This document shows, one piece after another, positions 1 to 53,094 of a stretch of DNA of 53,094 bases. The position numbers were made by a program, and so were the translations under genes. Numbering within the stretch: position 1 is the first letter of the stretch; every line of letters begins with the position of its first letter. Origin of the DNA: an uncultured Bacteroidales bacterium (GTDB taxonomy: Bacteria; Bacteroidota; Bacteroidia; Bacteroidales; Paludibacteraceae); NCBI GenBank assembly GCA_902784425.1, contig CACZUS010000011.1, positions 1-53,094 of the forward strand, given 5' to 3'. Under the pieces are notes generated by a model. It worked only from the letters and a program-made list of their open reading frames with translations, was not told the origin of the DNA and did not search any database.

Positions 1-62
1 AAAGATCTCTCTTCTTCGTCCCTCCCGCCTCTCGCGGTGGTGCTTCCCTTGGAAAGCGAGTG

Positions 63-93
63 CAAAGGTATAACCTTTTTCTTTCCCCTCCAA
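63..93 (-). promoter_or_regulatory. Strong leftward Bacteroidota promoter, stable-RNA-like
   Basis: On the minus strand a TACCTTTG -7 element (63-70) lies exactly 20 nt downstream of a TTG -33 element (91-93), which is the Bacteroidota consensus. A-rich tracts lie upstream (100-130), as in UP elements. The transcript would start near position 56 and leave the window. The TTTGGAGG upstream and TTTGCAC after the -7 resemble rRNA or tRNA operon promoters of this phylum, but the RNA itself is outside, so that is inference. Confidence 0.6.
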
Positions 94-221
94 AACTTTC
101 TCCCACTTTTTTTCGAAGTTTTTCTTAATGCGCTGATTCGTAGAGAGAAAAATTTTATAAGCACTATTCAATTTCAAAAGAAGATTACTCTATTATATCT
201 CCCTATCCATACAAATAAGAG

Positions 222-264
222 AAAAAAAGAAGATGATGCATCTGATACATCATCCTCTTCTTTC
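222..264 (-). terminator. Intrinsic terminator of the OmpA-family gene
   Basis: On the minus strand a GATGATG / CATCATC hairpin, flanked by GAAGA and TCTTC arms, is followed by a run of seven T. It lies about 20 nt past the stop codon at 283. Confidence 0.65.
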
Positions 265-282
265 CTATATGCAAAAGAGTGA

Positions 283-2589
283 CTAATACTCTACTTCAAA
301 TTCAACACGACGATTCTTAGCTCTTCCAGCCGCCGTTTTGTTAGTCTTTATAGGCATTGTGTCTCCTAATCCTGACGTTTCCATACGAGATGCAGCAACA
401 CCCTTTCTCTTCAAATAATTTTTCACGGAATTTGCTCTACTCAATGACAATTTTTTGTTCCACTTAGGATTTCCGACATTATCCGTATGTCCAACAATAT
501 TAAGCTTGTATGAAGGATTATTCTTCATGATCTTCGCAATATCATTCAATATCGGATAAGAACTTTTCTTGATGATCGATTTACCTGTTTCAAACTGAAT
601 ACCCGTGAGAGCTTTCTTGAACACTTGTTTCATATTTATCTCAGGACATCCCTTATTCGAATCTACACCTGCCTCTTCTGGACAATTATCCAAATAATCT
701 GGAACTCCATCACCATCCGTATCAATTGGACATCCAAGAGAATCCACCTTCACACCTTCTGGTGTATCAGCACACTTATCTAAATAATCGAATACACCAT
801 CGCCATCCGTATCAACAGGACATCCAAGTGAATCTACGTTTGCACCTTCTGGAGTGTCTGGACATTTATCCAAATAATCTGGAACTCCATCACCATCCGT
901 ATCAATTGGACAACCCTTTGAATCAACCTTCACTCCATATGGTGTACTAGGACAATAATCCAAGTAATCTGCCACACCATCACCATCGTCATCAACAGGG
1001 CAACCCAAAGGATCCACATTCACGCCTTTTGGTGTGCCTGGACATTTATCCAAATAGTCTGGAACGCCATCTTTATCCTTATCTTTCGGACAACCAGCAT
1101 CGTCAACCTCCACTCCTGGCAAGGTATCTGGACATTTATCATATTTATCAGGAACTCCATCTTTATCCCTATCACGTTTCTTGGTACCGAAGAGGAATGC
1201 TAGTCCTACATTAGCCCTTACCGATCGAGTATTCGATGGAATCTTATATTCTTCAATCTTAGCAAACTTCAATGGAATATGATCAAGCGCCGCATAAAGG
1301 TTGACTGGTCCTAAATTCAAATTCATACCTGCATTTAAATTATTCCACTCTCCATCAAACATATTGTAAGAGAGAGTCAACGACACATATTTGCAAGGTC
1401 GGAAATTCGTTGAAATAAGGAACTCTTCCCATGCTGTACGACGGAAGAAATAGGTGGTCGACAAGAACCCAAATCCTACGCGATCCTCCCACAATGAATA
1501 TTCTGCACCCACATTAAGTTTTGTAGATAAAGCAGAACCATACTTTTCTGGATGATCATTAATCACATACAAATTCTCCAATTCGTCACCATAATGTTCA
1601 TAATATTTGGTAGAGTCATCATTAATATCAAACTCTACACCATTATAAACCACGTCACCATTTTTATCCAACTGTACCAGATCTTTTCTCCAACGAATAA
1701 ATCCGAGATCCAAGACACTAGCAGAGACTTTCAATTCAGGAAGTATTTGGTAGGTCATACCAAGATCTATCGCCATACCGCTTCCACGTGGTTTTATGTA
1801 AGAACGAATCGGTTGATCCTCATCAAACTCGACTTCGCCAAACTGATGCTTATCATTAGGCACGAAACGTAATCCTGGAACAGAACCATGAATAGAGGCA
1901 TCTCCTTTAAAGTGCCACTCATCTTCTGTTGCCATCAAATCCAAATCATAAAAATCGGTGTACGCATTAAGATGTCCCAACAGGAACTTGAATTTTCCAC
2001 CGATAGATAGCTTATCATTAATTTTATGAGAATAACCTGCTGCTATCTCCGAAAAGAGGGTTGAACTTACGGAGAGTCGATTCATTCTGAAATCATAAAC
2101 TTCATGATTGTTCATTCCACCAAAGATGATGGATGGAATCTGATGTGGTAAAATCAGCATGGTCTCCATTCTGTTGGAGAGACCAAACGTAAAGAAGCCT
2201 TTCTCTTTAATCGAGAAACCGAAATCAAGCAAATCCACCCGATATGAAGCATAGACACGCTCTTTAAACTTCAGTTTATCCAAGAAATTCTGCATGACGT
2301 CTGCATTTTTGTCCATAAAGAGTAACGTGCGGACCTCTCCATTCACTTCTTTATTTTCAACCAGATCATCAAAAGTAAAACGGCTATTACCTCCAGATAT
2401 CGCAATCGTTGAAATACCAGGCATACCCACATAAAATTTTCCAATAGGCTGTGCAGCCGGGTTCACCTTATGCTGACGAAGATTTTGTTTATCGAAAAAT
2501 AGTGTATTACTCATCTGTGCATTCGCCACACATGGGAGCAATATCATCACAACACTTGCGATTATTCTTGTCATTTTTTTGCTTTTCAT
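283..2589 (-). CDS. OmpA-family outer-membrane protein with DUF5723-like barrel and TSP3 repeats
   Basis: Predicted outer-membrane protein of 768 residues that anchors to peptidoglycan. A signal peptide (MKSKKMTRIIAS to ANA) precedes a beta-rich region of about 450 residues whose start (KVNPAAQP) resembles Bacteroidota DUF5723 barrels. Six calcium-binding thrombospondin type-3 repeats (D-x-D-x-DGV, CP) of about 30 residues follow (470-650). The last 118 residues are an OmpA/MotB domain with the peptidoglycan-binding signature (GHTDNVG, LSLSRANSVKNYL, GRAKNRRVE). I chose the ATG at 2589 over the one at 2613: it has a strong Shine-Dalgarno 5 nt upstream, and the longer form adds eight residues before the signal peptide and overlaps the upstream gene. 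It is cotranscribed with the lipoprotein gene at 2606-3364. Confidence 0.85.
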   Translation of the reverse strand: MKSKKMTRIIASVVMILLPCVANAQMSNTLFFDKQNLRQHKVNPAAQPIGKFYVGMPGISTIAISGGNSRFTFDDLVENKEVNGEVRTLLFMDKNADVMQNFLDKLKFKERVYASYRVDLLDFGFSIKEKGFFTFGLSNRMETMLILPHQIPSIIFGGMNNHEVYDFRMNRLSVSSTLFSEIAAGYSHKINDKLSIGGKFKFLLGHLNAYTDFYDLDLMATEDEWHFKGDASIHGSVPGLRFVPNDKHQFGEVEFDEDQPIRSYIKPRGSGMAIDLGMTYQILPELKVSASVLDLGFIRWRKDLVQLDKNGDVVYNGVEFDINDDSTKYYEHYGDELENLYVINDHPEKYGSALSTKLNVGAEYSLWEDRVGFGFLSTTYFFRRTAWEEFLISTNFRPCKYVSLTLSYNMFDGEWNNLNAGMNLNLGPVNLYAALDHIPLKFAKIEEYKIPSNTRSVRANVGLAFLFGTKKRDRDKDGVPDKYDKCPDTLPGVEVDDAGCPKDKDKDGVPDYLDKCPGTPKGVNVDPLGCPVDDDGDGVADYLDYCPSTPYGVKVDSKGCPIDTDGDGVPDYLDKCPDTPEGANVDSLGCPVDTDGDGVFDYLDKCADTPEGVKVDSLGCPIDTDGDGVPDYLDNCPEEAGVDSNKGCPEINMKQVFKKALTGIQFETGKSIIKKSSYPILNDIAKIMKNNPSYKLNIVGHTDNVGNPKWNKKLSLSRANSVKNYLKRKGVAASRMETSGLGDTMPIKTNKTAAGRAKNRRVEFEVEY
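640..1182 (-). repeat. Six tandem ~90-bp repeats encoding TSP3 calcium-binding motifs
   Basis: In-frame repeats of about 90 bp, each encoding D-x-D-x-DGVPDYLDxCPxTPxGVxVD or a close variant. The repeats link the barrel to the OmpA domain. Near-identical DNA between units makes copy-number change by recombination possible. Confidence 0.85.
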
Positions 2590-2594
2590 CTTTA

Positions 2595-2603
2595 CCCCTC
2601 CTT
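2595..2603 (-). promoter_or_regulatory. Unusually strong Shine-Dalgarno site
   Basis: The minus strand reads AAGGAGGGG, 5 nt before the ATG at 2589. Bacteroidota genes rarely carry a Shine-Dalgarno, so this decides the start of the OmpA-family gene. It lies just past the stop of the upstream gene (2606). Confidence 0.6.
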
Positions 2604-2605
2604 CC

Positions 2606-3364
2606 CTAATCATTTAACAACAATCTCGCCTTCATATAGGCACTTAAGCTAACCTGTAAACCATATTTCTCATCTAGGTAGAGAGAGCCATCCAACGGCA
2701 TTGCCATATGATAGTTGATCTTGATATGATTTACTTTTTGAAGCATTTCAGTGTCTTTTCCCGAAAATTCAAAATTCACATCTGAATAAGCCGCCTCTAT
2801 CACCTCATGAGATTTCTTGTCAATTTTTGCGCTATTGACAGAAAATGCTCTCCTTAACGATTTGAGCTCCTTCATCTCTATTATAGGCAAATTGACGTTA
2901 TAGTCAAAACCTACTGTGTCACCTCGCAAAAATCCTATCTCCATCTTCACTTCAAAAGGCAGTTTGTTAACAACCTTCATTTTTAATTTCATATCTTCCA
3001 ACGAGTCTAGAATTTCCCCCTTGCCAAAGTAATTGCCAAAATCAACATCTTTCAATGTATCACTCGCAGAGATATCCGTACCCGTGATTGCCACCAACGG
3101 CAAAGGAATATCGCTCTCCTCAATCATCTTACTTAATTCATAAATTGAATCAATCGTAACGATATTTCCAGAAGACCCCCTGTGTCTGAAGACATCTTTC
3201 AGAGTCAAATTCACACTGCCGACAGGTGCATCCAAAGCGGTTTCCACCATCAAACTATCTGCGTTCATATTCTTTAGGTCATATTCTTCCACCTCACATG
3301 ACGTGAGCAAAAGAACTGCCATCGAAAAAAAAGGAATAAAATACCTTAAAAATTTACGGCTCAT
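2606..3364 (-). CDS. Hypothetical lipoprotein
   Basis: 252 residues. A signal peptide with lipobox LTSC (C23) implies a lipid-anchored envelope protein. The mature part is beta-rich with no motif I recognise; it alternates hydrophobic strands with Asp/Ser-rich turns. It precedes the OmpA-family gene, the two reading frames are separated by only 16 nt, and a promoter lies just upstream at 3408-3437, so the two probably form a bicistronic envelope operon. Function unknown. Confidence 0.7.
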   Translation of the reverse strand: MSRKFLRYFIPFFSMAVLLLTSCEVEEYDLKNMNADSLMVETALDAPVGSVNLTLKDVFRHRGSSGNIVTIDSIYELSKMIEESDIPLPLVAITGTDISASDTLKDVDFGNYFGKGEILDSLEDMKLKMKVVNKLPFEVKMEIGFLRGDTVGFDYNVNLPIIEMKELKSLRRAFSVNSAKIDKKSHEVIEAAYSDVNFEFSGKDTEMLQKVNHIKINYHMAMPLDGSLYLDEKYGLQVSLSAYMKARLLLND

Positions 3365-3407
3365 ATAATTCTTGTTGTTTTTACTATTCTAATTGTCAAT
3401 ATTCTTT

Positions 3408-3437
3408 CAAAGGTACAATATTAATACAAAAAAACAA
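3408..3437 (-). promoter_or_regulatory. Promoter of the lipoprotein-OmpA operon
   Basis: Minus strand TACCTTTG (3408-3415) with TTG (3435-3437) 19 nt upstream fits the Bacteroidota sigma-ABfr consensus. The 5' leader would be about 40 nt. Confidence 0.65.
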
Positions 3438-3450
3438 ATCTTAACATATT

Positions 3451-6400
3451 TTATTTTACTTTTATCCTCACACTACCCGTATTAGATGAAAATTCTGGGG
3501 CATATAAACACTGAGCAGAAGTGATTCCATTTGAATAATATCCGGCATGTGTCACCCATAATGGATATTCAAAAACAAATGTTCCTTTCTCCAAATGGTC
3601 GAAGAAGTAATACATGGCAGCATCCTTTGGCGACTGATAATAACAGGTTCCATCACTGCATCTGTACCCCGAGATCTGTGTCACAGGTTCCAAGCAACTT
3701 GCTCGTTGATCCTTCAATGAAACATAATCCATGTCTCGGTCCGTCCGCAATGTGATTCGAATCACCAGTTTGTCACCCACCTTCAGTTTTGTATTCTTAT
3801 CTATCGTTTTCAATACGGGTTTACCATTCACATGTTCTTCTAGCATCACCATCTTCTCTACATGTAAAGCCGTTTTGTTTTTGAGGACCTTATCTATCTC
3901 TTCTTCAAACTGCCAGTACATCGCACCCCATGAGATATTACCGCCATCCTCGCTCTTCAGCTCAATATCTCCGTATGATGGAATGACATCTTTCCCTTCG
4001 ATGATAGTTGAGAAATAACCTGTACCTGCTTCTGTCTGCTCGGGTTCGATTTGTTTGTTGCCCATTTTAATCGTCACTTGATTATCCTTTGACAACCAAT
4101 CGGATCCGCTTAACAACAAGACATTCAATGCATCCACATTGGCTATTGTATTTCCCCAGTTTTGAGTACGTTTCTGGTTGAGTAGCCACAAGCGCAGTTC
4201 ATCTTGCTCTTTCTGTTGTGGATCTACCACCTCAAAGGCCTCCATGATTCTGGTATGAGTGGAAATCGCTGCATCTTGCCAGAAATAACCACTTACATTC
4301 TTTTGCCAATACATACCCATTTCATCCGAGGTGGTTGAGAATTCACGCAATGATTCAACAACTTTCTTAGCTAACGACTGATTTCCATTTCGATGCAATA
4401 CGATGGCTGCCAATGCCTTCCCATTCAACGAGAAGTCTTTCCACTCTTTTTCAATCAATTTATAATAAAAATCATAAGCCTCACGAGCACTTGATTTGAT
4501 TGCCACCTCTGAATATAGACTTCTTATTTGGTAATAATACAAATGTTCCACACTGATGTATGCATATTTTTGATAATCCTTTGGATGATATTTCTTCAAC
4601 CACTCATAGTCTCTCTGAATCTCACTATCCATGAAAGAAAGCGACGAAGTATAATCCATCTTATTCAAGAAATCATTATCTACAATACCTGCCTTTCTCA
4701 ACCGAGCGAAATTATCCAAAACGAACAACGTCACATGGCGACTCGGATTCATGCCTTTAAACCATACGTAAGAACCTTCATCCGTTCTGTATTCCTTCAG
4801 TTTATTCTCCCAATTCTGACACTTATTTTTCAAATCATTCAAATCGAAGAGTGTAGACAAACGTTGCTTCCGTTCTGTCTCATTTCTAGCTTCCAACACC
4901 CATGGGGTTTCATTCAACAAGACATTCTTCACATCCTGATTCTTTTCCAAGTTAGACAATAAGGTCTCTTTATCCTTCCCCTGTTGTTTCCAAATCTGAA
5001 TCACATTAAAGATTCGAGGGTTGGACGTAGCAATGTGTTGAGCCATCAAAGTGGCAAAATGAGCAACTGAATAATTGATTGCATTCTCATGCTCCACAAC
5101 CGCAATCGAAGGGAGTGATTGAACAGCATACCAGACTGGATTGGTTGCGAACTCCAATTTCAAGAAACGTGACGAAAGGGTTTCTGATTGATTGTTCTTC
5201 AGTTGTTCAAACGAATAGTTTTTCGACTGTCCGCCTCTCACATAGACTGGCAAGGATTGTGTCAAGACGATTCTATCTGATAAGATTGGAAGTAGAGTCT
5301 GTTCTGCATCAGAGAAACCATCTGACACAGCAGAGGTGCGAACCAATACGGCATCCCACTCTCTTGGCACTGCAAAGGAGAACTTTACAGAAGTGTTCAC
5401 ACCAGCCTCAACAGAAAAATCAGCACTATTTTCCGCAATCGTTTGTTCTGTAACAGGATCTAGCAATTGGGTCTTTGCCTTTCCTTTTTGAGCCGTTTCA
5501 GAGAGATTAATGATTTTAGCGGATAATACGCACTCGTCACCCTTACGCAAGAATCGAGGAAGGTTCGGTGTAATCATAAAATCCTTTTGTGTCACCATCT
5601 GTTCCTGCAACTGATCGTAATACAAATCTTTTGTATGAGCCAAGGCCATGAAGTTCCAACGGGTAAGACTCTCAGGCATTTGGAAAGACAATATCACCTC
5701 CCCATCTTTATTGGAATTCAACTGAGGATAAAAGAAAGCCGTCTCTGCAAAATTGGTACGAGCTTTAGGTGTGTCAGATTTTACAGAATCGTCGCCCTTC
5801 TCTTCTGTAGGTTTATTCTCCGCGTTGATTCCATTCCGAGACAGATCCTCAGCAACAACATTTTTAGCCATTGCTACCTCTTCCATATCTGCTACAGCAG
5901 ATTCTTCCTCAACCATATAAGCACCATCCGCATTTGCTACAGATTTACTCATGGACATCATCCTTCGAGAGGCAAAACGATAACGATTCACATCCCCAGA
6001 AGGAAGCGACATCCAATCATCAAACTTCCAATTGATCACATAAAAGTTTCTATCTTTTTCCCAATAAACGGATGGACGACTCCAACTGTATTCACTCCAA
6101 TATGGGAAACGGATGTTTTTATAGTAGAACGGAGAGAACGACCAATAATGACGAACAAACTGATCTAACGACGCATCATACATGGCTGCCAACACTTCAG
6201 ACTCTTTCTCTTTCGGCACTGTAATCGTCCACGTCTCTTTAGAACCTGGCATCATCTTATCGCGGAAGACAGATAGCTTCATAGGCAACTTCCTGGACTC
6301 TTTCTTTTTATAAATGGTAAACGATGTGCTTTGACACTCGCCCTCATTCACTAAGAAGAATTTCACATTCATCGCCGTTCCATTTTTTTTGTTCAACGAG

Positions 6401-9162
6401 AATGTAAATGATTTGGTTTCATTATTCAATGTCACCCAACGCTTTTCCACCTCCTTAAATTCATCATCCACAATCATCAGCAGATGAGCATTTTTCAAAG
6501 AGGAACCTATACGAACCGTATATTTTTCATCATAATCCAAACTAACACTTGTAACCTTCTCCTGCCATAAAACAGTCTCAACAGGTGGGCAAGCATCATC
6601 TTCCCGATAGAGAATCACATTGTACGTCTGACTCACATCTCTTCCCTTATCATCCTTGGCAGACAACCTAATACTATATGAGCCGGATTTCCATTCCTTC
6701 GTCTGTTCCGCAATCACAAATCCATTCTGTGCATCAGACGAAACTGTACCAGTAGCAACGACAGTCTCTCCATTTTTTATTTCGTACGTCACATTTGCGT
6801 TCTGTCCGTCACCATTCAGATTCATCACCCTATATTTAACAGCAGGGAACTCATTCATTATTTCACGACTCTTAATGGATGAAGAGAACACAAGAGATCG
6901 ATCACCCACCGTGACATAGATTTCCTCCTCGTGTGTTTCACCATTTGCATCTGTCACCTTAGCATATACAGTGTATTGATAATAAGACAAATCCTCGTCT
7001 TCCTCTTTTTTCTGTGCTAAAAAAGAAACTGTAAATGTACCGTCTTCCTTAATAGAAGACTCTCCCTCCTCAATAGTTTCTTCTATTCGATCAACAATTG
7101 GACGCCACCACCAAACGGAAGGTTTACGAACCACACGATATTCTATTTTAGCCTCTGAAACTGGTGTACCCAACAGATAATCTGCATGACCAGAAACAAC
7201 TATAGAATCTCCAAAAGAAAAAGAGTTCGTCGGACGAGTCATCTTCACCTCAAATGTCGGACGTTTATACTCTTCTACCCTAATAGAATGAGTCTCATTA
7301 TCATCAACATTCAACGAATAATGACCAGCCAAACCATTAGCAGGCAAGACGAAAGAGGAAGCGATGGAGCCCATCTCATTTGTGGTCAGTGTCTGTTTCC
7401 CCACCTCTTGATAGTTCGCATCATATAATACGACATTCACTGTTTTATTAGGCACTACATACGAAGTATTTTCATCCTCCAGTTTGTAGTAAATCACTTT
7501 ATAATAGACCGTTTGTCCTGGACGGTAAATAGAACGATCTGTAAAGATGGCACAATACTGTCCTCGATTGTCAGAAGATTTATATTGATTTGATTCTCCA
7601 AGATAATCCCATTGTGGGTCGAAGAACGTATCTTTCCCTTTTTTCAAGAAAAAGCTTACCCTTTCACGTTTAGATCCCTTAATACGAGCAAAACCATTTG
7701 GGTCAGATTTTGCTTCGTAAGATTTTTCATCTTTCAATCGATGACCTTCAATGGATACATCTTTTATAGGAGCCCCGCTTTTCGAATCCATTATGAAAAA
7801 ATCTTCCGCAAAATCATCATACTTGGATCTTGTTCTAATGCAATAAAAATCGGACACTTCAAAAAAGCAAACATTATCTTTGCTCAAACGGATAGCATAC
7901 GCACCATAAGGCAAAGCATCTATCTCATAAATGGTATCCTTGGGAATATAATAATTTGTCTTTTCCAAATTTAACGAATACTCCTTTATCAGTTCAGTCG
8001 GCATATCCCTACGATTGCTCCTTTCCTTATGAAATTCTTCCGAAGAGACTTTTAATTTATATAAAGAAAAAGAGGTCTTTGTTAAATTAGCATAATGCAA
8101 TTTCAGCTTTATCTTATCTGTTGAATAAGGTTTACTTCCATACAAGGAGATAGATATAGAAGGTTGTTCCACCTCATTGATTATATTTTTGAGTGTACCT
8201 ATTTTAGGATGGTGGGGATATGCATCGATTCCCTCATGACAAACATCTAGAATGCGTTGAGGGAGAGAAGGATCAAAATCTTCCGCATTACAATTCTGAT
8301 TCTTATTTTTCAGCCACTCCTGACACAACGCTTCTCGAATCAAAATAGAAGCACGATGGTTCTTTTCTTTCGAAAGCAACTCTTGCAAGATGGTTTCCTT
8401 CTCCTTTTGTTGTTTATCTAGCGTATAAGTAGCTTGAATCCACTTCAATTTTGCATAAACATACGCGTCTCTTTCCGCATCATTAGCATGAAACTCCACC
8501 CAGTCGGCAAGAAACTTGTTCTTTTCTTCCTCTGAATAGATAGGAGTATATCGATTGTGTGATTCGACAATATCCGAAAGAATTAAATCGTAGAGTGTTG
8601 GTCGATAGATTCGGCTATCCTCACCCAAGGTCAGTATGGCTTCATACTCCTCTGAAGGGACCTTCTTTAAGTTTTCATTCGACAAAGCCACACCCGTCAG
8701 TTCACGTATTTTATTTATAAATAGATTAGAAGGCCATTCGTTAATATCTTCGGGGACAGAATCAGCCAGATCTGTACGGCGACCGATGAGATATTGATTA
8801 CTGTAGTAGTAATTCCTATACAACTTAGCCAACATGTAGGTAGCCATGGATTTTGCCACATCATCGTTCAATGACTGACAAAGCGCATTCATTTCCGCAG
8901 CGCAATCCACAAATGCAGAATCCTCAATGTTCTCTTTTAACTTACCACGATAAGCAATGCATTTAATTCTTTGAGCATAATTATTTTCCGAAATGGATTT
9001 CTTTTCTATCGAATTGATTTTCTCAATAGCTGTTTTCGGATTTGTGTTTGCTATTTTTTCTACAGAAGTCCATTCAGACTTATAACTTGAAAAAGAAGAA
9101 AAGATACCCCACATAATTATTAACTTTATAAATAATTTTAAATAATCAATCATTCTACTCAT
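3451..9162 (-). CDS. Alpha-2-macroglobulin-like protein, thioester motif absent
   Basis: Giant secreted or lipid-associated protein (1903 residues) of the bacterial alpha-2-macroglobulin family, thought to trap proteases in the periplasm. A hydrophobic signal segment (MIDYLKLFIKLIIMWGIF) is followed by an alpha-helical region and then MG/MG2-type beta domains (DRSIYRPGQTVYYK). A Met/Glu-rich linker near residues 1064-1140 could be a bait region. The A2M core follows (FFYPQLNSNKDGEVILSFQMPESLTRWNF). At the usual thioester position (about residue 1357) it reads VVEHENAINYS, so the Cys-x-Glu-Gln thioester is missing. A further in-frame ATG exists at 9312, but the first 50 residues are not signal-like and a TACCTTTA -7 element lies just before the chosen start. 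The ATG at 9153 is an alternative. Confidence 0.8.
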   Translation of the reverse strand: MSRMIDYLKLFIKLIIMWGIFSSFSSYKSEWTSVEKIANTNPKTAIEKINSIEKKSISENNYAQRIKCIAYRGKLKENIEDSAFVDCAAEMNALCQSLNDDVAKSMATYMLAKLYRNYYYSNQYLIGRRTDLADSVPEDINEWPSNLFINKIRELTGVALSNENLKKVPSEEYEAILTLGEDSRIYRPTLYDLILSDIVESHNRYTPIYSEEEKNKFLADWVEFHANDAERDAYVYAKLKWIQATYTLDKQQKEKETILQELLSKEKNHRASILIREALCQEWLKNKNQNCNAEDFDPSLPQRILDVCHEGIDAYPHHPKIGTLKNIINEVEQPSISISLYGSKPYSTDKIKLKLHYANLTKTSFSLYKLKVSSEEFHKERSNRRDMPTELIKEYSLNLEKTNYYIPKDTIYEIDALPYGAYAIRLSKDNVCFFEVSDFYCIRTRSKYDDFAEDFFIMDSKSGAPIKDVSIEGHRLKDEKSYEAKSDPNGFARIKGSKRERVSFFLKKGKDTFFDPQWDYLGESNQYKSSDNRGQYCAIFTDRSIYRPGQTVYYKVIYYKLEDENTSYVVPNKTVNVVLYDANYQEVGKQTLTTNEMGSIASSFVLPANGLAGHYSLNVDDNETHSIRVEEYKRPTFEVKMTRPTNSFSFGDSIVVSGHADYLLGTPVSEAKIEYRVVRKPSVWWWRPIVDRIEETIEEGESSIKEDGTFTVSFLAQKKEEDEDLSYYQYTVYAKVTDANGETHEEEIYVTVGDRSLVFSSSIKSREIMNEFPAVKYRVMNLNGDGQNANVTYEIKNGETVVATGTVSSDAQNGFVIAEQTKEWKSGSYSIRLSAKDDKGRDVSQTYNVILYREDDACPPVETVLWQEKVTSVSLDYDEKYTVRIGSSLKNAHLLMIVDDEFKEVEKRWVTLNNETKSFTFSLNKKNGTAMNVKFFLVNEGECQSTSFTIYKKKESRKLPMKLSVFRDKMMPGSKETWTITVPKEKESEVLAAMYDASLDQFVRHYWSFSPFYYKNIRFPYWSEYSWSRPSVYWEKDRNFYVINWKFDDWMSLPSGDVNRYRFASRRMMSMSKSVANADGAYMVEEESAVADMEEVAMAKNVVAEDLSRNGINAENKPTEEKGDDSVKSDTPKARTNFAETAFFYPQLNSNKDGEVILSFQMPESLTRWNFMALAHTKDLYYDQLQEQMVTQKDFMITPNLPRFLRKGDECVLSAKIINLSETAQKGKAKTQLLDPVTEQTIAENSADFSVEAGVNTSVKFSFAVPREWDAVLVRTSAVSDGFSDAEQTLLPILSDRIVLTQSLPVYVRGGQSKNYSFEQLKNNQSETLSSRFLKLEFATNPVWYAVQSLPSIAVVEHENAINYSVAHFATLMAQHIATSNPRIFNVIQIWKQQGKDKETLLSNLEKNQDVKNVLLNETPWVLEARNETERKQRLSTLFDLNDLKNKCQNWENKLKEYRTDEGSYVWFKGMNPSRHVTLFVLDNFARLRKAGIVDNDFLNKMDYTSSLSFMDSEIQRDYEWLKKYHPKDYQKYAYISVEHLYYYQIRSLYSEVAIKSSAREAYDFYYKLIEKEWKDFSLNGKALAAIVLHRNGNQSLAKKVVESLREFSTTSDEMGMYWQKNVSGYFWQDAAISTHTRIMEAFEVVDPQQKEQDELRLWLLNQKRTQNWGNTIANVDALNVLLLSGSDWLSKDNQVTIKMGNKQIEPEQTEAGTGYFSTIIEGKDVIPSYGDIELKSEDGGNISWGAMYWQFEEEIDKVLKNKTALHVEKMVMLEEHVNGKPVLKTIDKNTKLKVGDKLVIRITLRTDRDMDYVSLKDQRASCLEPVTQISGYRCSDGTCYYQSPKDAAMYYFFDHLEKGTFVFEYPLWVTHAGYYSNGITSAQCLYAPEFSSNTGSVRIKVK

Positions 9163-9186
9163 ACGCAACGAATAATATTTCCCTCG

Positions 9187-9194
9187 TAAAGGTA
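9187..9194 (-). promoter_or_regulatory. Candidate -7 element for the macroglobulin gene
   Basis: Minus strand TACCTTTA, one base off TAnnTTTG, about 25 nt before the ATG at 9162. No clear TTG at -33 was seen, so support is moderate. It lies inside the longer reading frame, which argues for the shorter start. Confidence 0.35.
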
Positions 9195-9275
9195 ATAATT
9201 TTTTATCATAAACGGAAATAATATAAAAATGGTATATCATTCCATTTTCAACTACAAGAAAAACAGTACCACAAA

Positions 9276-9298
9276 AAGTGAATTCTATAAATTCATCG
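9276..9298 (+). repeat. Recurring intergenic palindrome, copy a
   Basis: Reads GTGAATTCTATAAATTCAT. GTGAATT and AATTCAT can pair around a CTATA loop. It aligns with the copies at 9386, 28111, 35581, 42032, 42103 and 48782. Confidence 0.5.
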
Positions 9299-9385
9299 TA
9301 TAATAACAACAACCCAATTTATATTGTGCCTCAACGTCCCCTTGAAGGGCTATAGTATAAAAATCTTCCATACTACTATCTGTTC

Positions 9386-9408
9386 TAGTGAGTTCTATAT
9401 CATTTTGA
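9386..9408 (+). repeat. Recurring intergenic palindrome, copy b
   Basis: Reads AGTGAGTTCTATATCATTTT. The left half matches the consensus exactly and the right half has decayed. It lies in the same orientation as copy a, 110 bp away, and abuts the trpB2 terminator. Confidence 0.45.
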
Positions 9409-9411
9409 AAT

Positions 9412-9446
9412 AAAACAGGAGCACTTCAGTAAGCGCTCCTGTTCTT
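9412..9446 (-). terminator. Intrinsic terminator of trpB2
   Basis: AACAGGAGC and GCTCCTGTT form a 9-bp perfect stem with a 12-nt loop, followed on the minus strand by TTATTT. It lies about 20 nt past the trpB2 stop. Confidence 0.75.
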
Positions 9447-9462
9447 ATCAGATGTATAATTA

Positions 9463-10830
9463 TTACTTAACAATCTTTTCCAACTTGCTTACATTGTTTT
9501 GGATCACCTCATCAGGCAACTCATAATTAGTAAGGTCGCCTGCGATGTATTGATCGTAAGCAGACATATCTATCAATCCATGACCAGACAAGTTGAACAA
9601 GATAACTTTTTGTTTGCCTTCCTCTTTAGCCTTCTTAGCCTCACGAATAGCAGCTGCGATGGCGTGAGAAGATTCAGGAGCAGGGATGATACCTTCAGTT
9701 CGTGCAAATAGAGTAGCTGCTTCGAACGTCTCAATTTGAGGGATATCAACACCTTTCATCATACCATCTTTAATCAACTGACTAACGATTGTTCCTGCAC
9801 CATGATAACGAAGTCCGCCAGCATGAATATGCGCAGGAGCGAAGTTGTGACCCAAAGTAAACATTGGCAACATAGGAGTATAACCAGCCTCATCACCGAA
9901 GTCATATTGGAAGACACCACGAGTCAACTTAGGACAAGATGCAGGTTCTGCAGCATAGAACAATGTATTCTTTCCGTCCAAAATATTATGTCTCATGAAT
10001 GGGAAAGAGATACCGCCGAAGTTAGAACCACCACCGAAGCAACCTATGATGATATCAGGGTATTCGCCAGCCATTTCCATTTGTTTTTCTGCCTCTAGAC
10101 CAATGATAGTCTGATGAAGTGTAACGTGATTCAACACACTACCCAATACATATTTACAATTAGGAGTACCCATAGCCAACTCAACAGCCTCAGAGATAGC
10201 AGTACCCAAACTTCCTTGATAAGTAGGATTAGCAGTTAGGATATCTTTACCAGCGCGCGTACTCATACTAGGAGAGGCAATCACCTGTGCGCCGAATGTT
10301 TGCATAATAGAACGACGGTAAGGTTTTTGGTGGTAGCTTACCTTAACCATAAAGACAGCCAATTCCAAACCGAATGCCTTTGCAGCATAAGAAAGAGCGG
10401 CCCCCCACTGACCAGCACCAGTCTCGGTAGTGATGTTTGTCACACCCTCTTTTTTACAATAGTAAGCTTGAGCCAAAGCAGAGTTCAACTTATGAGAACC
10501 AACAGGGCTGACACTTTCATTTTTAAAATAGATATGAGCAGGTGTATCTAGGGCTTTCTCCAAGCCGTATGCACGAACCAACGGAGTGGAACGATAGCTC
10601 TTATACATATCACGAACTTCTTCTGGAATTTCGATCCAAGCATCTGTTGTATTCAACTCTTGTTCAGAACAAGCACGATTGAAAAGGCCACACATCTCTT
10701 CCAACTTAATAGGCTCCTTTGTTTGAGGATTCAACATTGGAAGAGGCTTGTTTTTCATATCAGCTACAATGTTATACCATGCTCTAGGTATTTCGTTTTC
10801 TTGTAAGAAGAATCTTTTTTGTTTTTCCAT
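9463..10830 (-). CDS. trpB: TrpB2-type tryptophan synthase beta subunit
   Basis: PLP-dependent enzyme of 455 residues, expected to condense indole with serine to tryptophan in the cytosol. The PLP lysine is K114 in GSHKLNSAL; the TETGAGQWG substrate loop and the phosphate-binding GGGSN loop are present. Length and the long N-terminal extension (about 80 residues before STPLVRA) mark the TrpB2 branch rather than TrpB1, which works with TrpA in the trp operon. No trpA or other trp gene lies next to it, so it may salvage indole or serve as a second TrpB. The upstream leader (10865-11047) carries a Trp attenuator, which independently supports a role in tryptophan supply. Confidence 0.9.
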   Translation of the reverse strand: MEKQKRFFLQENEIPRAWYNIVADMKNKPLPMLNPQTKEPIKLEEMCGLFNRACSEQELNTTDAWIEIPEEVRDMYKSYRSTPLVRAYGLEKALDTPAHIYFKNESVSPVGSHKLNSALAQAYYCKKEGVTNITTETGAGQWGAALSYAAKAFGLELAVFMVKVSYHQKPYRRSIMQTFGAQVIASPSMSTRAGKDILTANPTYQGSLGTAISEAVELAMGTPNCKYVLGSVLNHVTLHQTIIGLEAEKQMEMAGEYPDIIIGCFGGGSNFGGISFPFMRHNILDGKNTLFYAAEPASCPKLTRGVFQYDFGDEAGYTPMLPMFTLGHNFAPAHIHAGGLRYHGAGTIVSQLIKDGMMKGVDIPQIETFEAATLFARTEGIIPAPESSHAIAAAIREAKKAKEEGKQKVILFNLSGHGLIDMSAYDQYIAGDLTNYELPDEVIQNNVSKLEKIVK

Positions 10831-10864
10831 TTTCTATTATTATATCGTTAACAATTATTTTCAT

Positions 10865-10899
10865 AAAAAAAGCAGCAGGTCATGGAGGCCTACTGCTTT
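10865..10899 (-). terminator. Attenuator terminator in the trpB2 leader
   Basis: On the minus strand AAAGCAGTAGG pairs with CCTGCTGCTTT (11 bp, one G-T wobble) around a 9-nt loop, followed by seven T. It sits between the Trp-rich leader peptide and the trpB2 start, so it should stop transcription unless an alternative fold forms. Confidence 0.8.
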
Positions 10900-10944
10900 C
10901 TATATCGCTCGAACATTGCATATATCGATTGACGGATCCTCCAT
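10882..10944 (-). promoter_or_regulatory. Antiterminator pairing in the trpB2 leader
   Basis: ATGGAGG (10938-10944), right after the leader stop codon, is perfectly complementary to CCTCCAT (10882-10888) in the terminator loop. CC at 10933-10934 could extend it to GG in the terminator stem with a bulge. A second pairing, TCGAACA (10979-10985, inside the leader ORF) with TGTTCGA (10909-10915), would be blocked by a ribosome stalled at the Trp codons. The exact switching fold is inferred. Confidence 0.5.
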
Positions 10945-10949
10945 TTAAA

Positions 10950-10997
10950 CTAGGACCAGCGCCACCAACGTCTGCTATTGTTCGAATAATGATTCAT
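10950..10997 (-). CDS. Tryptophan leader peptide (attenuator)
   Basis: A 15-residue ORF, MNHYSNNSRRWWRWS, with three Trp codons among its last five sense codons and a TAG stop. It lies between a consensus promoter (11019-11047) and an intrinsic terminator (10865-10899), which is the classical layout of ribosome-mediated attenuation: scarcity of charged tRNA-Trp stalls the ribosome at TGG-TGG-CGC-TGG and favours readthrough into trpB2. Trp is normally rare, so this cluster is unlikely by chance. The gene is too short for ordinary gene finders. Confidence 0.85.
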   Translation of the reverse strand: MNHYSNNSRRWWRWS

Positions 10998-11018
10998 ATC
11001 TATTTTACTTTATGCATA

Positions 11019-11047
11019 CAAATATAAAGTATTTTTCAATCGCACAA
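11019..11047 (-). promoter_or_regulatory. Promoter of the trpB2 leader
   Basis: Minus strand TATATTTG (11019-11026) with TTG (11045-11047) 18 nt upstream. Transcription would start near 11012, about 15 nt before the leader peptide. Confidence 0.65.
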
Positions 11048-11208
11048 AAATTTTTTCTAAAATTTCGAACCGCACTCCTAACAGAATCGTATGAAACTTC
11101 ATCATATCATAAACAAATGAAAGCAAAACCATCCCCTATTTAGCAGAATCACTGTTAAACAAAGATTGAACAAACCATTTATCAAATGGCAAATCTCAAC
11201 AAACATCT

Positions 11209-11295
11209 CTATTCTTCATCGATAATCTTGGCTTTATGAATAGATATTCCCAAGACAATCCAATAAAAGAAAAACAAAAAAATAAACACAGTCAT
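11209..11295 (-). CDS. Possible 28-residue single-pass membrane peptide
   Basis: ATG-initiated ORF on the minus strand encoding a short hydrophobic helix (VFIFLFFFYWIVLGISI) followed by a charged tail, HKAKIIDEE, and a TAG stop. One transmembrane segment with a charged C-terminus is typical of bacterial small membrane proteins. It lies downstream of the PagL-like gene and upstream of the trp promoter on the same strand. No clear promoter or ribosome site was seen, and an AT-rich spacer can produce such an ORF by chance. Confidence 0.35.
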   Translation of the reverse strand: MTVFIFLFFFYWIVLGISIHKAKIIDEE

Positions 11296-11468
11296 AACAT
11301 ATATAATTTAAGGTTACACAACAAACGCTTATGGTTTTCAACATCTATTTATCAGCAAATCAGCAACAAATGTACAGAAGTTTTTCAAACATCAAAATAA
11401 TTTAAGCAATTATTTTTCATGAAATTTCATTCTTTTTTTTTCCAAAATGTCAAAAAAAGCCGATTTCA

Positions 11469-12734
11469 TCACTCTTTTTTCTCTTTTCCTTTCAATGTAT
11501 AACCAACACTCCATGTTATATACTGAGCTTTTGTAAAGTACACCGCTCTAACACCCATCATTCCAAAGAAATTTCCGTAAGGTTGTATTTTCACACCTAT
11601 TTGTTCATACACACGAGGGATTCTTTCGTCCTTGTGCCAGAACTCATATCCCACATTAGCAAAGACTGCGAAATAGGGCATTGTCACCTCTCCTTTCAAA
11701 GAGATTCCCATAGAGAATCGGTCTTTTTTCTCACCCAACCAAACTCGATTATAATAATGTTCATCATATTCATTGTAGACATAATCGGCACGAGCGCCAA
11801 TACTTTCATCATATTTAAAATCTAAACTTGGTCCAAACTTATATTTGTAACTGCGAGTAAACATTGGAGCGTAACTGAATGCATAGACATGAAACAGATA
11901 ATCTACATATTGTGTTTTCAAATTTGTATTTTCCATATTGAAATATACCTGTCGACAAGAGGTGGTCAGAATGAAATCATGATCAAGTCGATAAGGTCGA
12001 CGAGTAGATTTGAATGAAGGACGAGGGGTGTCTCGATCTTCATTGATTCTATAGCCTAGTGAGAGGAACGGATCCAACATGTTCATTCCCCTATTCGGCA
12101 TTTTGAGTGCGCCATTGGAATAGTGGGTAAAATTCGCACCCAAGCGAAGATCCCAATGATCCGACAATAAGAAACGCAAGTAAGTAGCCAAACAGACATG
12201 TATGTTATTGCTTCCACCGATGGCAACGTTATCTTGATTGGTAAATCTATCATAATGGTTCCAATTGGAGGAGTAGCCTAAGTTTAACTCACCATTCCAA
12301 GAAAGCCATTTGGTGAAACGGAAAAATTCTGATCCATATAAAAAATAGAGGGAGAAAGGATTTCCCAAACGTTCATCATTAAAATTCCCCACATGAAAGC
12401 CTACGCCGAAATAAGGATTTCGATACGCTGCGTGTCGCCAATCATCTTTTTTCAATCCCCACTGATATTGTATTCCCAAAGAAGAATAGTTTCTTATCTC
12501 ATCGTCTGGGTTGTAAGTCCAACCTTGATTAGCTGGATCTGGGTTATAATGACCGCCCTTCACAAGATCATTTGTCGAGAAAACCATACCATAATCACCA
12601 CGGATCTGCCATGACATGGAACGTGCTGTGGAATCTTTTTCCGCACTAACAGAAGATGATAAGAAAAGGAAACTGATGGAAAGAATGAGTATCAAGTTCC
12701 TTTCAGAACAGAATATTGATTTAAATTTTGTCAT
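11469..12734 (-). CDS. PagL-like lipid A deacylase / acyloxyacyl hydrolase family protein
   Basis: 421 residues with an N-terminal signal peptide, predicted outer-membrane beta-barrel. The segment FTHYSNGALKMPNRGMN carries the His-x-Ser pair of the PagL lipid A 3-O-deacylase family, and the preceding strands (GSEFFRFTKWLSWNGELNLGY) fit the barrel. In PagL the third catalytic residue is a Glu 12 positions after the Ser; here that position appears to be Asn. The protein is more than twice PagL length; the extra 200 C-terminal residues look like further beta strands. The family is a likely call; deacylase activity is not assured. Confidence 0.65.
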   Translation of the reverse strand: MTKFKSIFCSERNLILILSISFLFLSSSVSAEKDSTARSMSWQIRGDYGMVFSTNDLVKGGHYNPDPANQGWTYNPDDEIRNYSSLGIQYQWGLKKDDWRHAAYRNPYFGVGFHVGNFNDERLGNPFSLYFLYGSEFFRFTKWLSWNGELNLGYSSNWNHYDRFTNQDNVAIGGSNNIHVCLATYLRFLLSDHWDLRLGANFTHYSNGALKMPNRGMNMLDPFLSLGYRINEDRDTPRPSFKSTRRPYRLDHDFILTTSCRQVYFNMENTNLKTQYVDYLFHVYAFSYAPMFTRSYKYKFGPSLDFKYDESIGARADYVYNEYDEHYYNRVWLGEKKDRFSMGISLKGEVTMPYFAVFANVGYEFWHKDERIPRVYEQIGVKIQPYGNFFGMMGVRAVYFTKAQYITWSVGYTLKGKEKKE

Positions 12735-12753
12735 ACATTTTCTAAAAACGGTG

Positions 12754-12761
12754 CAAAATTA
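12754..12761 (-). promoter_or_regulatory. -7 element for the PagL-like gene
   Basis: Minus strand TAATTTTG matches TAnnTTTG, about 20 nt before the ATG at 12734. No TTG was seen at the right distance upstream. Confidence 0.4.
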
Positions 12762-12807
12762 CGAATTTTCCATCGAATAGAGATCTTTCTGGCCAACAAA
12801 TACATGA

Positions 12808-12850
12808 GAAAAAGAGAGAGAGTACATCAAGAATGACATACCCTCTCCTA
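12808..12850 (-). terminator. Terminator of the glycogen operon
   Basis: GAGAGGGTA and TACTCTCTC on the minus strand form a 9-bp stem with one G-T wobble, followed by TCTTTTTC. It lies about 30 nt past the GH57 stop. Confidence 0.6.
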
Positions 12851-12878
12851 CCCTTACTTTGTGAAGAAAACTGAATTA

Positions 12879-14291
12879 TCAAGCCTTTAATCTATCTGTA
12901 TCATCAGGTGTTAACTTAGGAATTGCTTTGGTAGACTTCTTCGATGACGTTTTCGGAGCAGACTTCTTTTTAGGTGCTGCTGTAGTTACATTTTTTTCCT
13001 TAGCTAACAACTTTTTATTTGTCTCTTCTAATTCTGCTATGATTTTCCCCTGAGCTTCAATGGTTTGTAGAAGGGAGTTTAATTCTTCATTATCCACGCC
13101 TTCAGGGAAGACAGAGTTCACACGTTCAATAAAATCACTAAGCACGTTCATATAATTCATAAATGCCTCGTATGGAGTGTCATACGGACTAAAATGGCTA
13201 TGAACGCTACCATCGGAGAAATATTTTGTGGACATATAGTAGAAGTGGTCGCTCGACTGAAGATAGAGCCAATCCTGAACCAATCGTCTATCATTCGACA
13301 AGCGGACACGTTCTCCGATTGCATTTAATTTATCAAAAGCAGACCGTTGCAATTCATTACCCAACCAAGCGGAGAGATCACGCTCTTCGTCGGCCCATGA
13401 CATAGGATATGGGACATGAATTTGGTCTATTGGTTTCCTTTTTTCAATCACCATTGAAGGAGTTTGAAAATCGATGTTCATTTTGTCAGCAAAATAAGGC
13501 AGAGCTTTCAAGAACTCAAAGATACCCGTTCCTGCGCCTTGCAACTCTCCGAATGTTTCATAATTCATAAAGAGATTTACAACATCTTCAGCTTCAGGTG
13601 TTTCCTTAATCCACTCCATGAATTTATCAGCAGTCAAGGGGAATTGATTCCAACTCCAATCGGAGAAACGGAAAGTCACATCATCACTCAGTTTGAAGTT
13701 CTTCAATAAGATTTTCAGACGAGGGTTGTTAGCGCAACAATAGACATAGTTAGGGCTCTTCCAACCCAAGACATGTTTAGCACCTTCGGTGATCATTCCT
13801 TTGAATCCCATGTTGGCGACACGCTCACCGATATCATCAGAGTAAATTAACTCTGTATTACGGAACATGGTTGGTTTATAGCCGAACAAGTTCTGGATCT
13901 TTTTCACATGTGATTTCACTTGTTTCTCAAACTCATCGCTATCTTCAATCAAAGAAGAGAGAGAATGAGCATATGTTTCAGCCAAGAATTCCACGCATCC
14001 AGTTTTTGCAAGTTCTTTGAAGGAATCTATAACTTCAGGAGCATATAATTCCATTTGTTCCAATGCAATACCAGAGATGGAGTAAGCCACCTTAAATTTA
14101 CCCTTTGTATCCTTAATCATTTGAAGGATCGTATTGTTAGCAGGCAAATAGCAGTTGTGAGCTATTCTTGTAATGATTTCCTCATTATTATAATCGTCAT
14201 AATAATAGTGGTCACTACCGATATCGAAAAAACGGTATCGTTTTAATCGAAAAGGTTGATGAACCTGAAAATAGAAACAAACTGACTTCAT
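12879..14291 (-). CDS. Glycoside hydrolase family 57 protein (alpha-amylase-like)
   Basis: Cytosolic protein of 470 residues, without a signal peptide. The GH57 motifs can be read in order: HQPFR (11-15), VEFLAETYAHS (100-110), FRNTELIYSDDIG with the probable nucleophile E147, and FMNYETFGE (241-249). As I recall, amylase-type members have Asp at the first position of DYETFGE; here it is N243 (codon AAT), so the acid/base may be missing. A coiled coil (about 400-435) and a Lys/Ala/Pro-rich tail end the protein. It is third in the operon with debranching enzyme and glycogen synthase, so the substrate is probably glycogen or maltooligosaccharide, or it may be a non-catalytic partner. Confidence 0.85.
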   Translation of the reverse strand: MKSVCFYFQVHQPFRLKRYRFFDIGSDHYYYDDYNNEEIITRIAHNCYLPANNTILQMIKDTKGKFKVAYSISGIALEQMELYAPEVIDSFKELAKTGCVEFLAETYAHSLSSLIEDSDEFEKQVKSHVKKIQNLFGYKPTMFRNTELIYSDDIGERVANMGFKGMITEGAKHVLGWKSPNYVYCCANNPRLKILLKNFKLSDDVTFRFSDWSWNQFPLTADKFMEWIKETPEAEDVVNLFMNYETFGELQGAGTGIFEFLKALPYFADKMNIDFQTPSMVIEKRKPIDQIHVPYPMSWADEERDLSAWLGNELQRSAFDKLNAIGERVRLSNDRRLVQDWLYLQSSDHFYYMSTKYFSDGSVHSHFSPYDTPYEAFMNYMNVLSDFIERVNSVFPEGVDNEELNSLLQTIEAQGKIIAELEETNKKLLAKEKNVTTAAPKKKSAPKTSSKKSTKAIPKLTPDDTDRLKA

Positions 14292-14324
14292 ATATTATAT
14301 ATTTACATTATCTAAGATTATACA

Positions 14325-15590
14325 TCAATTCCAACCGAGCACCTTGTTATACACTTGCCTAACCTTTTGGGCAGCGTATTCCCACTTAATTTCATCCACT
14401 TCTTTTTTACCCTCCACTTTAAGGAAATGATACATAGAAGGATAAGTGATAATGGAATAGATGGCATCAGCCATGGCATCGATGTCCCAATAATCAATTT
14501 TGATGGCATTCGATAAGATCTCCGCGCAACCAGATTGTTTAGATATGATTGTAGGAACGCCCACTTGCATAGCTTCCAAAGGGGATATACCGAATGGTTC
14601 GGAGACAGAAGGCATAATATAAACATCGCTTGATTTAAGCATTTCATACACCTCTTTCCCTTTCAAGAAACCTGTGAAATGGAATCTATCTGAAATATTA
14701 CGATAGGCAACGTGACGAATCATCTTCTCCATCATATCGCCGCTACCAGCCATTACAAAACGAACATTCTTCGTACGTTGCAAAACACGATAAGCAGCCT
14801 CAACAAAATATTCTGGTCCTTTCTGCATTGTAATTCGTCCCAAGAAAGTAACAACCTTATCTTTCGTTCCTTTCCTTGGTTCTATCGCCATAATTTCAGG
14901 ACTTAACGGTTCCACCGCATTGTGAACGGTTGTCACTTTTGCAGGGTCTATATGATATCTATTGATGACTGTTTCACGAGTCAAATTACTAACGGTGATG
15001 ATATGGTCTGCATAATCCATACCAGTCTTTTCTATGTTGTAAACGGTAGGATTTACGTTACCTCTACTACGATCAAAGTCGGTCGCATGCACATGAATCA
15101 CCAATGGTTTCCCTGAAACATTCTTCGCATGAATACCTGCAGGATATGTCAGCCAATCATGAGAATGAATAATATCAAAATCCAATGCACGACAAACAAC
15201 ACCCGCCACTGCATCATAATTGCGGATTTCTTCCTGTAGATTATTTGGATAACGACCTGAAAACTCAACAGATCCTATGCCATTGACACCGATGAAACTA
15301 TTATCCTCTCGGATGCAATTCCTATAATGATAATATTCGTCTGGTGAGATTCGTCCATTTAATTCTTGGTTTAGGTAATTCCAATCAGGCTCTCTCCAAC
15401 AAATAGGAATTTTATTTGCAGGAATTATCTTCAAAAAACTTTGATCCTCATCTCCCCAAGGTTTAGGTAGCATAAAAGAGATCTCCATGTCTTTTTGCAC
15501 AGACATACCTCTCGTAAGGCCGTAACTTGCCGTACCCAAACCTCCAAGTATATGAGGAGGAAATTCCCAACCAAACATCAACGCCTTCAT
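14325..15590 (-). CDS. Glycogen/starch synthase-like glycosyltransferase
   Basis: 421-residue GT-B glycosyltransferase, expected to transfer glucose from a nucleotide sugar to an alpha-1,4-glucan. The N-terminus (MFGWEFPPHILGGLGTASYG) holds the GGLG acceptor/donor loop; the C-terminal half has LGRITMQKGPEYFVEAA and the EPFGISPLEAMQVG motif (E-x7-E) typical of GT4/GT5 enzymes. It is shorter than GlgA (about 480). Its ATG overlaps the debranching-enzyme stop by 4 bp (ATGA), indicating translational coupling. Confidence 0.88.
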   Translation of the reverse strand: MKALMFGWEFPPHILGGLGTASYGLTRGMSVQKDMEISFMLPKPWGDEDQSFLKIIPANKIPICWREPDWNYLNQELNGRISPDEYYHYRNCIREDNSFIGVNGIGSVEFSGRYPNNLQEEIRNYDAVAGVVCRALDFDIIHSHDWLTYPAGIHAKNVSGKPLVIHVHATDFDRSRGNVNPTVYNIEKTGMDYADHIITVSNLTRETVINRYHIDPAKVTTVHNAVEPLSPEIMAIEPRKGTKDKVVTFLGRITMQKGPEYFVEAAYRVLQRTKNVRFVMAGSGDMMEKMIRHVAYRNISDRFHFTGFLKGKEVYEMLKSSDVYIMPSVSEPFGISPLEAMQVGVPTIISKQSGCAEILSNAIKIDYWDIDAMADAIYSIITYPSMYHFLKVEGKKEVDEIKWEYAAQKVRQVYNKVLGWN

Positions 15591-17536
15591 ATATTATTAT
15601 TGTTGTAATTATTCAAAATTTTCAACACTCGCAACACTTCAGCCACATTCATAGCGAAAGAGATGCCTCCCCTTCCCTTGAATGGAGGATTGCCATCATA
15701 CATTTCAGCAAGTGTTCCGATACATCCAAGACTCATCTCCTCCTCAAAACCTATGAGTGTTCTTTCCGCAAATGAGAATCCACTGTTCTTATAGACCGAC
15801 AGATAAGCCTCAAGATAGGTTCCTATCAACCAAGGCCATACAGCACCTTGATAAGATGCTTGATCACGATCTTTCTGCGAGCCGTCACAAGTTCCATGAT
15901 AATTTTGACTTTTCGGACTCAATGAACGAAGTCCCTTAGGAGTAAGCAACTCTTTGGTGGAAATATCCACAATAGATTTTTTTTGTTTGTTCTCTAATGG
16001 AGAATATCTAAGAGATACCGCCCATAACATATTAGGACGAACAGACAACTCACGGTAATCACCCGAAACAAAGTCGTATAGATAATAACCATTCCAGAAG
16101 GTTGGTGCAAAGTTCTCTTTCACCTTATCTGCATAGAAAGTCAGACTCTCCGAAAAGTAGTCATCCCCATTTATGGCAGCCAATTCAGAAACGAAGCGAA
16201 GTGCATTGTACCATAATGCATTAAACTCCACCACATAACCGCTTCTTGGTGTTATTGGATGTCCGTCACACTCCGAATTCATCCACGTAACAGGTTTATC
16301 CCAACCGTTGATATAGAGCAGTCCATTTTCATGAACAAACAAATTAGGATGTCTTTGCTTTAAGATATATTCGATGACTTCCTTCAAAAACTCCCCATAC
16401 ATTTTCCATGTTTGTTCAGCCGAAGTCGTTTTCGCATACTCTTGTACAGCCCACATAAGCCACAACAAGACATCTGGTTCTTCCAATCCCTGAACATCTC
16501 GTTCAATAGGTTTGCCATTCATGAAATTTCGAATGCCCGGAATCATGGTTGCCATGATTTTCTCAAATCCTGACAAATCATCAAATGCAAGAGAGACACC
16601 CGGCAAAGAGATAAACATATCCCTTGCTCGGCACTTAAACCACGGATATCCAGCCAATAGGTACAACTCTTCCGCATTTTTTCTGTTAAAAAACTGCTGA
16701 GCTGAATTTTTCAGGCAATTGAAGAAACTAGTTCTGGTTGTCCTTTTGGAGACCTCCTCGTAATAGATTTTAGGCAACTCCTCTGATCGAAGTTCACTGA
16801 CACCCGCAGAAAATATTACAGATTCACCACGTTTGATTGGAACTTCAAAATAACCAGGAACAAAAAGATCCTCCTTATAATAATAACCTCTATCCAACTC
16901 CATTGGATACTCAATTCCTTTATTCCAATTGGGTTGAGATATAAACTGCATCGGTTTATTAAACTGCATGTACAATGTTGGATAACCTTGATACATACAC
17001 ATGGAAATACCAGAATCAATCTCTCGATAGGATGTATCCGCATGGTAATTTTCAACACTCAACTCATTAACATTACGGAAAGCTAAGAAGGGACTAAACC
17101 GAAGTATTGTCGGAGAATTCGCCTCTAACAACGTATATTTTATTAAGATTCGGTTTTCAAATGACATAAAAACCTTTTCTTTCGACAAAATTACACCACC
17201 CACTCTGTAGATGCCACAAGGGACCACATCACAATTAAACTCACGCATATATTTATGTCCCTTAGGAGAGTATTGATCTGGTCCATATTTATGAAGTCCC
17301 AAGTTGAATGCAGCACCATGCTGCACCACAGTTTCGTCTAGAGATGACAAAAGAACATGGTTGTCATTATCCATGTCCTTAATCGGGATCACCAACAACC
17401 CGTGGTATTTCCGAGTATTACATCCCACCACCGTAGTACAATGATAAGCACCTGACTTATTTGTGCGCAACATCTCCCGATACAACGATTGTTCGAGGTT
17501 TGTCAGCAACATTTTGTCAAATCTTAGATAACTCAT
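15587..17536 (-). CDS. Glycogen debranching enzyme (amylo-alpha-1,6-glucosidase type)
   Basis: 649 residues, cytosolic. The N-terminal beta domain (about 20-270) has KSGAYHCTTVVGCNTRKYHGLLV, typical of the debranching-enzyme N-domain. The C-terminal (alpha/alpha)6 domain carries AGYPWFKCRARDMFISLPG, YQGAVWPWLIGTYLEAYL and the terminal EMYDGNPPFKGRGG motif. It should remove alpha-1,6 branches of glycogen. It is first gene of a minus-strand operon and overlaps the glycogen synthase start by 4 bp. Confidence 0.9.
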   Translation of the reverse strand: MSYLRFDKMLLTNLEQSLYREMLRTNKSGAYHCTTVVGCNTRKYHGLLVIPIKDMDNDNHVLLSSLDETVVQHGAAFNLGLHKYGPDQYSPKGHKYMREFNCDVVPCGIYRVGGVILSKEKVFMSFENRILIKYTLLEANSPTILRFSPFLAFRNVNELSVENYHADTSYREIDSGISMCMYQGYPTLYMQFNKPMQFISQPNWNKGIEYPMELDRGYYYKEDLFVPGYFEVPIKRGESVIFSAGVSELRSEELPKIYYEEVSKRTTRTSFFNCLKNSAQQFFNRKNAEELYLLAGYPWFKCRARDMFISLPGVSLAFDDLSGFEKIMATMIPGIRNFMNGKPIERDVQGLEEPDVLLWLMWAVQEYAKTTSAEQTWKMYGEFLKEVIEYILKQRHPNLFVHENGLLYINGWDKPVTWMNSECDGHPITPRSGYVVEFNALWYNALRFVSELAAINGDDYFSESLTFYADKVKENFAPTFWNGYYLYDFVSGDYRELSVRPNMLWAVSLRYSPLENKQKKSIVDISTKELLTPKGLRSLSPKSQNYHGTCDGSQKDRDQASYQGAVWPWLIGTYLEAYLSVYKNSGFSFAERTLIGFEEEMSLGCIGTLAEMYDGNPPFKGRGGISFAMNVAEVLRVLKILNNYNNNNI

Positions 17537-17578
17537 ATACGTAACATTTTACAATCAAAATACTCACCTTTCACCTTT

Positions 17579-17602
17579 TTTGAACGGCATAATTCGTTCA
17601 AA
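17579..17602. promoter_or_regulatory. Palindrome between the divergent glycogen operon and kinase gene
   Basis: TTTGAACG and CGTTCAAA form a perfect 8-bp inverted repeat with an 8-nt centre. On the minus strand its TTTG overlaps a near-match to a -7 element (TAGACTTTG), and a second palindrome, CTAAATTTAG, abuts it. The position suggests an operator for the glycogen operon, though a hairpin is also possible. Confidence 0.45.
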
Positions 17603-17771
17603 GTCTAAATTTAGGCATTTTTATCTTAAAAAACATATTTTATTCACGTTTTTTTTGGTTTTAGCCCGAAAAAAAGAGAAAATTAAGAAATTTTACATTT
17701 TGTAATCGTTTCCTATTGTTGTTATGAAAAATTTATGGTTATTTTGTCATCTCATCAAATTCTTATGCTTT

Positions 17772-18602
17772 ATGACTCTCATCGTTGATAGTGGTTCTAC
17801 AAAAAGTGACTTTATATGGGTAGAAAAATCAGAAATCATACAGCAAACTCAAGTTGCTGGCATTAACCCCTTCTATCAAACAGAAGAGGAGATTTTTTCA
17901 ACAATCGATGATGTTTGTTCTGCTGAGATGAAAAAGCAGACCCATTCCGTATATTTCTACGGTGCCGGATGTGCATTCAAAGAGAAATGCGACATGGTGC
18001 AACGTCCGCTTCAAAAGACATTTCCTAATGCCTCTGTTGAAGTATACAATGATTTACTAGGTGCAGCCCGCTCACTATTCAACAAAAATGAAGGCATTGC
18101 CTGCATTTTAGGAACAGGATCCAACTCATGCCATTACAATGGAGTGGAGATTGTCAAAAACGTATCTCCTCTGGGATTCATACTTGGCGATGAAGGCAGT
18201 GGTGCCGTCATCGGGAAAAGACTTGTCAGCGACATACTAAAAGGATTAGCACCCAAGGATCTTTCAAATAGATTCTTTTCGGAAGAGAAGATGACTCCTG
18301 CCGTTCTCATGGAGAATATCTACAAGCGACCATTTCCCAATCGTTTTCTTGCACAATTTTCCAAACATGTCTACAACCATAAGGAAGAACCTTACTTTCA
18401 TCAGTTTCTTATTGATTGTTTCCATGATTTCTTCCGCAGAAACATCTATCAATACCCTGAAAAGCTACCAATAGGATGCATTGGTTCTATTGCTTTTTAC
18501 TTTCAAAAAGAGTTGACAGAGGCAGCTGAAATCAACGGAAGGGAGGTCTCTACAATTGAGAAAAGTCCGTTAGAGGGACTTATCCAATACCATACGAAAT
18601 GA
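17772..18602 (+). CDS. N-acetylglucosamine kinase-like ATPase (BadF/BadG family)
   Basis: 276 residues of the ASKHA (sugar kinase/hsp70/actin) fold. The phosphate-1 loop is LIVDSGSTKSDFIW at the N-terminus; LGTGSNSCHYNG is phosphate-2, and LGDEGSGAVIGKR is the conserved loop of N-acetylglucosamine kinases. I moved the start to the ATG at 17772: the longer frame adds 16 hydrophobic residues not seen in this cytosolic family. It is divergent from the glycogen operon. It probably phosphorylates an amino sugar, possibly in cell-wall recycling. Confidence 0.8.
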   Translation: MTLIVDSGSTKSDFIWVEKSEIIQQTQVAGINPFYQTEEEIFSTIDDVCSAEMKKQTHSVYFYGAGCAFKEKCDMVQRPLQKTFPNASVEVYNDLLGAARSLFNKNEGIACILGTGSNSCHYNGVEIVKNVSPLGFILGDEGSGAVIGKRLVSDILKGLAPKDLSNRFFSEEKMTPAVLMENIYKRPFPNRFLAQFSKHVYNHKEEPYFHQFLIDCFHDFFRRNIYQYPEKLPIGCIGSIAFYFQKELTEAAEINGREVSTIEKSPLEGLIQYHTK

Positions 18603-18640
18603 TCTAATACAAATATGTGACATCACGAAAAGTGCCAAGG

Positions 18641-18680
18641 AAAAAGGGCATCAAATTCAATTTGACGCCCTTTCCTTTTA
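18641..18680. terminator. Bidirectional terminator between convergent genes
   Basis: AAAGGGCATCAAA and TTTGACGCCCTTT pair over 13 positions with one mismatch around a 5-nt loop. A/T runs on both sides allow it to stop transcription from both strands. Confidence 0.75.
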
Positions 18681-18706
18681 ATGTGAGTTTATAACTCCCA
18701 ATATTA

Positions 18707-19861
18707 TTACTTGCTTTCTTGATTAGCAGCAGCTGCTGCAGCATCGTTTTCCATTCTCTTCTGATAAGCCTTTTCTGCTTTTATCCAAGTCATAGTCAAC
18801 TTAGACATAGCCAATGCATCATCAAATCCAAGATCTGTTTCATCTGCCTTTACAAAGTAATCGTAAGCAGCCTGGTAGTCTTTAATCAAAACTGAATAAA
18901 CAGCCAAATTGTAGTACATCGCAGCTGCAATCTCTTTGTTTACTCTTGCCGTTTTGTCAGTCAAATTAGCCTCTTTCAATGCATTTTTCCATGCTGTCAC
19001 AGAAGGTTCTGCCATTCTCTTGAACTTATCGATCTGACTATGACGTTTCTTGATGAATTCGTATGGTTCTGCAAATTGAGTGTACGCATTGTTGATGTCA
19101 GAATAATCATACGGACATTTTTTCTTTGTTTTTACAGAATACATTTTGAAGTTAACCAAAGTACCACTTGCACCCACAACTTTTGCCAAGAATCCTTGAT
19201 ATCCCTTCATGAACGTTTTCAAAGAATAATCCTTTGTTTTATCAGCCAAATTATTCTTTGCCATTTGTGGATCTGGACAAGCATCAGATTCTATATCCTC
19301 CAAGAATGAAATTGTATCTGAGAAAACCACTTGTCCGTTTCCATCTTCTGTTTGGTTCATCACACGAATAGTGAATCCCATCTCAATCGTTTGTTTAGCA
19401 ATAAACTTACGAGGAGCAGATGGCTGTGGTGTATTGTTTACAGTAGCACTTTGTTTCGGTGTATCATACCATTTGAATCTACCGATTTCCAAAATCACAC
19501 TTTGTTGTTTTGTCTCCTTACGAGGTTCTTGACGTTTTTTATTTGGATCCACCACGTCAACCTTTGACTTTTTAAAATAGGTATTATCCACTGATATAAC
19601 AAAATCAGCTCCATCTGGATCTGGCACACGATTCAAATATGCGACACCTAAATTCAACGCTTCTCCAATATAGGCATTATCCTTCGTCAAAGGAACAATA
19701 TTATCTGTCACAATTGCATATGTTTCAGAAGTGTTTGGCATGTGACAATACGGATACCCTGGAACGGCAAAAAAACCCATACGATTGCGGTCGGACGACT
19801 GACCCATTGCAATTGTCACCGCAAAAAAGGTTGCTAAAATGCTTAATAAAATTCTTCTCAT
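18707..19861 (-). CDS. Hypothetical exported protein with TPR-like C-terminus
   Basis: 384 residues. A signal peptide (MRRILLSILATFFAVTIAMG, cut before QSS) indicates export. The middle is beta-rich (VILEIGRFKWYDTP, IEMGFTIRVMNQ); the C-terminal third is helical (AAAMYYNLAVYSVLIKDYQAAYDYFVKAD), resembling one TPR-like pair, and it ends with an Ala/Asn-rich tail. The chosen ATG at 19861 is preferred to an upstream GTG at 19885. I do not recognise the family. It lies downstream of porX on the same strand, but 260 bp away, so it is not clearly part of that operon. Confidence 0.7.
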   Translation of the reverse strand: MRRILLSILATFFAVTIAMGQSSDRNRMGFFAVPGYPYCHMPNTSETYAIVTDNIVPLTKDNAYIGEALNLGVAYLNRVPDPDGADFVISVDNTYFKKSKVDVVDPNKKRQEPRKETKQQSVILEIGRFKWYDTPKQSATVNNTPQPSAPRKFIAKQTIEMGFTIRVMNQTEDGNGQVVFSDTISFLEDIESDACPDPQMAKNNLADKTKDYSLKTFMKGYQGFLAKVVGASGTLVNFKMYSVKTKKKCPYDYSDINNAYTQFAEPYEFIKKRHSQIDKFKRMAEPSVTAWKNALKEANLTDKTARVNKEIAAAMYYNLAVYSVLIKDYQAAYDYFVKADETDLGFDDALAMSKLTMTWIKAEKAYQKRMENDAAAAAANQESK

Positions 19862-20122
19862 TTTTTTACAACTTAAAAATTTCACTTTATAATTTAATTA
19901 TTTATTCAAAAATCAATAGTAAAAATTGAAATCCTCTAAAATCAATCAATTCCAATACGAAAACATAAATATTTACGAATCAGCCTTTTATACTAAAGAA
20001 CAAATCCATTTTCATCTCATCTATTTCAGTTGCGAATTTCCAAATAAATCCTGAAATTTACAAGGATTATGCTAAGATTTTGAAAGACGTCTATAAAACC
20101 ATTCTCTCAAACGAATCGTCTG

Positions 20123-21673
20123 TTATTTTTTGGAACTCAACGTTACCAAAGGAACAAACATTTCCTCCATAGAAATACCTCCATGTTGGAATGTGTTTTT
20201 GAAATAGGAGACGTAATAATTATAGTTATTAGGATATGCAAAGAAATCATCATTCTCTGCGAAAATATAAGTGGAACTCACGTTAGGGGAAGGCAATCCG
20301 ATTTTTTCTGGTTGTTTGACATCGAACACCTCTCTTGCGTTATAGTCCAAATTTTTCCCCACCTTGTATCGTAAATTGGTATTTGTATTTCTATCTCCAA
20401 TTACCTTTACCGCATTATTCACCTTAATGGTTCCATGATCCGTTGTAATCATCACTTTCGCCTTCTTTTCTGACAAGAGATGGAAGAAATCCACTATTGA
20501 AGAATGTTGGAACCATGATTTCGTCAATGAGCGATAGGCTGCTTCCGAAGAAGCCAACTCTCGTATCATTTTTGAATCGGTGCGTGCATGAGACAACATA
20601 TCAACAAAATTAAACACAACTACATTCAACTGATTCTTAGCATACTGTTGGTAATCTGCTATGAGTTTCTCACATGAAGTAGAATCATTAATCTTATGAT
20701 ATGAGAAGGTATACTTTTTTCTGAATCGTTCAATCTGTGTACGAATCAGATCTTCCTCAAAATTATTTTTACCCTCTTCTTCCTCTTCATCCACCCAATA
20801 CTGAGGGAACATTTTCTTTATTTGCAAAGGTAGCAATCCTGCAAATATTGCATTACGCGCATATTGCGTAGCTGTTGGAAGAATAGAACAATACATCTCC
20901 TCGCTTTCAACCAAAAAATCATTATGCAACAACTCTCTGACAATGCGCCATTGATCAAAACGGAAATTGTCGAAAACGATGAAGAAGAGGGACTCTTCAT
21001 TATCCAAAATCGGGAACAACTTCTTCTTAAATATATCATGACTCATCAATGGCCGGTCACTTCCCTCTTCAAACCAACTTATGTAATTTCTTTTTATGAA
21101 CTTTACAAAGGTGGAATTAGCCTCTTCCTTCTGCATACGAAGTACTTCCGACATTTGATTTTCCGTCTGTTCCAGTTCCAATTCCCAATAGACTAACTTT
21201 TTATAGACGTCCATCCAATCCTGATAGGTGAAGGAATCGTTTATCTGCATACCAATTCTACCGAACTCAGAGCGATAATCATCAGTTGTGGTAGATGATA
21301 TGATTTCTCGCTTGTTGACATTCTTCTTTATGGACAACAAGATTTGGTTGGGATTGACAGGTTTTATCAGATAGTCTGCTATTTTTTTACCAATCGCCTG
21401 ATTCATCAGATTCTCTTCTTCACTCTTGGTAATCATAACAACAGGCACCATCGTATCCTTTTCCTTTATCAGAGACAAGGCTTCCAATCCGCTCATACCT
21501 GGCATGTTTTCATCCAAAAAGATAATGTCAAAATGACTCTCAGAAGATGCCATGACAGCATCTTCTCCATTATTGACACAAACAACCTCGTATCCCTTCG
21601 ACTCCAAAAACAGAACGTGTGCCTTTAACAAGTCTATTTCGTCATCCGCCCATAAAATTCGATCTTTCTTCAT
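20123..21673 (-). CDS. porX: Type IX secretion response regulator PorX
   Basis: 516 residues. A receiver domain (about 5-118) has the acidic pair D10/D11, phospho-acceptor D54 (IIFLDENMPGMSG), T82 and K104 (DYLIKP). Instead of a DNA-binding domain it carries a PglZ/alkaline-phosphatase-fold domain (about 200-510) with metal-ligand-like motifs FDNFRFDQW, TATQYARNAIFAG, NFVDMLSHARTD and TTDHG. This architecture defines PorX, which with kinase PorY controls the type IX secretion system. I use the ATG at 21673 rather than TTG at 21679. It starts 11 nt after the porW stop, so the two are cotranscribed. Confidence 0.92.
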   Translation of the reverse strand: MKKDRILWADDEIDLLKAHVLFLESKGYEVVCVNNGEDAVMASSESHFDIIFLDENMPGMSGLEALSLIKEKDTMVPVVMITKSEEENLMNQAIGKKIADYLIKPVNPNQILLSIKKNVNKREIISSTTTDDYRSEFGRIGMQINDSFTYQDWMDVYKKLVYWELELEQTENQMSEVLRMQKEEANSTFVKFIKRNYISWFEEGSDRPLMSHDIFKKKLFPILDNEESLFFIVFDNFRFDQWRIVRELLHNDFLVESEEMYCSILPTATQYARNAIFAGLLPLQIKKMFPQYWVDEEEEEGKNNFEEDLIRTQIERFRKKYTFSYHKINDSTSCEKLIADYQQYAKNQLNVVVFNFVDMLSHARTDSKMIRELASSEAAYRSLTKSWFQHSSIVDFFHLLSEKKAKVMITTDHGTIKVNNAVKVIGDRNTNTNLRYKVGKNLDYNAREVFDVKQPEKIGLPSPNVSSTYIFAENDDFFAYPNNYNYYVSYFKNTFQHGGISMEEMFVPLVTLSSKK

Positions 21674-21684
21674 ACTCAACCTCC

Positions 21685-24600
21685 CTATCGATTTAAGTAT
21701 AATCGTTTGTATAATTCCATATATACGTTGATATTTCCTGTCGTCTTCAGCACCTCTAAGTTGTCTTTTGAAATGATAATGTTACGATACGGCACATTAC
21801 CGAATGCTTTCTTGATCTCCATATTTTTCACTACCTGTTTCAAATATGAGATGGAGAGATCTGCAGAAGCCATCGTACCCACCACAAACATTTGAGGGAA
21901 ATCCTTCGTGGAATTTTCTATGACACTCAAATTTAGCAATGCATGATTCGTAGAATTGTATTTGTTTATGGCAGCCAAAACGCCCTCACTATCTACACTA
22001 CCTGAAGTAACCATCATCACAAAATAATGAGGTGCAGACGGATCATATGTATACAATCCCTTATATTTCTTCAATTCTTTCTTCGGTTTGTCTTTATCGT
22101 CAGAGACGACGGCAACCGAATCCTTCTTTGGTTCATTTATCTGTGGCTTACTCTCCTCTACCTCTTTCTTCGGCAACTGAGGTTCTACTGATTTTTCCGC
22201 ACTTTCTTCATTTTTCTGCGGCTGATTCATTGTAGCCTCCTCTTTCTTATCCAATGGATTTTGAACCGACGTTCCAGATTGCTTGTTGAGGTAAGATTCC
22301 AGTTTATCATCCTGTTTCTGTTCTTCAACAGTCTCCTCCTTCTTCTCATCCACCAATTCCACGCTAACTCTATTATTGCGTTTGCGCGACATGATACTGT
22401 CTTTGTAGAATTGCTCGTACTGTTCCAACGTATAACCTTTGCCAATCAAATCCAAGTTTTCTGGCGTGATCAACAAATATTTGTAATCGGTACCCGACAA
22501 CAACTTCTGAATGCCATCATCAGCAATGATACCATTGATATACCACAACGCCTCATCGTAGTTATCCAATCCAGAGACTGACAATATACCCTTACTGATA
22601 GAGATATCGAAATCTTTGATTAGGAATTTCGTGAAGTTATACATGGCCGTTTCATACAACAATTTATTCTGATCCACTTTAGTGGTGTCTGTCAACAAAT
22701 TGAACAAATATGGTGTTTGATAACTTACTGTAAATCCTTTACTAGAAACGATACCCATCTCTGCAGCCTCTTCTTTTTGCGACTCTTCACGAAGAGCCAA
22801 CAAACCGCCCACATTTGTTCCTTCTGACGGAATATTACCCTGATTAATGAGTGCCAAGATATCTTTTGCCATCGACGACACATCACTTGTAGGATAACGA
22901 TCCAACAGATTGTTCAACGCAGCTGCAAAAGTATCCTTGCCCATCGTCTTACCGATAGTCAAAGAGTTGAGCAACAAAAATTTAGGCATCAAAGAAGAGA
23001 CTGGATAATTAGTCTCCATGTATTTTGTCTGTTGTCTAACTGTTTCAAAATCGCCCTTCAAATAAGCAGCATATGTTTGTTCATAAAGAGAATCTTGTTC
23101 CTCTTGCATACGCACTAACTTCTCCTTGAAATCTGGATTTGAAAGAATTTTAGCGTATTTGCTTTGAGGGTATTCGGCAATCAGACGACTTCTGTATTTA
23201 TCTGACATAGCATCGTTCTTTTGTTTGCCAGCAATTCTATAGCAACAATAATACGCATCTGCAGCTCTTGGATCATTTGGATAACGACGAATAAACTCTT
23301 CGTAAGTTTCCAACGCCTTAGGATAGTCTTGTAGTTTCTCATCATAAACGACAGCCATATTGAAGAGAGCATTAGACAACTCCTCATGAGCCACACTCTT
23401 TTGGTCATCATTAAATGGTATTTGGCGAAGATAATACTCTGGACGTTTCGGATTTTGTTCAGCAGGCATGTTTCGATCACCCAATTCCGTATCTGTTTTT
23501 ATAGAATCGCCAGAGAGAACACCCATCGACTCCAAATCCATCTTGTCTGCCAAATTCTCTTCAGCAAAGACCATAATCGACTTGTTTCTACGGTTCCAGT
23601 TATCCTCCAAACGACGTTGACCAAATTTCTTACGGAACTCCAGTTTCCCTTTTTCCACCGTACTCTTATTATAGAAATACCATGAACTCTCCTGATTCAT
23701 ACCTAGAGCACGGCTATCCATGACTGCCATGTTTTCGATTTCCAACTCCAGTTGTTTCTGTTCCTCTCGCTCCTTAGCCAATCGTTCGCGTTCACGTCTC
23801 TCCTCTTCTACCACTTTTTGGATGGCGCGATTGATAGCCGCCGACAATTCTGGTTTCGATGCGCTTGCCAAATAAAGCAAACTATCTTGTAAGGTATACA
23901 CATCATAGTTCTGCACCAACTCGTCTAACATAACAGACAAGCGGAAAACTCTCTCATAATCATCATGTTTCTGATCAATGATGGAAGAAGCCTCGGAGTA
24001 ATACGGCTGAGCCTTCACATAATTTTTTCTTCCATAATATATATCACCCATAGTAATCAGCGTCTGTGCTTTTTCTCTTCCATTACGGACACTGGTATCT
24101 GCAGAAGTTTGATAATACGTCAAGGCCTTTGCCGTGTCCCCTTTGGAGATGTATATATTACCCATTGCATAATAGATCTGATCCAAATATTCGGCGTTAT
24201 TGCGGTTTTTCGCCATTTTCTCCAAACGTTTCACCAAATCATTAGAAGAGCCCGAAACAACCTCCGTCTGCAAAATATTCGCATTGAAAGTCATTTGATA
24301 GCTTGGGTTTGCCTTTATCACTTTATCATAATATTCATACGCTTTCTCCTTATCGCCCTGCATCTGATACAACTGAGCGATCACAAAATTGTAGCGAGTA
24401 CGTTGAATTCTGTTTTTTTCAGTCTCTACAGCCTTTAGCAAATGAGGCATAGCCTGCTGATATTCTTTCTGAACCAAGTAAAGATCTGCACGAGCTCCCT
24501 GATAAAGATTAATCACATCGAGTGGCAATTCCTCCTCGTCCATCTTACTCAAGATCTCTTCTGCCTCATAATACCAACCCAGTTCCTTTAATGCACGAGC

Positions 24601-25155
24601 CTTCCAAATAGAAGCTTGAAGGACTAATTTATCATCTCCGGAAAAATGTTTGATGACATACGTGAACGTAGCAGAGGCAGCCAAATAATCGTTAGAATAG
24701 TATTTGGCTTGTCCCATCAACATCCACACCTCATCCATATATGAATTGAATTCTTCTTGGTTGTAAAAAGCCACATAAGCAGGGTCACGCATTTTTTCAT
24801 ATTTCTTTTTCGGCTTTTTCTGCATGGAGCGTTCCTGAATAGCCAATTCACACTTTTCAACTGTTCTATTCATATCACCCTTAGCAACGCCCTCCGTCGA
24901 CGGATCACTCACAGCAAAGACAGGTATAACGTGAGAGTAGTCGGGAGAAAAACTTTCATCCAACTTTTTATAACCCTTTTTAAACGACTCATTCGCATTA
25001 TAATAGACATTATAGCGCGTATTGATCGCTTGGTATTTTCTGTTAAAAGCTGTATTTTTCTTCATGTCGCATCCAGTAAACAGCAATGCGACCATAAAAA
25101 GAAGGAAATATATTTGTGTCCTTTTCAATTTTTCAACGTGTGGAAGGCTTCTCAT
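21685..25155 (-). CDS. porW: Type IX secretion lipoprotein PorW/SprE
   Basis: 1156-residue lipoprotein. The lipobox LFTGC is followed by DMKKNTAFNRKYQAINTRYNVYYNANESFKKG, the hallmark start of PorW/SprE proteins. Many TPR-like helical pairs follow (about 120-420, and ALETYEEFIRRYPNDPRAADAYY around 620). A Glu/Lys-rich low-complexity stretch (about 940-1020) precedes a C-terminal domain repeated in part (FLIKDFDISISKGILSVSGLDNYDEAL and the end of the protein). In Porphyromonas and Flavobacterium this periplasmic protein links the PorLM motor to the outer-membrane translocon. porX follows in the same operon. Confidence 0.88.
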   Translation of the reverse strand: MRSLPHVEKLKRTQIYFLLFMVALLFTGCDMKKNTAFNRKYQAINTRYNVYYNANESFKKGYKKLDESFSPDYSHVIPVFAVSDPSTEGVAKGDMNRTVEKCELAIQERSMQKKPKKKYEKMRDPAYVAFYNQEEFNSYMDEVWMLMGQAKYYSNDYLAASATFTYVIKHFSGDDKLVLQASIWKARALKELGWYYEAEEILSKMDEEELPLDVINLYQGARADLYLVQKEYQQAMPHLLKAVETEKNRIQRTRYNFVIAQLYQMQGDKEKAYEYYDKVIKANPSYQMTFNANILQTEVVSGSSNDLVKRLEKMAKNRNNAEYLDQIYYAMGNIYISKGDTAKALTYYQTSADTSVRNGREKAQTLITMGDIYYGRKNYVKAQPYYSEASSIIDQKHDDYERVFRLSVMLDELVQNYDVYTLQDSLLYLASASKPELSAAINRAIQKVVEEERRERERLAKEREEQKQLELEIENMAVMDSRALGMNQESSWYFYNKSTVEKGKLEFRKKFGQRRLEDNWNRRNKSIMVFAEENLADKMDLESMGVLSGDSIKTDTELGDRNMPAEQNPKRPEYYLRQIPFNDDQKSVAHEELSNALFNMAVVYDEKLQDYPKALETYEEFIRRYPNDPRAADAYYCCYRIAGKQKNDAMSDKYRSRLIAEYPQSKYAKILSNPDFKEKLVRMQEEQDSLYEQTYAAYLKGDFETVRQQTKYMETNYPVSSLMPKFLLLNSLTIGKTMGKDTFAAALNNLLDRYPTSDVSSMAKDILALINQGNIPSEGTNVGGLLALREESQKEEAAEMGIVSSKGFTVSYQTPYLFNLLTDTTKVDQNKLLYETAMYNFTKFLIKDFDISISKGILSVSGLDNYDEALWYINGIIADDGIQKLLSGTDYKYLLITPENLDLIGKGYTLEQYEQFYKDSIMSRKRNNRVSVELVDEKKEETVEEQKQDDKLESYLNKQSGTSVQNPLDKKEEATMNQPQKNEESAEKSVEPQLPKKEVEESKPQINEPKKDSVAVVSDDKDKPKKELKKYKGLYTYDPSAPHYFVMMVTSGSVDSEGVLAAINKYNSTNHALLNLSVIENSTKDFPQMFVVGTMASADLSISYLKQVVKNMEIKKAFGNVPYRNIIISKDNLEVLKTTGNINVYMELYKRLYLNR

Positions 25156-25280
25156 CCCTCAATTATTAGTTTAACAATGAAAACCTCTTATACCTACAAG
25201 AAGTTCCTATTTTTTAGCTCTATCTACTTTCAATAACTAAAAAACAGGGCAAAAATTGCATTATTATGGATAATACATTG

Positions 25281-25288
25281 CAAAGATA
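25281..25288 (-). promoter_or_regulatory. -7 element for the porW-porX operon
   Basis: Minus strand TATCTTTG followed by CAATG, a common Bacteroidota -7/start-site context. It is about 125 nt before the porW ATG. The -33 TTG is not evident. Confidence 0.45.
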
Positions 25289-25370
25289 AATGAATAATTC
25301 CAAATTTTAAGTTTTATGTTCTGAAAAATACTATTTTCCGACCGAAAAAAAACGTCTACCCATGTATAAA

Positions 25371-25407
25371 AAAAGAGGTTCCGTGCTATCAGCGCAGAAC
25401 CTCTTCA
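25371..25407 (-). terminator. Terminator after beta-barrel gene, copy 1
   Basis: AAGAGGTTC and GAACCTCTT form a 9-bp stem, followed on the minus strand by TTTTTTT. A nearly identical hairpin follows the neighbouring paralog (26187-26226). Confidence 0.75.
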
Positions 25408-25426
25408 TATTGTTTCTCTATGTCAA

Positions 25427-26149
25427 TTAGAATGCCCAGCCCAAACGAAGTGTTGGAACAAATGTAGGATAGAAATCAAAAGTATGAGCCTTTTTATCTA
25501 AATCTTTTTTATTTGTCATTTCTTCTGTCGTTATCTCTGCGTATGAATCTTTATGTACATTAACAACAAAGGCTAAACCTAATTCAGTACCGATAAAAAT
25601 ATTTTTAGCGAAATAATAGTTGAAACCGGTCAAACCGGAGACACTGAAAAGATTGATTCCTGTATCATAGTAATTCGTATATGATTCCGAAGTCTTTTCC
25701 CCTTGCGCCATATATTCGTATTCATGCTTAGATGCACTTGTACCAAAACCTACTTCAAGGCCAATGTATGGTTCCAATTTTGAAGTTCCTGAGAAAGAAT
25801 AAGAGAAACCTGGATTGATTGTCACTAGAGATACACCTAGTGTTTCTTTAGACCAATCTTCTCCAACACCTCTTTCTTGTTCTTCCTTGTAAATTCCAAA
25901 ACCTAATCCCAAACGAATCTTAATCTTATCTGATGCAACATATACACCACGAAGTTGCCCCCCAATTAAATTAACATCATCAATGGTTGCTGATATTGGA
26001 GAAAATCCAATCTCAGCCATGATCTTTCCCTGATCTGCCTTGAATTCATTTGTAACTTTTTGATCTTCTACTTCTTGTATTTCCGTTACCTCTTGCGCAT
26101 TCATTGTCAAAGAAGACAATAACAACACTGCAAAAAACACTTTCTTCAT
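25427..26149 (-). CDS. Outer-membrane beta-barrel protein, paralog 1
   Basis: 240 residues. Signal peptide MKKVFFAVLLLSSLTMNAQ, then a Glu-rich linker and a beta-barrel with alternating strands (RLGLGFGIY, YSFSGTSKLEPYIGLEVGFGTSAS, GLTGFNYYFAKNIFIGTELGLAF), ending in the aromatic LGWAF expected for insertion by the Bam complex. It is closely similar to the upstream paralog at 26247-26954 across its length, differing mostly in surface-loop segments (EYEYMAQGEKTSES versus VEETTTTKITRKN). Exact role unknown; small barrels of this type are often called porin-family or OmpW-like. Confidence 0.78.
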   Translation of the reverse strand: MKKVFFAVLLLSSLTMNAQEVTEIQEVEDQKVTNEFKADQGKIMAEIGFSPISATIDDVNLIGGQLRGVYVASDKIKIRLGLGFGIYKEEQERGVGEDWSKETLGVSLVTINPGFSYSFSGTSKLEPYIGLEVGFGTSASKHEYEYMAQGEKTSESYTNYYDTGINLFSVSGLTGFNYYFAKNIFIGTELGLAFVVNVHKDSYAEITTEEMTNKKDLDKKAHTFDFYPTFVPTLRLGWAF

Positions 26150-26186
26150 TTCTTGTTATTTTAATGAAAGTTCCTTTAATATATAG

Positions 26187-26226
26187 AAAAAGAGGTTCCT
26201 CGCCCACTTCAGCGCAGAACCTCTTC
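26187..26226 (-). terminator. Terminator after beta-barrel gene, copy 2
   Basis: The same AAGAGGTTC/GAACCTCTT stem as copy 1 with a longer loop. It lies between the two paralogs and should limit readthrough into the downstream one. Confidence 0.7.
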
Positions 26227-26246
26227 ATATTATTTCTCTATGTCAA

Positions 26247-26954
26247 TTAGAATGCCCAGCCCAAACGAAGTGTTGGAACAAACACAGGAGAGAAATCAAA
26301 AGTATGAGCCTCTACATCAGACTCTTCTTTCTCTATTCTTCCACTTGTCACAGTCTCTGTGTATGAACCTTTCTGAACATTAACGTCAAAGCCCAAACCA
26401 AACTCTGCGCCAACGAATATGTTTTTAGCGAAATAATAGTTGAAACCAGTCAATCCGCTCACGCCGAAAGTGTTGATTCCATCTGTTATATTCTTACGAG
26501 TAATCTTCGTAGTTGTGGTCTCTTCAACACTCTTTGATGCTGTCGTTCCGAAGCCCACTTCCAATCCAATGTATGGTTCCAATTTTGGAGTTCCTGCAAA
26601 TGAATAAGTGAAACCAGGATTGATTGTCAACATAGATGTTCTTTGAGTTTGTTTTGACCAAGTATCACCAATGCCATTTTCTTCCGCACTCTTGTTGATT
26701 CCAAAACCAACGCCCAAACGAATCTGAATCTTTTCAGAAACAACATATACGCCACGAAGCTGACCACCAATCAAACTTACATCATCGTAAACTGCAGAGA
26801 CAGGTGAAAAACCAATTTCAGCCAAGAACTTTCCTTGATCTGCCTTGAACTCGTTTGTAACTTTTTGCTCTTCTGCTTCTTGTGACTCTGTTGCTTCTTG
26901 TGCATTCATTGCCATAGAAGACAATAACAATACTGCTAAAAATACCTTTTTCAT
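26247..26954 (-). CDS. Outer-membrane beta-barrel protein, paralog 2
   Basis: 235 residues with signal peptide MKKVFLAVLLLSSMAMNAQ, a Glu-rich mature N-terminus and the same barrel strands and LGWAF end as its neighbour. The DNA of the two genes, their start regions and their terminators align, so they arose by tandem duplication; the loops between strands have diverged, as expected for surface-exposed parts. A -7 element lies about 85 nt upstream (27037-27044). Confidence 0.78.
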   Translation of the reverse strand: MKKVFLAVLLLSSMAMNAQEATESQEAEEQKVTNEFKADQGKFLAEIGFSPVSAVYDDVSLIGGQLRGVYVVSEKIQIRLGVGFGINKSAEENGIGDTWSKQTQRTSMLTINPGFTYSFAGTPKLEPYIGLEVGFGTTASKSVEETTTTKITRKNITDGINTFGVSGLTGFNYYFAKNIFVGAEFGLGFDVNVQKGSYTETVTSGRIEKEESDVEAHTFDFSPVFVPTLRLGWAF

Positions 26955-27281
26955 TTCATGTTATTTTAATGAAAGTTCCTTTAACTATAGTCGAACGAAA
27001 TGGGAACCATAACACTTCGTTGACTTATACGGGTTACAAATATATGATTATTTAATAACACTTCACGTTACTCCTCTCTGTTTTTTTCAACGAACGGGGC
27101 AAAGACATCAACGAACGATCATCGACACTTGCACCCCTCCTAAAATTAATTACAAAAACTATTCCAAACGCAAAAGAGGCCTTGCCTAAAAGTGTTCATC
27201 ACAGAAGGGATAGGTCTATAGTTTGTGAAACTTACGGAGATTTCTTAAGACTTCTTCTTTTGTGAAAAAAGTCATAAAAAT
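26955..27281. other. Intergenic region between beta-barrel genes and hicA
   Basis: About 330 bp with the leftward beta-barrel promoter. Beyond this I see no gene or strong structure until the hicA promoter at 27282. Confidence 0.5.
27037..27044 (-). promoter_or_regulatory. -7 element for the beta-barrel genes
   Basis: Minus strand TATATTTG matches TAnnTTTG. A -33 TTG was not seen at the expected distance. Confidence 0.45.
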
Positions 27282-27312
27282 TTGCATAAATGTAACATAA
27301 ATGTTACTTTTG
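27282..27312 (+). promoter_or_regulatory. hicAB promoter with overlapping operator palindrome
   Basis: TTG (27282-27284), a 20-nt spacer and TACTTTTG (27305-27312) match the Bacteroidota consensus. Inside the spacer and reaching the -7 element is the inverted repeat GTAACA-TAAA-TGTTAC (27292-27307). Its position suits repression by the HTH-bearing antitoxin HicB. Confidence 0.7.
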
Positions 27313-27337
27313 CAATGTCAAAAAGTTCTTTTTCATT

Positions 27338-27520
27338 ATGAAGTTTTCGGAATTTTACAAGCTGCTAGAAGCCAACGGATGGACTATCAGCGAGGGAAAG
27401 AGACATATACATTATGTCCATCCAGATTATCCGTACTTCATACCAGTCGGGCGACACAAATCAAAGGAGATACCAAAAGGCACGCTCGAAAAGATGATGA
27501 AGCAGGCTGGGTTGAAGTGA
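27338..27520 (+). CDS. hicA: HicA-family mRNA interferase toxin
   Basis: 60-residue double-stranded-RNA-binding-fold toxin. It reads KFSEFYKLLEANGW, then GKRHIHYVHP with the conserved His-containing strand, then PVGRHKSKEIPKGTLEKMMKQAGL, the usual HicA end. The family cleaves mRNA when freed from HicB. The commonest motif is GSHH; here it is GKRHIH, and the His is retained. It is followed 58 nt later by hicB. Confidence 0.85.
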   Translation: MKFSEFYKLLEANGWTISEGKRHIHYVHPDYPYFIPVGRHKSKEIPKGTLEKMMKQAGLK

Positions 27521-27525
27521 GAACC

Positions 27526-27548
27526 GCACAGGCTATTAAAGCCTGTGC
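27526..27548 (+). promoter_or_regulatory. Hairpin between hicA and hicB
   Basis: GCACAGGCT and AGCCTGTGC form a perfect 9-bp stem with a 5-nt loop in the 58-nt gap. There is no T run (it is followed by TTGACATTTTG), so it is not a classic terminator; it may protect mRNA ends or set the toxin/antitoxin ratio. Confidence 0.5.
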
Positions 27549-27578
27549 TTGACATTTTGAACTTAAAAACATAAGCCT

Positions 27579-27977
27579 ATGAAAGCTGTTATTGAAAAAA
27601 GTACAGACGGAGGTTTTTCCGTTTACTCAGACGAGGTTGAGGGATCTTTCGGTTATGGTCTGACGGAAGAAGAGGCGAAGAAGGATTTCATCGAAATATT
27701 GGATGAACAAGCTGAATTTTACAAGGAACGTACTGGAGAATATCCAAAATGGTATTCAAAGAACGGGTACGAGGTGGATTACCACTACGACCTATCGGGA
27801 TTTTTCAAGGCATTTCCATTCATCAACGCTACAGCATTCGCAAAAGCATTAGGCATAAACTCTTCCCAAATGAGAAAATACAAGTCTGGCATTGTTCCTG
27901 TCTCTGACAAGCAGTTAAGGAGAGTGCAAGCAAAATACGACACGATAGTAGAACAAATGCGGAATGTTAGGTTCTGA
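27579..27977 (+). CDS. hicB: HicB-family antitoxin with HTH domain
   Basis: 132 residues. The N-terminal half is the degraded RNase-H-like HicB fold (MKAVIEKSTDGGFSVYSDEVEGSFGYGLTEEEAKKDFIEIL), which masks HicA. The C-terminal half (FPFINATAFAKALGINSSQMRKYKSGIVPVSDKQLRRVQ) is a helix-turn-helix of XRE type expected to bind the operator at 27292-27307. Longer HicB forms with an HTH are common in Bacteroidota. Confidence 0.85.
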   Translation: MKAVIEKSTDGGFSVYSDEVEGSFGYGLTEEEAKKDFIEILDEQAEFYKERTGEYPKWYSKNGYEVDYHYDLSGFFKAFPFINATAFAKALGINSSQMRKYKSGIVPVSDKQLRRVQAKYDTIVEQMRNVRF

Positions 27978-28005
27978 CCGCGCAAACAGAACTTTTTGAC
28001 AACTG

Positions 28006-28034
28006 GGGACGTGCCTAATAGTGCGTCCCTTTTA
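28006..28034 (+). terminator. Terminator after hicB
   Basis: GGGACG and CGTCCC pair around a 12-nt loop and are followed by TTTT, 29 nt past the hicB stop. Confidence 0.65.
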
Positions 28035-28110
28035 TTGCTAGCAAGACACCGAAAGAAATCAAAACCACCGAAATTTTCATCAACCAATCATTCACACAAT
28101 TTATTCAGAA

Positions 28111-28134
28111 CAATGATTTTATAGAATTCACCTT
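28111..28134 (-). repeat. Recurring intergenic palindrome, copy c
   Basis: On the minus strand GGTGAATTCTATAAAATCAT. It sits just upstream of the T-rich tract and tRNA promoter. Confidence 0.5.
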
Positions 28135-28167
28135 ATTTTTTTTCTTTTTTTTCAAACAAAAAAATAT

Positions 28168-28175
28168 TACCTTTG
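28168..28175 (+). promoter_or_regulatory. tRNA-Leu promoter -7 element
   Basis: TACCTTTG 15 nt before the tRNA, preceded by a T-rich and A-rich stretch. No exact TTG was found at -33. Confidence 0.55.
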
Positions 28176-28189
28176 CAAAGGTACATTAA

Positions 28190-28272
28190 ACCCGGGTGGT
28201 GAAATGGTAGACACGCTAGTTTCAGGTACTAGTGACCGCGAGGTTGTGTGAGTTCGAGTCTCATCCCGGGTA
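28190..28272 (+). tRNA. tRNA-Leu (anticodon CAG)
   Basis: 83 nt that fold as a class II tRNA: acceptor ACCCGGG/CCCGGGT, D-arm GGTGAAATGGTAGACAC, anticodon stem CTAGT/ACTAG with loop TTCAGGT (CAG), a variable arm GTGACCGCGAGGTTGTG region, and T-loop TTCGAGT. No CCA is encoded. The first pair is A-T instead of the more usual G-C of tRNA-Leu. It lies 28 nt upstream of the amidase gene. Confidence 0.93.
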
Positions 28273-28300
28273 CAACAAGTTAAAATGGGTTTCGTAGAAA

Positions 28301-31300
28301 ATGGGTATCGTGAAACAATCTTCTCTTTTCTTTATTGCGAAATTATGCATTTTAGGAGTGTTACTTGGCGGCACATCCACAACTTGCTGTGCTCAAGATC
28401 CAGTTATCCTGCCCGATTCCTGTTTCAAATCTGTTATATACCATCTGCAAGAGCAGAATAGTATTTTAAAGCAAAATAAGATTGGCTACGATAGCATCAT
28501 CCCCATCAAATCGAAAAAAACGGTTCGCATCTATGCAAACAAATATTTGGAAAGCATACCTTTTCGTGAAGAGGTGGTGAAATCAATAAAAGATTCCCTG
28601 AAAAAATATCTGACCAGCAATTACAGCAACTATAAGGTTGAGATGTACATCAACCAATATGAGATATCAGACCTTGTACCCAATATTTACCGAGAAAATT
28701 ACAAAATTGACAAAGAACGTCTTGAAAAGCATCGCTCTGATGGTACGGCTTTCGTCACCAACCTGAGTAATCGGTCTCAACCCACTCTCGGATTGCTTAA
28801 CAATAATCTTGCCGTATGGCCTAGTCACGGCTGGTATTTCGGGCGCAAAGAGAACGAATGGACTTGGCAACGTCCTCACCTGTTTACCGTAACGGAAGAC
28901 ACCTATACGCTTGGGTATGTTCTGCCCTACCTCGTTCCTATGTTGGAAAACGCAGGTGCTTACGTCATGCTACCTAGAGAACGAGACACTCAGCTCAACG
29001 AAGTGATTGTAGACAATGACGACTACGAAACCTTCTTTTATGAAGAGTGCCATGACAAAGTAAACAAGTGGAGACGAGGCGACACCACAGGATTCGCCAA
29101 TCCTCGTGAACTATATCGTGAAGGAGAAAACCCTTTCTGCTATGGCACATACAGAAAAATCAAAACCAGCAAAGAGGGTATGGGATATGCCAACTGGACT
29201 CCTGAAATTCCTGAATCGGGCGACTATGCCGTCTACATCTCCTATCATTCATACGAGAACAGTGCCACTGACGCACACTATACCGTATACCACACGGGCG
29301 GTGCCACAGAATTCCTCGTCAACCAAAAAATGGGCGGAAGCACATGGATTTATTTAGGCACCTTCAATTTCAAGAAAGGTACCAACCCGAGCATCGGACG
29401 CGTAGAGCTCTCTAACAAAAGCAAAAGCAACAACGATATCATCACGGCAGACGCCGTCAGATTCGGTGGAGGATATGGCAACATCGGACGATTGAACCAA
29501 CAAGACTCCGTCATCTACAGTAACAAACCTCGCTACTTAGAGGGCGCTCGTTACTGGCTTCAATGGGCTGGCTATTCAGACTCAATCTACAACAGAAACG
29601 ATTACAAAGATGACTACAAAGATGACTATATGTGCCGTGGTCACTGGGTAAACGACCTCATCGGAGGTTCCTCCAAATCGCCTAACACCACAGGCAAGAA
29701 CATTCCAATACAACTATCCATGGGATTCCACACGGATGCTGGTCAAGTGTTTAACGACAGCATCATTGGAACAATGTCCATCTATATGTCTGAGAGCAAT
29801 GGTTCACGCAACTATACCAACGGGCAACGCAGAATCGTCTCTCGCGACCTAGCCGATATCATACAAACCCAAATTGTCAACGACATTCGAAACACCTACC
29901 GTCCCGATTGGACAAGAAGAAAGTTAACCGACGCATCTTACTATGAAGCAAGAGTGCCAGAAGTTCCCACATTCCTGTTGGAACTACTCTCCCATCAAAA
30001 CTTCACCGACATGCGTTACGGATTAGACCCTCACTTCCGTTTCACTGTAAGTAGGTCTATTTACAAAGGTATACTGAAGTTCTTAGCCTACCAGCAAGAA
30101 AGAGAATACGTTATACAGCCTCTACCTGTAAATACGTTCGGTGCAGAATTTGTCAACGAGGAGAACAATGTGATACGCCTTAGTTGGGCGGCACAGCAGG
30201 ATAGCCTCGAACCAACGGCGACACCAGACTATTACATCCTCTACACAGCCAATGACGAAGGTGGTTGGAACAATGGTGAAATCATCCGCTCAACATTTAC
30301 ACATGTAACATTAGAGCCGAAAAAAATATACCGATTTAAAGTGACCGCCGTCAACAAAGGAGGTGAAAGTTTTCCTTCTGAAGAATTGGCTGTCGGATAT
30401 GTGCCTAATACACCTAAAACGGCACTCATCATCAACGGTTTCCATCGTGTATCCGCTCCTGAGTGGTTTGACACACCAGACTACTCTGGATTCCTCGACA
30501 ACCTAGATCAAGGCGTTCCCGACAAGTACGACCTCAGCTATACAGGCAGTCAGTACGCATTCAATAAAAGATCCAAATACAGGAACAATGCCAATCCTGG
30601 ACATGGAGCTTGTTACGCTCTGTTTGAAAACGAAAAGATAGCAGGTAACACCTTCAATTTCACATATATTCATGGAAAAGCCATCATGGCTGCTGGTTAC
30701 TCATTTGTCTCTTGTAGCGACGAGGTGGTGAAAGCGGGACTGATTCGCTTGAAAAACTACAGATTCCTCGATTTGATTTTAGGCGAGGAGAAAAGTACTT
30801 TAGTCGGACAAGAGACTCGCTACCAACTGTTTCCTAGTAGTCTGAGACAACCCATACGACAATATCTAATGAGACAACAAGGTAACATCTATGTCAATGG
30901 AGCTTATGTTGCCTCCGATCTTTATGAACGAGACTCATGCGACACAGAGGCTATCCAATTTGCAGAACGCGTATTGAAATACAAATTAGGTGAGAGTAAA
31001 TTAAAAACAAAGGGATTGCTATCCAACTATTTCTCCCCATGGAAAATATTCAAACAGAAATATTACCATTATTGCAACATTCCAAACTCTAAGCAATACG
31101 CAGTGGAGGTGCCGGATGCGCTCGACATATCCAACGGGTCCAAAGTGATTCACTCCTTCGAGGGAAGCAACCTTCCTGCCACCGTGGGCTATAACGGGCG
31201 ATACAAAACCATCATCTCGGCTGTTCCTTTCGAAAGCATTGAAAGTGAGAAGGAAAGATTGAAGTTGATGAAAGAGATCATCCAATTTTTTGAAAAGAAG

Positions 31301-31303
31301 TAA
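28301..31303 (+). CDS. Secreted N-acetylmuramoyl-L-alanine amidase-like protein with golvesin and FN3 domains
   Basis: 1000 residues with an N-terminal signal peptide. An Amidase_3-like zinc hydrolase core can be traced: H176 (WPSHGWY), E199 (FTVTEDTYT), H477 (GFHTDAG) and probable catalytic E561 (FLLELLSH). Between the second and third ligands sits a beta-sandwich at about 280-390 (YANWTPEIPESGDYAVYISY, WIYLGTFNFKKG), similar to golvesin/xanthan-lyase carbohydrate-binding domains. A fibronectin type III domain (605-700) and an unassigned C-terminal domain (705-1000, INGFHRVSAPEWF) follow. It probably cuts peptidoglycan stem peptides. The upstream T-loop of tRNA-Leu ends 28 nt before the start. 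Confidence 0.75.
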   Translation: MGIVKQSSLFFIAKLCILGVLLGGTSTTCCAQDPVILPDSCFKSVIYHLQEQNSILKQNKIGYDSIIPIKSKKTVRIYANKYLESIPFREEVVKSIKDSLKKYLTSNYSNYKVEMYINQYEISDLVPNIYRENYKIDKERLEKHRSDGTAFVTNLSNRSQPTLGLLNNNLAVWPSHGWYFGRKENEWTWQRPHLFTVTEDTYTLGYVLPYLVPMLENAGAYVMLPRERDTQLNEVIVDNDDYETFFYEECHDKVNKWRRGDTTGFANPRELYREGENPFCYGTYRKIKTSKEGMGYANWTPEIPESGDYAVYISYHSYENSATDAHYTVYHTGGATEFLVNQKMGGSTWIYLGTFNFKKGTNPSIGRVELSNKSKSNNDIITADAVRFGGGYGNIGRLNQQDSVIYSNKPRYLEGARYWLQWAGYSDSIYNRNDYKDDYKDDYMCRGHWVNDLIGGSSKSPNTTGKNIPIQLSMGFHTDAGQVFNDSIIGTMSIYMSESNGSRNYTNGQRRIVSRDLADIIQTQIVNDIRNTYRPDWTRRKLTDASYYEARVPEVPTFLLELLSHQNFTDMRYGLDPHFRFTVSRSIYKGILKFLAYQQEREYVIQPLPVNTFGAEFVNEENNVIRLSWAAQQDSLEPTATPDYYILYTANDEGGWNNGEIIRSTFTHVTLEPKKIYRFKVTAVNKGGESFPSEELAVGYVPNTPKTALIINGFHRVSAPEWFDTPDYSGFLDNLDQGVPDKYDLSYTGSQYAFNKRSKYRNNANPGHGACYALFENEKIAGNTFNFTYIHGKAIMAAGYSFVSCSDEVVKAGLIRLKNYRFLDLILGEEKSTLVGQETRYQLFPSSLRQPIRQYLMRQQGNIYVNGAYVASDLYERDSCDTEAIQFAERVLKYKLGESKLKTKGLLSNYFSPWKIFKQKYYHYCNIPNSKQYAVEVPDALDISNGSKVIHSFEGSNLPATVGYNGRYKTIISAVPFESIESEKERLKLMKEIIQFFEKK

Positions 31304-31374
31304 AAATCGATATTAATCAAAAAGATGAGGGGATTATATATCCGAGTTTCTTTCATTTCTCCAAAATATTAAAC

Positions 31375-31382
31375 TATCTTTG
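31375..31382 (+). promoter_or_regulatory. -7 element for the muiA-like operon
   Basis: TATCTTTG about 53 nt upstream of the first DUF4139 gene. The -33 region is only T-rich. Confidence 0.4.
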
Positions 31383-31434
31383 GAATCTCATCATGTAGAA
31401 TATCAGGTTTAAAACACAAAAACATACATATCAA

Positions 31435-33627
31435 ATGAAGCGATTTATTCATCTTATCTTACTACTAACATTTGTTGCAAGCTATGCCAATGCAGCAGAC
31501 ACCCTAACAACACAATCGAAGATTGAAGAGGTGACTATTTACAAGCAAGGAGCAATGGTTGAGCGAACCGCACACGTGAAAATACCAGCGGGCGTATCAA
31601 TCATAAAGATTCCCATGATCAGTCATAAACTTGACCAAAAGAGTGTTCAGGTTGGAATCTCCAATTCAGACATCACATTGGGAAAAGTAGATGTCATTAT
31701 GGAGGTGACGAACAAAGATTCTTTCGTGAAAGCCAATAAAAAATTGGTCGATAGGATATCCGTCGTAAGAGACTCTATCCAGATATTGACATCGCTAAAA
31801 AGCACATTGAAAAATGAAAAGAGAATTGTCATTTCCAATGATAATATAGGAGGAAAGAAAGGATTCTCAGCAGAGCAACTAAGCGGCATTGCCTCCTTTA
31901 TGAGAAAAGACCTCAACGAGATTGCCGACAACACATTGAAATACGATCGATTGTATGATGACCTCACAAGAGAGTATCGCATTTCACGTCAGCAATTGCA
32001 ACTGCTCGACGAACGTGCATTAAAGCCCAAAGCTGCCATTCTTCTTTCTCTGACCTCTCCCACCTCATCAGAGACCGACATCACCATTAGCTATATCATC
32101 AAAGATGCCCAATGGAAACCGTTTTACGAACTGCATGTTTTTGAAAAAACGGCCACAATGAATATTAACAAAAAGATTTTTGTATCACAGAAATCACAAG
32201 AGGATTGGAATGAAATCAAAATGACCGTGACGAAATCCAATCCAACAAAAAACAACAAGAAACCTGAGTTGACTCGCTACACACTTCCTCACCAAATCGT
32301 GACGTCCAAAAACACTCAAACCACAAAAGTATCTGAAAACAACATGGTAAAAGTTTTTGGTGTGGTACGCGATGAGAAAGGCAGTTTACAAGGTACGCAT
32401 GTTTCAGTCGGCAACATCTCTACAGAAACAGACGCATCGGGATTTTATGAAATATTAGCGCCTGCATATTCTACGATTGTATTTTCTCATTCAGGGCACT
32501 CTTCTATTCAACGGAAAACCACAAACGAGAATGTCAACATGATAAATATTAATTTGGCGGAAGATGCCTCAAAAATATATGCAGAAAAAAACTATGAAAT
32601 AGAGGAAGAGGCAGCAGAAACTGATATTACTGATATTATAGGTCTTAAAGGTAGTGTTGATAACGCCCTAAAAGGACGTGTTTCAGGAGTTCAGGCTTCT
32701 GCATCTTCAGGTCAGCCAGGTGCTGAGTCATCTGTTCGTATCCGTGGCACGTCAACGTTGACAGGTAACTCTCAAACTCTTTATGTAGTAGATGGTATGC
32801 CAATCGAAGGTGGAAAGCAAAGTGCAGAATCTAACCCATTGGCATCAATTAACCCTGCTGATATCGTATCAATGGAGGTTTTGAAGGATGCATCTGCAAC
32901 AGCTATCTATGGCTCACGCGCTGCAAATGGTGTCGTCATAATCACCACTAAAAAAGGTGCGAAAACAGGAAGTGATTTATACAATTCGGTATTCTCCAAT
33001 TTGGAAGATTATACGGAAACATCGGCAGGGTTAAACTCCATACCTTCTGATGGGGCGGAGCATGAAGCTGCACTGCAGCAAGAAGAGATCTCTGTCCACT
33101 ACACCTACTATGCGGCACCAAAAATCACACCTAACGTATATATGTTGGCTGAGATTCCGCACTGGAAGGATTTCCAGTTTTTGCCAGGCAAACTGAGAGT
33201 CTTCTCTGACAACACCTATACCGGCGAATCATATTGGACGCCAAAAGATATTGAAGACACACTTCATTTCTCTCTGGGCGTGGATAAGAACGTGGGAATA
33301 GAGAGACAATTACAAGTTACCAAACAAAAGAAGAATCTTTTCAACACAAGAGATAAGATCAAAAGAGAATGGCTCATCACTGTAAAAAACAACAAAGAAG
33401 TAACCATTGACATCACGGTAGAGGATCAGATTCCTGTTGCGCAAAGTGATGCCGTAAAGGTAAACCTAATTGACAATGGAGGAGCCACACTGAACGAGTC
33501 GGATGGCAAATTGACCTGGAAGCTGAAATTAGCCCCAGGAGAAAAGAAAGAGATAAAATTCATATACGAAGTGATAATCAAAGACAGTTCCGTTTATGAC
33601 AGTTTAATAACCGATGAAAATTTATAA
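31435..33627 (+). CDS. MuiA-family DUF4139 protein with embedded SusC-type plug domain
   Basis: 730 residues, signal peptide to about residue 21. The N-terminal DUF4140-type domain (30-130, [21 protein letters not shown]) is followed by helices (about 95-190), then a beta region (200-290). A carboxypeptidase-regulatory-like domain lies at 305-375 ([26 protein letters not shown]). Residues 403-511 then match a SusC-type TonB-receptor plug: [69 protein letters not shown]4139 resumes (535-730). No TonB box or 22-strand barrel exists, so it is not a transporter. The adjacent paralog lacks the plug. Function unknown; surface or periplasmic binding is an inference. Confidence 0.8.
32641..32967 (+). 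other. SusC-type plug-domain segment inside the DUF4139 gene
   Basis: Encodes residues 403-511. Codon choice here is T-ending and GGT/GCT/TCT-rich, like highly expressed SusC genes, while the flanks prefer A/C-ending codons and AAA/AAC runs. The insertion is absent from the paralog at 33632-35497. It is consistent with transfer of a receptor segment into this gene. Confidence 0.65.
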
Positions 33628-33631
33628 TCTT

Positions 33632-35497
33632 ATGAAGACACAACATATAATCAAAACAATATTAGCAGGATGTATTTCTCTCTGCTGCTTATCTACATTC
33701 GCCGCACAAGAAGCGACATCCAAAATAACCGACGTCATGGTCTATCCACAGGGAGCCATGGTTAGTCGTGTGGCCAACGTTAATGTAAAACCAGGACAGT
33801 CGGAGGTGAAGATACCATTAATAACTCCATTGCTTGATAAGAAATCTATTCAAGTAGGGATAAAGAGAGGAGATGTGACGCTTGTTTCGGTCGATTATGA
33901 TGTGGAAGTTCCCAACAGCAAGCAAATCACAAAAGAGGCCAACACACTGAACAAAAGAGCAGGCATTCTTCGTGACTCCATCGATATGCTAAAAGAGAAA
34001 AACAGCGTATTACGTAATGAACGTGAATTGATACTTAAAAGTAACAACATCGGAGGTGAAAATGGATTCACGGCAACGACTCTACAAGGCATCGCTTCAT
34101 ACGTCCGTAAAGACTTAAATGAGATTGCCTCACTTGAATACAAGAATCAAAAGAAGATCGAACAACTTCAAAAAGAGCTGACTAGCAACGAACAAAAAGT
34201 CAATCTTCTATATGACAAACAGATCGAGCCAAAGAGTTTCCTCAAACTCACGTTAAGTGCTCGCATGGGAACCAATTGCGACATCAACATTCAATACTTC
34301 GTAAGGAACGCATCTTGGATGCCTTTCTATGAAACAAGAATCACAAAAGCTGACAAGCACCTTCATCTGATTCAGAAAGCATACGTCAGCCAAGGAAGCA
34401 AAGAGAAATGGGGAAATGTGAAACTATCCCTATCTCAAAACGATCCAACTGTCAGCAATGAGAAACCAGAGTTGACAAAGCATTTCATTCCCAATGGTTA
34501 CAATGACTATAGAAGAACCAATAGCATGCCATCAGATGAGAAAGAGTACATAAAGGTTTTAGGTATCGTACGAGATAAAGAAAACCCATTGAAGGGCGTA
34601 CTCATCTCATGCGGAGAAGATATCAAAACAGAAACTGACGAAAATGGATACTACGAACTTTTGGTTCCAATCTACGCTCGTGTAAAATATGAATTTGTAG
34701 GATATCAAACCTTCACCACCTCAGCAGAGGGACAAAATGTTGCCGTTAGAAATGTGGAATTAGGTCCATATTCCAAATTGAGCAATACCATCGAGAGCAA
34801 TCTGTTTATGGATTACGCATCTCAAAACAAGATTCAGATCAATAAGAGCAAGAGTCAAAGCAGTGATATGGAAGCTAACATTCCTCAAATGGTCATTCGA
34901 AACTACATATCTGACATTGCAGGTAAGAACACGATTCCTGATGATGCAGCCGACCACGAGATTGTTGTAAAAGACATGTCCATCAATGCTGAATACAACT
35001 TTTTTGCCGTTCCGAAAATATCAAAGGATGTCTATCTCGTTGCATCCATTCCTGATTGGAAGAAACTAGACTTGCTGGATGGTAAGGTGAAACTCTTCCT
35101 CAACAACATGTACATGGGCGAAAGTTTCATCAACACAAGACAGACAGAAGACACGCTTCACCTCTCCATCGGAAAGGATAGAGACTTGGCTGTTGATCGT
35201 AAGGAATTGAAGAACTACTCATCCAAGAATCTGACAAAGACAACAGACAAAACAGAGAAGATATGGCAGATCACCGTTAAAAACAACAAAGCAGAGTCAG
35301 TGAAAATCACTGTTGAAGACCAATATCCAATCTCCACAACAGATGAAATCAAAGTGGAACTTACGGAAAGCAGCGGTGCCGAGGTTGATCCAATAGAGGG
35401 AAAACTCACATGGAAACTCACCTTAAAACCAGGAGAGAAAAAGGAGTTGAAATTCTCTTATACAGTTAAATCCAAAACAGAGGTTTTTGTAGAGTGA
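33632..35497 (+). CDS. MuiA-family DUF4139 protein, plug-free paralog
   Basis: 621 residues, signal peptide ending near FAA. It shows the same order as its neighbour: DUF4140-like N-domain (DVMVYPQGAMVSRVANVNV), coiled helices, beta region, carboxypeptidase-regulatory-like insert (KVLGIVRDKENPLKG, TETDENGYYEL) and C-terminal DUF4139 (AAVPKISKDVYL-type strand, EDTLHLSIGKDRDLAVDRKE). Where the neighbour has its plug there is only a short Ser/Asn-rich linker. I chose the ATG at 33632, 4 nt after the upstream stop; a start at 33614 would overlap it and lengthen the signal peptide. Cotranscription is likely. Confidence 0.8.
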   Translation: MKTQHIIKTILAGCISLCCLSTFAAQEATSKITDVMVYPQGAMVSRVANVNVKPGQSEVKIPLITPLLDKKSIQVGIKRGDVTLVSVDYDVEVPNSKQITKEANTLNKRAGILRDSIDMLKEKNSVLRNERELILKSNNIGGENGFTATTLQGIASYVRKDLNEIASLEYKNQKKIEQLQKELTSNEQKVNLLYDKQIEPKSFLKLTLSARMGTNCDINIQYFVRNASWMPFYETRITKADKHLHLIQKAYVSQGSKEKWGNVKLSLSQNDPTVSNEKPELTKHFIPNGYNDYRRTNSMPSDEKEYIKVLGIVRDKENPLKGVLISCGEDIKTETDENGYYELLVPIYARVKYEFVGYQTFTTSAEGQNVAVRNVELGPYSKLSNTIESNLFMDYASQNKIQINKSKSQSSDMEANIPQMVIRNYISDIAGKNTIPDDAADHEIVVKDMSINAEYNFFAVPKISKDVYLVASIPDWKKLDLLDGKVKLFLNNMYMGESFINTRQTEDTLHLSIGKDRDLAVDRKELKNYSSKNLTKTTDKTEKIWQITVKNNKAESVKITVEDQYPISTTDEIKVELTESSGAEVDPIEGKLTWKLTLKPGEKKELKFSYTVKSKTEVFVE

Positions 35498-35536
35498 AAT
35501 AGAAAGCAAAATGCCATTCAAGTTGATCATGCAACA

Positions 35537-35567
35537 TTGTAAAATAGGCTGAAATTTCATACCTTTG
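35537..35567 (+). promoter_or_regulatory. Consensus promoter of the GT2 gene
   Basis: TTG (35537-35539), a 20-nt spacer, and TACCTTTG (35560-35567): an exact Bacteroidota consensus. The leader is about 60 nt and contains palindrome copy d. Confidence 0.75.
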
Positions 35568-35580
35568 TGATAATTTAATC

Positions 35581-35603
35581 AGGTGAGTTCTATAACATCA
35601 CCG
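35581..35603 (+). repeat. Recurring intergenic palindrome, copy d
   Basis: AGGTGAGTTCTATAACATCA followed by CCG. GGTGAGTT pairs with AAC-TCACC (one bulge), giving a hairpin near the 5' end of the GT2 mRNA. Confidence 0.55.
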
Positions 35604-35634
35604 TTTTGCAATATTTAACTTGAATTTTTCACTT

Positions 35635-37113
35635 ATGATTGACTGTTTCATTCCATACATTAACGATGAAGTCACATCGCAAGCAATAAACGAACTTAAG
35701 CAAGAGCGTTGTGTCGGAGAGATTATCTTATTGGTACCAGAACAAGTGGCAACACCTCAATTGGGAGTTCGCACGATTACGACCAACAATCCAGAGAGTT
35801 CTCGCGCCATCCGACTCATCACACTAATGTCTAAGAGCGAATATATCTTGTTCTGTCCCAAACCAGCCAAGATTATTTGGGGACAACATGGATTGGAACG
35901 CCTCAACCAAATTGCATCCTTCACACATGCCAGCATCATCTACTCCAACTATTATGTAGAGAAAGCTGGCAAACGAGAGGAATACCCTACGATCGACTAT
36001 CAAATCGGCAGTGTTCGCGACGATTTCAATTTTGGTCCAATTGTTCTCATCAATCAGAAGCTATTACAGAGAGAGTCATCTCACAACAAAGAGAACTACC
36101 GCTCTGCAGGATGGTACCGTTCACGATTGGCGATTACTTCACAGCAACCAGCCTTTCATATCAACGAATACCTCTATACGTTCATCGAAGATGAATCAAT
36201 AGCTGGAAATGGTCAGTTTGACTATGTAGATCCTCGCAACAGAGAGACTCAGATAGAGAAAGAAAGAGCATGTCTCAGCCATCTAAAAGAGATCAATGCC
36301 TATTTGGAACCAGAATTTAAGAGTGTGAATTTCGATGAAGAATCATTCAAAAACGAAGCGAGTGTCATCATTCCCGTTCGAAACAGAGCCAAAACCATTG
36401 CTGATGCCATTCAATCCGTATTGAGTCAGAAGACAAACTTCCCATTCAATCTCATCATCATCGACAACCACTCCACCGACGGAACCAGCGACATCATTGA
36501 ACAATATGCTAAAAAAGACAATCGTGTCATTCATATCATTCCTGCTCGCCACGATTTAGGCATTGGAGGTTGTTGGAACGAAGGTATTGAACATCCCGAC
36601 TGCGGTAAGTTTGCAGTTCAGTTGGATAGCGATGATGTCTATCAGACAGAGAATACGCTACAAACCATTGTCGATGCGTTCTACGAGCAAAAATGTGCAA
36701 TGGTGATCGGCAGTTACACCATCACCGATTTTCAAATGAATCCTATTCCACCAGGATTGATCGATCATAAAGAGTGGACTCCTCGAAATGGTCGCAACAA
36801 TGCGTTACGCATCAACGGATTGGGAGCTCCTCGCGCATTCTACACTCCAATCCTCCGTAAGATTCATGTACCGAACACCAGCTACGGAGAAGATTACGCA
36901 TTAGGACTCACCATCTCGCACGACTACCAGATTGGAAGAATCTTCGATTCCCTATATCTATGCAGAAGATGGGAGGATAACTCTGATGCCTCATTAGACA
37001 TCATCAAACAAAACAAAAACAACCAATACAAAGACAATTTGAGATCCATGGAGATCCTCAACCGAATAAAGATGAATTCCAAGAAAAACTCATCGTACAA
37101 ACCAAAAAAGTAA
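35635..37113 (+). CDS. Family 2 glycosyltransferase with long N-terminal domain
   Basis: 492 residues, no signal peptide. The GT-A domain begins near residue 240 (ASVIIPVRNRAKTIADAIQSVLSQK), with the nucleotide-binding IIIDNHSTDGT and the metal-binding QLDSDD; a WNEG segment follows. Residues 1-235 form a separate domain that also looks like a degenerate glycosyltransferase fold (MIDCFIPYINDEVTSQAINEL). Start is the ATG at 35635; the longer frame begins with TTG. The gene ends 4 nt before the DUF4922 gene, so the two form an operon. Donor and acceptor are unknown. Confidence 0.8.
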   Translation: MIDCFIPYINDEVTSQAINELKQERCVGEIILLVPEQVATPQLGVRTITTNNPESSRAIRLITLMSKSEYILFCPKPAKIIWGQHGLERLNQIASFTHASIIYSNYYVEKAGKREEYPTIDYQIGSVRDDFNFGPIVLINQKLLQRESSHNKENYRSAGWYRSRLAITSQQPAFHINEYLYTFIEDESIAGNGQFDYVDPRNRETQIEKERACLSHLKEINAYLEPEFKSVNFDEESFKNEASVIIPVRNRAKTIADAIQSVLSQKTNFPFNLIIIDNHSTDGTSDIIEQYAKKDNRVIHIIPARHDLGIGGCWNEGIEHPDCGKFAVQLDSDDVYQTENTLQTIVDAFYEQKCAMVIGSYTITDFQMNPIPPGLIDHKEWTPRNGRNNALRINGLGAPRAFYTPILRKIHVPNTSYGEDYALGLTISHDYQIGRIFDSLYLCRRWEDNSDASLDIIKQNKNNQYKDNLRSMEILNRIKMNSKKNSSYKPKK

Positions 37114-37117
37114 AGAA

Positions 37118-38002
37118 ATGATTGACTATAAGAAACTATATGACGGGCAGTTGAAAGTATGGGACGACTTTCGTAATCGTGTCAGTCAACTTGACACTGT
37201 TGAACTCCGCAAATTTGACATGGGCACATATAGCATATATGCGCAGTACAACCCAGCGAGAGCCGTATCATCAGGAGCCAAGCTAGATGCGAAAACAATA
37301 GCGAACAGAAAATGTTTTCTATGCGAATGCAATCGTCCTGCCATACAAGAAGGAATCCAATTGAATGAAAAATTCACACTTTTGGTCAACCCATTTCCTA
37401 TTCTGAAAGGACACATGACCATACCTATCAAGGATCATGAAGAGCAACAGATTCTTCCGCACATTGGTTCTTTCATTACCTTCTGTAAGGAGTTGCCATC
37501 TCACACATTGCTTTACAACGGACCTAAATGTGGTGCTTCCGCACCCGACCACATGCATTTTCAAGCCGTATTAAAAGGGCAATTACCTTTTGAGGAAGAG
37601 TTAAAAACTGTCGAAGTCAGAGTATTGTCAGAGAATAAAGAGGGCACGATGGAGGAGTTTCTAAATTATGGTAGAAAATGCATACACATAAAAAGTACCA
37701 AAGCCACATTGACGCAATCCTATTTTGAGCAACTCTACAAGCAGTTGCAGATGTTAGCAGGGACTGACGACGAACCGTTAATGAATCTGTTTGGATTCTA
37801 CGAAGGCAGTGAGTGGCATCTATTTGTATTTCCACGGAAGAAGCACCGTCCTACTCAGTTTTTTGAGGAGGGCGAGAAGTATAAGATGATTAGTCCCGGT
37901 GCCATTGATGTAGCAGGTATTCTTGTGCTTCCAAGAAGAAATGATTTTGACGAACTCACCAAAGATGTGATTGAAGATGTCTTCTCTCAAGTATGTTATT
38001 AA
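37118..38002 (+). CDS. DUF4922 family protein, HIT/GalT-like nucleotidyl-sugar phosphorylase fold
   Basis: 294 residues, cytosolic. Two Cys pairs (CFLCEC, around residue 68) may bind zinc. The segment PDHMHFQAVLKG carries the His-x-His-x-Gln active site of the HIT/galactose-1-phosphate uridylyltransferase superfamily (similar to GDP-galactose or Ap4A phosphorylases). LLVNPFPILKGHMTIP is also typical. The neighbouring GT2 gene suggests a nucleotide-sugar substrate, which is inference. Confidence 0.75.
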   Translation: MIDYKKLYDGQLKVWDDFRNRVSQLDTVELRKFDMGTYSIYAQYNPARAVSSGAKLDAKTIANRKCFLCECNRPAIQEGIQLNEKFTLLVNPFPILKGHMTIPIKDHEEQQILPHIGSFITFCKELPSHTLLYNGPKCGASAPDHMHFQAVLKGQLPFEEELKTVEVRVLSENKEGTMEEFLNYGRKCIHIKSTKATLTQSYFEQLYKQLQMLAGTDDEPLMNLFGFYEGSEWHLFVFPRKKHRPTQFFEEGEKYKMISPGAIDVAGILVLPRRNDFDELTKDVIEDVFSQVCY

Positions 38003-38012
38003 CTAAACCATA

Positions 38013-38060
38013 TGAAAACGCCCCTCGAAAGACAATTATTTTTTCGAGGGGCGTTTTTTC
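38013..38060. terminator. Bidirectional terminator between DUF4922 and SGNH genes
   Basis: AAAACGCCCCTCGAAA and TTTTCGAGGGGCGTTTT form a 16-bp near-perfect stem, with A and T runs on either side for both strands. Confidence 0.85.
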
Positions 38061-38077
38061 TGTCAATATTATTTCAA

Positions 38078-38776
38078 TTACTCTTCATTCAATCGCAAAT
38101 AAGGTTTAAGTCTCTCTTTTATCATGAAATAGCCTTTTTGAGAGAAGTGGAAACCATCTCCAATATTAAAATCTGCCTTCATACAATCATACTTTTCGAT
38201 ATAGAAATCAGTGAACAGATTCACATAAGTAAGACCTTTATCTAAAGAATAAATCTTGATCATCGCATTGAGAGCCTTTATATTATTTATTGTAATTGCA
38301 GGATAAACATTGTTATCCTCTGGAGTCACAGGAAGAACGGGGATAACAATAATCTCTGTTTGTGGCAATTTATTTTGCAACAGCTCTATATACGAAACGA
38401 AGTCTGCATAGATTTCATTCACAGGAATGCCTTGTTGGAGGTCTTGAACACCCAACATCAAGACAATCTGTGAAGGTGTGTTATTATCAAAAATAAAAGA
38501 TGCCCTTTGTATCTCATCCTTTATCGTATGCTTGTAAATTGCCAAGTTTGCTATTTTTTCCGATCCAAAGAGTGTTTTCCAATTACACATCTGCATTCGT
38601 TCCTCTCCAATAAATACAATATTCCCATCCTGATATGAAGAAGAGAAAAGGATGTCTGTTTTCACTTCTCTCTCTGCTTCAGAAGAGGTCGAGTGATTTC
38701 GGTATAAAAAAACACATGTTATCACCAAGATAACATTTAGAAGGATTGATACAATGAGCCAAATTTTCTTTACCAT
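38078..38776 (-). CDS. SGNH/GDSL-fold protein, catalytic serine apparently missing
   Basis: 232 residues with an N-terminal membrane anchor (IWLIVSILLNVILVITCVFL). The fold is recognisable from blocks: the first strand reads IVFIGEERM where active enzymes have IGDS; the GxND block reads LMLGVQDLQ; the terminal block DGFHFSQKG retains the Asp-x-x-His pair. With the nucleophile Ser replaced by Glu this may be a binding or regulatory protein. It overlaps the glucosaminidase stop by one base (TAATG), so it is translationally coupled. Confidence 0.75.
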   Translation of the reverse strand: MVKKIWLIVSILLNVILVITCVFLYRNHSTSSEAEREVKTDILFSSSYQDGNIVFIGEERMQMCNWKTLFGSEKIANLAIYKHTIKDEIQRASFIFDNNTPSQIVLMLGVQDLQQGIPVNEIYADFVSYIELLQNKLPQTEIIVIPVLPVTPEDNNVYPAITINNIKALNAMIKIYSLDKGLTYVNLFTDFYIEKYDCMKADFNIGDGFHFSQKGYFMIKERLKPYLRLNEE

Positions 38777-39387
38777 TATTTTTCGTCTTTATTATCAACA
38801 TTCTGAGGATTATGAAAAGCCTTTTCAACGACATCGAAAGGCGTATAAGTAGAAGGTTTTAGAACATATCGTTCAGGATGTCGGTCATATTCGTACAATT
38901 CATACTGCTCTATCACGTCAATCAACAATTGGGAATAATTGGGATTTGTCGCGTATCCTGCTTTTTTCAATCCAATTGCCCATGCTTTATAATCCTTAAT
39001 CCAGTAAGTGAACAGGAAAGCGTAACGGCTACGATAGACAAGGAATAGAGAGTGGTCGCGATAAGAAGATTCCGCATCTAGGTAGACGCGAAAACAATCA
39101 TCTTTTTTATCATCATCTTTTAAGAATGTATCGCCCTCGTAATCGCTGGTGCATTTAATACCAAAATGATTATTAGCGATTCTTGCCAAATCACTCTGAC
39201 CGCTTCCCGACTCCAAGATTCCCTGTGCCAATGTTATGCTAGCAGGGATTCTGTATTCGTACATTTCGAGAATCGCAATCTTGTAAAATTTTTCTATGTA
39301 TGCAAGTGTCTCAGCCTTAGAACCAGCCTTCTGTCCGAACATGCATGTCGGAACGAGAAGAAGAAGATATATAAGGCGATAACGCAT
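38776..39387 (-). CDS. Glucosaminidase (GH73-type) peptidoglycan hydrolase
   Basis: 203 residues with a signal peptide (MRYRLIYLLLLVPTCMFG). The catalytic region ASITLAQGILESGSGQSDLA (Glu59) and the NHFGIKC motif place it in the FlgJ/Bax-like GH73 family that cleaves between N-acetylglucosamine and muramic acid. YRDHSLFLVYRSRYAFLF and YAWAIGLKKAGYATNP-type blocks are also as expected. It shares one base with the SGNH gene and follows ispH in the same direction. Confidence 0.85.
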   Translation of the reverse strand: MRYRLIYLLLLVPTCMFGQKAGSKAETLAYIEKFYKIAILEMYEYRIPASITLAQGILESGSGQSDLARIANNHFGIKCTSDYEGDTFLKDDDKKDDCFRVYLDAESSYRDHSLFLVYRSRYAFLFTYWIKDYKAWAIGLKKAGYATNPNYSQLLIDVIEQYELYEYDRHPERYVLKPSTYTPFDVVEKAFHNPQNVDNKDEK

Positions 39388-39411
39388 ATTAATAAATTTT
39401 CTGTGTTTTAA

Positions 39412-40278
39412 TTATAAGATTACATTCTGTTCAATCTTTTGCTTCAATTCCTCCATCAACCATTTCGGTGTTGATGTGGCGCCACAAATACCAACAGACT
39501 TCACCCCTTCGAAGATTGTGTAATCCACCTCTTCCAGATCTGAAATCATATATATATTATTGTTTACTTTTTTACACTCATCAAACAAGACCTTTCCATT
39601 CGAGCTCTCCTTTCCACTCACAAAAAGGATCAGTTCATGATGAGCCACAAAGTTGATGATCTGAGGTATTCTATTGGCCACTTGGCGACAAATGGTATCA
39701 TTATACTCAAACGTGCCCTGCGGTTTCATTCGTTTTTTTATCTCCTCCACAATCTTATTAAAGCCCTCTATGGATTTTGTTGTTTGGGAGAACAACCGAA
39801 TATTTTTAGCATAATCCAATTTTGAGAGATCCTCCAATCCTTCTATGACGATAGCGTTACCATCCGTTTGACCAACTAAACCGTTGACCTCCGCATGAGC
39901 TTTTTTCCCATAGATCACCACTTGTGTGTTGTTTGGATCTGACTGTTCGTATGCCTTTCTGATTCTTTTTTGCAAATTCAAAACCACAGGACAAGTAGCG
40001 TCGATGATTGTGAGATCATTAGCTCGAGCCTGTTGATAGGTGGTCGGAGGTTCGCCATGAGCTCTAAAAAGAATCTTCTGTCCTTTTAAATGGTCGAAAG
40101 CATCTCTGTCGATGGTAATCAATCCCTTCTGCTCCAGTCTACGCACCTCCATACTATTATGGACAATCGCCCCCAAGCAGTGGAGTCGGTCCGACTTTGC
40201 CAATTCCTCCTCTGCCTTATTGATGGCCGTTACGACGCCAAAACAAAATCCCGAGTTTGAATCTATCTCAATAATCAT
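39412..40278 (-). CDS. ispH: 4-hydroxy-3-methylbut-2-enyl diphosphate reductase
   Basis: 288 residues, cytosolic, last step of the MEP isoprenoid pathway, making IPP and DMAPP. The three Fe-S cluster Cys motifs are present: [10 protein letters not shown] (C12), DATCPVV, and [10 protein letters not shown] near the end. [13 protein letters not shown] and the HAEVNGL His motif also fit. It overlaps cmk by 4 bp (ATGA). Confidence 0.95.
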
Positions 40279-40961
40279 CTGGTTCTTTCCTCAAAACGTT
40301 GTAGCAACCACTCTTTTTGCTCTTGAATGGTCATATAACTATTATCCAACTCTATTGCATCATCAGCTTTACGAAGCGGACTCTCCTCCCTATTCTGATC
40401 CAAGTAATCACGCTGTTTCACATTCTCCAGAACTTCATCAAAGGAGACATTTTCGCCCTTCGCTTTCAACTCATCATACCGACGTTGTGCACGAATTTCA
40501 GGGGATGCAGTAAGAAAGATTTTCAATTCAGCATCAGGGAAAACCACCGTACCGATGTCTCGTCCATCCATCACGACACCACGATCCACGCTATACGCCT
40601 GCTGTTGGGCAACCATCGCACGACGGACAAAGCCAATGGAACTAACAATACTAACAGAATTGGAAACCTTCAACGAACGTATCTCGCTCTCCACATTTTC
40701 ATCATTCAAATAGGTTTCATTAATCTGTTTTTCCGCATTATATCTGAAATCTATTTTAATCGACGGGATTGCCTCCTTCAATTTCTCTTCGTCAACAACA
40801 CCATCGTTTATCCAATTGTTTCTCAAACAATATAAAGTGACGGAGCGATACATAGCGCCTGTATCAACATACGCATAACCGACACTCTTAGCCAAATCTT
40901 TAGCCATCGTACTCTTTCCGCACGAAGAGAACCCATCAATGGCTATTATTATCTTTTTCAT
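40275..40961 (-). CDS. cmk: Cytidylate kinase
   Basis: 228 residues. P-loop GFSSCGKST (9-17), substrate motif [38 protein letters not shown] and [11 protein letters not shown] are typical of CMP/dCMP kinase. It overlaps porQ upstream by 26 bp and ispH downstream by 4 bp, so the genes are tightly coupled. The porQ-cmk-ispH order also occurs, as I recall, in Porphyromonas gingivalis. Confidence 0.95.
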
Positions 40962-42012
40962 TTTTCTTAAAAGAATCTATTGATGATGACAACGACAAGG
41001 TGAATGTACCTCCAGCAGGAGCATATTTCGCATAGGCCGCGTCTAAATTAAACTTATACACTTTCAATCCAGCACCAAATGAGAATCCATTCAGTCCACG
41101 AGCCTCACTTAACGTGTACTCCCGATTGCGACGATGATTATATGCCATGTCAAAATGGAATTTTTTACCAATCATCACTTCCACGCCAAAAACCAAATGA
41201 CGGAATAACATGTCCGCGAATTTAATTTCATTGAGATCTTTTTCCTTCTCATCCAACGACATCAACGAACTGGTCTTCTTAGGTCTCTTGTAGTCGAGCG
41301 ACCAATCATTCAAATGATCATACGTGACAGAGAATCGGAAAGGAGCATGCTCCAAGCCTTTGCTCAGACCCAATTGAATATTCCATGGTAATCTTTCCGT
41401 TCCCTGGTCATCATAATAATCGGTGAAACGAAATCCAAAATTACGAACAGAAAGACCGACAGAAAAATCCCACTCTTTCTTATAATAATTAGCGCCCACA
41501 TCAAAGCCCAAACCAAAACTACTATAATTCTCAATATGAGAGTAAACCGGTTTCATTGCCAATCCCACAGTGATGTCAGCTCCCAAATATCTTGCATAGA
41601 CTAAATTCCATGCGAAATCACCAGCAGAGAACTCTTCTGTTTCAACCCCATTTCTGTCATAGCCATCCATATGTCCATAACCCATAAACAAGAAATTAAA
41701 ACCGAAGTAATTCAAACTATCCAAGGCATAAGAGTAGGATGCCATTCCTCCATTGGCATCTGCCAAGTAATTCACATAACTCAATGAAATCTTACTATTC
41801 AATGAAGATGAAAGGAGAGCTGGATTCGTATAAATCTGATTAACATCATCCGACCGAACAGAGACATTTTCTCCTCCTAATCCAGCTAGTTTAGCATTAA
41901 AGGGTAAATTCAAAAATCGATAGACTCCCCCACCCGCGTTTGCATTCACTTCAACTATTGAAATTAGGATCAATAAAGTTGCGAAAAACGATTTAATACA
42001 ATTTCTAGACAT
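40936..42012 (-). CDS. porQ: Type IX secretion protein PorQ
   Basis: 358 residues with a signal peptide ending at NANA. The start of the mature protein, [20 protein letters not shown], and the TNPALLSS block identify the PorV/PorQ barrel family; the length matches PorQ, an outer-membrane barrel that associates with the PorUVQZ attachment complex. The gene ends inside the cmk frame, and its own promoter and two palindromes lie upstream in the 180-bp gap after the kinase gene. Confidence 0.9.
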
Positions 42013-42031
42013 ATAAGCTCATAATAAAGTT

Positions 42032-42054
42032 AAGTGGGCTCTATAAATTCATTT
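42032..42054 (+). repeat. Recurring intergenic palindrome, copy e
   Basis: AAGTGGGCTCTATAAATTCA then TTT. It matches copy a over CTATAAATTCAT. It is between porQ and its promoter, 50 bp from copy g. Confidence 0.45.
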
Positions 42055-42102
42055 CGAAGGATCGAAAAATTCATTCATCCACACTATTCAATTACATTTA
42101 AA

Positions 42103-42129
42103 ATGGTGAATTCAAAAGGGACTCACCGT
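42103..42129 (+). repeat. Recurring intergenic palindrome, copy g
   Basis: GGTGAATTC and ACTCACC are the outer arms, with a different centre (AAAAGGG). On the minus strand it reads GGTGAGTCC to TTCACC. It is the most divergent copy. Confidence 0.4.
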
Positions 42130-42168
42130 CATTCATAAATATAACGAATGCACTGAAATTTTATTCTC

Positions 42169-42176
42169 CAAATATA
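42169..42176 (-). promoter_or_regulatory. -7 element for porQ
   Basis: Minus strand TATATTTG about 155 nt before the porQ ATG; palindromes g and e would be in the leader. No clear -33 TTG. Confidence 0.4.
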
Positions 42177-42191
42177 ACATTTTTCTTTCCT

Positions 42192-45100
42192 TTATTCGCT
42201 ATCTTTAACCTGATAAATCGGAATTTTTACAAAAAAAGTAGTTCCTTTATTCAATTCAGACTCAAACCAGATGTCTCCACCCGACGATAATAAAATATTT
42301 TTCACAATGGCAAGCCCCAATCCCATTCCGCTTGTTTTGGTGGTAAAATTAGGTTGGAACATCTTTTTCCTGTTCTCATTCGATATACCACAACCATTAT
42401 CTGTTATTTCAACATAGGCGGATTTTTCTTTTTCGTAAAAGGAGACATCCACACGACCGACACGATTGGAAGGAATTGACTGAATGGCATTTCTGAATAA
42501 GTTGTTGAATATCTGCAGCAACTGTTTGTCATCCATCCAAATAAATTCATGTTCATATCCATTCAAATCCAAATGGAAAGAGACATCCTCCGAATTATTG
42601 GCAAACAATTCCACAGTCGACTGCAGTTTATCCACGATATCAACAGCTGAGTAACGTGCTTCTGAAGCTTTTGCAAATGAAGAGAATTCAGAAGCAATAT
42701 TGGATAAATTATCAATCTGGTCAATTAATATCTTGGAAGTTTTCTGGAAGTATTCATCAAAATGATCCGGATCCAACACTCTTTTCCGCATACATTGCTG
42801 CACGCTCAGTTTCATCGGTGTCAGCGGATTCTTTATCTCATGAGCGATACGTCGTGCCATTTCACGCCATGCGAACTCACGCTCAGAACGAGCCAATCGG
42901 TCGGCACTGTCTTGCAGCTCTAACACCATCTTATTATATTGCTTAACCAAATCACCAATCTCATCATTCTCTTGATAATCAATCAAAGAGTTTTCCCCCG
43001 TCAATCTGACCTGTGTGAATCGTTCTGACAAGAGAACCAATGGTTTCGTCGTCCGTTTATTAAGCAGCCAAATAATGAAAATGGAGATAATGGATATAAA
43101 CATATAGATATCCACCACCACAACAAGAATGTTAAATATCTCATTCTGAACCTGATAATAGGCTTTATGAGACATCAAACGAATATAACCGACACATTTG
43201 TTTTGCAAATTATAAGCCTTCACATAGTGAGAATAGCAATCGATAGAACGCACAGTCTCCTTTCTAAACAATTCAGGTGAGGTTTGGAATTTAATCACGG
43301 GATAAACCAGATGCGACTGCCGTTTGTCCGCATACATCACCAACGGACGAGAAGAAGCTTGCAAACGTCCGTTCACATCATACAACACCACATCCAATTG
43401 GAACAAGTTAGAGAGTTCCTTTATCTTACTAAACAATGTTGCATTCTGATCCAACAAGTTGTCTGACAACCCCACCACCGCCTGTACATTCTGTTGAACC
43501 GCGATGGCATTCTCTTTAATCTCTGAGAATTGGGATTTCTCATATTGATCCATGAAGAATGGGAAGGTGGCAACAGCAAGAATCATAAAGGCTGATATAA
43601 TAGGAATAACGAACAGCAACTGCATTCGCGTCAATATAGATTTGCCTTTCTTCAACAAATTCTTCCGTATCTCTCTCAATGAGAAATAGATAATCGCCGA
43701 TAACAAATACGCAGCAAACAGATAGGTGGTCAATATCACATATATATAACTTTTTCGCTCCGGCACACTCACCACTGCAATGCTTTTACCCGAATCAAAA
43801 ACATGTACATAGTGTGTATAATAATTCAGGAAGAAGCTATAATCCTCCGAATCATTCTCTTCCGGATTGAGCCATGACATCAATATTGGATAATGAAAAT
43901 CTCCATCCGAATAACTCAATTCTCCATTTAGATATTTTGCCTTCGAAAGGTTTTCAAAAACCTTCGTCTGTCGAATGGATTGTTCCAACAAACTGACCCT
44001 ATCGTAGGTAGTTTTTCGATAAAACTTCAAATAGACAGAAATCGAATCCATCTGAACATATCCCAAATAAGAGATGGCCAACTTCTCATTTTGATTGGCA
44101 TAGAACCTCGTCACATCCAATTGCCTCATCATCGGAGCGATTGAATTGAAATCAGCATAAACAGCCTTCTCAAAATTAGGCTTTCGTAAATACAATGAAT
44201 CTGATGGCGAACAAATCTGAACCTCAAAATCATATTTATCCGCAAAGATTTTAAAATAGGCATCCCACAAATAGGTCTCCACCAAATCCTCCGTTTCTGA
44301 ACTATTCAATCTCACCCAACGTATGAGGCGTGAGTCTGTTATGAGGAATAAATTTTTATCTTTCAAGATTGATTCCGCAATTTCATCCTGATAGACGCAA
44401 TTATCCACACTGATCTGATTTGCCATCTGTTTGTATTGGGATTCCATTTTCAAGGTCGAATAATGGTATGACAAACCGACAATCAAATTGATGAAGATGA
44501 ATGATATCGGAGCGGAATATAGAAATCCACTGATAGGATAATAGGTTTCATATAGGTCGATAAACAGAATCACACAAGAGACAAGAAGGAACAAGACCAC
44601 CTCCAACCATGATCCAAAGAAAGCATAAAAGCATACGCATGCCGCAGTGAGAATCAAATGAATGTAAATGATTGTTCTCGTATTTCGTTTGTCTTGATAA
44701 AACTTTTTCACTCGTGTTATGAACCAATAATAGAAATAGGCTCCTATCAACTCCAACAGCAACAACAAAAAGGTTTCCACTCTCAATTCCTGAATAAAAG
44801 AGACTGCAACATTCATGTTTGAATGATACACCATGTCTTTGATAATCTCAAAGATGTATATCAACAACAAGAAGGAGATGGACTTCAATATCAGAATCAT
44901 CATCTTTACATAGAGAGGAGGCATTGTATCTGTGTTGATTACTTTGTCCGGAATCCTGTTTCTGAACAAAAACAACAATCCGCATAAGAACATGGCGTAT
45001 GCGAACAAGTGCGATATTGTAGGAGCAAACGCAGAGTGATAAGATAAGGTAGAGATAAAGTCATTCTCAAACCATAACGTAGGATATTGGAAATAAGCAT

Positions 45101-45956
45101 GCAAGAAAATGGCTAAGAACCAAGCAAAGAAGACACCAACCATAGCAAGTTTGTATCGTGCAGGATGCCATTTCTCCACATACTTCAAGAATGCATTGAG
45201 TATGAGCAGGAACGAATATATCACAAGGAGCCAACAGACAACTGCCGACACTAAATAAGCTGCATTTTCCTTATGAATCATCGTGTTAGACAAAGAGAAA
45301 AGATAATCTCCCTCCTTCGACGAAAAAGAGAGAACATCATCCTCCGTCCCTTTTTCTGCAGATATAATAACAGATCCAGGCAGTTGAAACTCTTTTGCAT
45401 AATGATTGTTCAGACTGTTTTTTCGAGGAAAAATATTGTCTTTAATCTTTATCAAAGCAACACATCTATATTCACGAAAAAAAGATTGAAGAACCACCAC
45501 ATGGGCATTATCCGAGACATAGAAAAATTCGCTGGCAAAACTGAAATTAGATACTCCATGAAGTGCCACCACATTATTTGTCCAAAACTCCAACTGATCC
45601 CCCTGATAGATATGAAACGACACCTCTCTTCTCTCCGACTCTTCATACAGATCTTTCATCTGATAAAGTGCTGTAATATCTTCATTTCCAAGAACATCCC
45701 TTATCCGTTCTAATGTCTGTTCCGCATAAGTCTCCTTCTCATGCAATATTCTAGAAAACTCCTCTTGGTTTACTTGAAAAACTGAGGTGGAATAAAAGAA
45801 ATACTCGAAGATGAAAAAAAGAAATGCAAAAAGGAACAGATATAAAAAAGATGATAAGATACCCCCTCGTTTAAAAGACGATATCTTTCTAAGAAAATTT
45901 AACCGAAAATAACGGAACGTTCTTTTCACTTTTATATGCCAATCATTTGTTAACAT
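42192..45956 (-). CDS. Large membrane sensor histidine kinase (NtrY-like)
   Basis: 1254 residues. A TM segment near 35-55, then an extracytoplasmic region, then a cluster of about seven hydrophobic helices (about 235-500), another extracytoplasmic region, a TM at about 745-765, another sensing region (about 800-930), and a last TM. A HAMP-like segment (about 970-1020) leads into HisKA with H1039 in RIAHEIKNPLTPMKLS; the ATPase domain has N-box FNNLFRNAIQ, G1 DNGCGIS and G2 GMGLGLAIVKN. It resembles NtrY in its catalytic half. No response regulator is adjacent; rlmH is immediately upstream, porQ downstream. Confidence 0.85.
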   Translation of the reverse strand: MLTNDWHIKVKRTFRYFRLNFLRKISSFKRGGILSSFLYLFLFAFLFFIFEYFFYSTSVFQVNQEEFSRILHEKETYAEQTLERIRDVLGNEDITALYQMKDLYEESERREVSFHIYQGDQLEFWTNNVVALHGVSNFSFASEFFYVSDNAHVVVLQSFFREYRCVALIKIKDNIFPRKNSLNNHYAKEFQLPGSVIISAEKGTEDDVLSFSSKEGDYLFSLSNTMIHKENAAYLVSAVVCWLLVIYSFLLILNAFLKYVEKWHPARYKLAMVGVFFAWFLAIFLHAYFQYPTLWFENDFISTLSYHSAFAPTISHLFAYAMFLCGLLFLFRNRIPDKVINTDTMPPLYVKMMILILKSISFLLLIYIFEIIKDMVYHSNMNVAVSFIQELRVETFLLLLLELIGAYFYYWFITRVKKFYQDKRNTRTIIYIHLILTAACVCFYAFFGSWLEVVLFLLVSCVILFIDLYETYYPISGFLYSAPISFIFINLIVGLSYHYSTLKMESQYKQMANQISVDNCVYQDEIAESILKDKNLFLITDSRLIRWVRLNSSETEDLVETYLWDAYFKIFADKYDFEVQICSPSDSLYLRKPNFEKAVYADFNSIAPMMRQLDVTRFYANQNEKLAISYLGYVQMDSISVYLKFYRKTTYDRVSLLEQSIRQTKVFENLSKAKYLNGELSYSDGDFHYPILMSWLNPEENDSEDYSFFLNYYTHYVHVFDSGKSIAVVSVPERKSYIYVILTTYLFAAYLLSAIIYFSLREIRKNLLKKGKSILTRMQLLFVIPIISAFMILAVATFPFFMDQYEKSQFSEIKENAIAVQQNVQAVVGLSDNLLDQNATLFSKIKELSNLFQLDVVLYDVNGRLQASSRPLVMYADKRQSHLVYPVIKFQTSPELFRKETVRSIDCYSHYVKAYNLQNKCVGYIRLMSHKAYYQVQNEIFNILVVVVDIYMFISIISIFIIWLLNKRTTKPLVLLSERFTQVRLTGENSLIDYQENDEIGDLVKQYNKMVLELQDSADRLARSEREFAWREMARRIAHEIKNPLTPMKLSVQQCMRKRVLDPDHFDEYFQKTSKILIDQIDNLSNIASEFSSFAKASEARYSAVDIVDKLQSTVELFANNSEDVSFHLDLNGYEHEFIWMDDKQLLQIFNNLFRNAIQSIPSNRVGRVDVSFYEKEKSAYVEITDNGCGISNENRKKMFQPNFTTKTSGMGLGLAIVKNILLSSGGDIWFESELNKGTTFFVKIPIYQVKDSE

Positions 45957-46001
45957 CAGAGCAAATTACGTGCCAAAAAGCCTATAAAATCAGAGCAAAA
46001 A

Positions 46002-46475
46002 TCACTCATGATGATAGGGTTCTCCTCGCAGTATGGTCATAGCACGATAGAGCTGCTCCACAAATATAAGTCTCACCATTTGATGCGAAAATGTCATTTT
46101 AGACAAAGACACCTTTCCATTGGCTCTTGCATAGACATCCTGAGAAAAGCCATACGGACCACCCACAACAAAAACCAAACGTTTCAAACCTGCCACGGAT
46201 TTCTTCTCTATAAATGAGGAAAATGCAACAGAGGTGTACTCCACCCCCTTATCATCCAATAAAATAACCTCATCACTCTCCTGGAAGGACTTGAGTAACA
46301 GTTCTCCCTCTTTTTGTTTTTGAACCTCTTCTGTCAGATTTTTCGTGTTTTTTATATCGGGCAACTCCTCTATTTCGAAGGAAATATAAAATTTTAAACG
46401 CTTTTGATACTCAGTTATTGCATTTTTAAAATTTAAATTATTAGTTTTGCCAACGGTTATGAGTGTAATTTTCAT
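46002..46475 (-). CDS. rlmH: 23S rRNA pseudouridine-1915 N3-methyltransferase
   Basis: 157 residues of the SPOUT fold, length as expected. It starts MKITLITVGKT; LLDDKGVEYTSVAFSSF, FVVGGPYG and the conserved tail FSHQMVRLIFVEQLYRAMTILRGEPYHHE are all present. It methylates helix 69 of 23S rRNA. The ATG at 46475 is preferred to that at 46487, since the family begins with MKI. The sensor kinase follows after a 45-nt gap. Confidence 0.95.
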   Translation of the reverse strand: MKITLITVGKTNNLNFKNAITEYQKRLKFYISFEIEELPDIKNTKNLTEEVQKQKEGELLLKSFQESDEVILLDDKGVEYTSVAFSSFIEKKSVAGLKRLVFVVGGPYGFSQDVYARANGKVSLSKMTFSHQMVRLIFVEQLYRAMTILRGEPYHHE

Positions 46476-46493
46476 GCTAAACAACATTTAACA

Positions 46494-46501
46494 CAAAAAT
46501 A
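46494..46501 (-). promoter_or_regulatory. -7 element for rlmH
   Basis: Minus strand TATTTTTG about 18 nt before rlmH. It lies back to back with the plus-strand -7 at 46526. Confidence 0.4.
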
Positions 46502-46525
46502 GTAACAAAAAGCGATTTTTTGCAT

Positions 46526-46533
46526 TATTTTTG
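46526..46533 (+). promoter_or_regulatory. -7 element for the DUF4783-nadC operon
   Basis: TATTTTTG followed by CAG, about 47 nt before the ATG at 46581. It diverges from the rlmH promoter. Confidence 0.45.
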
Positions 46534-46580
46534 CAGATAAATTATTGTAATGGCATAAAACTATTAATAGAGAGTGTATT

Positions 46581-46967
46581 ATGAGAATTATAAAAATTGC
46601 TGTACTTACTTTAATCTCCTCGTTTTGGGGTTATTCCCTACACGCTAATCCAACAGAAATAACGCAAGCCTTTGCAAGCGGGAACATATCAAAAATCGAA
46701 TCCTATTTGAATAATACTGTGGATATCACGATAGAGAAAAACTCCAATTCTTGTGATAGAACCCATGCTAAGACTTTACTCAACGATTTTTTTCGTAAGA
46801 ATAGACCTACAAACTATTCTCTGACGAACAAAACCGAAAAAGGCAAATCAGCCATCATACTTGGAAAACTGTACACCAACAGCGGAGAATATACCTTGTT
46901 CATTCTTACTCAAAAAGATGCAAACAAGGATCTCATTTACCAAGTGAAGATTACTCAACAAAAGTAA
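46581..46967 (+). CDS. DUF4783 family exported protein
   Basis: 128 residues with a signal peptide (cut after HAN). The mature part (ITQAFASGNISKIESYL, FFRKNRPTNYSLTNK, YTLFILTQKD) is an alpha/beta NTF2-like small domain characteristic of Bacteroidota DUF4783. It is 20 nt upstream of nadC on the same strand, an arrangement I believe is common in the phylum. Function unknown. Confidence 0.8.
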   Translation: MRIIKIAVLTLISSFWGYSLHANPTEITQAFASGNISKIESYLNNTVDITIEKNSNSCDRTHAKTLLNDFFRKNRPTNYSLTNKTEKGKSAIILGKLYTNSGEYTLFILTQKDANKDLIYQVKITQQK

Positions 46968-46987
46968 GTATTTTACCCTACTGATAT

Positions 46988-47839
46988 ATGAAAAGTGAAA
47001 ATGATTTAATAGAAGACCTTCTCGATTTGGCTTTTGCTGAAGATATCGGAGATGGCGACCATACAACATTATGTTGCATTCCTGCTGACAAAATCGGGAA
47101 AGCTAAATTGTTCATCAAGGAAGATGGAATCCTTGCGGGCGTTGAAATTGCCAAAAAAGTATTCCATAAATTCGACCCCGACATGCAAGTGGAGGTGCTA
47201 CTCAACGATGGCGCTCATGTAAAAAAAGGTGACATCGCCTTCTATGTGACTGGTAAAGAGCAATCTCTACTTCAAACAGAACGTACCGTACTGAATATCA
47301 TGCAACGCATGAGCGGTATCGCCACTCAGACGAATCGCTATGCTCAACTACTCGACGGACTTCACACAAAGGTGCTCGACACAAGGAAGACAACTCCTGG
47401 ACTCCGAATACTCGAGAAACAAGCAGTAAAAATCGGCGGTGGCGTCAACCATAGAATCGGTCTCTTCGATATGATACTTCTCAAAGACAACCATGTCGAT
47501 TTCGCTGGTGGTATCAAAAATGCCATCAACAAAGCAAAAGAGTATCTGAAAGAGAAAGGCAAGAACCTTAAGATAGAAATTGAAGTTCGTAATTTTGACG
47601 AACTACAAGAGGTGCTGGAAATTGGCGGTGTGGATCGTATCATGCTGGACAACTTCAGTGTGGAGGACACCAAAGAGGCTGTTCGTCGTATCAACCACCG
47701 ATTCGAAACGGAATCATCCGGTGGCATCACATTCGAAACACTTCGTAGCTATGCAGAATGCGGCGTCGACTATATTTCTGTAGGTGCACTCACCCACTCT
47801 GTCAAAGGATTAGACATGAGTCTAAAAGCTGTGAAATGA
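46988..47839 (+). CDS. nadC: Nicotinate-nucleotide pyrophosphorylase (carboxylating)
   Basis: 283 residues, cytosolic; converts quinolinate and PRPP to nicotinate mononucleotide in NAD synthesis. Motifs seen: RTVLNIMQRMSGIAT, DTRKTTPGLRILEKQAVKIGGG, HRIGLFDMILLKDNH, IEIEVRNFDEL and SGGITFETLRSYAECGVDYISVGALTHS. Its stop overlaps the nuclease start by 4 bp (ATGA). Confidence 0.96.
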   Translation: MKSENDLIEDLLDLAFAEDIGDGDHTTLCCIPADKIGKAKLFIKEDGILAGVEIAKKVFHKFDPDMQVEVLLNDGAHVKKGDIAFYVTGKEQSLLQTERTVLNIMQRMSGIATQTNRYAQLLDGLHTKVLDTRKTTPGLRILEKQAVKIGGGVNHRIGLFDMILLKDNHVDFAGGIKNAINKAKEYLKEKGKNLKIEIEVRNFDELQEVLEIGGVDRIMLDNFSVEDTKEAVRRINHRFETESSGGITFETLRSYAECGVDYISVGALTHSVKGLDMSLKAVK

Positions 47840-48747
47840 GAATTCCATTAAACATACTCATTGCTGCTCTCCTTTTATGCGGTTGCACGGGCATAAAAGA
47901 CAACTCTCAACAACCTCAGACTAACGAGAGTTCCTCTTTATACCAACAAACCACAACGGATCAAAGCGAGCAAAACTCCTCGCAGAATGTCACACAAACG
48001 CAAAGAGGGGATATCATTTATACCCACTCCACAAAAAAAGGAAAGCTTTATCACCATGAAAATTATTCGTTCTCCTATTCTGAAGAGGACGAACAATCGG
48101 AATGGGTAGGCTATGAGTTGACAAGAGAGGAGACAAAGGGGAAACTACAACGAAAAGGTTCGTTCGAAGAAGACCCTATTGTCACAACCGAGTCGGCTCA
48201 CCCTTACGAATACAGACAATGTGGATACACAAAAGGTCATCTTGCACCTGCTGCTGATATGAAGTTTGATCAAACAGCAATGAACGAATGTTTCTATACC
48301 AGTAACATTTCTCCGCAGAAGCAGAAATTCAATGCGGGTATCTGGAACACGCTTGAGATGCAAGTCCGCCATTGGGCACAGGTGTTTAGCACAGTGTATG
48401 TGGTCACAGGACCTATTCTCACCAATGACTGCGAGAAGATTAGCTACACCAACAACCGTGGAGAAAAAGAGCGTAGCAAGATTACGATTCCAAAATATTT
48501 TTACAAGATTGTCTACGATTTTTCATACAAAGGGAAAGAGAAAATGATTGGTTTTATCGTCCCTCACGAAGGAGCACGCGGAAGCATCTTCGACTATGCT
48601 GTCACTGTTGACAAGATAGAAGAAGAGACGGGCATCGACTTTTTCCATAATCTTTCGAAAGCGAAACAAGCTGAGTTAGAAAGCCAAATCAATGTAGAAG
48701 CTTGGAAAAAATTCATTTACATAAATAACAAGTACAATAACCAATAA
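47836..48747 (+). CDS. DNA/RNA non-specific endonuclease lipoprotein
   Basis: 303 residues with signal peptide and lipobox LCGC, so an envelope-anchored enzyme. The beta-beta-alpha-metal fold is seen in YTKGHLAPAADM (catalytic H135), where most members have DRGH, and in SNISPQKQKFNAGIWNTLE with metal ligand N166. A Ser/Gln-rich linker (about 25-55) follows the lipid anchor. The upstream start at 47758 would lie inside nadC and add no signal peptide, so the ATG at 47836 was chosen. It may degrade extracellular nucleic acid for nutrition. Confidence 0.88.
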   Translation: MRIPLNILIAALLLCGCTGIKDNSQQPQTNESSSLYQQTTTDQSEQNSSQNVTQTQRGDIIYTHSTKKGKLYHHENYSFSYSEEDEQSEWVGYELTREETKGKLQRKGSFEEDPIVTTESAHPYEYRQCGYTKGHLAPAADMKFDQTAMNECFYTSNISPQKQKFNAGIWNTLEMQVRHWAQVFSTVYVVTGPILTNDCEKISYTNNRGEKERSKITIPKYFYKIVYDFSYKGKEKMIGFIVPHEGARGSIFDYAVTVDKIEEETGIDFFHNLSKAKQAELESQINVEAWKKFIYINNKYNNQ

Positions 48748-48757
48748 CCTAATAAAC

Positions 48758-48779
48758 CTCATGAAGTCGCATTCATGAG
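48758..48779. repeat. Perfect palindrome upstream of fabD
   Basis: CTCATGAA and TTCATGAG form an 8-bp inverted repeat with a 6-nt centre. It is directly followed by palindrome copy f; no T run, so a terminator is unlikely. Confidence 0.5.
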
Positions 48780-48781
48780 CG

Positions 48782-48805
48782 AAGGTGAGTTTTATCAATT
48801 CACCG
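48782..48805 (+). repeat. Recurring intergenic palindrome, copy f
   Basis: AAGGTGAGTTTTATCAATTC then ACCG. GGTGA/TCACC plus inner G-T and T-A pairs form a hairpin 21 nt before the fabD start. It matches copy d most closely. Confidence 0.5.
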
Positions 48806-48825
48806 TTTAAACAAAACAGTAAAAT

Positions 48826-49719
48826 ATGAAAGCATTTGTTTTCCCTGGCCAAGGTTCTCAATTCACAGGAATGGCCAAAGATTTGTACGATAACTCATCA
48901 ATGGCAAAAGAGCTATTGGAACAAGCAAACGACATCTTAGGATTCCGCATCACAGACGTGATGTTCGAAGGAAGTGCTGAAGATTTGAAGCAGACAAAGG
49001 TAACACAACCTGCAGTATTTCTTCACTCTGTTTTATTAGCTAAATCATTGGGTAATGATTTTCAGCCCGACATGGTAGCTGGACACTCATTAGGAGAGTT
49101 TTCCGCACTAGTAGCCAGTGGAGCTATTGATTTCAAAGATGGCTTGGTATTGGTTTCCAAGAGAGCAATGGCTATGCAGAAAGCATGTGAGAAGCAACCA
49201 TCAACCATGGCTGCCATCCTTGGTTTACCAGATGAGAAAGTAGAAGAGATCTGTGCCAGCATAAAAGATGAAGTTGTGGTACCAGCCAACTACAACTGTC
49301 CAGGACAATTGGTGATTTCTGGAACAATCGAAGGAATAGACAAAGCTTGTCAGTTGATGACAGAAGCAGGAGCTAAGCGAGCTCTTAAATTAGTGGTGGG
49401 AGGTGCATTTCACTCTCCATTGATGGAACCTGCGAAAGTTGAGTTGGAAGCAGCAATTCAAGCTACACAATTCAAGACACCAAAGTGTCCTATCTATCAA
49501 AACGTCACCACCCAAGGTGAGACCGATCCTGAAACGATCAAGAAGAACCTTATCAAGCAACTGACTGCTCCTGTTAAGTGGACACAATCCGTTCAGAACA
49601 TGATTGCAGCCGGTGCCACATCATTCACCGAGGTAGGTCCAGGTGCCGTACTTCAAGGAATGATTAAGAAAATCACCAAAGGGATAGAACCGGAGATTGC
49701 GGTGAATGGGGTTAATTAA
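48826..49719 (+). CDS. fabD: Malonyl-CoA:ACP transacylase
   Basis: 297 residues. FPGQGSQ at the N-terminus, GHSLGEFSA with the acyl-serine S88, and GGAFHSPLM with H196 are the catalytic signature; R113 in SKRAMAM binds the malonyl carboxylate. It loads malonyl groups on ACP for fatty acid synthesis. No other fab gene is adjacent. A strong terminator follows at 49741-49775. Confidence 0.96.
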   Translation: MKAFVFPGQGSQFTGMAKDLYDNSSMAKELLEQANDILGFRITDVMFEGSAEDLKQTKVTQPAVFLHSVLLAKSLGNDFQPDMVAGHSLGEFSALVASGAIDFKDGLVLVSKRAMAMQKACEKQPSTMAAILGLPDEKVEEICASIKDEVVVPANYNCPGQLVISGTIEGIDKACQLMTEAGAKRALKLVVGGAFHSPLMEPAKVELEAAIQATQFKTPKCPIYQNVTTQGETDPETIKKNLIKQLTAPVKWTQSVQNMIAAGATSFTEVGPGAVLQGMIKKITKGIEPEIAVNGVN

Positions 49720-49740
49720 GATTTGAAATAAATAACGACA

Positions 49741-49775
49741 AGACGGGCGTTCATCCTTCGAACGCCCGTTTTTTG
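49741..49775 (+). terminator. Intrinsic terminator of fabD
   Basis: ACGGGCGTTC and GAACGCCCGT form a perfect 10-bp stem with a 7-nt loop, followed by six T. Confidence 0.9.
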
Positions 49776-49832
49776 TTTGAAATATTTCAGAGAATTAAAA
49801 GAATTATTTTCTTTTACTGTATATTTGTAGAG

Positions 49833-50042
49833 TTATGATAAAAATAAAAAAACTAGTAGAATTTGTGGGTTATAAATTTTCTCGTTAGAAGCAAGTCCTT
49901 TGGTCGTGATGAAAGGATCTTCGCGAATGGCATCCAATTTTTTCTCCGCTGTATAATCGCTCTTTTCCGTAGTGTCGTTACCATCAACATTTTCTCCGAT
50001 TAAGACAACGTACCAATTTCGAAAACGGTTATTCTCGTTATC
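49833..50042 (-). pseudogene. Gene remnant at the end of the lipoprotein array
   Basis: Open frame between two stops, about 69 codons, no start with a proper context. It reads NWYVVLIGENVDGNDTTEK and then KLDAIREDPFITTKGLASNE, which has coding-like composition. The first part (50001-50042) is shared with the spacer at 51567-51608, and a copy of that spacer's promoter lies upstream at 50056. It is likely a fragment left by deletion of a third array member or a neighbour; the original protein is not recognisable. Confidence 0.35.
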
Positions 50043-50152
50043 TTATTTTTTACTACAAAGATAAAAAACAAATCCTAACTTCACTATTTTGTTTTTTTTG
50101 TTATCATTTTGTAGAGACGCACGGCCGTGCGTCTCTACGGCAGTCACTACCA
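50001..50152. repeat. Duplicated spacer, copy 1
   Basis: This stretch, from TAAGACAACG to the lipoprotein stop region, is nearly identical to 51567-51709. With the adjacent genes it defines a tandem repeat unit of about 1.57 kb. Confidence 0.8.
50111..50138. repeat. Perfect 28-nt palindrome, copy 1
   Basis: The half-site GTAGAGACGCACGG is followed by its exact reverse complement, with no spacer. No T run on the minus strand, so it is not a standard terminator. Similar GTAGAGACGC palindromes are known as dispersed repeats in some bacterial genomes. Confidence 0.85.
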
Positions 50153-51538
50153 TCACCTCCGCAGAAACCTCCTGCCCTCCTCCGTCAAATAAGGTTCAAT
50201 TTCATCAAGCGGAATGGTTGCGCCTGGACGACCTTCGACGTGGGCATCTGTAATCTCATAATACTGGTAAGTTACCCCCAAGGAATCATTTTCAATAAAG
50301 GGTGGACATTCAGAATATTTGATTCTTTCCTCGTTAATATCTGGCCTTGACTCTAATATATATGCTTTCAACAAAGCAAGAAATTCATCATTCTTTCGAA
50401 TCATATCCCAACTGAACGACTTAGCTGTCTCCTTGTCGTATGTGATAACATATAAATAATAACAATCCCTGCAATTGCTATTAAAGTACTCAAAAAAATA
50501 AGTGATAAGGTGGTCGTTCTCATAAATAGGTTTAATTAAGAACATTTCACTACTCTCCCCCTGTGTTGGCCCTGGATAATTCCCGTTTTCATCCATGGTA
50601 TTCTCTGCTTCCCAAGTTCCTTTGCCTTTATTAAAAGCCTCCTCAAAACTAGTAGCTTCCGATGATGCATAAGAGTATTTGCTATTCAATTTTAGGAAAT
50701 CCCGTTCTATCGCTTCACACACTTCTTGCGACAATCCTTTTCTCAAAAAATACAACTCTATTCCGGCGGATTCTCCCATTTCGGCCTTCATATTCAACAA
50801 CGTATCGTTGTCTATAATGCTCATTCTAATAGTATTTAATTTCTGTCTATACGCTTCTTTTATTGAATCCGACTTCTGTATGTAAGGTGCCGTTAACGAA
50901 TCATAAAACGCCTCGTTATAAGAGTACAAATATTTCCCCATAAACATCGATGTCATCGACCGCTCTATGGTTGTTTCCATGATAGTGGGACGTCTATCTT
51001 CAGGAATAGGTATTGTAGTATAAAAAAAAGAATCTAAAAACAACTCCGTCCTAAGTTCACCCTTTGTAAAATCAAGGCCCAAATAAGGATCTCCCTCATT
51101 ATACCATTCATATTTTTCAAGATACAGTTCATTATTTCGGAAGGCGTATTCGAAGACAGTATTTTCAATATCAATCACCAATCTGCCTCTCTCAGGAATC
51201 GTTATGGAAGTTTCTGTTGACGCTAGAGGTATATTGCACTGTTTTATCTGCTCATATTGTTTGTTCCCCTTACCCAGATAAAGGGAAAATAAAAAACCAT
51301 GCCTATCTTCATTATCCTGACGGCCATCGCCACCAGCAGAATCCGTATTTGTGAAGGCCATCATTTCTAACACGACAGAGTCTTGAATGCCATCTCCATT
51401 TATATCTCCCACGTTAGAGATTTGAAACTGAAACCCTTCATACTCCGTATAATCCTGTGTGTTATCAGAGGAATTGGAACCACATCCGAAAACAATTGGG
51501 ATAAGCAACAAGATGGAATATTTATACCAATGTGTCAT
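50153..51538 (-). CDS. DUF3298-like lipoprotein, tandem paralog 1
   Basis: 461 residues; lipobox VFGC in MTHWYKYSILLLIPIVFGC. Near the N-terminus VGDINGDGIQDSVVL resembles FG-GAP/EF-hand-like calcium loops. The middle is unassigned. The C-terminus (LGVTYQYYEITDAHVEGRPG, TIPLDEIEPYLTEEG) resembles the DUF3298 domain seen in RsiV-type proteins, where the pattern YxxYEI...G...IPxxxLxPYL recurs. It is about 70% similar by eye to the paralog at 51710-53023, with an extra segment (about 300-330). Function unknown; surface-exposed or periplasmic. Confidence 0.7.
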   Translation of the reverse strand: MTHWYKYSILLLIPIVFGCGSNSSDNTQDYTEYEGFQFQISNVGDINGDGIQDSVVLEMMAFTNTDSAGGDGRQDNEDRHGFLFSLYLGKGNKQYEQIKQCNIPLASTETSITIPERGRLVIDIENTVFEYAFRNNELYLEKYEWYNEGDPYLGLDFTKGELRTELFLDSFFYTTIPIPEDRRPTIMETTIERSMTSMFMGKYLYSYNEAFYDSLTAPYIQKSDSIKEAYRQKLNTIRMSIIDNDTLLNMKAEMGESAGIELYFLRKGLSQEVCEAIERDFLKLNSKYSYASSEATSFEEAFNKGKGTWEAENTMDENGNYPGPTQGESSEMFLIKPIYENDHLITYFFEYFNSNCRDCYYLYVITYDKETAKSFSWDMIRKNDEFLALLKAYILESRPDINEERIKYSECPPFIENDSLGVTYQYYEITDAHVEGRPGATIPLDEIEPYLTEEGRRFLRR

Positions 51539-51621
51539 GTCTATTAAATTTATATAACAAGCTACTAAGACAACGTTCTAATTTTCGGAAACGGTTATTC
51601 TCGTTATCTTATTTTTTACTA

Positions 51622-51629
51622 CAAAGATA
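51622..51629 (-). promoter_or_regulatory. -7 element for lipoprotein paralog 1
   Basis: Minus strand TATCTTTG with GTAG after it, about 85 nt before the ATG at 51538. The identical element at 50056-50063 now faces only a gene remnant. Confidence 0.45.
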
Positions 51630-51676
51630 AGAAACAAATTCTAACTTCACTATTTTGTTTTTTTTGTTATCATTTT

Positions 51677-51704
51677 GTAGAGACGCACGGCCGTGCGTCT
51701 CTAC
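51677..51704. repeat. Perfect 28-nt palindrome, copy 2
   Basis: Identical to the copy at 50111-50138, at the same distance from the stop codon of the lipoprotein upstream in the transcript. Confidence 0.85.
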
Positions 51705-51709
51705 TACCA

Positions 51710-53023
51710 TCACCTCCGCAAAAACCTTCTGCCCTCCTCCGTCAAATAAGGTTCAATTTCATCAAGCGGAATGGTTGCGCCTGGACGGCCTTCGGCACGA
51801 GCATCTGTAATCTCATAATACTGATAAGTTACCCCCAAGGAATCATTTTCAATAAAGGGTGGGCATTCAGAATATTTGATTCTTTCCTCGTTAATATCTG
51901 GATTTGACTCTAATATATATGCTTTCAACAGAGCAAGCAATTCATCATCCTTTCGAATCATATCCCAGCTGAACGAGTCAGCTGTCTCCTTGTCGTATGT
52001 GATGATATATGAACATCTATAGTTATTATAGCACTCTAATTTATATGTGACAAAGTGCTCGTTCTGATAAATGGGTTTAATCTCAAACCACTCAACACCT
52101 GCGCCGCCATGATCATCTTCCCATGTTTCTTTGCTTTTATTAAAGACATCCTCAATACTGGTATATTCCACCTCCTCTGAACTTTCTATAGACGCATATG
52201 AGTATCTGTTAGCCAATTTTAAAAAATCTCGTTCTATTGCTTCTCTCACCTTTTGCGACAATCCTTTTCTCATAAAATACAATTCTATTACAATGTGATC
52301 TCCCCTTTGAACCTTCATATCCAACAACGTATCGTTGTCTGTAACAATCACCCTAGGTGTATTTAATTCCTGATTGTATGAGTTTGTTAATGATTCAAAA
52401 AAATCATAGTCATAAGATAAATATTTCCCAAAAAACATCGATGTCATCGACTGCTCCATGGTTGTTTCCGTAATAGCGGGACGCTTCTCTTCAGGAATAG
52501 GTACTGTCGCATGAGAAATAGAATCTAAATATAATTCCGTCCTAAGTTCATCCTTTGTAAAATCAAGACGGAGGTAAGGCTCTCCCTCATTAAGCTGTTC
52601 ATATTTCTCAAGATACAGTTCATTATTTCGGAAAGCGTATTCGAAAACAATATGCTCAATATCAATCACTAATCTACCTTTCTCTGGAATCGTTATGGAA
52701 GTTTCTGTTGAAAATAGGGGTATTTTGCACTCCTTTATCTGCTCATATTGATTGTTTCCCTTACCCAGATAAAGGGAAAATAAAAAAACGTATCTGCCAT
52801 CATCATCTCGATTGTAATCGGGACCAGTTGTATCTGCATATGTAACGACCAACCTGTCTAACACAACAGAATCTTGAATGCCATCTCCATTTATATCTCC
52901 CACGTCAGAGATTTGAAAACCTTCATTCTCCGCATCATTCTGTGTGTTATCAGAGGAATTGGAGCCACATCCGAAAACGATTGGGATAAGCAACAAGATG
53001 AAATATTTATACCAATGTGTCAT
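51710..53023 (-). CDS. DUF3298-like lipoprotein, tandem paralog 2
   Basis: 437 residues with the same lipobox (VFGC), VGDINGDGIQDSVVL loop and C-terminal DUF3298-like end as paralog 1. It lacks two short segments: a QKSDSIKEAYRQK stretch (near residue 225 of paralog 1) and a Gly/Pro/Glu-rich piece before the C-domain. The ends of both genes are almost identical in DNA, while the middle has diverged, which suggests gene conversion of the ends or constraint on them. The start is at 53023; 71 bp remain to the window edge. Confidence 0.7.
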   Translation of the reverse strand: MTHWYKYFILLLIPIVFGCGSNSSDNTQNDAENEGFQISDVGDINGDGIQDSVVLDRLVVTYADTTGPDYNRDDDGRYVFLFSLYLGKGNNQYEQIKECKIPLFSTETSITIPEKGRLVIDIEHIVFEYAFRNNELYLEKYEQLNEGEPYLRLDFTKDELRTELYLDSISHATVPIPEEKRPAITETTMEQSMTSMFFGKYLSYDYDFFESLTNSYNQELNTPRVIVTDNDTLLDMKVQRGDHIVIELYFMRKGLSQKVREAIERDFLKLANRYSYASIESSEEVEYTSIEDVFNKSKETWEDDHGGAGVEWFEIKPIYQNEHFVTYKLECYNNYRCSYIITYDKETADSFSWDMIRKDDELLALLKAYILESNPDINEERIKYSECPPFIENDSLGVTYQYYEITDARAEGRPGATIPLDEIEPYLTEEGRRFLRR

Positions 53024-53094
53024 ATCTATTAAATTTCATTAAAGTTGAGTTGAGAGAGTAATAATTATTTGTCATGTCCTCGCATACAAAAATA

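Follow-up and report, generated by a model that had tools for sequence, protein, structure and literature searches.

In Escherichia coli, the trpL leader has clustered Trp codons in its leader peptide, three alternative pairings and an intrinsic terminator. To our knowledge, no leader-peptide control of TrpB2-type enzymes has been described. For Bacteroidetes, Rfam has the family RF01692 (Bacteroid-trp; Weinberg et al. 2010, PMC2864571), named "Bacteroidete tryptophan peptide leader RNA", which is the nearest family to the leader described here. Passages of other reports give clues to leader-peptide attenuation before the amino-acid operons of a flavobacterium (PMC9723704), and describe sORFs reminiscent of leader peptides in B. 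thetaiotaomicron (PMC7366714). For Corynebacterium diphtheriae, attenuators have been predicted before both trpB1EDGC and trpB2A (passages of PMC1262725), and an excerpt on marine bacteria suggests that attenuation is superfluous for detached trp genes (PMC2395257).

Tryptophan can also be made from indole of outside origin. Excerpts of the literature describe this for Chlamydia trachomatis, where trpRBA is under Trp-dependent control (PMC7755916, PMC6504234), and for gut Bifidobacterium (PMC11085991). A survey of human gut genomes counts variants with TrpAB only among the possible users of indole and names no TrpB-only variant in its available passages (PMC9026213). A high affinity for indole is known for TrpB2 (Hettwer and Sterner 2002, as cited in a passage of PMC11917138), and the role of the stand-alone enzyme has so far rested mainly on enzyme properties of this kind. 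The literature searched, with most subscription journals outside its scope, yielded no report of a stand-alone trpB2 controlled by a leader-peptide attenuator.

Here we describe a probable attenuator of this kind in an uncultured Bacteroidales bacterium of the Paludibacteraceae. The DNA analysed, referred to below as the window, is a stretch of 53,094 nucleotides, contig 11 of a 3.32-Mb genome in 170 contigs.

The trpB2 gene and its leader

The protein encoded by trpB2 (Table 1) scored 595.8 bits with TIGR01415 (cut-off 518.85) and 148.8 bits with the canonical trpB profile TIGR00263 (cut-off 392.45), and it was also above the curated cut-off of NF009057. These profile matches assign the gene to TrpB2 (TIGR01415 / COG1350 type) and not to the canonical trpB. 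The solved chains nearest to the protein by sequence are 6hul, 4qys and 6hte (PDB). It is 99-100% identical in two MAG records, uncultured Bacteroidales RUG11121 and a Paludibacteraceae from water-buffalo reticulum, and the source of the bacterium is probably the rumen. A contig titled Roseburia sp. (JAMPEL010000056.1) carries a trpB2 that is 79% identical to the Bacteroidales one; this MAG contig may be mislabelled or mixed.

The neighbours of the trpB2 loci were searched using the seven trp proteins of the window's own genome as queries. The flanks reached up to 1.5 kb to either side of the gene in the genus and in loci L033-L061, and up to 3 kb downstream in the others, being shorter at contig ends, and trpB1 rows below 45% identity were left out of the display. 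Within these flanks, trp genes were found only at L059, together with a weak trpG match (27.7%) at L057. At L059 (G148, 1-4347), trpB2 lies within an operon trpE-trpG-trpB2-trpD, and directly before trpB2 no leader was found. No trp gene stands beside the trpB2 of the window, in agreement with the preliminary description of the locus, in which the leader was said to control a lone TrpB2 and not a trp operon.

On the minus strand, a putative promoter, the 15-codon ORF MNHYSNNSRRWWRWS, a terminator and trpB2 follow each other. The preliminary description was correct to the base for the ORF, for the 11-bp terminator with seven T and for the gene behind them, and the two complementarities that it named, ATGGAGG/CCTCCAT and TCGAACA/TGTTCGA, both exist in the sequence. 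Trp codons make up three of the five codons preceding the final Ser codon of the ORF, the clustering looked for in an attenuator. ATGGAGG (10944-10938) matches CCTCCAT (10888-10882) in perfect complementarity. Beyond a 2-nt bulge, the pairing continues with two further pairs between CC (10935-10934) and GG (10890-10889). The terminator, with arms AAAGCAGTAGG (10899-10889) and CCTGCTGCTTT (10879-10869) and one G-U among its 11 pairs, lies between leader and gene as in an attenuator and is conserved. One of the nine pairs of the leader (1:2) hairpin is non-standard in the window. The fold of the 182-nt leader has a z of -3.99, and none of 200 shuffles was equally stable. A simple terminator scan with loops of at most 8 nt missed the minus-strand terminator and listed solely a 5-pair site on the plus strand.

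At the putative promoter, TTTG with TATATTTG resembles the Bacteroidetes -7/-33 promoter consensus; a sigma-70 promoter scan found no match at this position. The second box varies among 10 aligned congeners, with TATATTTG in three, TATCTTTG in two and TTCCTTTG in five.

Table 1. Features of the trpB2 locus in window coordinates
Feature	Position	Strand	Remarks
trpB2	9463..10830	-	455 aa, TrpB-like PLP enzyme, without adjacent trp gene
Intrinsic terminator	10865..10899	-	11-bp stem, 9-nt loop, seven T at 10871-10865
GGCCTCCAT, antiterminator 3' strand	10882..10890	-	terminator loop and top two stem pairs
TGTTCGA, outer 3' strand of leader structure	10909..10915	-	complement of TCGAACA
Leader (1:2) hairpin, GCTGGTCCT with AGGATCCGT	10932..10960	-	RNAalifold helix, columns 56-64/76-84
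ATGGAGG, antiterminator 5' strand	10938..10944	-	just 3' of leader stop codon
Leader peptide ORF MNHYSNNSRRWWRWS	10950..10997	-	ATG 10997, TAG 10950; TGG TGG CGC TGG near end
TCGAACA, outer 5' strand of leader structure	10979..10985	-	complement of TGTTCGA; helix columns 32-36/103-107
Putative promoter	11019..11048	-	TTTG 11048-11045, spacer 18 nt, TATATTTG 11026-11019

Over the whole window only a tRNA (28190-28272) reached an Rfam cut-off; at the leader no family did, T-box and RF00513 Trp_leader included. The best match at the leader site under a relaxed threshold, ncr1015 (33 of 60 bits), was rejected as a chance resemblance to a hairpin with a T run, as was SraB on locus L077 (30.4 of 130 bits). 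RF01692 had no match in the window, in its own genome or in 31 other leader loci (28 trpB2, 3 trpB1; E 0.05), and it matched before the canonical trpB1 of one genome (G014) with 48.5 bits against a cut-off of 49. These data bear on the idea that the leader works mainly at the level of translation, by reinitiation or by controlling how ribosomes reach the gene, or with the help of a factor that binds Trp or tRNA, and not by ribosome stalling and termination. Leader genes of Bacteroidetes peak 11-14 bp before the structural gene, which is read as reinitiation in a passage of PMC4833913, but here about 120 nt separate the leader stop codon from the trpB2 start and the seven-T terminator intervenes. 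Both this layout and the failure of T-box and of every other Rfam family to reach its cut-off at the leader speak against this explanation, which we regard as improbable.

Conservation of the leader within the genus

Among 16 searched genomes of the genus, trpB2 (86-100% identity) is present in 14 and lacking in G001 and G021. A Trp-rich ORF and a terminator lie upstream of trpB2 in 12 of the 14. Ten have a common layout, with leaders ending in RRWWRWS, RRWWR or KRWWRRF and a terminator that ends about 40-50 nt 5' of trpB2. In the loci of G006 and G022 (L016, L017) the leader is MQKLRISNNWWWCDSI and the terminator ends about 245 nt before trpB2. No element was found before trpB2 in L018 and L015, for the latter within 200 nt upstream only. 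The genomes concerned, G008 and G009, thus have trpB2 without a detected Trp leader, yet their trpB1 operon keeps a leader, MIIMNHKYWWWQSSEQ...

The ten congeners of the common layout were aligned (alignment A1, nine distinct rows). It had been proposed that orthologous leaders be aligned for Trp codons and stems, and in these ten CGTTGGTGGCGC is invariant and the stems are largely paired; GGAGG and GCCTCC are invariant as well, and the consensus fold contains the terminator and the leader helices. In the terminator 96.0% of cells are paired and three pairs have changed on both sides, and in the leader helices 92.1% are paired with four such pairs. The leader (1:2) hairpin alone reaches 95.1% with two pairs changed on both sides (RNAalifold), and the outer helix 86.7%. 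For the antiterminator the value is 88.9%, with both-sides changes at 73:136 (UA/CG) and 82:128 (CG/UA); five of its nine pairs are invariant, and at 72:137 six of the nine rows cannot pair.

The covariation score was reached by none of 500 shuffles for the terminator, none of 500 for the leader helices and eight of 500 for the antiterminator, counts that are not probabilities because the alignment rows are close relatives. Sliding the partner by 1-3 columns gave lower values for all three. By a stricter criterion, the count of pairs with changes on both sides, the antiterminator was at least matched by 214/500 shuffles, the terminator by 134/500 and the leader helices by 39/500, so that here the evidence does not exceed chance.

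Survey of the order

Of 198 genomes sampled from the order, 66 including the window's own had TrpB2 at E 1e-100 or better, and upstream regions were scanned in 64 of the other 65, leaving out G103 (L062), whose contig ends at the gene. The scan asked for an ORF no longer than 40 codons, in which two Trp are separated by no more than 3 residues, and an intrinsic terminator 20-180 nt after the ORF stop, all within 450 nt. Such an element precedes trpB2 in 24 of the 64 genomes outside the genus (23 without L081, a weak positive at -9.3 kcal/mol), in addition to the 12 of 14 within it, making 36 of 78; it is absent in 42 of 78. The expectation that trpB2 orthologues carry a Trp-rich ORF and a terminator was therefore borne out within the genus, but the element is missing in 40 of the 64 genomes beyond it. 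At L061, the terminator picked by the scan is an unlikely one, and a better hairpin lies nearer the gene.

Single cases can be due to chance, since the rule was also passed by 7 of 1560 dinucleotide shuffles and by 2 of 125 upstream regions of other genes. It is nevertheless highly improbable that the ORF and hairpin are unregulated, that is, a terminator that acts constitutively, or where some other transcript has its 3' end, preceded by an ORF that is Trp-rich by accident. The 36 positives among 78 trpB2 upstream regions stand against 1.6% for other genes, leader, spacing and structures are conserved over the congeners, and the same design occurs before trp operons of the same genomes.

In a named collection, which overlaps the sample of the order, 21 of the best 80 loci were positive and 59 had no element. 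The positive records include the titles Paludibacter sp., Tannerella sp. and Prevotellaceae. Eight negative named loci were inspected, among them Bacteroides xylanisolvens, two Parabacteroides and Tannerella forsythia, and had no close TGG pair within 450 nt. A tree of TrpB2 was made from 77 rows, of which 36 are attenuated (L133, whose frame is broken, was left out). On it the attenuator label needs 15 changes, compared to 25.9 when shuffled, and at least 11 changes are forced by well-supported branches. Gains or losses of the attenuator have thus been numerous, although it is clustered on the tree.

Folding of the leader

The leader was folded with the ribosome at different positions, assuming an E. 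coli-like footprint. With the ribosome at Trp codon 1 or 3, ATGGAGG is free, and the nascent RNA, taken as far as the terminator loop, adopts a structure that includes the antiterminator (-14.5 kcal/mol). A ribosome at the stop codon covers most of ATGGAGG, leaving a weak fold without antiterminator (-6.8 kcal/mol), and in the computed fold without a ribosome the leader hairpin forms. With this assumed footprint, the computed folds make the antiterminator exclusive with the terminator, a result that is weak against shuffles. The finished terminator was the most stable fold in every ribosome state tried (-24.4, -24.4 and -23.1 kcal/mol), and the switch must therefore be kinetic. In the fold test for two exclusive structures, suggested earlier, the antiterminator fold thus appears when the ribosome is stalled, and the finished terminator is the most stable in all states. 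It also counts against an attenuator that the antiterminator engages just the terminator loop and two stem pairs.

Duplexes with the 5' arm of the terminator were computed for 32 of the 36 positive leaders (L010, L012, L017 and L081 left out). The best duplex clearly beat shuffled leaders in seven of the 32 (mean z -1.0), with no row of the nine from the genus among them, and in four leaders of the genus (L001, L006, L008 and L014) it was made by the Trp codons themselves and not by ATGGAGG. For 20 of the 23 leaders outside the genus, the best duplex starts 20-39 nt past the first Trp codon. GGAGG:CCTCC occurs as a core pair in 17 loci, some of whose genomes belong to both the order sample and the named collection, at a distance from the first Trp codon of 21-25 nt (25 nt in 15 of them), and TAAACA:TGTTTA in seven loci at 23-33 nt. 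None of 101 negatives had core pairs at the same spacing, a comparison that is partly built in because negatives were defined by the absence of a Trp-rich ORF with terminator. A TTGTTTA-like terminator top is common to many distant leaders, namely L068, L072, L084, L086, L088, L161, L171, L180 and L194, some of which have a TAAACA-like strand after the Trp codons.

The trp operon and loss of the pathway

On contig 46 of the same genome lie seven ORFs, namely trpB1, E, G, D, C, F and A in this order. Matches above cut-off were obtained to TIGR00263 trpB, TIGR00566 trpG_papA, TIGR01245 trpD, the TrpC equivalog and TIGR00262 trpA; the best matches of trpE and trpF bear those names, but lie below the equivalog cut-offs. 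As the whole trp operon is present, TrpB2 is an additional enzyme in this genome and not the sole source of Trp. A leader, MERNFFKYWRWQGLRFENRKSDRVFLEANV, and a terminator precede the trpB1EGDCFA operon. With a Trp leader on the operon as well, trpB2 would appear to be the second output of a single regulon. In the genus, 5 of 11 trpB1 upstream regions were positive, and in the other six trpD and trpC precede trpB1.

A model built from the trpB2 leaders (R1) found one site in the window's own genome, at trpB2. In seven congeners it found a further site, where a leader ending in YWWRPTLFQSRR or YWWRPSLFQSRR and a terminator are followed by a TrpE-like ORF, this likeness being judged by eye against the TrpE of the window's genome; a 124-residue piece of one such ORF matched no family at 1e-20. 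Together with the trpB2 leaders, these sites indicate two units with Trp leaders in the same genomes.

No match to trpA, trpC or trpD was found in G006 (99% complete), G022 (99%), G023 (93%) and G003 (88%), all four of which have an attenuated trpB2. Elsewhere in the genus trpB1 showed 29-34% identity over about 350 residues in the same search that found trpB2. That search found no full-length trpB1-like protein in G006, G022 and G003 (shorter matches, 30%) and nothing except trpB2 in G023. One further congener, G012 (89% complete), lacks trpA and has trpC and trpD. Outside the genus, trpC is absent in 11 of 24 attenuated genomes (nine of the 11 at least 90% complete) compared to 13 of 40 non-attenuated ones, which shows no clear association between attenuator and trpC loss.

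Tryptophanase was searched for in 40 genomes, the 16 of the genus and the 24 attenuated others. Overall 18 of the 40 had a match at E 0.001, none above the curated family cut-off, and none of the 16 genomes of the genus matched, so by this route they have no indole source of their own. With the pathway genes missing, TrpB2 in such species would plausibly work on outside indole only, and the attenuated trpB2 in these relatives suggests regulated making of Trp from indole taken up from outside.

Discussion

It is likely, with a probability of roughly 0.86, that trpB2 is under a ribosome-mediated transcription attenuator that responds to charged tRNA-Trp, and that the enzyme most likely converts free indole to Trp. 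The parts of the element, their conservation, their covariation and the isolation of the gene come from sequence comparison, and from these we infer ribosome stalling, read-through, a response to Trp and the use of indole. Attenuation of this kind had been put forward in the preliminary description, and the anatomy, the conservation across species, the pair-keeping changes, the folds with the ribosome in place and the leader of the trp operon all support it. When Trp is ample, the ribosome would reach the leader stop and cover ATGGAGG, the terminator would form and transcription would stop before trpB2. Uncharged tRNA-Trp would make the ribosome stall at UGG UGG CGC UGG, and the free ATGGAGG could pair with CCTCCAT and the GG at the terminator top, letting the polymerase enter trpB2. 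Where the leader is not translated, ATGGAGG would be hidden by the leader hairpin, making termination the default.

The product, TrpB2, would turn free indole, leaked or taken up, into tryptophan. In the window's own genome trpB2 could serve as a starvation-induced back-up next to the trp operon, catching indole when Trp is short, and in the congeners without the pathway it is a plausible sole route to Trp. That TrpB2 is part of the tryptophan supply, as had been proposed, is thus supported indirectly by an attenuated trpB2 kept without trpA, trpC and trpD, though here as an additional enzyme and not the sole source. For gut and rumen Bacteroidales in general, we lean slightly towards the attenuated lone TrpB2 being a regulated indole-to-Trp salvage, by which apparent auxotrophs, when starved of Trp, use the indole of their neighbours.

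The attenuator could also be real while TrpB2 mainly removes toxic or signalling indole or makes another product, with Trp being just the sensed signal. The trp pathway is indeed also present in many genomes with an attenuated trpB2, including the window's own, and trpC in 13 of the 24 outside the genus, and TrpB2 enzymes may depend on O-phosphoserine (Busch 2014, as cited in a passage of PMC11917138). However, a switch that opens at Trp shortage is wired for making Trp and not for detoxification, the attenuated trpB2 is retained in congeners without trpA, trpC and trpD, and the absence of a tryptophanase match in the 16 genomes of the genus also speaks against removal of indole. We therefore consider this explanation unlikely and retain the making of Trp from free indole.

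The conserved and recurring Trp attenuator on trpB2 gives regulatory evidence for a role in Trp supply that is independent of enzyme properties. It is now testable which apparent Trp auxotrophs of the rumen and gut can live on indole, and hence who consumes the indole of others. An attenuated, detached trpB2 also runs counter to the suggestion made for marine bacteria, in the available part of PMC2395257, that attenuation is superfluous in such genes.

In comparison with known systems, the trpB2 leader shares with E. coli trpL the clustered Trp codons, three alternative pairings and the terminator. It differs in controlling one stand-alone gene, in an antiterminator that overlaps mainly the terminator loop and in the absence of an RF00513-type match. 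The preliminary description had called such attenuation established for the trp operons of Proteobacteria; it is not limited to them, being predicted in Actinobacteria (passages of PMC1262725) and represented in Bacteroidetes by RF01692. Like the trpB2 leader, RF01692 belongs to Bacteroidetes and consists of a Trp-rich leader ORF followed by a terminator, but the target here is a detached trpB2. C. diphtheriae likewise has a Trp attenuator before a gene named trpB2, although that gene is linked to trpA and the likeness is one of gene name, which may stand for the TrpB2 class or for a second copy. The TrpB2-type enzymes of known structure (PDB 4qys, 6hte, 6hul) are of the same class by profile. 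In the indole salvage of Chlamydia and Bifidobacterium, as far as the available passages go, repressor proteins (TrpR, YtgR) control trpA and trpB, whereas here a leader peptide controls a lone trpB2. The mechanism is ordinary and classical, and what is new is its target, a detached trpB2, together with its persistence in apparent auxotrophs.
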